Shown here: positions 1-36,749 of the stretch, piece after piece | Layout of the letters: each line of letters opens with the position of its first letter | Numbering within the stretch: the stretch's first letter is position 1 | Assembly (NCBI GenBank): GCA_003165335.1 | Contig: PLTD01000161.1 | Span: 1 to 36,749, forward strand | Direction of reading: 5' to 3' | Source: Rhodospirillales bacterium | Lineage (GTDB): Bacteria; Pseudomonadota; Alphaproteobacteria; BOG-932; Roseiterribacteraceae | Length of the DNA stretch: 36,749 bases | The notes under the pieces: model-generated | What the model saw: only the letters and a program-made list of their open reading frames with translations | The model's database searches: none | What the model was told of the DNA's origin: nothing | Made by a program: the position numbers and the translations under genes

Positions 1-3
1 AGA

Positions 4-249
4 TTAAACGCCTGAGCCAGCCGCCTTGCTAACGCGTGTGCGCAATGCTTCGAAATACGTAGCATCTGCCGTCGTCCCAGGCGCGGACTCAGCCCCAGCG
101 AGCAGCAATTCGCGCAACCGCATGCGATCCTGATCCCGGCGGATCAATTCGCGCACATACTCGCTGCTTGTGCCGTAACCGCGTCGGCTGACCTGCTCAT
201 CGACGAAGGTCTTGAGCGGCTCGGGCAGGGAAATATTCATTGTCGCCAT
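4..249 (-). CDS. ParD-like type II antitoxin (ribbon-helix-helix)
   Basis: An 81-residue protein starting MATMNISLPEPLK, followed by a helix-rich stretch with SRRGYGTSSEYVRELIRRDQ. This is the usual ParD/CC2985 layout: an N-terminal ribbon-helix-helix strand that binds the operon promoter, then a C-terminal tail that wraps the ParE toxin. The reading frame stays open 17 codons further upstream, but those residues (MESGTMLPHF...) precede the conserved start of the family, so the internal ATG at 249 is preferred. ParD genes normally lie directly before parE. Here that partner would lie beyond the left edge of the window and cannot be seen. The role is therefore inferred: neutralise ParE and autoregulate. 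Family call fairly sure; presence of a toxin unknown. Confidence 0.75.
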   Translation of the reverse strand: MATMNISLPEPLKTFVDEQVSRRGYGTSSEYVRELIRRDQDRMRLRELLLAGAESAPGTTADATYFEALRTRVSKAAGSGV

Positions 250-302
250 GAGCTTAAAAGGGCTCTTGGCAAAATGCGGCAACATTGTGCCGGACTCCAA
301 AT

Positions 303-1472
303 CTAATCCGTCCGTAGCGTCTCCAGCGGTATGTCATAGCGTTCGACATAGGGGCGGAAGCGTTCGGCGATCTCGCCGGCGTCCAGGCCGAATTCCGCCG
401 GACTGTAGCCGTGCTTGCCGAAACGGCCTTTGGGGCGGGATTCGACATGGGCCGTCATGGCGTTGAGCGCCCGCTCGGTCGGCGCGTCACCGAATTCGCC
501 ATAGACCCGCTTCATGGTCGCGATCGGATCGCGCGCCAGGTCGGCATAGTTCACATCGACGATCTTTTTGTCCGGATTGGCGTCGCGGAAGCTGTTCACG
601 CCGTCGATCGAGCGGGCGAGCATGTCAGTCCAGTGCCGAGCGATGAATGTTTTATGGTCGGCGTCGGAAAAGGTCTTGGTGAGCGTCGTGATCAAGCTGC
701 AGACCGAGGCGGCGAGGACCACCGGGTCGCGGTGCATCACCACCAGCCGCGCGTCGGGATAGACTGCCGTCAGCGCATCCAGATGAAGCGCGTGATGCGG
801 GCTTTTCAGTGACCATCGCGTCCGGCGCACACCGCCGCTCTGCAGTAGCTGCAGCACCTTCTTGTGATAGTCGTAGGCTGAGCGGTGGTCGGTCCCATGC
901 AGCCATTTGCCATAGGACGGCACATTCGCCATCGCTTCCCAGGTCAGGCTCTTGAAGTCCTGATTCAGGACCGAAATGCATTCAGTCGGGCCGTCCGGCT
1001 GCTCGCTCTGCACGATGCGCATGCGGGGGCTGACCTGATCCATGAAGGCCATCTGCGCGCGGGTCGCGTCGATGCGCGGGTCGGTGGCGATCGTTTCCGG
1101 AGTGGGTGGCGGCACGCAGTCCCCGGCTTCCCACCGGAACAGCGGGCGGTGCCGTTCGTCCTTCTCCAGAAGATAGGACATCAGTGTCGTTCCGGCGCGG
1201 AAGATGCCGACCGTCACGAACGGCGCTTCTATGCGCTCCTCGGCAACCTCGGGATGGTTCTTGACCCAATCGACGATTTTCAGACGGTTGGCGAGAGCGC
1301 CGATGATGGCGCCGGGGATGGCCATCGCGCCGAACTCGTTCAGCTGCCCCTCGGAAGAGGCGGCCTCGCAAAAAACATCCAGCCCCTCGCGGAAACTATC
1401 GCCGCCGAAGTCGGTAAGGCCGGTCTGGCCGCAAGCGGCAGCGATCATCAAATCGGGTTGAATCTGACTCAC
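303..1472 (-). CDS. Sulfotransferase family protein (PAPS-dependent type)
   Basis: A 389-residue protein of the Sulfotransfer_3 type. Residues 84-96 read PFVTVGIFRAGTT, the 5'-phosphosulfate-binding loop of PAPS-dependent sulfotransferases, here with an unusual FRAGTT instead of PRSGTT. SLKSPHHALHLDAL (221-234) is a hallmark of this subfamily, and RLVVMHRDP (242-250) with the following serine fits the 3'-phosphate-binding motif. The protein would move a sulfuryl group from PAPS to a hydroxyl of a small molecule, but the acceptor is unknown. The start is GTG at 1472 with GAGG five bases upstream; an in-frame ATG at 1448 is possible. It is divergent from the small gene at 1692. Such genes are common near steroid and lipid catabolism loci in sphingomonads. 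Confidence 0.8.
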   Translation of the reverse strand: MSQIQPDLMIAAACGQTGLTDFGGDSFREGLDVFCEAASSEGQLNEFGAMAIPGAIIGALANRLKIVDWVKNHPEVAEERIEAPFVTVGIFRAGTTLMSYLLEKDERHRPLFRWEAGDCVPPPTPETIATDPRIDATRAQMAFMDQVSPRMRIVQSEQPDGPTECISVLNQDFKSLTWEAMANVPSYGKWLHGTDHRSAYDYHKKVLQLLQSGGVRRTRWSLKSPHHALHLDALTAVYPDARLVVMHRDPVVLAASVCSLITTLTKTFSDADHKTFIARHWTDMLARSIDGVNSFRDANPDKKIVDVNYADLARDPIATMKRVYGEFGDAPTERALNAMTAHVESRPKGRFGKHGYSPAEFGLDAGEIAERFRPYVERYDIPLETLRTD

Positions 1473-1586
1473 GGCAACCTCAACATCGGAGGGCTGCGCA
1501 GAAATGACTGTCTTGCCTTCATCGGCTTATTCCCCTGTTCCCCGTTTCATTGTCTTTTGCGAGCGCGCCCACTGACCGTAATCATA

Positions 1587-1606
1587 CGAATGCGTTCGAT
1601 TAATCG
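1587..1606. promoter_or_regulatory. Overlapping palindromes in the divergent 1473-1691 spacer (putative operator)
   Basis: Two overlapping palindromes are seen: CGAA-TGCG-TTCG (1587-1598) and CGATTAATCG (1597-1606). They lie between the sulfotransferase and the + strand operon beginning at 1692, the place expected for a shared operator. The stretch GCGTTCGATTAATCG resembles a site before the PhnA-like gene at 2804. Regulator unknown. Confidence 0.35.
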
Positions 1607-1691
1607 CAACTGCAATGGCGCAGACTAACCCAAGATGGCGTTCAAGCCACTGTCGCTGTTATGAATGACGAAGCGAGAGTGAGGACAGGCC

Positions 1692-1988
1692 ATGACACAG
1701 AAATCGCGTAAAGAGGCCTTCGACGATTCGGTGCCGGATATGTCCGACGCGGAAATATCCGACGCGTTGAAGGCCGGACGGGTCGCCATCGGGTTTCGCG
1801 GCGAACCGGTGATGCTGACCGAAAACGAGATCGGCTTCATCGCATTGAAATTCTCGGTCCTGGAAGGCGACACCCAGGTTTTGCTATTGGACCAGTTCGC
1901 CGCACGGGTTCTGCACAGGATCATCGAAACGGCGAATAATCTGGACTGGAAGGCCGAGAATCTGTCGGCGCCGGATATGAGCAAATAG
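1692..1988 (+). CDS. Hypothetical protein, 98 aa
   Basis: A 98-residue soluble protein without recognised domain. It is acidic at the N-terminus (EAFDDSVPDMSDAEISDALKAG) and has a hydrophobic centre, and it has no signal peptide or membrane segment. A good ribosome-binding site (GAGTGAGG) sits just upstream of the ATG. The SDR gene starts only 11 bases after its stop codon, so the two are probably co-transcribed. I do not recognise the family. Codon use matches the neighbours, so it is likely a real gene. Confidence 0.65.
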   Translation: MTQKSRKEAFDDSVPDMSDAEISDALKAGRVAIGFRGEPVMLTENEIGFIALKFSVLEGDTQVLLLDQFAARVLHRIIETANNLDWKAENLSAPDMSK

Positions 1989-1999
1989 CCGGTCCTGCT

Positions 2000-2764
2000 G
2001 TGCCCCCCACCTCACCGTTTCTGCTGACCGATCGCATTGCGCTGGTGACCGGCGCGTCGCGCGGGCTGGGGCTTGAGATCGCACTGGGGCTGGCCAGAGC
2101 CGGAGCGCATGTTCTGGTGAACAGCCGCAGCGCAGAGCGCACGGCGGCGGTCGCGGCGCGGATCGCGGGGGAAGGGCTTTCGGCAGAAGCCGTGCCGTTC
2201 GACGTGGCCGACGAGAAAGACGGGCAGATCGCCTTCGACGAGATAGGGCGCCGTTTCGGAAGGCTGGATATCTTCGTTCATAATGTCGGGATGCGGTTCC
2301 GCGCGCCGCTGGACCGGATATCCACCCCGGATTTCAGCCGTATGCTGGCGGTCGATCTGACCTCGGCCTTTACGCTGACCAAGCTGGCGGGCAAGCTGAT
2401 GGTGGCGCGGGGCTATGGCCGGATCGTGTTCGTCACCTCGATTTCCGGCGTGCTCGGCGGCCGCAACGATGCCGCCTATATCGCCGCCAAATCAGGCCTG
2501 ACCGGATTGATGCGGGCCTTTGCCTGCGAGTTCGGCGCTGCCGGCATTACCTGCAACGCCATTGCCCCCGGTCCCTTCGCAACCGAATCGAACGCGGATA
2601 TCACGGCCGAACGGCTGGAGCGGGTGCATCAGCGCGTAGCGCTGGGCCGTCGCGGCGAGCCGCCTGAAATCGCCGGTCCCGCAGTGTTTCTGGCGTCGGA
2701 GGCGGCATCCTATGTCAACGGCCATATATTGACGGTGGACGGCGGATATAGCGTGACGTCCTGA
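2000..2764 (+). CDS. Short-chain dehydrogenase/reductase (classical SDR)
   Basis: A 254-residue NAD(P)-dependent oxidoreductase with every classical SDR mark: the TGASRGLG cofactor-binding loop (residues 17-24), HNVG (94-97, usually NNAG), catalytic Ser147, and Tyr160 with Lys164 in YIAAK. The C-terminal VNGHILTVDGGYS is typical of FabG-like and gluconate 5-dehydrogenase-like members. It should interconvert an alcohol and a ketone; the substrate cannot be read from the sequence. The start is GTG at 2000, 11 bases after the upstream gene's stop, which suggests an operon. The absence of an Arg right after the second strand does not settle NAD versus NADP preference. Confidence 0.85.
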   Translation: MPPTSPFLLTDRIALVTGASRGLGLEIALGLARAGAHVLVNSRSAERTAAVAARIAGEGLSAEAVPFDVADEKDGQIAFDEIGRRFGRLDIFVHNVGMRFRAPLDRISTPDFSRMLAVDLTSAFTLTKLAGKLMVARGYGRIVFVTSISGVLGGRNDAAYIAAKSGLTGLMRAFACEFGAAGITCNAIAPGPFATESNADITAERLERVHQRVALGRRGEPPEIAGPAVFLASEAASYVNGHILTVDGGYSVTS

Positions 2765-2803
2765 TGTTCTGCCTGGGGGCGCTGGAATTCGTGTAGTGTC
2801 GGC

Positions 2804-2819
2804 GCGTTCGAACGAATCG
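2804..2819. promoter_or_regulatory. Palindrome CGTTCGAACG just before the PhnA-like gene
   Basis: The 16-base string GCGTTCGAACGAATCG contains a perfect 10-base palindrome (2805-2814). It nearly repeats the string at 1592-1606 (GCGTTCGATTAATCG). It lies within 25 bases of the ATG at 2828 and so could be an operator or promoter element. Function inferred from position only. Confidence 0.3.
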
Positions 2820-2827
2820 AGAGTGCA

Positions 2828-3040
2828 ATGACCGTAAAAGACAGCAACGGCGCGGAACTGAAGGACGGGGACTCGGTCACTCTGATCAAGGATCTGAAGG
2901 TCAAAGGCACCTCCATCACATTAAAGCGCGGCACGATGATCAAGAATATCAAGCTGACCGCGAATGAAGAGGAAATCGAGTGCCGGGCCGAAAAAGTGAA
3001 GGACCTGGTTCTGAAAACCTGTTTCCTGAAGAAGGTCTGA
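2828..3040 (+). CDS. PhnA/YjdM C-terminal domain protein
   Basis: A 70-residue protein that corresponds almost entirely to the C-terminal PhnA domain of E. coli YjdM (PhnA). The matching motifs are KDSNG, DGDSVTLIKDLKVKG and KRGTMIKNIKL, ending in a short LKTCFLKKV strand. The N-terminal zinc ribbon of the E. coli protein is absent, as in many alphaproteobacterial copies. Despite the name, a role in phosphonate use has not been shown for this domain, and its small beta-barrel fold suggests binding of a partner or nucleic acid. The next gene starts four bases after its stop, so the two form an operon. Confidence 0.8.
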   Translation: MTVKDSNGAELKDGDSVTLIKDLKVKGTSITLKRGTMIKNIKLTANEEEIECRAEKVKDLVLKTCFLKKV

Positions 3041-3044
3041 CACC

Positions 3045-3269
3045 ATGGCCGACGATCTCGTCTTTACCCAGCGCATCACGAACCCGGACCTGCCGGATGT
3101 CGAGACGATTATCTTCCGGCTGAAGAACGGCAAGCTGCGCATCCTCATGGAATCCGAGTCACGGGCCACGGCATCGGCCTTCACGCTGCTGGATGGGGAG
3201 TTTGGCGAACTGATCGAATGGCTGGTCGAGAATGCGGCGACAGAAGAGCGTGCGCCGGAAGAGGGTTGA
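3045..3269 (+). CDS. Hypothetical protein, 74 aa
   Basis: A 74-residue acidic protein of unknown family, rich in Glu and Leu toward the C-terminus (LLDGEFGELIEWLVENAATEE), with no signal peptide or membrane span. GAAGAAGG provides a ribosome-binding site inside the end of the preceding PhnA-like gene, and only four bases separate the genes. It is therefore very probably translated from the same message. Its constant pairing with PhnA_C would need a genome search; no function can be assigned. Confidence 0.6.
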   Translation: MADDLVFTQRITNPDLPDVETIIFRLKNGKLRILMESESRATASAFTLLDGEFGELIEWLVENAATEERAPEEG

Positions 3270-3312
3270 GGGGACAGTCGCGAACGGCGGCCCGAGGAGT
3301 TACAATCAATCC

Positions 3313-3693
3313 ATGATCCGATTGGCAAATTACACCAAGGCACTGGACCGCCTCGCTGCGCTGGAGCGCGACGAGGAAGCTGACCGGGAATTCGATCGGG
3401 TTTGCGCCGAGGTGCTGGGCATCGATTTCGGCGATCTGTTCGATGCGGATGTGAAGCGGATCGACCCGACGGTTTCGTCCGCCGGGATCGCGGCCGGTGT
3501 TTGCCGGTCTTTGGGATATGACATCGCGATCAGCGGGTCACAAACCGTCACGCACTGGTGGGGCTTCTCGGTTCTGATCGTCGCGAAAAGCGAAGGAATA
3601 GTGCCCAGCGACCCGGCGTTGCGCGCCAAACGCCGCGAGGCGATAGAAGCCGACGACCTGCTGCACGCGGACGATCCGGACGAGGAAGACTAA
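3313..3693 (+). CDS. Hypothetical protein, 126 aa
   Basis: A 126-residue protein with no recognised family: an N-terminal helical part (LANYTKALDRLAALERDEEADREFDRVCAEVLG), a central mixed region, and an acidic tail ending DDPDEED. The frame is open from 3232, but the extra residues would overlap the previous gene and look like its frame-shifted shadow. An AGGAG about a dozen bases before the ATG at 3313 supports the shorter form. It is probably the last gene of the run starting at 1692 or 2828. Confidence 0.55.
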   Translation: MIRLANYTKALDRLAALERDEEADREFDRVCAEVLGIDFGDLFDADVKRIDPTVSSAGIAAGVCRSLGYDIAISGSQTVTHWWGFSVLIVAKSEGIVPSDPALRAKRREAIEADDLLHADDPDEED

Positions 3694-4109
3694 GGGCCTG
3701 CGATGCGGTCGGCTGCTGTCGTGCGCGGGGATTGGACAGAGGCGGCCGGGGGCGGAAGCAGAAATTCTAGCTGACCCACTACCCAGGCGCGAATAGGATG
3801 CCACGCCCCGCCAGTCGATCCGCGACCTTCGACGCAATCTCACCATGCAAGTTCATCGCTACAGTCGACACCCCGGTGCGTGACCAGAGAGTCGCCCGTA
3901 ATTCTAAGAACGATTCCGGCTGATGCTCTACCGAATCGTGGAGAGGTTATGTCGCAGCACGGCAGCTTCGCCGGCCGGCAGCGGAGCAGCGATCTACAAA
4001 GCCTGTCGATATCCTCATCCGAAGCACTTATATACGAAATATACAAATAAGGTGCTTGGGTACTGCCGGACGGTGTGAACCGCGTCGCGGCAGAAGAAGG
4101 GGACGTTTG
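3694..4109. other. Gene-poor spacer before the Coq4-like gene
   Basis: About 416 bases without a convincing gene. The right end (4020-4057) is AT-rich and carries an inverted repeat, listed separately, that probably belongs to the Coq4-like promoter. On the minus strand a 25-codon frame starting MNLHGEIASKVADRLAG is present but too short to support. No RNA gene or mobile element end was recognised. Confidence 0.5.
4022..4057. promoter_or_regulatory. AT-rich inverted repeat upstream of the Coq4-like gene
   Basis: Arms AAGCAC-TTAT (4022-4031) and ATAAGGTGCTT (4047-4057) pair with one bulged base around an AT-rich core that contains two direct ATATAC copies. The element lies about 50 bases before the ATG at 4110 in otherwise GC-rich DNA. 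It therefore looks like a promoter with an operator. No regulator gene is adjacent. Confidence 0.35.
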
Positions 4110-4982
4110 ATGGACGATATGGCGAACGCAATTCACGACGAGTCTGTCCGCTTGCGCGACGAGGCCATGATTGCTGCGGATGCGGCCTATATGAAGGGTG
4201 ATGGCGTCCCTGTCGCGGGAAGCATTCCCCTGTCGACTTCTCGCTATCTCAACAGCCCGCTTTTTGCGCATGCCTATACCACCCTCGCGCTGCGCCGGTT
4301 CGGTCACGATATTCCGGTCACCTACGACATTCCGGACATGCAGCGGGGTATGGAGGACGTCGCGGATCTGAAGAAGACCGTGCGCCTGATCGCCGAGGAG
4401 CGCGAGAAGAAACCCGAATTCGCGGCATGGCTGGACCGGCGCAGGGACACCCGCTGGAAGCCGGCGGAAATGAGCCATTACGCCCGCGGCACTCTGGGCG
4501 CGACGATCCGGGATTTCATCGTGAAGTCCGGCATGGACATCGAGTTTTCCTACAAGGGCAAGGAGGTCACCAGCGACATTGAATATCTGTTCAAGCGCGG
4601 GAGCCAAACCCACGACATCCAGCACATGGCAACCAGATTTGGACCCAACATTGCCGGGGAAACGGCGATGGCGATGATGAACGTAACCTGCGACGCCAAC
4701 TATTTCAGCCCCGAACTCGCCCACGCCATCTATATGGGAACGCTCTTCGTCAGCAGCGCGAGTTATATGCGCGCGGGCCTTCATTATCCGGCCGGCATGC
4801 CGATTCTGCTCGAGGCAATGGAACGCGGCATCGCCGCCGGACGTGCGATCAGGAAGCCGTTGTTGATGGTCGATTGGGAAGACTATCTGGACTGGCAGAT
4901 CGTGGACATTGCGCCTGATCTTGGGTTCGAACCAGGGCCAGGCGATGCCTGGGCCGCGTTTGACCCTGTACTTCTAGGCTAA
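4110..4982 (+). CDS. Coq4-family protein (ubiquinone biosynthesis COQ4 homologue)
   Basis: A 290-residue protein. The key evidence is HDIQHMATRFGPNIAGE at residues 168-184, an exact HDxxH-x11-E metal-binding motif, the signature of the Coq4 family. Eukaryotic COQ4 is needed for ubiquinone biosynthesis and is linked to processing of C1 of the quinone ring. Bacterial homologues are mostly uncharacterised and here there are no other ubi genes nearby. Residues 1-60 are longer than the minimal Coq4 fold. The frame is open to 4056, but the ATG at 4110 has a good GAAGAAGGGGA site and begins the conserved part. It stands alone between two gene-poor spacers, so its target quinone or lipid is unknown. 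Confidence 0.8.
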   Translation: MDDMANAIHDESVRLRDEAMIAADAAYMKGDGVPVAGSIPLSTSRYLNSPLFAHAYTTLALRRFGHDIPVTYDIPDMQRGMEDVADLKKTVRLIAEEREKKPEFAAWLDRRRDTRWKPAEMSHYARGTLGATIRDFIVKSGMDIEFSYKGKEVTSDIEYLFKRGSQTHDIQHMATRFGPNIAGETAMAMMNVTCDANYFSPELAHAIYMGTLFVSSASYMRAGLHYPAGMPILLEAMERGIAAGRAIRKPLLMVDWEDYLDWQIVDIAPDLGFEPGPGDAWAAFDPVLLG

Positions 4983-5424
4983 GCGTCCGGTTCCGAGTTC
5001 ACGCGATCAACGGTCTGGCGACCAACTTGGGTGGCTGACCGCTTCCGAGCGCCTAACATCAAAAAGCAGACGTTCGGGACGACACGCGATTAGCCCGCTT
5101 CTGAGAGTAACCGCGTGTGTTTACAAGCAGAGATTCTCAGCCCTTGAGCAACTTGCGAATCTCGTTGCTTAGGTGATGCCATCTCAAACGGCTTTGTCGT
5201 CACATCCATTCCCGTATCGGCTGGTCCTTCCCGATCGCCGCGTTCTCCGCGAAGCGGACAGTCTCGCCGCCACCTCAACCAACTCCGGTTTCGGCTTCGC
5301 TGGGCGCCTCATGGAGGACGCCTTTGAAGCGCGGCAGACAGAGGTACACTGACTACCCTTGCCGAGTTCGGAATTGGATGCGGATTTGTCCGCCAGACTG
5401 ACGCGGAAGGCCATAGACTAAGTA
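4983..5424. other. Gene-poor spacer, possibly degenerate coding DNA
   Basis: About 440 bases without a supportable gene between the convergent Coq4-like and LpxC-like genes. The minus strand holds overlapping short frames between 5090 and 5414. A readable stretch (NEIRKLLKG, IGKDQPI) is interrupted by stops, so it may be the remains of a gene, but no family is recognised. No clear terminator hairpin was found. Confidence 0.4.
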
Positions 5425-6261
5425 CTAAACCTTTACCCACGAGGTCTTTCTGATTTGTCGCATCAACTCGATATCAACGGCATGCCCGACACGGCGCGTC
5501 ACGATTGATCCGGCAATTCTTGCCCCCTGCGGAGACACGGCCATGAACGAGCCGAGCATATCCAGCAAGCGATGCCAGCAAAGTTCCTCGAGTAGAGCCG
5601 CCTTGGCCTCGTCGGTATCGGCCATGAGCGAGACGGTGATCTCGCCGTGCGGCCACCCCAACATTCTGGCTAGCGCGGCATAGGCTTCAATCCCCCGGTT
5701 TCGCAAGTATGGTCGCGCTGAGGAGAGACGCTCGTTCTGGCCGGCCTCGCCGGCAACGCCACGCAAGGTCGCCTCGCCGAGTTCCGGATAGCCGACATTG
5801 ATGTCGAACGCGAAGCTGCGGCAGCCGGGCGCGGCTGGGACGATCTTGATGTAATGGTCCGGCGACGCGGTAACGGCCAAGGGCGCTGGCACGGTGAGCC
5901 ACTCGAGGGTGCCCGACGGACGAAGCGCCGGACGGATCGCGTCCCAGAATAGCTTGGCCCGGCCGTCATAGGGGAGACGAAAATTACGCGGGGTAATGAG
6001 AACGCCATCGAGCCCCAGGTTGAACATGAGACCCAACAGGTGTTCGGGTATTCGAAGAATGAATTTTTTCCACCTGAGCGTGAGGAAATGGAGCAGTCGG
6101 TTTACTCCGAGCGTCATGTCTGATAGCGGCACAGCGTCGCCCGTTGGCAGCATCACGTGGATGCCAGGGTCTCGAACGGGTTCCAGGACACAGGTCGTTT
6201 CCCATCCAAAGGCGCTAGGGCCGCTCACGAGAACCGGCCTGCTCAATTCGGTCCGGTTCAT
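5425..6261 (-). CDS. LpxC-like UDP-3-O-acyl-GlcNAc deacetylase homologue (divergent, orphan)
   Basis: A 278-residue protein alignable by eye to LpxC, the zinc deacetylase of lipid A synthesis. IPEHLLGLMFNLGLDGVLI (71-89) matches the LpxC EHL...LGIDN region. CWHRLLDMLGSF (228-239) matches HKMLDAIGDL, and VGHAVDIELM (258-267) matches SGHALNN. Zinc ligands (His74, His230, Asp234), the general base Glu73 and catalytic His260 are all present. However, the Asp that pairs with the catalytic His is Ser238, the Lys after His230 is Arg231, and the Thr of ARTFGF is Pro184. It is slightly shorter than usual LpxC (about 300 aa) and not in an ftsZ/murein cluster. GGAG six bases before the ATG supports the start. 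It is likely a paralogue acting on another acylated sugar. Confidence 0.7.
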   Translation of the reverse strand: MNRTELSRPVLVSGPSAFGWETTCVLEPVRDPGIHVMLPTGDAVPLSDMTLGVNRLLHFLTLRWKKFILRIPEHLLGLMFNLGLDGVLITPRNFRLPYDGRAKLFWDAIRPALRPSGTLEWLTVPAPLAVTASPDHYIKIVPAAPGCRSFAFDINVGYPELGEATLRGVAGEAGQNERLSSARPYLRNRGIEAYAALARMLGWPHGEITVSLMADTDEAKAALLEELCWHRLLDMLGSFMAVSPQGARIAGSIVTRRVGHAVDIELMRQIRKTSWVKV

Positions 6262-6713
6262 CGGTTTCTCCGTGTACTTGGCATTGGCAAGTTAACTCGA
6301 ACGAGGTGCAGGAAGCTAGAGTCGCGTCCCTATCCCCTGATCCGGAGTTCGGTGTCGCCAGGACCTTGGTTGATCGCTCGGACCACACGCACCGACTAGG
6401 CTGTGCGCATCCACGCGATCATCCTCTTGTTGAGCCGGAAGCATTCTTATGACAGCGTAGAACTGCCTTCCGCCTGTGAATCGACAGCGAACTTTGAACA
6501 CAGAGTTTACCCAGGGCTCCCGTTTGCCGATCCTCTGGCAATAACTGCTTTTCAGCGCTGTTATAATGCTCCTGAATGACGTGCGTGGGTCGACACCTGC
6601 CTATCTCCTGGGGGTGGATTTACGGAAGTCCCCGTTATTGAGCGGGAGGGGCCGCAAGCGGGTGCTCGCGCTGCCTGCCCGTGGGGCACTCTATTTCCCG
6701 GCCCTTTGAAGAT
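6262..6713. other. Gene-poor spacer between LpxC-like and GST genes
   Basis: About 450 bases without a firm gene. The promoter of the LpxC-like gene must lie at its left end. A 61-codon minus-strand frame at 6316-6501 (starting MFKVRCRFTGGRQFYAVIRM) looks protein-like in its first half only and may be a small gene or a remnant. TATAAT occurs at 6562-6567 without a convincing -35 partner. Confidence 0.4.
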
Positions 6714-7415
6714 CTAAGCGTCCAGGACCTTGCGCAGCGAGGCCTCGATCTGGCCACCGCAATAGGCGTCGCCATAGTCTTGCCGCGCCTTTGCGGCCAG
6801 CTTGGCCAACGACGGCAGAGCTGCGACCCGCCGCGTCAAGGCGGCCGTCATAGGGGCGGATTCTTCAAGGATCGCTTCGATTTCGCGGAAACGGTCTACC
6901 ATGGTCGACCACAGGGTGGCTGTCACGACGTCGGCGATACTTGGCGCCTCGCCGCCCAGCACGAAACCGGAGTCCGCCTTTAGGCCGTGGCGGCGTCCGA
7001 TCTCTTCCCAGAGCGACATCCATTTCTTCAGGCGAGGGACGAAGTCCTGCCAACGTTTTTTCGTCCACATCTCGCGGCCGCCATCTACCGTGATTTCGTC
7101 GATCACGTCGTTGGCATCGTTGACGATCTTCATGGTCAGGGCGCGCAAAGCAGGGGTGGCGGGCATGAGGTCCAGCGTCTCGCCCAGATAGAGGACGACG
7201 GCCGGCATCTGGGCGATGGCGAAGTCCGCCTTTTTGTCGATCAGCACGGGCGGGCCCATAAATGGAACCGGCATGTCCTTCACCATCCCTCCCATCAGCT
7301 TTGAGATCGCGGCGTCGCCGCCCTCGGTCCAAGTCTTGCCGGCATAGGCCAGGACGGCGCGCACGAACTGACCGCGGAACGGTACAGACCAGTAATAGAG
7401 GTCGTAGTCAGACAT
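6714..7415 (-). CDS. Glutathione S-transferase family protein
   Basis: A 233-residue cytosolic protein with a thioredoxin-like N-terminal domain (YDLYYWSVPFRGQFVRAVLAYAG, residues 4-26), the cis-proline segment PPVLIDKK, and QMPAVVLYLGE where GST proteins bind glutathione (the Q-S/T-x-A-I-xxYL region). A helical C-terminal domain follows, with VLGGEAPSIADVVTATLW near 151-168, the usual N-capping Ser/Asp motif. It should conjugate or isomerise electrophilic compounds with glutathione; the substrate is unknown. The resident Ser/Tyr of the active site is not certain (Tyr7, Tyr8 or Ser10). GGAG before the ATG supports the start. The gene stands alone, with IS110 DNA upstream of it. Confidence 0.85.
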   Translation of the reverse strand: MSDYDLYYWSVPFRGQFVRAVLAYAGKTWTEGGDAAISKLMGGMVKDMPVPFMGPPVLIDKKADFAIAQMPAVVLYLGETLDLMPATPALRALTMKIVNDANDVIDEITVDGGREMWTKKRWQDFVPRLKKWMSLWEEIGRRHGLKADSGFVLGGEAPSIADVVTATLWSTMVDRFREIEAILEESAPMTAALTRRVAALPSLAKLAAKARQDYGDAYCGGQIEASLRKVLDA

Positions 7416-7890
7416 TTCAGGGACTCCACGTCATGCGGGCGATATCCATTAACAACTCTGCCAGGCTCTCTTGGTTCAGGAGATCGCCGTCTTCTGAAGG
7501 TTAGCAATGGGGTCGGGAGCCAACCAACTCCTCGGGGTGATCTTGAAACGGAAGATACTACGGCGGCCGCCAGTCCGTCAGCGTGACAATGACCGCTTCT
7601 CTATCGCGGCGAAGGTCAAGCATGATCTTCTTACGTCATGTGCATTGCTCCACGCATTGGTCTCCTCGGTCTGATGTCGCCACACGGGGCTCGTGCTTCT
7701 CTTCGAGGTCGGCGTTGGGCCGCCTCATGATGGGGTAAGAAGGATGGCGCGGTTCAATCTATCGAGCGCACTTGCTGCCAAAGCAGCAGGATCTGCGGAC
7801 ATTACGAACTCACGCCACCCATCGTCCCCGTGAGGACATCTTCCTGCCGAGGCAGAACCGGTTGATCTCGTAGTCAGTGAAGCGGCTTGA
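7416..7890. other. Spacer between the GST gene and IS110 transposase
   Basis: About 475 bases without a firm gene. The GST promoter lies at the left. The right part follows the transposase stop codon and probably includes one end of the insertion sequence, but no inverted terminal repeat or target duplication could be defined, as expected for IS110 elements. Short interrupted frames on both strands are not supportable. Confidence 0.4.
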
Positions 7891-8934
7891 TCATGCGGCG
7901 GTCACGGCGGTGGCGGCGTTGCTCCAGCGGAAGTCGGTGCCATCGATCCACATCCGGTGGAGTATGACGGCCAGCCGCCTGGCGAGCGCGACGATGGCGC
8001 GCCTCATGCCCCGGCGCTGCGCGACGCGCATAGCCCAGGCCTTCAGCCATGACCATTTCTGGCTGTGGGTGAGCATCGTCTGCGCAGCTTCGTAGAGCAT
8101 CGTGCGCAACATGGCGTCGCCGCATTTGGAGACGCCGCCGTCATAGTCGGTCTCGCCCGACTGATGGCGCTTCGGCGTCAAACCGACGTGGGCGCCGACC
8201 GCCCTGGAATGGACGAAGCGGTGCGGCTGATCGACCGAGGCACGGTAGGTGAGCGCGACCACCGGTCCGACACCGGGCACGGTCATGAACCGTCGGCACT
8301 CTGGATCATGGCGAACGGTGTGGAGCAGCATCTTTTGGAGCGCGGCCAACTGCTGGCGCATCACCCGTCTGATCGTCAATAACGGCTCGACGATGGCAGC
8401 CAGTACGGGAAAGCCTTCGACCAGATCTCGGATCCTGGCCTCGTACCCGACCGTGTTGACCACGCCGCCCTTCAGCCCGAAGTTGCGCAGCGTGCCGCGC
8501 ATGTCGCACTCGATGTCCATCAGCTTGCGCTGGACAAGCTTACGGCTGGTCAACAGCATCCGTTGTTCTTGGGCCGCCAGCGTCTTTACGTGCACCGGCT
8601 TGAACAGGCCGACCCGCATCATCTGGGCGATCCCGCGGGCATCGTTGCGATCGGACTTGTTGATCTGCTGCGCCGTCAGCAAGGCCTTCATATGCCGTGT
8701 CTCGACGCACACGACTGGGAGCCCCGCCTCGGTCAGACCATTGACCAGCCACTGCGAAAGCGGTCCGGCTTCGATCCCGACCCTGACATACTCACCGCCG
8801 ACCGAGGTCAGCAGCACGGTTATGTCATCCGGCTCGGTCGCCACCTTCCGCTCACAAACTACCTTGCCGGCATCGTCCACAACGCAAACCGAAGTTTCCT
8901 TCACCGAGACATCCAGACCTACGAAATGTGCCAT
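7891..8934 (-). CDS. IS110-family transposase (DEDD)
   Basis: A 347-residue recombinase. The N-terminal RuvC-like DEDD domain has Asp8 (VGLDVSVKET), Glu55 (GIEAGPLSQWL), Asp95 and Asp98 (KSDRNDARGIAQ). The C-terminal Transposase_20 domain begins VPGVGPVVALTY and includes HVGLTPKRHQSGETDYDG, in which the conserved serine forms the covalent DNA link in this family. The length is normal and there is no frameshift, so the gene may be active. Two adjacent ATG codons are possible (8940 and 8934); AAGGAG is correctly spaced only for the second. IS110 recombinases work with a bridge RNA encoded in the element's own noncoding region, here most plausibly the structured DNA upstream. Confidence 0.9.
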   Translation of the reverse strand: MAHFVGLDVSVKETSVCVVDDAGKVVCERKVATEPDDITVLLTSVGGEYVRVGIEAGPLSQWLVNGLTEAGLPVVCVETRHMKALLTAQQINKSDRNDARGIAQMMRVGLFKPVHVKTLAAQEQRMLLTSRKLVQRKLMDIECDMRGTLRNFGLKGGVVNTVGYEARIRDLVEGFPVLAAIVEPLLTIRRVMRQQLAALQKMLLHTVRHDPECRRFMTVPGVGPVVALTYRASVDQPHRFVHSRAVGAHVGLTPKRHQSGETDYDGGVSKCGDAMLRTMLYEAAQTMLTHSQKWSWLKAWAMRVAQRRGMRRAIVALARRLAVILHRMWIDGTDFRWSNAATAVTAA

Positions 8935-8965
8935 CGCCATCGCTCCTTCCCTTGATGCGCGGGGT

Positions 8966-9146
8966 CAGGCTCGATCCCGCTCCAGGCATCGTACGTGAAG
9001 GGGCTGCAATCTAAAGAAGGTCGAAATGCAGCCGCCGCGATACACCATCTATTAGGAAGCGCAGAAAACCTCCTGGACGACAACATAGGGTCGACAGCCG
9101 CCCAACGGCTGGGGTGGTTTTGCGACGCTGGATCGGGTCGAGCCTG
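8966..9146 (-). ncRNA. Candidate IS110 bridge RNA (nested hairpins upstream of transposase)
   Basis: Three nested inverted repeats are seen. The outer pair is CAGGCTCGATCCCG (8966-8979) with CGGGTCGAGCCTG (9134-9146), 13 pairs and one bulge. The middle pair is AAAACCTCC (9065-9073) with GGTGGTTTT (9113-9121), 8 of 9 paired. The inner hairpin is CAGCCG-CCCAA-CGGCTG (9095-9111). The span of about 180 nt and its place just upstream of the transposase match known IS110 bridge RNAs. Which loops would contact target and donor cannot be assigned without the element ends. Transcription is inferred. Confidence 0.45.
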
Positions 9147-9411
9147 TTGTGAAAACTGCTGAGACAAGTGACGTACCCGATTCCACGGCTGACGAGTGGC
9201 GTTAGAATCCCGCATCAGCTACTTCGGGGGTCGTGCCAGAAGCGACGGGCCGGCCAGCCTATCACCCTGGTCTGCTGTTGAAGCATATTCCCAAGGCGCG
9301 GGGGGCTAAATTCCCAGCTGTTTGGGCGCTCACCTCGCGAGAATTCGGCCCAGCCGTTCAGAGGTGAGCTAGAATAAAATTGCTCTGGGGATCGGGGAGC
9401 AGTCGAGACGC
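9147..9411. other. Rest of the IS110 upstream spacer
   Basis: This noncoding DNA runs between the structured IS region and the stop codon of the histidine kinase. It probably contains the second IS boundary and a long hairpin (9328-9369), described separately. No gene is supportable. Confidence 0.4.
9328..9369. repeat. Perfect 9-bp inverted repeat (stem-loop)
   Basis: GCTCACCTC (9328-9336) and GAGGTGAGC (9361-9369) are exact reverse complements around a 24-base loop, which itself contains the palindrome CTCGCGAG. It lies just downstream of the histidine kinase gene. It lacks a T-run on the minus strand, so it is a weak intrinsic terminator. It could instead be an IS target or boundary structure. 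Confidence 0.4.
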
Positions 9412-11106
9412 TCAGATTTCGGCCGACTTTTCGAGAGCGATTTCGATACGGCAGATCAGGCCTGATGGATCGAACTCGATGGCTACACTGCCGGAACCTC
9501 TAAGCGCCCGTTCGATCATGCGTGTGCCAAAGCCGGCCTTGCCCGAGGGTGGCTGTATCGCGGGTCCATCTTTCTCACGCCATGTCATTTCCAAAAGACG
9601 TCCTGCGTTGCGCCTCACGATAGCCCAGGTCAATTCTACTCGGCCATTCGGCGATCCGAGCGATCCATATTTGAGCGCATTCGTGCAGAGTTCGTGCACC
9701 ACCATCGTCAAGGCAAGCGCCTCCGCGGGCGGCAGTTCGACGTCCGGTCCGATCAGGCCGACGCGCAGATCCAGGTTGCCGACAAGGGGCTGAAACACGC
9801 CGATGAGAAGCTTGTGCAGGTCGGCGGCTTCCCAACGCTCGCGGGTCAGCACCTCATGGGTTCGCGCCAGTGCCCCGATGCGCGCGAGGAAATCCGGCAG
9901 GAGCTCCTTGCCTGCGATTTCCTTGTTCATCGTCGAAACCGCCAGCGCATGTACGGTCGCAAGGGTATTTTTAACGCGGTGTTCGAGTTCTCCGGCGAGT
10001 AATCCCTGTTGTTCCTGACTGCGGTCGATCTCGTCCATAAGCCGGTCGAGTTCAGCGCCGAGATTCCCTATTTCCCCGTTGCCTGCAACTTGGCGCGTTC
10101 GTGCGAGCCGATCGCCCGAACGCCACATTCTCAGCGATTGCGTTATCTGTTCGATGGGCCGAACGAATACCCTGCTTCCCATCGTCCATGTCGCAAGCAG
10201 CGTTGCGAGCGCACCGGATATCACGAGCGCCACACCAATGCGGGTTGCATCCTTCACAGCCCGATAGCTTGCATCGGTGGAAAGGCCCGCACTGACGTAA
10301 AGGCCGACGGGAGGCGCCGAGAGCGGCACGTATCCGAGGACGCGCCGCGTACCGTCTTGGCTTGTCACCTCTTCCCATCCGGGTTGCTGCGCCGTGAGCA
10401 GCCTAAGATAAGGGGTTGGAATTCTTGTTCCGACAAACCGGTCGGAAAAGGGTTGCCGCGCGATGATGACCCCGTTGCGATCGGCAACGGTCAAGGATCC
10501 ACCCGGGGGGACGCCGCGCTGTTGCAACATGTCGCCAAGCCAGGAAAGGTCGAGCGACGCCACAATCACGCCATTGGTGTTTCCGGCCTGGTCTTTTATC
10601 GCCAGGGCAATAGGAAGCACCGGCCGGCCTGAGATTTTGCCGATCGTATATTCGCCGATCACCGGTTTGCCCGATTGAAGTGCGTCGCGAAAATAGGGTC
10701 TTTCGGCGAAGCCTTCCTCAGGCACATGCGTCGGTGGAAAGCCACACCGAAGGTGACCTGTCGAATCGAGTATGACCAGGGCGTTCAAATTAGGAAGGTC
10801 GGATCGAAGCGCAGCAAGATATGAGCTGCATCCGGCATCGTTCAGGTCCCGGACGTCGGGCACATGCGAGACTGTGGCAATGAGAATTTTTACGTCGCTG
10901 ATGATTCGATCAAGCTCGAAAGCGCCCTGCAAGGCGCTTCGCACAGCAAGTTGTTCAACCTCTAAATGACGCGACCGATTTACTTGATATTGCGTGAAAG
11001 CAACGATCGCGAAGCCGGGAATCAGTGCGGCCAGGGACAGAGCGATAAGCCGGGTCCTGAGCGATGCTCCGGAGAATTTTGCGGACCAGGCGCTTCGACT
11101 CTTCAA
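9412..11106 (-). CDS. HWE-family sensor histidine kinase with periplasmic Cache-type sensor
   Basis: A 564-residue membrane kinase. A first membrane span (about residues 20-40), a periplasmic sensor of roughly 240 residues with dCache features (FAERPYFRDALQSGKPVIGEY, GVIVASLDLSWL), and a second span (about 290-308) are followed by a HAMP-like linker. The kinase core is HWE type: ELEHRVKNTLA with phospho-acceptor His376, Trp425 in TRERWEAADL, HELCTNALKYGS with Asn476, WRE at 489-491, and GFGTRMIERALRG as the G-box. HWE kinases in alphaproteobacteria often feed the PhyR general stress pathway or single-domain regulators. No response regulator is adjacent, so it is an orphan. The ligand is unknown. 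Confidence 0.88.
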   Translation of the reverse strand: MKSRSAWSAKFSGASLRTRLIALSLAALIPGFAIVAFTQYQVNRSRHLEVEQLAVRSALQGAFELDRIISDVKILIATVSHVPDVRDLNDAGCSSYLAALRSDLPNLNALVILDSTGHLRCGFPPTHVPEEGFAERPYFRDALQSGKPVIGEYTIGKISGRPVLPIALAIKDQAGNTNGVIVASLDLSWLGDMLQQRGVPPGGSLTVADRNGVIIARQPFSDRFVGTRIPTPYLRLLTAQQPGWEEVTSQDGTRRVLGYVPLSAPPVGLYVSAGLSTDASYRAVKDATRIGVALVISGALATLLATWTMGSRVFVRPIEQITQSLRMWRSGDRLARTRQVAGNGEIGNLGAELDRLMDEIDRSQEQQGLLAGELEHRVKNTLATVHALAVSTMNKEIAGKELLPDFLARIGALARTHEVLTRERWEAADLHKLLIGVFQPLVGNLDLRVGLIGPDVELPPAEALALTMVVHELCTNALKYGSLGSPNGRVELTWAIVRRNAGRLLEMTWREKDGPAIQPPSGKAGFGTRMIERALRGSGSVAIEFDPSGLICRIEIALEKSAEI

Positions 11107-11182
11107 ATTTCATTCGCATTCTGTAGGCGTAATCGATTGATTAAACCCTTCTTTATCAACGGGCAATCCGAATTCCGGAGTT

Positions 11183-11932
11183 TTAGACAGCGGACCAGCC
11201 GCCGGATACGACAAGTTCTTCGCCTTGGACAAAGGACGAATCGTCCGAAGCCAGAAACAGCACCGCCTTAGCGACCTCGTCGGCATTACCGAAGCGGCCG
11301 GCGGGCGTGCGCGATAGGATCGCCGCAACAGCCTGGTCCCGCGCTTCGGGCGGCAGACTGCTGTGCCCGTGCAGAGGTGTCAGAATCGACCCGGGACTGA
11401 CCGTATTGACCCGAATTCCCCGCCCGCTGAGTTCGGACGCCATCACCCGCACCATCGATCTAAGCGCCGCCTTGGTCGCCACATACATAGTCGTGCTGGG
11501 CAGGCCGATATGGATCATTGCCGAGGTATTGAAGATTACGCTCGAGCCATTGCGCAGCAGCGGCAGAGCCTTCTGCAGGGTGAAGAACGCGCCTTTGACG
11601 TTGGTCGCGAACATCAGGTCGAACGTCGCCTCGTCGATATCCGTGATCATGACCGGCCGAAAGATGCCGGCATTGGCGAAGACGATATCCAACCCGCCGA
11701 AGCGATCCCCGATTTCAGCCATCAATCGGTCCAGGTCGGCGGACTGTTCGACCGAACCGCGCACTGCCAGAGTCTCCCCGCCAAGTTCCGCGCGGACCGC
11801 TTCCAGGCGGTCTGGGTCGCGGCCATGGACGACCAGCCGCGCGCCTTCGACCGCGAACAGCCGCGCGGTCTCAAGCCCGATGCCCGAGGTGGCGCCGGTC
11901 ACCAATGCGATCTTGCCGTCCAGTTTGCCCAT
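11183..11932 (-). CDS. SDR family oxidoreductase (third gene of the cycloisomerase operon)
   Basis: A 249-residue classical SDR: TGATSGIG cofactor loop (12-19), NAG (87-89), catalytic Ser137, Tyr150 and Lys154 (YVATK), and a C-terminal VQGEELVVSGGWS in the FabG style. HGRDPDR after the second strand has an Arg at the place that commonly favours NADP(H). The gene starts 12 bases after the stop of the LLM oxidoreductase gene, with GAGGA in front. It is therefore the last member of a three-gene transcript led by the cycloeucalenol cycloisomerase-like protein. It probably oxidises or reduces a hydroxyl/keto group on the same substrate. Confidence 0.87.
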   Translation of the reverse strand: MGKLDGKIALVTGATSGIGLETARLFAVEGARLVVHGRDPDRLEAVRAELGGETLAVRGSVEQSADLDRLMAEIGDRFGGLDIVFANAGIFRPVMITDIDEATFDLMFATNVKGAFFTLQKALPLLRNGSSVIFNTSAMIHIGLPSTTMYVATKAALRSMVRVMASELSGRGIRVNTVSPGSILTPLHGHSSLPPEARDQAVAAILSRTPAGRFGNADEVAKAVLFLASDDSSFVQGEELVVSGGWSAV

Positions 11933-11944
11933 GAATTCCGTCCT

Positions 11945-12805
11945 CTAACGCATGTATCGGTTCGCAAAGGATTCCATATCGCGAATTTTGTCATCCAGGC
12001 TCATTCGGCTGGCGCGGCCGTTTTCGTCCAGCCAGGCGCTCTTGTGGATCTGGGTCACCCCCATCTCCTCGACCCGCTGCAAAGTATCGGTGCCGTAATC
12101 ATAGAGGTTGAGTTGGATCTCGAACGGATCGTTCGCCTTGCCCAGGGCTGTCCGCTCGGCGCGGAGCGCGGCGACGATCTCGGGAATTTCCGCGACGTGA
12201 TATTGGGCGCCGATCCAGCCGTCGAATCGGGCGGCCCGCTTATAGGCGGCGGGGCTGCGGCCGCCGATCAGGATCGGTACTGGCCTGGTCACGCCCGGCG
12301 ACATCTGCAGGCGCGGGAAGTCGTAGAACTGCCCGTGATACTCCACGATCTCTCCAGTCATCAGCCTGGGCATGATGTCCAGCATCTCGTCGGTGCGCTT
12401 GCCGCGGTCCGAGAAGGGCTGGTGGGCCAGATCGAACTCCGACTTCTGCCAGCCGATGCCCGCGCCCAGCACGACCCGGTTATTGGACAGCCGTGCCGCT
12501 GTCGAGACCGCCTTGGCGGCGCTGAACGGGTCGCGCATCGGCAGGACATAGACGGTGGACATAAATTTGAGAGTCGTCGTGACCTGTGACAGTGCCCCGA
12601 TCTCAACCCAGGGGTCGGGCCAGTGCGTTTCCGGATACCATAGGACAGCAGCGTCCTTGCTATAGTCATAGGCCTGATATTGGGATTCGAAGGTGATGAG
12701 ATGGTCGCCCAGCGCCATCCCTTCGAACCCGAACTCCTCCGCCTTTCGGCAAAGGGCCGGCAACTGGTCCATATCGACCAGCGCCATCACCTGCCAGAAC
12801 TTCAT
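11945..12805 (-). CDS. LLM-class flavin/F420-dependent oxidoreductase
   Basis: A 286-residue luciferase-like TIM-barrel protein. GFEGMALGDHL (residues 27-37) is the conserved strand-2 motif. VYVLPMRDPFSAAKAVSTAARLSNNRVVLGAGIGWQ carries the glycine-rich flavin-phosphate region, and SPGVTRPVPILIGGRSPAAYKRAARFDGWIG follows. It resembles the group often labelled F420-dependent (TIGR03619-like). In proteobacteria such proteins may use FMN instead, and no F420 biosynthesis gene is visible here. It is ten bases downstream of the cycloisomerase-like gene and 12 bases before the SDR, so it forms an operon with both. A monooxygenase or reductase role on a hydrophobic substrate is inferred. Confidence 0.85.
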   Translation of the reverse strand: MKFWQVMALVDMDQLPALCRKAEEFGFEGMALGDHLITFESQYQAYDYSKDAAVLWYPETHWPDPWVEIGALSQVTTTLKFMSTVYVLPMRDPFSAAKAVSTAARLSNNRVVLGAGIGWQKSEFDLAHQPFSDRGKRTDEMLDIMPRLMTGEIVEYHGQFYDFPRLQMSPGVTRPVPILIGGRSPAAYKRAARFDGWIGAQYHVAEIPEIVAALRAERTALGKANDPFEIQLNLYDYGTDTLQRVEEMGVTQIHKSAWLDENGRASRMSLDDKIRDMESFANRYMR

Positions 12806-12815
12806 GTGGGACTTC

Positions 12816-13643
12816 TTAGACTATCGGGCCATAGATCCAGGCGAAGAGGTCGATCAGCAGCAGCGTGATCATGCTGACGAAGCTTGCCTCGATGACGCAG
12901 CGCGACAGTTTCCATTTTTCGCCCGGCGGCTCGTCCAAGCGATAGACGTTGGGGAAGCTGACGATGAAATAGAGCATGTAGCAGAAGCTGCCGATGCGCA
13001 GCATACGGGCCTTGTCCAGGTAATAGACCGTATTGGCGACATCGGGCTGGATATAGAGATAGGTCTCCATGAAGGCGAAGAAGAAGGATGCCGCGACGAC
13101 GATGGCGACCCAGCTACCCCAGCGTGCGCCGGGATTCCAGTTGTTGGTCATGCTGCGCACCCGGCGCATCACGATGCAGGCGACGTTGTGATAGATGGTG
13201 AAGAAGGCCATCGTGTTCAGATAGATGCCGAGCGGGATCTTCTGGTGCGTAGCTAGCGCCGTCGCTTCGTCCGGCCCGCAGAGGCGCGAGTCGAAATAGA
13301 GCGACACATTCGGGAAATTGTAGCGCATGCCCAGAACCGAGAAGAACCACTCGGTGTGGAAATAGGTGGCGAAAAAGACGAAGACGCCGATCCAGATCTG
13401 GTACTTGAACCACCAGTCCTGGTTCCAGGCGACGCCCGATTTGCGGCGCAAGATCAGCGGCAAGATCACGCAATAGGGCAGCCACATCAGCAGATCCTGG
13501 GTGATGTGCCAGAAGTTGCCGGCGCTGACCCAACCCATCTTCTGCATAACGGCGTTGTAGATGAAGAAAATCGGAACGAAGATCAGATAGAATTTTTCCG
13601 CCCAGGCCCTGTCAGGGTTCTTCGAAAACCAATAGCCGCCCAT
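12816..13643 (-). CDS. Cycloeucalenol cycloisomerase-like integral membrane protein
   Basis: A 275-residue protein with several membrane helices, alignable along its length to plant cycloeucalenol cycloisomerase (CPI1, about 280 aa). Shared segments include an N-terminal WFSKNPDRAWAEKFYL, AWNQDWWFKYQIWIGVFVF, then YFHTEWFFSVLGMRYNFP. Later come FYTIYH-type FFTIYHNVACIVMRRVRS, FFFAFMETYLYI, LRIGSFCYMLYFIVSFP, YRLDEPPGEKWKLSR and the closing GPIV. CPI1 opens the 9beta,19-cyclopropane ring of plant sterol precursors. The bacterial role is unknown; isomerising a terpenoid or steroid is an inference. An ATG 15 bases upstream exists, but GGGGGAGA is spaced correctly for the start used here. It is the first gene of a three-gene operon and divergent from an HxlR-type regulator. 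Confidence 0.8.
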   Translation of the reverse strand: MGGYWFSKNPDRAWAEKFYLIFVPIFFIYNAVMQKMGWVSAGNFWHITQDLLMWLPYCVILPLILRRKSGVAWNQDWWFKYQIWIGVFVFFATYFHTEWFFSVLGMRYNFPNVSLYFDSRLCGPDEATALATHQKIPLGIYLNTMAFFTIYHNVACIVMRRVRSMTNNWNPGARWGSWVAIVVAASFFFAFMETYLYIQPDVANTVYYLDKARMLRIGSFCYMLYFIVSFPNVYRLDEPPGEKWKLSRCVIEASFVSMITLLLIDLFAWIYGPIV

Positions 13644-13722
13644 GATCGTCTCCCCCATTTTCCCGGCCGCTTTTGATTGGCCGTATGGGGGCGAGCCTAT
13701 GGTTCGGTGTGCGACTAATCCA

Positions 13723-13738
13723 GTTACTTCTTGGTAAC
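13723..13738. promoter_or_regulatory. Putative HxlR operator in the divergent promoter region
   Basis: GTTAC-TTCTTG-GTAAC is a perfect inverted repeat with a 6-base spacer. It is centred between the cycloisomerase operon (start 13643) and the HxlR-type regulator (start 13799). HxlR/DUF24 proteins bind short palindromes in such places, so this is the best operator candidate for the pair. Confidence 0.45.
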
Positions 13739-13798
13739 CATTTTGCTTGACGCGCGGACCTGCGGGCGCAAGAAGTCATCCCGCATGCAAGTAATAAG

Positions 13799-14224
13799 GT
13801 GATGGCGATTCCCCAGGATGATTCACAGGCATTCGGAGGTCACCGGGTCGGCCTGCTGTCCCGCGAACTGCTCCATACGATAGGGGACACCTGGTCGGCG
13901 TTGGCGCTTTTTGTGCTGTATGCCGAACCGCTGCGCTTCGGCGATCTGAAGCGGCGCATGGACGATATGGGGCCGCGGCTGCGTCGCACCGGGATCAGCC
14001 ACAAGGTTCTAGCCGAGACTTTACGGGGCTTGAGCCGCGATGGGCTGGTGACCCGTTCGGATGGCGTCGCCGCCGCGCCTGCCGAATACAGCCTGACACC
14101 GCTGGGGATGAGCTTCTGGCGCCCGATGATGGCGGTTCATGACTGGACAACCGACCATATCGACGAGATTGAAGCCGCGCGGCGCCAATTCGATTCCGAC
14201 CTGGAGAATGGCGGCAGCGGTTAG
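13799..14224 (+). CDS. HxlR-type winged-helix transcriptional regulator
   Basis: A 141-residue protein with the HxlR (DUF24) winged-helix pattern: LLHTIGDTWSALALFVLYAEPLRFGDLKRRM, then ISHKVLAETLRGLSRDGLVTRS as recognition helix and wing, and EYSLTPLGMSF. HxlR proteins commonly respond to electrophiles or oxidation through an N-terminal cysteine. This protein has no cysteine, so it more likely senses a ligand. The start is GTG at 13799, immediately followed by ATG at 13802; neither has a well-spaced ribosome site. It is divergent from the cycloisomerase operon across a 155-base spacer with a palindrome, so control of that operon is inferred. Confidence 0.8.
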   Translation: MMAIPQDDSQAFGGHRVGLLSRELLHTIGDTWSALALFVLYAEPLRFGDLKRRMDDMGPRLRRTGISHKVLAETLRGLSRDGLVTRSDGVAAAPAEYSLTPLGMSFWRPMMAVHDWTTDHIDEIEAARRQFDSDLENGGSG

Positions 14225-14240
14225 CCCCGTGAGGAAACCG

Positions 14241-14639
14241 TCACCGCAAATCCTGATTCGAAACCGGGCGGTTCAGCGCGACGAGCGTTCCGCGATATGG
14301 CGACGCCGGCAGCGGAGCGGGGATGGGGGCGCTGTCATCCGACCAGCAGGAGGCCGCGATCATCCTCATCGGCTGGTCGGGGTTTTGGCCGAGCTGGGAA
14401 AGCGAGGCCTCGGCGGCTGGTGGTTCAAAGCCTGTCGCGGTCGCGGTGCATTGCTGAGACCCGACTCCGGCCTGCATCGAGATCGGCATCCCGCCCGGAG
14501 CGCCTACGGCGTCGCCCCTTGGGGTAGATGCGCACCCGGCCAAAGCCACGCCGAGCGCAAGGAAAGTGACCCCAGGCCTCACGAAAGAGTCTGCGACTAA
14601 TATCCGGTGGCCCGAAGACCGAGGTGTTGAATTCGCCAT
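14241..14639 (-). CDS. Possible small lipoprotein
   Basis: A 132-codon frame whose residues 21-36 read RPGVTFLALGVALAGC, a hydrophobic run ending in a good lipobox (LAGC). The mature part is short, rich in Pro, Ala and Ser, contains two further cysteines (SQQCTATATG, AASCWSDD), and matches no family I know. An alternative GTG start at 14582 would give a neater signal peptide (MRPGVTFLALG...). Neither start has a strong ribosome site. It occupies the spacer between the HxlR gene and the hydrolase, convergent with the former. Plausible but unproven. Confidence 0.4.
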   Translation of the reverse strand: MANSTPRSSGHRILVADSFVRPGVTFLALGVALAGCASTPRGDAVGAPGGMPISMQAGVGSQQCTATATGFEPPAAEASLSQLGQNPDQPMRMIAASCWSDDSAPIPAPLPASPYRGTLVALNRPVSNQDLR

Positions 14640-14860
14640 GATAATCCCGTCCATCACAAGGTTTGCCGAACATGGTTGTGCGAGCTTCTCCCGCTGCAAA
14701 ATCACGCTTGGCGTTCAAGTTTCCTTGGACGGTCATAGCCATCCGATACTGAGTGCCAAGGCCCTTTGCATCAAGTACGACTTTGTCGATATTTGTACTG
14801 TCGTGTGACGAATTGTGGGTTGGTTCCGGTAATTGGACAGCCGGTAGAGTTAGGACATCC

Positions 14861-15742
14861 ATGCCAGTGAATGAGTTTTCCCGCCCGGCCGATGCGGAGC
14901 CGGCCGCCGTCCTCGCCGATTTCGAGCGTCGCGCTCGGCGGTTTGAGACGCCGTGCGGCGAGGGCGCACTTGTCTGGCGCGCCTGGGGAAGTGGGCCGCC
15001 CGTTCTGCTCGCCCATGGCGGGCATGGAGCCTGGTCGCATTGGATCCGCAATATCGATGCATTGGCGCGCATGCGGACGGTATGGGCGCCCGATCTTCCG
15101 GGCAACGGCGATTCGGCCGTGCCGCCCAGCGTTGACCATGAGATGATCTCGGACGCTCTGGCCACGGGACTCAGGCAACTGATCGGGCCGGAGCTTCCGC
15201 TGGATATCGTCGGCTTTTCCTTCGGCGGCGTGGTTGCCGCGCATCTTGCCGCCTTTCACCCCGAACTCGTGCGCCGGGTGATTTTGGTGGATACCGGCGG
15301 GCTGGACCTGCCGATGGGCCATCTCGACGTGCGCGGCCTTCGCGGCCTTGGGGACGAGGAGCGCCGCGCAGTGCTGCGCGCGAACCTGCTGTCGCTGATG
15401 CTCCACGATCCGGCCAGCGTGGACGAGCTCGCGCTTTATCTTCTGGCAACCAACGGACGGCGGGGACGGATAGCGGCCGAGACGCTAGTTTTGCCGGACA
15501 AGCTGCTCAGCGTGCTGCCGCGGGTTTCGGTTCAGATCGACGCTATTTGGGGGGAGTATGACAACCCCCATCCCGATCCCGCCGCCCAGGAAGCGGTCCT
15601 TCGCCGCTTTCAGCCGGAGCTCGATTTCCGGGTGATTCCCGGCGCGGGGCACTGGTCGATGTATGAGAATCCGGCCGCGTTCGATCATGCGGTTCAGGAC
15701 CTCCTGTCCCGTCCGCTGAGGCCGCGCTTGCCCGTCCGGTGA
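14861..15742 (+). CDS. Alpha/beta-fold hydrolase
   Basis: A 293-residue alpha/beta hydrolase. LLAHGGHGAWSHWIRNI contains the oxyanion-hole HG(G) motif, GFSFGG is the nucleophile elbow with the catalytic Ser, WGEYDNPHP holds the likely acid Asp, and GAGHWSMYENP the catalytic His. The length and arrangement match the family of esterases and C-C hydrolases that includes meta-cleavage product hydrolases; the exact reaction cannot be told. The frame is open upstream to 14753, but homologous sequence begins after the ATG at 14861. It has its own promoter region and no close partner gene on the + strand. Confidence 0.82.
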   Translation: MPVNEFSRPADAEPAAVLADFERRARRFETPCGEGALVWRAWGSGPPVLLAHGGHGAWSHWIRNIDALARMRTVWAPDLPGNGDSAVPPSVDHEMISDALATGLRQLIGPELPLDIVGFSFGGVVAAHLAAFHPELVRRVILVDTGGLDLPMGHLDVRGLRGLGDEERRAVLRANLLSLMLHDPASVDELALYLLATNGRRGRIAAETLVLPDKLLSVLPRVSVQIDAIWGEYDNPHPDPAAQEAVLRRFQPELDFRVIPGAGHWSMYENPAAFDHAVQDLLSRPLRPRLPVR

Positions 15743-15774
15743 CGGGCGACTGAAATCGCTTTCACGGCCCCGTC
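15741..15774 (+). terminator. Hairpin at the end of the hydrolase gene
   Basis: GACGGG (15741-15746) pairs with CCCGTC (15769-15774), and inside it TGAAA-TCGC-TTTCA forms a second perfect stem (15751-15764). It overlaps the stop codon region. There is no clear T-run, so termination efficiency is uncertain. Confidence 0.35.
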
Positions 15775-16251
15775 CCGTAGATTGCCCTCATCCAGCGGGT
15801 CTGGATGAGCGGCCCATTCGGAACATGTGGAAAGCCGGGGTTAAATGCCGATGCTGCTTAAACTTTGCCGACTGCGGATCAAGAGACTCATATCGAAAAT
15901 GCCCGGCGGAGTGCTCGCCGTCGGGGCCGTTGCCCTGATGCTGATGTGCATCGAACCTTCGTGGGCCAAGGCAGGGAATTTGGACCCGGGCCCATCTTGC
16001 GGCAAGGGACCGGTATGGGGACTTTAACCCGAGTATACTCCGGCGCAGAGCATTAGCGGAATTCACTGTAAATTCGCCGACAACAGGCTGACGGTCGCTC
16101 GGGGTTATCGGGTCGCACGATTGCGAAGTTTTTCGTCGGATTTTTAGCCCCGCATTCACCCCCCACCCAACACTCCCCATTGGGGGAGGGCTTTAGATCG
16201 AAGGCTAAGCAGTGACGCTGCGCGGATCGCGATGCCGATCGAGCGAGCGAT
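15743..16251. other. Spacer between the hydrolase and YffB-like genes
   Basis: About 510 bases between convergent genes. It contains the hydrolase terminator hairpin and a C-rich/G-rich hairpin near 16173. A 60-codon + strand frame at 15845-16027 has a signal-peptide-like stretch (GGVLAVGAVALMLMC, ending SWAKA). That frame has little mature sequence, so it is a weak candidate for a small exported peptide. Nothing else is recognised. Confidence 0.4.
16173..16188. repeat. Short C/G hairpin, intergenic-repeat-like
   Basis: CTCCCC-ATTG-GGGGAG forms a perfect 6-bp stem, preceded by a C-run and followed by GGGCTTT. This look is common to dispersed intergenic repeats of alphaproteobacteria and may help terminate the YffB-like gene on the minus strand. 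Only one copy is seen in the window. Confidence 0.35.
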
Positions 16252-16605
16252 CTATTTGAAGGCCTGGGCATAGACCTCGGGTTTGAAGCCGACGATCAGT
16301 TTGCCGCCCTGGTCCAGGACCGGGCGTTTGATCATGCTGGGTTGGGCCAGCATGATCGCGATGGCCTTGGCGGCGTCGATGCCGGTTTTGTCGGCGTCGG
16401 GCAATTTGCGGAAGGTCGTGCCGGCACGGTTCAGCAGAACCTCCCAGCCAACGGCTCGGGTCCAGTTTTCCAGTAGGTCGCGGCTGGCACCCTCGGTCTT
16501 ATAGTCGTGGAAGTCATAGGCGACGCCGTGGGTCTCAAGCCATGTGCGGGCCTTTTTCATCGTGTCGCAGGCCTTGATGCCGTAGACTGAAACCGGTTTG
16601 GTCAT
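16252..16605 (-). CDS. ArsC/Spx-family reductase-like protein (YffB type)
   Basis: A 117-residue thioredoxin-fold protein very close in pattern to E. coli YffB: VYGIKACDTMKKARTWLE near the N-terminus with a single cysteine, FHDYKTEG, GWEVLLNRAGTTFRKL, and the C-terminal IKRPVLDQGGKLIVGFKPE with the conserved Pro and Gly. YffB proteins resemble arsenate reductase ArsC but lack proven arsenate activity; a glutathione-dependent thiol role is suggested. The gene starts 16 bases after the stop of the LLM oxidoreductase gene, so it may be co-transcribed with it. Length is normal. Confidence 0.85.
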   Translation of the reverse strand: MTKPVSVYGIKACDTMKKARTWLETHGVAYDFHDYKTEGASRDLLENWTRAVGWEVLLNRAGTTFRKLPDADKTGIDAAKAIAIMLAQPSMIKRPVLDQGGKLIVGFKPEVYAQAFK

Positions 16606-16621
16606 GTCTTATCCCCGATAA

Positions 16622-17698
16622 TCACTGAAATTGCGGCAGGACTTCTTCCTGGAGCGCGGTCATGGATGCCCGATAGGCCCCCATGTCGTCCAGATGGTCA
16701 TAGACGACCTGCAGCATGCAGCCGAAATCGCCCACCGTGTCGCGCAGCTTTGCCAGTTTTTCGGCGGCGGTTTTCGGGCTGCCGACGATCCAGACCTTGT
16801 CGGCCAGATAATCGACCGTCACGTCTGAATCGGCCACGCTCTGGTCGTGTTTGCAGCCGGAGATGAAATTATTCTGGCGCATTAGCGGCAGCATATAATT
16901 GTGCCAACATTCGCCCATCAGCCCATTCACCGCCAGCCGCCGCGCCTCGGCGTCGGTTTCAGCGATGTAGATTTCGCAGCCGATGCGCCAATCGGCGCGG
17001 TTTGGCGTCAGGCCTGTGCTGTCCGCGCCCTCGCAATAGACCCGCCAGTGCGACAGAAGATGGTCGGGGCTCCAGCACAGGCTCATCGGCATCAGGCCGC
17101 GTTCGCCCGCAAAGCGCAGGGTGGGGGAAGAACCGCTGAGCCCGGCGATGGCGACACGGGGATAGGGTTTGGTGCGGGGTGTAAGATGGAAAGCCAGGTC
17201 CTGCCCCACGGGTTCCGGCCGGCCGCCCTTGTAATAACGCCCCTCATGCTGAAACGGGCCGTCGATGGTCCAGAATTTCACCATCAGGTCGAAGGCCTCG
17301 ACCATCATGTCGCGGTTCTCGCCCGCTGCGGCATCGACGGCGAACATCGTATGGTCGGTCGGCAGGCCGCCCGCGCCGATGCCGACCATGAAGCGCCCGC
17401 CCGATATCTGGTCCAGCCAGGCGATGCGATGGGCGAGTTCGGCCGGCACATGATAGGGCAGCAGGAATGCGCCCGCGCCCAGCCGGATTTTTTCGGTCTT
17501 GAGCAGGGCCTGGGCGATGAGAAGATCGGGCGCGGGCAGGGGCTCGCGCTTGCAGGTGAAATGCTCGCCGACCCAGGCCTCATCGAAGCCGGCGCGGTCG
17601 GCAAAGGCCAATATGTCCAGGTTATGGGCATGCCCCTCCGCATAGTCGCGGTGCGGCGGGTGATTCGGCATCATGAACAGCCCGGATTGCATCGGCAT
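16622..17698 (-). CDS. LLM-class flavin-dependent oxidoreductase (limonene monooxygenase-like)
   Basis: A 358-residue bacterial-luciferase-fold protein. The opening LFMMPNHPPHRDY and AFADRAGFDEAWVGEHFT closely follow the N-terminus of limonene 1,2-monooxygenase-type enzymes, in which the HF/HH region is near the flavin. LGAGAFLLPYHVPAELAHRIAWLDQISGGRFMVGIGAGG holds the second flavin-binding strand, and GRYYKGGRPEP the substrate-side loop. Such enzymes use reduced FMN and O2 to oxygenate small hydrophobic molecules; the present substrate is unknown. It has an AT-rich promoter-like region with an inverted repeat upstream, and the YffB-like gene directly downstream. Confidence 0.85.
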   Translation of the reverse strand: MPMQSGLFMMPNHPPHRDYAEGHAHNLDILAFADRAGFDEAWVGEHFTCKREPLPAPDLLIAQALLKTEKIRLGAGAFLLPYHVPAELAHRIAWLDQISGGRFMVGIGAGGLPTDHTMFAVDAAAGENRDMMVEAFDLMVKFWTIDGPFQHEGRYYKGGRPEPVGQDLAFHLTPRTKPYPRVAIAGLSGSSPTLRFAGERGLMPMSLCWSPDHLLSHWRVYCEGADSTGLTPNRADWRIGCEIYIAETDAEARRLAVNGLMGECWHNYMLPLMRQNNFISGCKHDQSVADSDVTVDYLADKVWIVGSPKTAAEKLAKLRDTVGDFGCMLQVVYDHLDDMGAYRASMTALQEEVLPQFQ

Positions 17699-17762
17699 TT
17701 CCCCTTTTGCTTATCGCCTTCTCAAGCGGCGGCAGGCTTCTGCGCGCCCGTCCGCCACCCGA

Positions 17763-17779
17763 TATCTATCGCACAGATA
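17763..17779. promoter_or_regulatory. Inverted repeat upstream of the limonene monooxygenase-like gene
   Basis: TATCT-ATCGCAC-AGATA is a perfect 5-bp inverted repeat with a 7-base spacer. It starts about 65 bases before the gene's ATG, between it and an AT-rich stretch (17845-17900) that could hold the promoter. It is a possible operator; no regulator gene is adjacent. Confidence 0.3.
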
Positions 17780-17979
17780 ATTCAGGAAGGTTGAGGAATT
17801 TGTCGATAGCGGACAGCGCGATGAGACGTTGGAAACGAAGATCGAATTTTTCTGTTGGACCCTCTGTTTATTCAATATTCTTGTTTTGTACATATACTGA
17901 CGGAGAGCCCTACAGCGCGGAACGTCGCCGCCGAGAAGGCCCCCATCCAGCGGCGGTGGTCGCGCGACCCCGACGTTGT

Positions 17980-18002
17980 CGTCCCCGTTGATGACGGGGA
18001 CG
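17980..18002. repeat. GC-rich perfect hairpin
   Basis: CGTCCCCG (17980-17987) and CGGGGACG (17995-18002) are exact reverse complements around TTGATGA. It resembles common intergenic palindromic repeats. No T-run follows on the minus strand, so it is not a convincing terminator for the gene to the right. Confidence 0.4.
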
Positions 18003-18192
18003 GAGACCCGGACGCCAACGGTCACGGACCGCCGCACGGTTAGATCCGCAAGTCCTCGCTAGTTCGCTTCCTTCAACACTCACCCCATACCGACACGATA
18101 ACGCCTTCCCCCCTGCCCAGAGGACGCTACTGCGTTACGCAGCCGCCGCCTTAGGCCGCAGGGGGGAGATCGCCGGCGTTTGCGTGCCACAG

Positions 18193-19317
18193 TCAATCGC
18201 CTTGCGCCCGGAAATGAGGGATCACGTGGCGACCGATATTGCCGATGGTCTGCATAATGATGTCGTGCGGGATCGTGCCCATCTGGGGCAGGAATAGAAT
18301 CTCGTCGGCGCCTGCCGCCTTCAGCCGTTCGACATAGGCGATGGCGTCCCAGACGGTGCCGTAAGCCGCGTCGAAATCGTAATAGCCGGTGTGCTGCTCG
18401 GTGGGTGTGATCTTGACCTCGTCGAGGAAGGCCAAGACGCGTTTTTTGTGACGCTCCATCTCCTCCGTCTGCTGTTCGATGCTGAGGTCGGGAATGTCGG
18501 GCGGCGGGCCGCCGGCATACCAATAGGCGAGCGATTCGGCGAAGAAGCGCTGGCCGCGCACGCCGATCCGCCGCGCCTCGTCTCGGTCTTCGAGCACGAC
18601 GGCGGGGCACAGCACCGCCAGATGCTCGTTGGGCCGGAAGCCCACCTGATCGGCCGGGTTCCGGTCGCGGTAGGCCTTGCGGTACATGGCGTTCTTGCGG
18701 GCGAATTCTTCAGGACCGCTGAAGCCCAGGACCAGAGCACCCATGCCGCGGGCCCCGGCGATCATCACGCTCTCGGGTTTAGAGCAGGCCATATACATCG
18801 GCGGATGCGGGTCCTGATAAGGCTTGGGGTGGATCGGGCGGGGCGGAATCTCGATCAGCCCGTGATGCTCGAATTCATCCTGCATCCACATCTTTGGGAT
18901 CATATACATGGCCTCGTCGACCTGGGCGGTGATCTGGTCGAGCGGGATCTGGAAGGCCCCGGCCTCCTGCACCGTGTTGCCCTTGCCGACGCCGAAATGG
19001 ACCCGGCCGCGGGACAGAATGTCCAGTGTGGCTACGCGTTCGGCGACTTTGATCGGGTGGTTCATGGCGAAGGGCAAGCAGATGACGCCGTGGCCGACAT
19101 GGATGCGCCGGGTAGCGCCGGCGATGAAGGCGAGCAGGGATTCGGGCGCGGAGATATGGGAGTACCAAGTCAGCGCCGTGTGCTCGACCGACCAGATGAC
19201 GTCGAAGCCGAGATCGTCGGCCAGCAGGCTTTGCTCGGCCATGTCGCGGTAAAGCCGCGCCTCGCCGGACCTGGTGATGTCGCTGGTCGCGCCTTCGTAG
19301 ATGATCGAAAACTTCAT
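18193..19317 (-). CDS. LLM-class flavin-dependent oxidoreductase
   Basis: A 374-residue luciferase-like protein. MAEQSLLADDLGFDVIWSVEHTAL gives the conserved strand with the EH pair, and HVGHGVICLPFAMNHPIKVAERVATLDILSRGRVHFGVGKG the flavin-binding half. IPPRPIHPKPYQDPHPPMYMAC begins the long C-terminal insertion seen in alkanesulfonate/monooxygenase-type members. Reduced-flavin monooxygenation of a small molecule is expected; the substrate is unknown. The ATG at 19317 follows a G-rich ribosome site (AAGGGG). It is divergent from the amidohydrolase gene across 140 bases, so the two may share control. Confidence 0.84.
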   Translation of the reverse strand: MKFSIIYEGATSDITRSGEARLYRDMAEQSLLADDLGFDVIWSVEHTALTWYSHISAPESLLAFIAGATRRIHVGHGVICLPFAMNHPIKVAERVATLDILSRGRVHFGVGKGNTVQEAGAFQIPLDQITAQVDEAMYMIPKMWMQDEFEHHGLIEIPPRPIHPKPYQDPHPPMYMACSKPESVMIAGARGMGALVLGFSGPEEFARKNAMYRKAYRDRNPADQVGFRPNEHLAVLCPAVVLEDRDEARRIGVRGQRFFAESLAYWYAGGPPPDIPDLSIEQQTEEMERHKKRVLAFLDEVKITPTEQHTGYYDFDAAYGTVWDAIAYVERLKAAGADEILFLPQMGTIPHDIIMQTIGNIGRHVIPHFRAQGD

Positions 19318-19457
19318 GTCCCCGGCCCCTTCGCATGCTTGGCGATGCTTTGCCGCCTTTGGGCGACATTAGCCGCATGGCCCGGCAATGCGCCACCGCG
19401 GAGTTGCGGTCGAGGGCCGAAAGGGCGTTTTATGGAGGTGAATCGTGGAGGGGCGAG

Positions 19458-21206
19458 ATGTTCGATCGGGTGATCAAGGGCGGAACAATTGTCGACGGCT
19501 CGGGTGCCAAGGCCTTTACCGGTGATATCGCGATTGCCGGCGGAAAGATCGTGGAGGTCGGCAAGGTTTCCGGTGCGGCGCGCGAGGTGGTCGATGCCGA
19601 CGGGCTGCTGGTCACGCCGGGCTGGATCGACGTCCATACCCATTACGACGGCCAGGCGACCTGGGACCCGCTGCTGACGCCGTCCTTCTGGCACGGGGTC
19701 ACCAGCGTGGTGATGGGCAATTGCGGCGTCGGCTTCGCGCCGGTCAGGCCGGGCAAGGAACCCTGGCTGATCGGGCTGATGGAAGGGGTCGAGGATATTC
19801 CCGGTTCCGCCCTGGCCGAGGGCATCAAATGGGAGTGGGAAAGTTTCCCCGAATATCTGGATGCGCTCGAGAGGGGAAGCAGGGCGATCGACATTGCAGC
19901 CCAGCTGCCACACGGCGCATTGCGGGCCTATGTGATGGGCGAGCGCGGAGCGATGAACGAGGCCGCGACACCTAAGGATATCGCCGAGATGCGCCGCCTG
20001 TCGGTCGAGGCGCTGAAAGCCGGGGCCTTCGGAGTCTCGACCTCGCGCACGCTGGCCCATCGGGCGATCGACGGGGAGCCGGTGCCCGGCACCTTTGCGG
20101 CCGAAGCGGAACTGCGGGCATTGGCCGAGGCGGTCGCCGCCAGCGGGCACGGAGTGTTGGAGATTTCGCCGGCCGGCGTCATCGGCGAGGATCTTCTGGC
20201 CCCGGCCAAGGAGATCGACTGGATGGACAGGCTGTCGCGCGAAACGGGCGCCCCGATGACCTATGTCGTGGTCCAGGTTTCGCCCAAGCCGGACATGTGG
20301 CGGGAGCAGCTGGCGCTGACCAAACTGGCCCGCGCCAGGGGGGCACGCATCACGCCGCAGGTCGGCATCCGCGGGGTCGGGATCTTGCTGGGGCTGAAGA
20401 GCCGCTTCGGGCCTTTCATGGCCTCACCGAGCTGGCGCGCCCTGCAAGCCATGCCGCATGCAGCAAGGGTGGCTCAGCTCAAGGCCGATGCGGGTCTGAG
20501 AGAGCGGATCGCGGCAGAGGGTATGGGCGGGGCCGAACCCGCACCGGCCGATCTCAACCCGATGATCCAGGCGATGTTCAGCGCCGACGCCTGGGGCAGG
20601 ATCTATCCGATGTGGGGCAATTACGAGCCGGGCCCCGATCAGACGATCGCCGCCGAGGCGCGGCACCGGGGCATCGACCCGCGGGCCATGGCGCTGGAAG
20701 TGATGCTGGAACGGGACGGTGAGGGGCTGATCTGGGTGCCGGTCCAGAATTACTCCGACGGCAATCTCGACCCGGAATATGAGATGATCACCAGCCCCGA
20801 CACGATCGTGGGCATCTCTGACGGCGGGGCGCATTGCGGCGCCATCGTCGATGCCAGCGCGCCGACACTGATGCTAACCCACTGGGTTCGCGACCGGACA
20901 CGCGGGCCTAGGCTGGGGCTGGAATATGCGGTCAGGCGGCAGACTTCGGATCTGGCTCGCTTCTATGGCTTCCCGGACCGGGGACGGCTGGCGGCGGGGC
21001 TGAAGGCCGACATCAACCTGATCGACTTTACCCGGCTGAAGATGAACCAACCCTTTATGGCGAGCGACCTGCCGACCGGGGCGGACCGGCTGATGCAAAC
21101 CGCCGAGGGCTATGTCGCGACTCTGGTGTCGGGAGAGGTTGTGCAGCGCGAAGGCAAGGAGACGGGCGCCCGGCCGGGGAGGCTGGTGCGCGGCGGACGG
21201 CGCTAG
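19458..21206 (+). CDS. N-acyl-D-amino-acid deacylase-type amidohydrolase
   Basis: A 582-residue amidohydrolase-superfamily enzyme. Residues 57-66 read IDVHTHYDGQ with metal ligands His60 and His62. GNCGVGFAP places the metal-bridging Cys at 89, as in D-aminoacylase, and GISDGGAHCG near the C-terminus carries the catalytic Asp. The closing LKADINLIDFTRLK and LVSGEVVQREGKE are the usual beta-sandwich return. The reaction would be hydrolysis of an amide such as an N-acyl-D-amino acid or cyclic amide; many environmental homologues have unknown substrates. The frame is open from 19335, but GGAGGGGCGAG before the ATG at 19458 and the domain start support this choice. It converges on the CoA-transferase-like gene with only four bases between stops. 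Confidence 0.85.
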   Translation: MFDRVIKGGTIVDGSGAKAFTGDIAIAGGKIVEVGKVSGAAREVVDADGLLVTPGWIDVHTHYDGQATWDPLLTPSFWHGVTSVVMGNCGVGFAPVRPGKEPWLIGLMEGVEDIPGSALAEGIKWEWESFPEYLDALERGSRAIDIAAQLPHGALRAYVMGERGAMNEAATPKDIAEMRRLSVEALKAGAFGVSTSRTLAHRAIDGEPVPGTFAAEAELRALAEAVAASGHGVLEISPAGVIGEDLLAPAKEIDWMDRLSRETGAPMTYVVVQVSPKPDMWREQLALTKLARARGARITPQVGIRGVGILLGLKSRFGPFMASPSWRALQAMPHAARVAQLKADAGLRERIAAEGMGGAEPAPADLNPMIQAMFSADAWGRIYPMWGNYEPGPDQTIAAEARHRGIDPRAMALEVMLERDGEGLIWVPVQNYSDGNLDPEYEMITSPDTIVGISDGGAHCGAIVDASAPTLMLTHWVRDRTRGPRLGLEYAVRRQTSDLARFYGFPDRGRLAAGLKADINLIDFTRLKMNQPFMASDLPTGADRLMQTAEGYVATLVSGEVVQREGKETGARPGRLVRGGRR

Positions 21207-21210
21207 GGGG

Positions 21211-22332
21211 TCAGTCCCCAATCTCCCGCCAGGGCGGGCGCACGGATGGGGCTTGTCCGTCTATCCGGCCAGGGAACAGGGCCTGCCAATGACCGTCGGA
21301 CCCGCGCCGCACCAGGCCGCGGGCCTTGATCTGCTCGGTCTCCACAGCTTCGTCCAGGCCCAGCACGGGGGCCAAGCAGCAATCGGCGGGTTCAAGCTGA
21401 GCGACCGCCTGGTCCTGGGTCAGGCCGGCGAAAAACTGGGTGATCTCGGCGATGAGATCGGTCTGGGGCAGCGGCGCGTCCCCCCGGGCGATCCATTCGG
21501 GGTAGCCGGCGGCATTGCAGAAGGCGGCCCAGAACTTGGGCTCGATGGCGCCCAGCGTCACGAACCGGCCATCGGCGCAGCGATAGACGCGGTAGCGCGC
21601 GGCGCCGCCGTTCAGTAGCTCGCCCTCACGCACTGGCGCGCCGCGCCCGGCATCCAGGCCGGCCAGCGGGAAGCTAATCAGCGGCATCACAGAGTCGGCC
21701 AGGGCCAGGTCGAGGAAGCAGCCTTTGCCGTCGCGGGCCCGCTTGTTGACCGCGCCCAGCATAGCGATGGTCGCCATCATGCTGCCGGTTACGTCGGCCA
21801 CCGGCGGGTCGAAGAACACCGGCAGGTCGGCCATCCCGGTACCGGCCAGAGCGCCGTTCAGCGACAGGTAGTTGTTATCGTGCCCGGCCTGACCGCGGCG
21901 GGGACCAGTCGCCCCGAAGCCCGACAGGCCGCAATAGATCAGCCGCGGATTGCGTTCGATCAAGGTCTCGTGGCCCAGCCCCAGCCGGTCGAGCGTGCCG
22001 GGGCGGAATGACTCAAGCAAGATGTCGGCCTCATCGACCAGCTCAAGGAACCGCGCCTTGTCCGTCTCTGCACGAAGATCGAGTTTGAGGCTGACCTTGC
22101 CGGCGTTGACGGCTTCGAAATAGATCGATTTCCCGCGCTTGCCCATCGGGCCGATGATCCGCATCTCGTCGCCCGACGGCGGCTCGATCTTCAGCACCGA
22201 CGCGCCGAGATCGACCAGCAGCAGGGACGATAGGGGCCCGGGCAAGTGGCGCGACAGGTCGAGCACCTTGAGGCCGCACAGGAACTCGCCCCAAGGGCCC
22301 TTGGCGGGTTCGGGCCACAGACTATCGCTCAT
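21211..22332 (-). CDS. CoA-transferase family III protein (alpha-methylacyl-CoA racemase-like)
   Basis: A 373-residue CaiB/BaiF-fold protein. LKVLDLSRHLPGPLSSLLLVDLGASVLKIEPP is the classical N-terminal CoA-binding motif, and ILLESFRPGTLDRLGLG follows. QAGHDNNYLSLNGAL has His151, and DPPVADVTGS has Asp180 about 29 residues later. This His/Asp pair matches the acid-base pair of alpha-methylacyl-CoA racemases better than the single Asp of true CoA-transferases. It may therefore epimerise a 2-methylacyl-CoA, as occurs in breakdown of branched or isoprenoid side chains, or transfer CoA. Its start codon overlaps the stop of the upstream histidine-phosphatase gene (ATGA), so translation is coupled. 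Confidence 0.85.
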   Translation of the reverse strand: MSDSLWPEPAKGPWGEFLCGLKVLDLSRHLPGPLSSLLLVDLGASVLKIEPPSGDEMRIIGPMGKRGKSIYFEAVNAGKVSLKLDLRAETDKARFLELVDEADILLESFRPGTLDRLGLGHETLIERNPRLIYCGLSGFGATGPRRGQAGHDNNYLSLNGALAGTGMADLPVFFDPPVADVTGSMMATIAMLGAVNKRARDGKGCFLDLALADSVMPLISFPLAGLDAGRGAPVREGELLNGGAARYRVYRCADGRFVTLGAIEPKFWAAFCNAAGYPEWIARGDAPLPQTDLIAEITQFFAGLTQDQAVAQLEPADCCLAPVLGLDEAVETEQIKARGLVRRGSDGHWQALFPGRIDGQAPSVRPPWREIGD

Positions 22333-22922
22333 GATGCGTCTCGTTCGTCGATGCGGCTGATCTTGCCGCCGGATAGATGGAATACAGCGTCCTGGGGCGG
22401 AGGGCGCCCAGCCCAGATCTGGTCCGGCGGCACACCGCTATAAAGGGCGCGCATGATGCGCCCGGCGATGCCGTGGGACACCACGATGCGGCGTATGCCG
22501 TCGGTCTCGTCGATCTCGGCAATGAAGTTGCCGATGCGCCCGGCCATTTCCTCGTATCGCTCCCCGCCCGGTGCGCGCAGAAGCCAGCCCGGCTCTCGCA
22601 TCGCGCCGGGGGCAGCGGCTTCGATCTCGTGGTGGTGAAACCCCTCCCAGTCGCCGACATGCACCTCCTGGATACGCGGATCGAGGGTGATTTCAGACCT
22701 AAGACCGATGATCTCGCGGATGATCTGCGCCGTGTGAACGGTGCGGCCGAGCGGGCTCGCGATGATGGACCAGCGCTCGCGGTCGTCCACCAGCGGCTTC
22801 AGATGCTTGCCCATGCGGCGAGCCTGCTCACGGCCAAGGTCGGTCAGCGCCGAATCCCACTGGCCCTGCAGGCGCTGGGCATGGTTGAACTCGGTTTGGC
22901 CGTGACGGACGAGATAGATCAA
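22329..22922 (-). CDS. Histidine phosphatase family protein (PhoE/GpmB type)
   Basis: A 197-residue member of the phosphoglycerate-mutase-like superfamily. MIYLVRHGQTEFN carries the RHG motif with the phospho-accepting His7. LQGQWDSALTDLGREQA and SPLGRTVHTAQII are the usual substrate-pocket segments, and VSHGIAGR holds the second catalytic His. It likely dephosphorylates a small phosphorylated compound, but its target is unknown. It overlaps the downstream CoA-transferase-like gene by four bases, so the two share one transcript. It is divergent from the aldehyde dehydrogenase across about 100 bases. Confidence 0.87.
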   Translation of the reverse strand: MIYLVRHGQTEFNHAQRLQGQWDSALTDLGREQARRMGKHLKPLVDDRERWSIIASPLGRTVHTAQIIREIIGLRSEITLDPRIQEVHVGDWEGFHHHEIEAAAPGAMREPGWLLRAPGGERYEEMAGRIGNFIAEIDETDGIRRIVVSHGIAGRIMRALYSGVPPDQIWAGRPPPQDAVFHLSGGKISRIDERDAS

Positions 22923-23024
22923 TTCTTCTACGCAAAGGTTGCCGATACTCTGGCTGTACGACTACCCTAACGGCTGGCAAAGGGCACGCCTCATTCTGCT
23001 AGCCCCGCCAATTCGGGAGGATCG

Positions 23025-24512
23025 ATGGTCGCGTTGGAAGAGTTTACAGGCGGCAAGCCAGTGGCTGAGGGCCGCTGGCAAGCGATCATCGACGGCCAGC
23101 ATGTGGATGCATTGTCGGGCGCGCGGTTGGATATGGTATCGCCGTCCGACGGGCAGGTTTTCGCGTCGATTCCCCGTTGCGGGGCTGAAGACATCAATCG
23201 CGCAGTCAAGGCGGCGCGACGCGCATTTGCAGACGGACCGTGGGGCAGAATGGCACCGGCCGATCGTGGGCGGATCCTGATGAGGTTATCGGCATTGATC
23301 GCTGCAGAGCATGAGACTCTGGCGCAGATGGATGCGCTCGACGTTGGCAAGTCGATCAAACAGGCGCGCGCCGACATCACGGTCCTGTCGCGCTATTACG
23401 AGTTCTATGCCGGGGCAGCCGACAAGACCGGAGGCGAGACGATACCGCTACCCGGCGGCTTCACCGCGATGACCTTCCGTGAGCCGCACGGCGTCGTGGG
23501 CGCGATCCTGCCCTGGAACTCGCCCACACAGATGCTTGGGCGCACTTCGGCGCCTGCTTTGGCAATGGGCAATGTAATGGTCGTGAAGCCGGCGGAGGAT
23601 GCCTGCCTTTCGGCGATCCGTATCGCCGAGCTTGCGCTGGAGGCGGGGCTGCCACCGGGTGTTCTGAATATCGTGACCGGATTGGGTGAGGAAGCAGGCG
23701 CCGCGCTCGCCGCGCATCCCGACGTCAACTTCATTACCTTCACGGGCTCGCCGGAGGTTGGCGCGATCATCCAGAAACTTGCCGCCGACAACCATGTCGC
23801 GGTGACTTTGGAGCTGGGCGGCAAGTCTCCACAGATCGTCTTTGCCGACGCCGACCTTGAGGCGGCGCTGCCGATTATTGTCGGTGCGATCACGGTCAAT
23901 TCCGGCCAGACCTGTGTCGCCGGCAGCCGCCTGCTGGTCGAGGAAGCTGCCTGGGATCGGGTCGTCTCAGCCTTTGCCGAACGCTTCGGGCAACTGGTCA
24001 CAGGGCCGCACCAGGGCGACTATGATTTCGGCGCGCTGATCAACGCCAAGCAGCGTGATCGGGTGAAGCGCTTCATCGCTGGCGCCAAGGCTGACGGCGT
24101 CGCCGTTCTGGCAGAGGGCAAGGTCGCGCCCGATGCCGCTTCGTCGGGCTATTATGTCCCGGCGGTATTGTTCGGACCGGTGCCGGTCGATCACGCCCTG
24201 GCGAAGCAGGAGGTGTTCGGGCCATGCCTGTCAGTCATTCCGTTCAAGGACGAGGCTGATGCCATCAGCCTTGCCAACGACACGGAATACGGGCTGGCAG
24301 CCGGCGTGTGGACCCGCGACATCGGCCGCGCGATGCGGCTGGCGCGCAAGGTTCGCTCGGGCCAAATTTATATCAACGGCTATGGCGCCGGCGGCGGTGT
24401 GGAACTGCCCTTCGGCGGCTTTAAGAACTCGGGTCACGGGCGGGAAAAGGGATTGGAGGCATTGAAGGAATTCTCTGCCACTAAGACTGTCGTCATCAAT
24501 CACGGCATCTAA
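23025..24512 (+). CDS. Aldehyde dehydrogenase (NAD(P)+)
   Basis: A 495-residue ALDH with a complete active site: Asn165 (LPWNSP), Lys188 (VVKPAE), general base Glu263 in LELGGKSP and nucleophile Cys297 in [15 protein letters not shown] marks the nucleotide-binding fold, and [12 protein letters not shown] the late conserved segment. It oxidises an aldehyde to a carboxylic acid in the cytoplasm. GGAGG before the ATG supports the start. The next gene, 43 bases on, encodes a GMC alcohol dehydrogenase, so the pair probably carries out alcohol to aldehyde to acid oxidation. It is the first gene of the + strand run that ends with the MFS carrier. Confidence 0.93.
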
Positions 24513-24555
24513 GGAAGGCTGCGTCCGAAGCAGTCTCGACAGCGGGGAGGGAAGC

Positions 24556-26160
24556 ATGGCCGAATTCATGGCCGATTATGTCGTCGTGGGTGCGGGCTCG
24601 GCTGGTTGTGTCGTGGCAGCGCGGCTTAGCGAAACCGGGGCAAAGGTGCTGCTCCTTGAAGCCGGGCCGCGCGACTGGCACCCGATGATCCATATTCCGG
24701 CCGGCATTCTGAAGCTGCTTTATAACCCGCGGGTCAACTGGAATTATACCGCCGAGCCGGAACCCTCGACCGGCAACCGGCCGATCCATTTTCCGCGCGG
24801 CAAGGTGCTGGGCGGCTCCAGCTCGATCAACGGCATGTTCTATGTACGTGGCAATCCGGCCGATTATGACGGCTGGGCTCAGATGGGCTGTCGCGGCTGG
24901 ACCTTTGACGACGTGCTGCCGATGTTTCGGAAATCCGAGCGCTATATGTCGGGCGGCGACCCCGAGTTCCGAGGCCAGGACGGGCCGCTTCAGGTCGAAG
25001 ATTACCGCACTATCCTGCCGCTGACCCACCGCTTCGTCGAGGCGGCCCAGCAGGCCGGCTTTCCACTGACCAAGGATTACAACGGCAAAACGCAGGAGGG
25101 CGTGGGCTACGCCCAGATGACCCGGTTGGGCCGCTTCCGCGCCTCGACCGCGCGGACCTTTCTGCGCGCCGCAGCGCACCGGGACAACCTGCAGGTTCTG
25201 ACCGGGGCCCCGGCCACCAAATTGCTGTTCGAAGGCCGGCGCTGTGTTGGCGTCGCTTTTCGGCGTGGCGGCAAGACTGAAAAGGCTCTGGCCGCGCGTG
25301 AGGTGATCTTGTGCGGCGGTTCGATCAACTCACCCCAATTGCTGCAGATTTCGGGCGTCGGACCGGCGGAGCATTTGAAGTCTATCGGCGTCGAGGTGGT
25401 GCTGGACGCGCCTGGCGTCGGCGCCAATATGATCGACCATTACACAGCGCGGATCACGCATCGCGTGAAAGATCTGATCTCGATCAACCAGCTGTCGCGA
25501 GGACCGCGCCTCATGGGTGAACTGGTGAAGTTCGTGACGCGCGGCAACGGCGCGCTCACCTTCGGGGTCACCAGCGCCACTATCTTTTGTCGCAGTCGCG
25601 AGGGGTTGGCGAGCCCGGATCTGCAGCTTCTGTTCACGCCGGCTAGCTATGACCAGAACCGCTTCGGCCAGTTGGAATACAAGTCCGGCATGACGGTAGC
25701 AGTCTGCCCGACCCGACCCGACAGCCGGGGATCGGTCATGGCGAAATCGGCCGACCCGTTCGAATACCCTGCCATTGCACCCGGGTATCTGACGGCGGAA
25801 AGCGATCTCGACGTCATGCTTTCGGGCATCAAAAAGGTCCGCCATATCTTTGCCCAATCTCCGCTGGCGCAGCACAGTCTGGGCGAAACCCTGCCGACCG
25901 AGGCGGTCGCTAGCGACACGGACCTGATCGAGTTCTGCCGCCGCGGCGGCACCAGTCTCTATCACCAGGTCGGTACCTGCCGCATGGGGGAAGACCCCGG
26001 CGCGGTGGTCGATTCTCGACTGCGCCTGCGTGGGCTCCAGGGATTGCGGGTGGTCGATGCCTCGATCATGCCGACGCTCACTACAGGGAACACCAATGCT
26101 CCCAGCATCATGATCGGCGAGAAGGCCGCGGCGATGATCCGCGAGGACGTGCGGGCATGA
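24556..26160 (+). CDS. GMC-family FAD-dependent alcohol dehydrogenase
   Basis: A 534-residue glucose-methanol-choline oxidoreductase. [20 protein letters not shown] (residues 7-26) binds the ADP part of FAD, and [16 protein letters not shown] is GMC signature 1. [14 protein letters not shown] is GMC signature 2, and the active-site His is 470 in [11 protein letters not shown] with a conserved Asn in TGNTNAPS (about 512). It resembles choline dehydrogenase-like, PEG and medium-chain alcohol dehydrogenases (AlkJ type), which pass electrons to the quinone pool. No export signal is seen. Together with the ALDH just upstream it would oxidise a primary alcohol. GGGGAGGGA before the ATG supports the start. 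Confidence 0.92.
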
Positions 26161-26214
26161 GCCCACGGGTAACGGCAAAGTATCGTCGATGAATCCGCAT
26201 AATATTAAACGTCG

Positions 26215-26243
26215 TTGCGGGTGAAATTTAACCACGATACGCT
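26215..26243 (+). promoter_or_regulatory. Possible promoter before the MFS carrier
   Basis: TTGCGG (26215-26220), a 17-base spacer and TACGCT (26238-26243) fit the loose alphaproteobacterial housekeeping pattern in the AT-rich 138-base gap between the GMC and MFS genes. It is a candidate internal promoter only. Confidence 0.25.
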
Positions 26244-26298
26244 TCTTCTTAGGAGCGCGGATCGAGTCAGGACCGCGTGATCATAAAAAGGGGGACCT

Positions 26299-27657
26299 AT
26301 GCCGTCGTTTTTTGACCGCAGCAGCCAGATCGCAAAGCCCGGGTTCAGCCGCTGGCTTGTTCCTCCCGCCGCCCTGGCCATCCATCTCTGCATCGGCCAG
26401 GCCTACGCCTTCTCGGTTTTCAAGCTGCCGATGACCAAGCTGATCGGGGTTACCGCATCGGCGCCCGATGATTGGAAACAGTCTGAGCTGGGTTGGATAT
26501 TTTCGATCGCGATCGTCTTTCTCGGCCTATCGGCTGCCGTGTTCGGTCGCTGGGTCGAAAGCGGCGGCCCGCGGCGGGCGATGTTCGTCGCCGCCTGCTG
26601 CTTCGGCGGCGGCTTCCTGGTCGCGGCGCTCGGCGTTCAGCTTCACAATATCTGGATCGTCTATCTGGGTTACGGCGTGCTGGGCGGGATCGGGCTCGGC
26701 ATCGGCTATATCTCCCCGGTCTCGACGCTGATCAAATGGTTTCCCGACCGGCCCGGCATGGCGACCGGCATGGCGATCATGGGATTCGGCGGTGGGGCGA
26801 TGATCGCTTCACCCCTGTCGCTGATGCTGATGAAGTTCTACGCGACCCCGCAGTCGGTTGGCGTGACCCAGACCTTCGTGACGATGGGCGCGATCTATTT
26901 CCTGGTGATGATGTTTGGGGTCTTCCTGGTCCGCCTTCCCGCCGACGGCTGGAAACCGGATGGGTTTGTGCCGCGAGCCGTGGCCGGCACCATGATCACA
27001 GTCGGTAACGTGTCGGTCGACCAAGCGTTCAAGACCCGTCAGTTCTGGCAATTATGGCTGGTCCTGTGCATGAACGTGACGGCCGGCATCGGCATCCTGG
27101 AGACGGCCTCACCGATGATCCAGGAGATGTTTCCGGGCCATGTGACCGCCGCTGCCGCCGGTGGTTTCGTCGGCCTGCTCAGCATTTTCAACATGGCGGG
27201 CCGGTTCGTCTGGTCCTCGACCTCGGACTATATCGGCCGCCGCAACACCTACATGATCTTTTTCACGCTCGGCATCCTCCTCTATGCGTCGATACCCTCG
27301 ATCGGCCATATGGGTTCGGTTCCGCTTTTCGTGGCGGTCTGCGTAATTCTGCTCAGCATGTATGGCGGCGGTTTCGCGACGATCCCGGCCTATCTTAAAG
27401 ATGTATTCGGCACGATGCATGTCGGCGCGATCCACGGCCGGCTACTGACCGCCTGGTCGGTCGCGGGCGTGCTCGGCCCGGTTCTGGTCAATTACATCCG
27501 CGACTATCAACTGGCCCAGGGTGTGGCCAAGCCTGACGCCTACAACGTCACAATGTATCTGATGGCGGTTCTGCTGATGGTGGGCTTCGTGTCGAACTGG
27601 TTCATGAAGCCGGTCGACACAAGGCATCTTTATCAGGGCGAGCCGCTCAAGGCGTAA
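26299..27657 (+). CDS. MFS transporter, oxalate/formate antiporter (OFA) type
   Basis: A 452-residue inner-membrane carrier with about 12 hydrophobic helices. The opening helix AIHLCIGQAYAFSVFKLPM and GYGVLGGIGLGIGYISPVSTLIKWFPDRPGMATGMAIMGFGGGAMI are characteristic of the OFA/OxlT subfamily of the major facilitator superfamily. DYIGRRNTYMIFF is the second-half MFS loop. OFA carriers move small carboxylates; the substrate here is probably an organic acid linked to the adjacent ALDH/GMC pathway. A GGGGG ribosome site precedes the ATG. The tiny gene directly downstream is its typical partner. Confidence 0.9.
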   Translation: MPSFFDRSSQIAKPGFSRWLVPPAALAIHLCIGQAYAFSVFKLPMTKLIGVTASAPDDWKQSELGWIFSIAIVFLGLSAAVFGRWVESGGPRRAMFVAACCFGGGFLVAALGVQLHNIWIVYLGYGVLGGIGLGIGYISPVSTLIKWFPDRPGMATGMAIMGFGGGAMIASPLSLMLMKFYATPQSVGVTQTFVTMGAIYFLVMMFGVFLVRLPADGWKPDGFVPRAVAGTMITVGNVSVDQAFKTRQFWQLWLVLCMNVTAGIGILETASPMIQEMFPGHVTAAAAGGFVGLLSIFNMAGRFVWSSTSDYIGRRNTYMIFFTLGILLYASIPSIGHMGSVPLFVAVCVILLSMYGGGFATIPAYLKDVFGTMHVGAIHGRLLTAWSVAGVLGPVLVNYIRDYQLAQGVAKPDAYNVTMYLMAVLLMVGFVSNWFMKPVDTRHLYQGEPLKA

Positions 27658-27675
27658 GCAGGATTGGAGGGTACG

Positions 27676-27798
27676 ATGACCGAGAAAGTAACCAAGACTT
27701 CACCGGCACTGATCCTGCTCGCGTGGGCCATTGTCGGCATTCCATGGCTCTGGGGCTTCAGCCAGACCCTGCAGAAGGCCGCGGCCTTGTTCCAATAA
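27676..27798 (+). CDS. MFS transporter small subunit (40 aa)
   Basis: A 40-codon gene beginning MTEKVTKTSP, with one hydrophobic helix (ALILLAWAIVGIPWLWGF) and a short amphipathic tail SQTLQKAAALFQ. The WAxVGIPLLWG pattern and the position right after an OFA-type carrier match the family of MFS transporter small subunits. GGAGG five bases before the ATG is a strong ribosome site. It is 18 bases after the carrier's stop, so it is in the same transcript. It probably stabilises or modulates the carrier in the membrane. Its stop lies three bases from that of the convergent PRISE-type gene. Confidence 0.8.
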   Translation: MTEKVTKTSPALILLAWAIVGIPWLWGFSQTLQKAAALFQ

Positions 27799-27801
27799 TC
27801 C

Positions 27802-28911
27802 TCACGCCACCGGCGGGATTACCCCCAGCTCCTGATAGCGCCGCATGTATTTTCGGATCATGTCGGCTGTGTCGATGACACCGTGGAAGCCGTGCTGGTG
27901 GATCTTGACAGTGCTGGCCAGCCCATAGCGCACCACGTCCGTCGCCGCGATCGGCGCAGTCCAGGCGCCGCCCACCTCCAGCGATTCGCCGAACAGCGCC
28001 CCAGGGTCCTCCGGCGCACGCAAGCCATATTTGCGGACCATGCCGGGCCACAGATGGAGCAGCTTCCTGAGCTCGGTGATGATCTCGAAATTGTCGGGCG
28101 CGCCCAGTTCCATATTCAGGGCCTCGGCGACGATCGGGAAGGCGTCGTGCAGCGAGAAGACGTCGCCGTTGGTCAGGTTGAAGGTCTCGTTGCGCGCGGC
28201 GGGTGATTCCGCCGCCCATTCCAGTCCTTCGGCGATCAGGTCGGCGTCGGCGACATCGGTCACCATGCTGGGGCCGGTCGGCTGGGGCAGGGGAAGGCCC
28301 GCCTCCTTACGTAGGGCGGCGAAGATGCCCAGCACCAGATAGGAATTCATGTTCGAGCCGATCGCGTCGCCGGCGATCATCGCGGTGCGGAACACGGTCG
28401 ACGACCATGTGTGTCCGGCCCGCTTGGCAGCGATGTAGTCTTCCTGGTGATAATAGAAATTCTCATGCGGAATGCGCGGCAGGCTTTCCTTAAAGGGAAT
28501 CGGCATGACCCGGTCCCAGAGGTGTGATCCATAGGCCTTCATCCCGTGCATCAGCGAGATGTGGCGGAAGCCCTTGGCGGCGCTGAGCAGCGGGTCCATC
28601 ACATTGGTCAGCATCGCCAGGTTCTTGGCCGCCTGCCCGGGGTCCTGCCAGCCGACAACCATATTGCCCTGCATCTCGTTAACCGCCGTATAGGCGACAT
28701 GGGTGATATCGTTCATGGCGCCGAACACCTCGCGGCAACGGGCAGTGTCCAGCAGGTCGACGGGAATGAACTGCGCCTTGCCCAGTGGCACGAAAGGCGC
28801 GCGGCGCGACACCGCGACGACCTCCCATTCGTCGCGGCCGCCAAACAGCTTGACCGCCGAAGTGCCGACGAGCCCCGACGCCCCCACGATCAGTATCTTC
28901 TTCCCCGCCAT
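27802..28911 (-). CDS. PRISE-family NAD(P)-dependent reductase (progesterone 5-beta-reductase/iridoid synthase-like)
   Basis: A 369-residue extended SDR. KKILIVGASGLVGTSAVK is the nucleotide-binding start. MHGMKAYGSH near residues 121-130 aligns with the TGxKHY segment carrying the catalytic Lys (Lys125). PHENFYYHQEDYI (about 149-161) is the hallmark NFYYxxED motif with the catalytic Tyr (153/154), and HTWSSTVFRTAMIAG is the following conserved strand. PRISE enzymes reduce 1,4-enones such as progesterone or 8-oxogeranial. A similar reduction of an enone from terpenoid or steroid breakdown is inferred. An ATG four codons upstream exists, but AATGGAG is spaced correctly for 28911. The gene converges on the MFS small-subunit gene. 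Confidence 0.82.
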   Translation of the reverse strand: MAGKKILIVGASGLVGTSAVKLFGGRDEWEVVAVSRRAPFVPLGKAQFIPVDLLDTARCREVFGAMNDITHVAYTAVNEMQGNMVVGWQDPGQAAKNLAMLTNVMDPLLSAAKGFRHISLMHGMKAYGSHLWDRVMPIPFKESLPRIPHENFYYHQEDYIAAKRAGHTWSSTVFRTAMIAGDAIGSNMNSYLVLGIFAALRKEAGLPLPQPTGPSMVTDVADADLIAEGLEWAAESPAARNETFNLTNGDVFSLHDAFPIVAEALNMELGAPDNFEIITELRKLLHLWPGMVRKYGLRAPEDPGALFGESLEVGGAWTAPIAATDVVRYGLASTVKIHQHGFHGVIDTADMIRKYMRRYQELGVIPPVA

Positions 28912-29022
28912 CGAATGCTCCATTTCCTATGTACGGGAGGCTCTTAGCACAGCTGATCCGTGTGCCGATCCGAAAATTGCGACGCATCTACAAAGATAGC
29001 GCCGAGCTCCGATATAGAGTAG

Positions 29023-29038
29023 ACTAACCTTGCTTAGT
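29023..29038. promoter_or_regulatory. Inverted repeat before the toxin-antitoxin operon
   Basis: ACTAA-CCTTGC-TTAGT is a perfect 5-bp inverted repeat placed 15 bases before the antitoxin ATG, where Phd/VapB antitoxins bind to repress their own operon. Placement fits an operator; binding is inferred. Confidence 0.4.
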
Positions 29039-29052
29039 TCACTGGAGGCGTT

Positions 29053-29292
29053 ATGCGCACCGTCAACATTCATGAGGCCAAGACCCAGCTGTCGCGATTG
29101 ATCGATCAGGCGACCAAGGGGGAGTCGTTCGTGATCGCCAAGGCGGGCAAGCCGCTGGTAAAGGTTGTCGCTATCGACGCGCCGTCGAAGAGTCGCCGCC
29201 TCGGCTTCATGGCGGGTCAGTTCGAGGTTCCCGATGATTTCGATAGAATGTTCGAGGCGGAAATAGATGCGCTGTTCGGGACTGGCGCTTGA
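29053..29292 (+). CDS. Phd/VapB-type antitoxin
   Basis: A 79-residue Phd/YefM-fold antitoxin. MRTVNIHEAKTQLSRLIDQATKGESFVIAKAGKPLVKVVAI is the standard DNA-binding domain, and the flexible C-terminus with LGFMAGQFEVPDDFDRMF matches antitoxins paired with PIN toxins. It is expected to bind the VapC-type protein from the next gene and the operon promoter. GGAGG precedes the ATG. Its TGA stop overlaps the TTG start of the toxin gene (TTGA), showing translational coupling. Confidence 0.9.
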   Translation: MRTVNIHEAKTQLSRLIDQATKGESFVIAKAGKPLVKVVAIDAPSKSRRLGFMAGQFEVPDDFDRMFEAEIDALFGTGA

Positions 29293-29675
29293 AGCTTCTG
29301 CTCGATACGCATCTCCTCCTCTGGGCCGCAGGCCAACCAGAACATCTGTCGAAAGCAGCACGTTCACTGCTCGACAATGCGGAGAACGAACTCTTGTTCA
29401 GCGTGGCCAGTTTGTGGGAGGTCGCGATCAAAAGCACGCTGGGACGCGCCGACTTCCATGTCGATCCGAAACTCTTGCGGCGCGGGTTGCTGGACAACGG
29501 TTACGTTGAACTCCCGATTACCAGCGCACACGCTGTCGCCGTCACGACTCTCCCCTTGATTCATAAAGACCCGTTCGACCGCCTCATCGTGGCACAGGCG
29601 CTGACGGAAGGAATCACCTTGGTCACATCGGATTTAGTCGTATCCCAATATCCTGGGGCGATCCGCGCAGTTTAG
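29289..29675 (+). CDS. VapC-type PIN-domain toxin
   Basis: A 128-residue PIN-domain ribonuclease. Acidic catalytic residues are Asp6 (LLLDTHLLLWA), the Glu in SLWEVAIKS, and Asp in KDPFDRLIVAQA and LVTSD. These form the metal site that cuts tRNA or other RNA in VapC toxins. The start is TTG, overlapping the antitoxin's TGA by four bases, which lowers toxin yield relative to antitoxin. No damage is seen, so the pair is likely functional. It resembles the widespread Phd/YefM-PIN modules. Confidence 0.9.
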   Translation: MKLLLDTHLLLWAAGQPEHLSKAARSLLDNAENELLFSVASLWEVAIKSTLGRADFHVDPKLLRRGLLDNGYVELPITSAHAVAVTTLPLIHKDPFDRLIVAQALTEGITLVTSDLVVSQYPGAIRAV

Positions 29676-29746
29676 ACTTGATATGGGTGATCCATACCCT
29701 GTTTGTTCTTTTTGCCAACGGATTTCTTCGCGCCTACCCTACCCAG

Positions 29747-30211
29747 CTACCCCCGCATCCTGCGCACGACATCCACTGTGCCATCGATCAGGAAGTTGCG
29801 ATAGGTGCGTTGGCACACGCGCCAGCCGTCTGCGGTGCGGGTAAATTCATCATCGTATTCGCCCCAGCAAGTGTAATGCTCGCCGGCGCAACGGTTGATG
29901 CCATTGTGGACGGCGTAGAAATGCGCCTTGGATTTTGCCGTGTCGCCGTCGACCGTTACCCGGAAGTTGCACACATTGTGGTGCGTCGCGCCGCAGTCCG
30001 AACCCGGGCCCATACCGCGCGTTACATGTTCGATCAGCGGCGCCAGTCCTTCCTGCATCTTGCCGTTGGTCGAGCGGTAGTCGCCGACGCAGTCGTCGGT
30101 GAACACCTCGGTCAGGCGGGCGAAGTCCTTCTGGTCGATGATGTCGCAATAACGGACATAGACCTGCTCAATGGCGAGCTTGTCTTCAAGAAAAGCGAGA
30201 AAGTCGGCCAT
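29747..30211 (-). CDS. SnoaL-like (NTF2-fold) protein
   Basis: A 154-residue protein of the SnoaL_4-like fold. DKLAIEQVYVRYCDIIDQKDFARLTEVFTDDCVGDYRS is the usual N-terminal helix with the tyrosine/aspartate pair found in ketosteroid-isomerase and scytalone-dehydratase relatives. HHNVCNFRVTVDGDTAKSKAHFYAVHNG gives the beta sheet with a conserved His. Roles range from isomerase to dehydratase in polyketide or aromatic metabolism; no substrate is known. Its start overlaps the stop of crcB by one base (TGATG), so it is the last gene of the minus-strand run. Confidence 0.8.
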   Translation of the reverse strand: MADFLAFLEDKLAIEQVYVRYCDIIDQKDFARLTEVFTDDCVGDYRSTNGKMQEGLAPLIEHVTRGMGPGSDCGATHHNVCNFRVTVDGDTAKSKAHFYAVHNGINRCAGEHYTCWGEYDDEFTRTADGWRVCQRTYRNFLIDGTVDVVRRMRG

Positions 30212-30642
30212 CAGCCTTCTTCTTCGATGGCGATCTGCGCGATTGCCCGCGGGGTCGCATTAAATCCGGTTGCGATGAAATGGCCGAGTGCGACTGCGGA
30301 TACGCACAGCACGACCGACGCGACGACATTTACGGCCGCTCGCACCATCGCTCCGTTCCGCAACAGGTCGAGGGTTTGCAGGCTGAACGACGAAAATGTG
30401 GTAAATCCGCCGCAGATTCCGATCATGACGAACAGACGAATATTCTCGCTGACCGGAAAGCGCCCATGAGCAAGTGTCAGTGTGCCGAATAGACCAATAA
30501 TGAATGAGCCCAGTATATTGATGCCGATCGTGCCCCAGGGAAGATTCTGGCTGATCGGCAGGGCGGCCACGGAAATCAGATAGCGGGCGAGTGTGCCCAC
30601 AGCTCCGCCCAAAACGACCATCAGACACGTTGAGAAAGACAT
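30211..30642 (-). CDS. crcB: Fluoride channel CrcB/FluC
   Basis: A 143-residue membrane protein with four hydrophobic helices and the Fluc signatures: GGAVGTLARYLIS near the N-terminus, GINILGSFIIG with the conserved Asn, and GGFTTFSSFSLQT with the phenylalanine/serine lining of the pore. It lets fluoride leave the cell. No fluoride riboswitch can be recognised in the short leader, although an AGGAG ribosome site is present. It lies inside a catabolic-looking transcript between two SnoaL-like genes, an unusual setting. The coupling to its downstream neighbour is a one-base overlap. Confidence 0.9.
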   Translation of the reverse strand: MSFSTCLMVVLGGAVGTLARYLISVAALPISQNLPWGTIGINILGSFIIGLFGTLTLAHGRFPVSENIRLFVMIGICGGFTTFSSFSLQTLDLLRNGAMVRAAVNVVASVVLCVSAVALGHFIATGFNATPRAIAQIAIEEEG

Positions 30643-30688
30643 TCGGGTCTCCTAGCTTCGTGGGCCGTTCAGCATATGAAGTATCGGG

Positions 30689-31123
30689 TCACGGCGCGAC
30701 GGGCAATTCGGTCGTCTCAACCCAGTCCACGATCAATTCACGCTTGGCGAACAGCCAAGCGCCATCTTGCCTCATGAACCGGTCCTGATAGCGGATCCCC
30801 CAGTCGATCCGGACCTGCTTGCCGCCTTCGGGTCGCTTCAGATGGTAGGCGACTGCATAGGTCTCGCCCTCGGCCGTGTCGCCTGTGATGGTCACAGTTT
30901 GATTCCGGACCGTATGCAGCGTCGATGCATAGAGGCCGTCCAGTCGTGACGGAATGCCCAATATTTGTGTGCGGCCGCGCCAAGCGTTGCCGCTGCGGTC
31001 GATCACCCCGTTTTCGGTAAATAGACTTGCCAGCGCTTCGGCATTTCGGCGGTCGACCGCTTGGGCATAGAGATTGGCCAGGCGATACAGCGCCCATTCG
31101 TCCTGGGGCGCGCTTTCGCTCAT
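30689..31123 (-). CDS. SnoaL-like (NTF2-fold) protein
   Basis: A 144-residue SnoaL/NTF2-like protein. DEWALYRLANLYAQAVDRRNAEALASLFTENGVIDRSG is the conserved N-terminal helix pair, and later TLHTVRNQTVTITGDTAEGETYAVAYH carries the conserved His-strand. It is homologous in fold but not closely similar to the SnoaL-like protein two genes downstream. The ATG at 31123 overlaps the LLM gene's stop by four bases (ATGA), which argues against a longer start upstream. The substrate is unknown; a dehydratase or isomerase partner to the LLM oxidoreductase is inferred. Confidence 0.8.
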   Translation of the reverse strand: MSESAPQDEWALYRLANLYAQAVDRRNAEALASLFTENGVIDRSGNAWRGRTQILGIPSRLDGLYASTLHTVRNQTVTITGDTAEGETYAVAYHLKRPEGGKQVRIDWGIRYQDRFMRQDGAWLFAKRELIVDWVETTELPVAP

Positions 31124-32025
31124 GTCACGCTGTCCCGCCACGCTGTGATGCGCTTGAAGAAAGTGGGAAGCTCGCCGGCCGTCTTGCACCATGCGGAGGG
31201 AATGAACTCGATGACGTTGGCGCCGGCTTCGATCATTGCCGAGACGGATCCCAGGGTCGATTCCAGGTCGGGACGATCCTGACCCGGCTGTACTGCCGGC
31301 CTTATGCCGACACGAACCTGGGCAACCGCAGGGTCGCGACCCTTGGCGGCGAAGGCATCGCGCAGCGCCTTGATATGAACCGCCAGTACTTCCGGATTCC
31401 GCTCCATCGGAATCCAGCCGTCGCCGTAATCGGCGATGCGGGCGAAATTCTTTTCAGTCGGCTTCAGCCCGAACCACATCGGGATGCCGCCCGTCTGGAC
31501 TGGTCGCGGGAAGGCATGGATTCGATCGAAACTGACGGTTTTTCCTGCAAAGCTTGCCGGTGCCTGCGACCATAGAAGCTTACAGACCGCGACCTGTTCA
31601 TCCATTCGAGTATAGCGATTTTCCCATGGCAGGCCGGATGCGTCGTATTCTTCCTTCTGCCAACCGATGCCCAGTCCTATCGTGACCCGGCCGCGCGATA
31701 TTACATCCAGCGTCGCCAACTGCTTGGCGAGCAGCACCGCAGGCCGGAGCGGGGAGATCAGTACTCCGGTTGAAAGGCGTATGCGCTTGCTGACGGCGGC
31801 GACTGCCGCCAGCACCGTCAACGGCTCGAACCAGGGATAATCCAAAGGCATGGGAAAGGGACCGTAGGGGTAATTCTCCAGATGTTCGCCCATCACGACA
31901 TGGTCTGTGATGCTCAGCATATCGACGCCGGCTTCGTCGGCCAGACGTGCGGCATCGACCACGCCGGAGAAGTCGCCGCCGTATAGACGTTCCATTCCGA
32001 TGATCCCGATGGACACCTTCACCAT
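31120..32025 (-). CDS. LLM-class flavin/F420-dependent oxidoreductase
   Basis: A 301-residue luciferase-like TIM barrel. LADEAGVDMLSITDHVVMGEHLENYPYG marks strand 2. LAKQLATLDVISRGRVTIGLGIGWQKEEYDASGLPW is the signature of the TIGR03619-like group, with the flavin-phosphate motif and the WQxxE stretch. GGIPMWFGLKPTEKNFARIADYGDGWIP follows. It is close in design to the LLM protein of the cycloisomerase operon. Flavin versus F420 use cannot be decided. It overlaps the SnoaL-like gene by four bases and lies 74 bases after the FAD-linked oxidase, so it probably belongs to one transcript with both. Confidence 0.85.
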   Translation of the reverse strand: MVKVSIGIIGMERLYGGDFSGVVDAARLADEAGVDMLSITDHVVMGEHLENYPYGPFPMPLDYPWFEPLTVLAAVAAVSKRIRLSTGVLISPLRPAVLLAKQLATLDVISRGRVTIGLGIGWQKEEYDASGLPWENRYTRMDEQVAVCKLLWSQAPASFAGKTVSFDRIHAFPRPVQTGGIPMWFGLKPTEKNFARIADYGDGWIPMERNPEVLAVHIKALRDAFAAKGRDPAVAQVRVGIRPAVQPGQDRPDLESTLGSVSAMIEAGANVIEFIPSAWCKTAGELPTFFKRITAWRDSVT

Positions 32026-32099
32026 GACGATTCTCCGATTGTCTTTGCGAATAAAGGCAAGTTGTAGCGACGCAATCCCGCCGCCGCCAGGGCGTGCGG

Positions 32100-33473
32100 C
32101 TAGAGGGTCAGAACCTTGCCCGGATTCATCAAATTCTGTGGGTCGATCGACCGCTTCAGCAGCTTCATCAGGTTCAGAGCGTCGCCGTGCTCCTGGTCCA
32201 GGAACTTCATCTTATAGCTGCCGACGCCGTGTTCGCCGGTGCAGGTGCCGCCCATCGAGATCGCGCGGCGGACCAGCCGGTCGTTCAACCGCTCGACCTC
32301 GGCAACGTCCTTGGGGTCTTCGCGGTCGATCAGCATGACCAGATGAAAATTGCCGTCGCCGACATGACCCAGCAGCGGCGCCTTGAGCCAGGTCGCCGCC
32401 AAATCCTTCTTGGTTTCGGCGATACATTCCGCGAGCCTTGAGATCGGCACGCAGACATCGGTTGGGAAGGCCTGCTTGCCGGGCTGGAGAGCCAGGATCG
32501 CCCACAGCGAATCATGCCGCGCCTGCCACAGCTTGCTGCGTTCCTCCGCCACAGTCGCCCATTTGAAGTCCTGCCCACCGTTGTCGGCTGCAATCGCCTG
32601 TACCATCTGGGCCTGTTCTATGACGCCGGCCTCGGTTCCGTGGAATTCCAGCAGCAGTGTCGGGGCGACTGGATAATCCAGCTTCGAATAGCGGTTGAGC
32701 GCATCCATCTGGGTGTCGTCCATCAACTCGATCCGGGCGACTGGGATGCCCGACTGGATAGTCGTGATGACTGTGTCGACCGCGCCATCGATCGTCTTGA
32801 AGTTGCAGATGGCCGATGAGGTGGCCTCCGGGATGCCGTAGAGCCGCACAGTGATTTCGGTGAAGATACCGAGCGTGCCCTCGGACCCCACGAACAGGCG
32901 GGTCAGGTCGTAACCCGCCGACGATTTCCGCGCTCGTCCGCCGGTATGGATGATCTGTCCATCGGGCAGTACCACGGTCAGCGCCAGAACATTCTCCCGC
33001 ATGGTGCCATAGCGCACCGCGTTGGTGCCCGAGGCGCGGGTCGCGGTCATGCCGCCGATCGAGGCGTCTGCCCCGGGGTCGACCGGAAAGAACAAACCGG
33101 TGTCGCGCAGATGCTGGTTCAGCTGCTTGCGGGTGACGCCTGGCTGAACGGTGACGTCCATATCCTCGGCATGCACGGCTAATATCTGGTTCATCTCCGA
33201 AAGATCGATGCAGATGCCGCCTTTCAGCGCACCTATATGGCCTTCCATCGAGCTGCCGACGCCGAAGGGGATGATCGGCGTATCGGTCGCGGCACAGATC
33301 TTGACAATTGCCGAGACTTCCTCCGTCGAATGAGCATAGACCACGGCGTCCGGCGGCAGCGGCGGATGCCAGCTGGCGTCCGTGCCGTGATGCTGGCGCA
33401 CGGCCATCCCGGTGGTAACGCGGTCGCCGACAAGGGCCTTGATCTGGGTAACGGCGGATTCGAGATTGGTCAT
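32100..33473 (-). CDS. FAD-binding oxidoreductase (GlcD/D-lactate dehydrogenase-like)
   Basis: A 457-residue flavoprotein of the PCMH/VAO type. IIPFGVGSSMEGHIGALKGGICIDLSEMNQIL is the FAD-binding domain, and GADASIGGMTATRASGTNAVRYGTMRENVLAL the second half of it. GHVGDGNFHLVML and GTCTGEHGVGSYKMKFL are the C-terminal active-site motifs of glycolate oxidase GlcD and D-lactate dehydrogenase. It oxidises a 2-hydroxy acid. The frame is open upstream to 33599, but the ATG at 33473 overlaps the stop of the MFS gene by four bases (ATGA), as expected for coupled genes. The specific acid is unknown. Confidence 0.88.
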   Translation of the reverse strand: MTNLESAVTQIKALVGDRVTTGMAVRQHHGTDASWHPPLPPDAVVYAHSTEEVSAIVKICAATDTPIIPFGVGSSMEGHIGALKGGICIDLSEMNQILAVHAEDMDVTVQPGVTRKQLNQHLRDTGLFFPVDPGADASIGGMTATRASGTNAVRYGTMRENVLALTVVLPDGQIIHTGGRARKSSAGYDLTRLFVGSEGTLGIFTEITVRLYGIPEATSSAICNFKTIDGAVDTVITTIQSGIPVARIELMDDTQMDALNRYSKLDYPVAPTLLLEFHGTEAGVIEQAQMVQAIAADNGGQDFKWATVAEERSKLWQARHDSLWAILALQPGKQAFPTDVCVPISRLAECIAETKKDLAATWLKAPLLGHVGDGNFHLVMLIDREDPKDVAEVERLNDRLVRRAISMGGTCTGEHGVGSYKMKFLDQEHGDALNLMKLLKRSIDPQNLMNPGKVLTL

Positions 33474-34858
33474 TGTGCGGCTTCCGGGGCGTAGGGGAGT
33501 ACGGATGGGGTTTCTTCGGGAATGGGGCTGATGGTCTCGAGCGTGCGGCCGGTGGTTTTGGCGCCGTAGGCCAAAGCGATTCCCGCAGTGATGACCCAAG
33601 CGCCTGCGATATAGGCGAAGACATAGGGATATCCCAGGCCGGTGAATATGGCCGAGATGACGAAGGGGTTTACGACATTGGCCAGCCGCCCGACACCATA
33701 GGCCAGACCCGTGCCGCTGTTCCTGACGTCGGTCGGATATTGCTCGGGCGTATAGGCAAAGCCGAGCGCGGAGAATGTGTCCATCATTGTTGCTGCGAGA
33801 AACCCGAAGATCACGATCGCTACCGGCTCGAATGTCAGCCCGTAGAGAAGCCCGAACAGCGCAATCGCCAGCGCAACGGCCGCGATGCTGTATTTCCGTT
33901 CGACACGATCCGACAGATAGACGGCGAACAGCGCGCCCGGCAGCGCGCCCAGGTTGATCAATGTCACGTAATTCAGGCTGTGCACCATCTCAAAGCCGTG
34001 GCGGGCCAGCAGTGTCGGCACCCAGGACATGAACCCGTAGAAGCCGATCGTCTGGAAGAACCAGATGCCGCAGAGTGACAGTGTCGTGCGTAGATAGGTT
34101 GGGCTGAACAAGGCGCTCCAACCCAGGGTCGGCGCCAGCGGCCGTTTCGGCTGCGGCGGCGGTTCATAGAGCGGGCCGTTCCAGCGCTCGATCGAGGCCT
34201 CGATCTTCAGCAGATTGGCTTCTGCCTCATCCGCGCGCCCGACCCTCAGCAGCCACCGCGGCGATTCGTAAAGACTGCGGGCCAGGATGATGAAGGGCAG
34301 GCCCAGTGCGCCCCAGACGAATATCCAGCGCCAGCCGTTTTCGCCCAGCGGAATGACCAGCCGCGCGACCCAGCTGGTGATCGTAATTCCCGAAAGCGCG
34401 ATGACCATCGCCCAGGATTGCCATCGCCCGCGCACGGCTGCCGGGAATATCTCGGCGATATAGGTGATGACCGCGACTGTTGCCGAGGCGATGCCAAGTC
34501 CGGTCAGGAACCGAAGCGCCACCAGCATCGGCACATTCGTCGAAAAGCCGGTCGCCAGAGAGAAGATCGAGAAAATCGCCGTGAACATCATCATCCCTTT
34601 GACGCGACCGATCCGGTCCGCGATCATCCCGCCGAATGTGCCGCCGATCGCCATTCCAAGGAATCCGGCGGCAGTGGCCAGCGCGATCTGGTCGTTGGTG
34701 ATGCCCCAAAGCTGGATCAGGGCGGGCGCGGCATTGGAAAAGGTGAAGATGTCGCTGACGTCGAAGAACAGCGGAATTGCGACGATCCAAAGCAATCGCC
34801 GGTGCATCGGCGATATCGGAAGTCGATCGATCCGGGCAGCGACCGTCTGATCGTTCAT
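33470..34858 (-). CDS. MFS transporter, AAHS/sugar-porter-like
   Basis: A 462-residue inner-membrane carrier with about 12 helices. ADRIGRVKGMMMFTAIFS is the loop 2-3 MFS motif, RFLTGLGIASATVAVITYIAEIFPAAVRGRW the sugar-porter-type PESPR-like stretch at the end of helix 4-5, and LYESPRWLLRVGRADEAEANL the central loop motif. This combination is seen in aromatic-acid and metabolite:H+ symporters. Coupling to the FAD-linked oxidase by a four-base overlap suggests that it imports the hydroxy acid or its precursor. It is the first gene of the minus-strand run ending at 29747. Confidence 0.88.
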   Translation of the reverse strand: MNDQTVAARIDRLPISPMHRRLLWIVAIPLFFDVSDIFTFSNAAPALIQLWGITNDQIALATAAGFLGMAIGGTFGGMIADRIGRVKGMMMFTAIFSIFSLATGFSTNVPMLVALRFLTGLGIASATVAVITYIAEIFPAAVRGRWQSWAMVIALSGITITSWVARLVIPLGENGWRWIFVWGALGLPFIILARSLYESPRWLLRVGRADEAEANLLKIEASIERWNGPLYEPPPQPKRPLAPTLGWSALFSPTYLRTTLSLCGIWFFQTIGFYGFMSWVPTLLARHGFEMVHSLNYVTLINLGALPGALFAVYLSDRVERKYSIAAVALAIALFGLLYGLTFEPVAIVIFGFLAATMMDTFSALGFAYTPEQYPTDVRNSGTGLAYGVGRLANVVNPFVISAIFTGLGYPYVFAYIAGAWVITAGIALAYGAKTTGRTLETISPIPEETPSVLPYAPEAAQ

Positions 34859-34963
34859 TACCGGTTAATCCCCTAAGCCGCGCCCATCCGGCGCGTTTCG
34901 CCGCTGTCGTAGATTCCTATACGGCATTTCCTAAGCTTTGGTGAAGGCCATCCGGCGGCGGTC

Positions 34964-34997
34964 AAAAAGAAACGGGCCTCCCAAAGGGAAGGCCCGT
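34964..34997 (-). terminator. Rho-independent terminator of the glycine-zipper lipoprotein gene
   Basis: On the minus strand ACGGGCCT (complement of 34990-34997) pairs with AGGCCCGT (34972-34979), with an inner CCC/GGG pair. This is followed directly by TTTCTTTTT (34964-34971). It is the clearest intrinsic terminator in the window and lies about 30 bases past the lipoprotein stop. Confidence 0.85.
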
Positions 34998-35027
34998 ATG
35001 TCGCAGAAGACTTGTCGGCGTTTGGGA

Positions 35028-35306
35028 TCAATAGCCCGGCGGCGGTGGCGGCGGATAATAAGGCTGCTGCTGGGGGGGCGGCGGTGTTGTCGCATAGCCC
35101 CCGGCCGCACCGGCAGCGCCGCCGATCAAAGCACCCAGCGCGGCGCCGCGGCCGCCGCCGGCAATCGCACCTAAGCCGGCGCCTGCGCCGGCACCAAGTA
35201 AAGCGCCGCCTGCGGCACGCTGCCCGGGGTCATAGGGATTCGTGCAGGCTGTGACGGTGCCCAGCATCAGCAGGCCGACCGTGGCTGTTTTGAGTAAGCG
35301 GTTCAT
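35028..35306 (-). CDS. Glycine-zipper outer-membrane lipoprotein
   Basis: A 92-residue lipoprotein. MNRLLKTATVGLLMLGTVTAC is a signal peptide ending in a lipobox cysteine (Cys21). A glycine-zipper region (GGALLGAGAGAGLGAIAGG, GGAAGAAGG) is expected to insert in or lie along membranes, and the tail is Pro/Gln/Tyr-rich (PPPPQQQPYYPPPPPPGY). This layout is common for small envelope lipoproteins of sphingomonads. Upstream codons are open but precede the signal peptide; GGAG eight bases before the ATG supports 35306. A strong terminator follows, so it is monocistronic. Confidence 0.85.
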   Translation of the reverse strand: MNRLLKTATVGLLMLGTVTACTNPYDPGQRAAGGALLGAGAGAGLGAIAGGGRGAALGALIGGAAGAAGGYATTPPPPQQQPYYPPPPPPGY

Positions 35307-35376
35307 TTTGAAGCTCCACTTTGTAAACTGGAAATTTAACCCGCTGACCGGACAACGGTTCCGGCAAAATTGGTTA

Positions 35377-35404
35377 GCGGGCCGGTGGCAAAACACGGGC
35401 CCGC
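35377..35404 (-). terminator. Possible terminator downstream of the Fsr-type exporter
   Basis: GCGGGCC (35377-35383) and GGCCCGC (35398-35404) form a perfect 7-bp GC stem with a 14-base loop, placed about 40 bases past the exporter stop. On the minus strand the following bases are TAACCAATTTT, so the T-run is weak. Confidence 0.35.
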
Positions 35405-35442
35405 CAATATGGCCCGATTGTGACGGACGTTAAGCCCCGAAC

Positions 35443-36660
35443 CTACGCTCGCGCCGTCGCCCTCTCTCGCAAGTTCGGCAGGAACGCAGTCAGCAGTCCG
35501 ATCGCCGGCAGGAATGCACAGACCTGATAGACAAAGCTTATGCTGGTCGCGTCTGCCAGGCTGCCCAGCACCGCTGCGCCGATGCCACCCATACCGAATG
35601 CGAAGCCGAAGAACAGTCCGGCCACCATGCCGACCTTGCCCGGGATCAGTTCCTGCGCGAACACCAATATCGCCGAAAAGGCAGACGCCAGAACTACGCC
35701 GATGATGACGCTGAGCACGCCGGTCCAGAACAGATTCGCGTGCGGCAGCATCAGAGTGAAGGGCAGCACGCCCAGAATCGAGACCCAGATCACCCGCTTG
35801 CGCCCGACGCGGTCGCCGATCGGACCGCCCAATATCGTACCCAGCGCCACCGCGCCCAAGAACAGGAACAGGTAAAGCTGCGAGACCTCCACCGACAGCT
35901 GGAACTTGTCGATCAGATAGAAAGTGAAATAGCTGGTGATGCTGGCCAGGTAGAAATATTTGGAAAAAATCAGCAGCAGCAGGATCATGATCGCAAATCC
36001 CGTGCGCTTAGCCGACAGCCCCGTGGCGGCTGCCCCCATGCTCCGATTGCGTGGCGTATTAGCCCGCACATGTGCGGCGTACCAGGAACCGACGCGGGCC
36101 AGGATGAACATGCCCAGCAGCGCGGCAACCGAAAACCAAGCGACGCTGCCCTGGCCGCGCGGCAGGACGATGAAGGCGGCAAGCAGAGGCCCCAAAGCCG
36201 AGCCGAAATTGCCGCCGACCTGGAAGAAGGATTGCGCCAGTCCGTGTCTTCCACCCGACGCCATCCTGGCGACCCGCGACGCTTCGGGATGAAACACCGA
36301 AGAGCCCAGTCCGATCAAAGCCGAGGCTGCGAGCAGAATGTAGAAACTCTCGCTGCGCGACAGCAGCAGCAGCCCCAGGAAGGTAAAGCCCATGCCGAAG
36401 ACCAACGAATAGGGGCGGGGCCTGCGGTCCGCCACCAGTCCGACGACTGGCTGCAGCAGTGACGCCGTCAGTTGATAGGTCAGCGTGATGAGGCCGACTT
36501 GCCCGAATCCCAATCCCAGAGAGGTCTTAAGGATCGGATAAAGCGCTGGCAGAAGCGACTGCATCATGTCGTTCAGCAGATGGCAAAAGCTGATTGCGCC
36601 TAGGATCGCCACCGCGGTCGTCTCGGCCGGGCGCGAGTCCGTTATGCTGATTTGGGTCAT
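35443..36660 (-). CDS. MFS exporter, fosmidomycin-resistance (Fsr) type
   Basis: A 405-residue inner-membrane MFS protein with about 12 helices. LGAISFCHLLNDMMQSLLPALYPILKTSLGLGFGQVGLITLTYQLTASLLQPVVG is the conserved N-terminal segment of the Fsr family, followed by GLGSSVFHPEASRVARMASGGRHGLAQSFFQVGGNFGSALGP. Fsr exporters expel fosmidomycin and related compounds or arabinose-like substrates. The specific substrate here is unknown. A TTG start ten codons upstream is possible, but the ATG at 36660 begins the conserved region. It appears monocistronic, near the right edge of the window. Confidence 0.88.
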   Translation of the reverse strand: MTQISITDSRPAETTAVAILGAISFCHLLNDMMQSLLPALYPILKTSLGLGFGQVGLITLTYQLTASLLQPVVGLVADRRPRPYSLVFGMGFTFLGLLLLSRSESFYILLAASALIGLGSSVFHPEASRVARMASGGRHGLAQSFFQVGGNFGSALGPLLAAFIVLPRGQGSVAWFSVAALLGMFILARVGSWYAAHVRANTPRNRSMGAAATGLSAKRTGFAIMILLLLIFSKYFYLASITSYFTFYLIDKFQLSVEVSQLYLFLFLGAVALGTILGGPIGDRVGRKRVIWVSILGVLPFTLMLPHANLFWTGVLSVIIGVVLASAFSAILVFAQELIPGKVGMVAGLFFGFAFGMGGIGAAVLGSLADATSISFVYQVCAFLPAIGLLTAFLPNLRERATARA

Positions 36661-36749
36661 CGTACCGTCCAGAGTCGGGTCATGCCGCAATAGGCGCGGA
36701 CCCTAACATTGAATACGAACCGCCGTGTCATCAGGTTCCTCGCGAGAAA

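Follow-up and report, generated by a model that had tools for sequence, protein, structure and literature searches.

What does a relative of a plant sterol isomerase do in an alphaproteobacterium? In plants, many algae and certain protists, sterol synthesis runs through cyclopropyl intermediates. The plant cycloeucalenol cycloisomerase (CPI) opens the cyclopropane ring by protonation and subsequent proton loss, yielding a delta-8 sterol. The enzyme, a cyclopropylsterol isomerase also named CPI1, is known from plants and from Dictyostelium (PMC8172173). The stretch of DNA analysed here (the window, 36,749 nucleotides) encodes a CPI-like protein in a unit of three genes. Our main reading, to which we give a probability of roughly two in three, is that this protein belongs to a bacterial part of the CPI superfamily and opens the 9beta,19-cyclopropane of external plant- or algal-type sterols for breakdown. 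The gene unit and its surroundings consist of the following features.

12816..13643, reverse strand: CPI-like protein, 275 aa, a multi-helix membrane protein and cyclopropyl-sterol isomerase homologue (ORF, orthologue, homologues in sterol-demethylation clusters)
11945..12805, reverse strand: LLM-class oxidoreductase, 286 aa, the coupled downstream gene (PF00296, TIGR03619 (F420_Rv2161c))
11183..11932, reverse strand: SDR-family dehydrogenase, 249 aa, a classical SDR and third gene of the unit (PF13561/PF00106)
13799..14224, forward strand: HxlR-family regulator, divergent from the CPI gene (PF01638, E 2.6e-13)
13644..13798, unstranded: divergent intergenic region of 155 nt between the CPI-like gene and the HxlR gene, probable promoters/operator

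The initial annotation had placed all four genes correctly; its gaps of 10 nt (CPI-like to LLM gene) and 12 nt (LLM to SDR gene) and the facing HxlR gene are likewise borne out. The start of the CPI-like ORF at 13643 is preferred over an alternative in-frame ATG at 13658, since a Shine-Dalgarno-like GGGGGAG lies 6 nt upstream of the former. The intergenic region carries two inverted repeats, imperfect or short, and may serve as an operator; HxlR would then control the CPI unit. The LLM protein scores 180.5 bits against TIGR03619, above the cut-off of 166.9, and CofD, a protein of F420 biosynthesis, is found above its curated cut-off in the window's genome (G000:C132:11365-12261).

The CPI-like protein has no match in Pfam or NCBIfam, neither of which contains a CPI profile, and no sequence relative in the PDB. 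Assignment to an unrelated membrane family, named in the initial annotation as one of two outcomes that would speak against CPI, was not obtained, as the two collections placed the protein nowhere. A structure model built from two sequences reached a pLDDT of 41, and only its helix pattern is usable. The plant reference was an approximate version of Arabidopsis CPI1 rather than a database entry. The window protein, which is of similar length, is 31% identical to this approximate reference over 252 aligned positions. Searches with this reference using phmmer gave E-values from 3e-31 (the window protein) to 6e-40, with no matches among 2000 shuffles of the window protein. These figures would fit the proposed whole-length likeness to plant CPI1, to the extent that an approximate reference allows. 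When the seven bacterial proteins are aligned with the approximate plant reference, 45 columns are invariant, and the invariant polar residues include E16, K80, H152, R160, R161, E193, T194, D237, E238 and D265; the family's polar pattern (a W-x-E start, then K, H, RR, ET, DE and D) is kept in the window protein. At the level of sequence, the second outcome named against CPI, a loss of conserved residues, was thus not seen either. The likeness to the plant enzyme, as a comparison of sequences, may be regarded as a strong lead; the independent argument comes from genomic context.

A peptide-pattern scan of genome contigs identified an orthologue in the Rhodospirillales MAG RYN_452, 70% identical over all 275 residues. 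The scan gave this one relative because such patterns reach close kin only. CPI homologues are very rare. Of the 289 alphaproteobacterial genomes covered by whole-genome searches, five encode one: two belong to the window's genus (in which G000 is the window's own genome and G246 a sister genome that appears to be RYN_452) and three, at 36–39% identity, to a second alphaproteobacterial genus, here called g43. Two further g43 members were found in the small orders around both genera, bringing the total for g43 to five genomes. The g43 homologues are full-length, 34–39% identical to the window protein (E 1e-40 to 1e-44) and 35–38% identical to the approximate Arabidopsis CPI1. In the 398 genomes of the phylum that were searched with a profile, no further credible relative came up; a weak match in G345 (E 3.6e-4) contains an internal stop and was dismissed as noise. 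No relatives were found in the plasmids or viral contigs searched. Since a full-length orthologue at 70% and homologues at 34–39% in a second genus exist, the CPI-like protein is not a product of chance.

The company that these homologues keep points to sterols. In M. capsulatus, a CYP51-ferredoxin and an 8,14-reductase (8,14-Bsr) act as a pair to demethylate and reduce sterols; 8,14-Bsr activity has also been shown for a protein of M. tuberculosis, a sterol degrader, and pairs of CYP51 and 8,14-Bsr occur in sterol-degrading Mycobacteriales and also in alphaproteobacteria (PMC13277303). CYP51 was found in 7 of the 289 alphaproteobacterial genomes, and all five CPI genomes are among these seven; such a subset, together with the clustering of the genes in g43, is what would be expected of a protein working with CYP51 in a sterol pathway. 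The probability of this co-occurrence by chance is 1.3e-9 by genome and 1.2e-4 by genus (CPI in two of three CYP51 genera, among 223 genera), the latter being the fair figure because genomes within a genus are not independent. The third CYP51 genus has the enzyme (40–41%) without CPI (G065:C11:4694-6025 and G185:C88:81826-83157).

The gene order SDR (3beta-HSD/SdmB-like), 8,14-Bsr-like, CPI homologue is conserved in all five g43 genomes, and a CYP51-ferredoxin fusion lies directly upstream of the cluster in the three genomes checked (3/3). The g43 CPI homologues are thus flanked by counterparts of the known bacterial sterol-demethylation genes (CYP51-ferredoxin, 8,14-Bsr and SdmB), where the Bsr-like call is one of position, size and a weak PF12680 match (SnoaL/ketosteroid-isomerase-like) rather than of direct comparison with a published 8,14-Bsr. 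An HsaA-like gene is located at most about 8 kb from CPI in g43. Around one g43 cluster (L009, 10567-14143 and 15657-19469) there are, besides an HsaA-like monooxygenase, a second 3beta-HSD-like gene, an aldehyde dehydrogenase, a TetR-like regulator and a ferredoxin reductase; these surroundings could possibly form a complete sterol-demethylation and degradation island.

This context also bears on whether the window protein is no more than a remote membrane-protein relative that does something unrelated, such as serving as a transporter or chaperone for the LLM and SDR proteins. The lack of a curated family model covering the protein and the poor structure model would leave room for such a function, but full-length, highly significant similarity to proteins in CYP51/8,14-reductase clusters and the invariance of the charged residues make it quite improbable.

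Genes of the same kind are present in the window's own genome. G000 encodes two CYP51s, 46 and 44% identical to the g43 enzyme. The best PDB matches of the first are the CYP51s of M. capsulatus (5e-124) and M. tuberculosis (3e-107), its leading matches are CYP51s, and a ferredoxin gene adjoins it. One Bsr-like (8,14-reductase-like) protein is also encoded, so that the likeness to the known demethylation genes extends to CYP51, ferredoxin and a Bsr-like gene; unlike in g43, however, CPI is not linked to CYP51, and the CPI and CYP51 genes lie on different contigs. At one locus of G000 (L043, contig C26, 9547-12343) a CYP51 has a neighbouring ferredoxin and LLM gene, with SDR, aldehyde dehydrogenase and SnoaL-like genes farther along; the region probably belongs to the sterol route of this genome as well. 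Ten KshA-type (KshA_C) Rieske proteins are encoded in G000, and its contig C95 carries a cluster of KshA-like, HsaA-like and HsaC-like proteins. This cluster, like the HsaA-like gene near CPI in g43, resembles the genes of 9,10-seco degradation (KshA, HsaA, HsaC), although the HsaA and HsaC scores on C95 fall below the NCBIfam equivalog cut-offs, marking the proteins as relatives rather than proven orthologues.

Plant CPI1 serves sterol synthesis, and a bacterium making cycloartenol-type sterols itself would give the window protein the same role. Sterol-making bacteria too have CYP51 and a homologue of the 8,14-reductase (PMC13277303). De novo synthesis calls for squalene epoxidase plus an oxidosqualene cyclase, and this combination was not found in G000. 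Squalene epoxidase (PF08491) has no match in G000 or G246, where it should be noted that G000 comprises 265 contigs at about 96% completeness, so genes could be missing. The cyclase that is found is of the hopene type: the full-length cyclase of the sister genome is a squalene-hopene cyclase (TIGR01507, 788 bits), and the cyclase of G000 adjoins hpnA-like, hopanoid-type genes. A second, weak cyclase-domain match on contig C62 of G000 is probably the other half of a split cyclase gene. No SQHop cyclase match at all was found in the g43 genomes, and steroid-degradation genes are abundant. A biosynthetic CPI is therefore exceedingly improbable, and was rejected on the grounds of the missing squalene epoxidase and the hopene-type cyclase. 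Given these two observations and the steroid-degradation genes, the window's bacterium most likely takes up external sterols and degrades them rather than making them.

In 9,10-seco degradation, KshA hydroxylates C9, and the C9-C10 bond of ring B breaks once ring A has been aromatised. A 9,19-cyclopropane blocks this pathway because C9 then has no hydrogen; cyclosterols would become accessible if CPI acted ahead of CYP51 and the 8,14-reductase. We infer the substrate, the reaction and its direction, the accessory roles and the regulation of the CPI unit. Externally supplied sterols of the cycloartenol or cycloeucalenol kind would be the substrates. As in the plant enzyme, CPI would presumably protonate C19 of the cyclopropane while C8 is deprotonated, so that a delta-8 sterol with a 19-methyl group results. 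The ring-opened product would be 14-demethylated by CYP51 and then reduced by the 8,14-reductase-like protein, after which the C4 methyls would be removed and the product would enter the KshA/Hsa 9,10-seco pathway. Both redox enzymes would take accessory steps: the SDR would probably oxidise a 3-hydroxysteroid, and the F420-type LLM protein would carry out a hydride transfer on this substrate. On balance, a catabolic branch running from CPI through CYP51 and the 8,14-reductase to C4-demethylation, and feeding cyclosterols into the alphaproteobacterial 9,10-seco pathway, seems probable. According to one report (PMC12667688), 4,4-dimethyl compounds are poor substrates for plant CPI enzymes.

The window protein differs in places from its homologues. 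Relative to the g43 sequences and the approximate plant sequence, its branch has an insertion after residue 120. The central motif G-N-Y-F-x-x-x-Y-F-F, a putative family hallmark that is reportedly critical in plant CPI, is matched by GNYFGSEYFF in g43, whereas the window protein has ATYFHTEWFF, keeping only Y-F and F-F. The altered motif and the insertion, which also set the window copy apart from plant CPI1, suggest that its substrate may differ. It could be a CPI-fold isomerase acting on other cyclopropane or strained-ring triterpenoids, such as cycloartane saponin aglycones, or on a late steroid intermediate, with the LLM and SDR proteins as dedicated partners. Identity of only 34–39% to the g43 proteins in sterol-demethylation clusters, and LLM and SDR rather than CYP51 as neighbours, would agree with such a shift. 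However, CYP51 and the 8,14-reductase-like protein are kept in both genomes of the window branch, and the conserved polar residues are retained, so that a shifted substrate appears rather doubtful.

Several points speak against pressing the main reading too far: the changed motif of the window branch, the separate contigs of CPI and CYP51 in G000, the approximate plant reference and the lack of conserved LLM and SDR partners. The initial annotation had proposed a sterol or terpenoid isomerase in a catabolic-looking three-gene operon. The link of the CPI family to sterols and to catabolism stands, through the CYP51 co-occurrence, the g43 clusters, the steroid-degradation genes and the lack of sterol-synthesis genes, and a sterol-directed catabolic role for the homologue, as predicted from sequence, is well supported by context. 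The operon trio, on the other hand, is not conserved: no orthologous trio of LLM, SDR and CPI was found in the other genomes searched. The CPI gene of RYN_452 does have LLM and SDR neighbours, but with identities of only 33% (LLM) and 29–36% (SDRs) to those of the window and a different arrangement, so that the three genes were rejected as a conserved module; in g43, CPI has no LLM gene beside it. Both enzyme classes are very common in G000, and the window by itself encodes four LLMs. Of the proteins compared with the LLM of the CPI unit, the most similar adjoins a KshA-type Rieske gene in G000 (L068), which fits a steroid-type role. The weakest element of the scheme is the function of the LLM (F420-type) and SDR proteins, which probably catalyse redox steps on the same substrate or a related one.

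In the literature searched on sterols and CPI, whose coverage takes in few subscription journals, no paper was found to describe a bacterial CPI or a role of the family in sterol degradation. The study of 8,14-Bsr, an enzyme already examined in an E. coli system, makes no mention of a cycloeucalenol isomerase in its main text (PMC13277303). A 1991 paper is cited there as reporting microbial transformation of cycloartenol (PMC13277303). If the main reading is correct, a dedicated bacterial ring-opener would explain the mineralisation of cyclopropyl sterols, assign a role to the pairs of CYP51 and 8,14-reductase that have been puzzling in sterol degraders, and extend a plant and protist enzyme family into bacteria. 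Such an enzyme might possibly help to convert waste plant sterols into precursors of steroid drugs.

Other genes of the window deserve brief mention. Three further LLM (Bac_luciferase) proteins are encoded at 16622-17698, 18193-19317 and 31120-32025; together with the many KshA-type Rieske proteins of the genome, they suggest that a wide range of steroids and terpenoids can be broken down. The protein encoded at 27802-28923, which has a PRISE-like Rossmann domain (progesterone 5beta-reductase/iridoid-synthase-like family), may be another steroid-acting enzyme. Beyond the SDR gene, an IS110-family transposase (7891-8940) lies next to an HWE histidine kinase (9412-11106).
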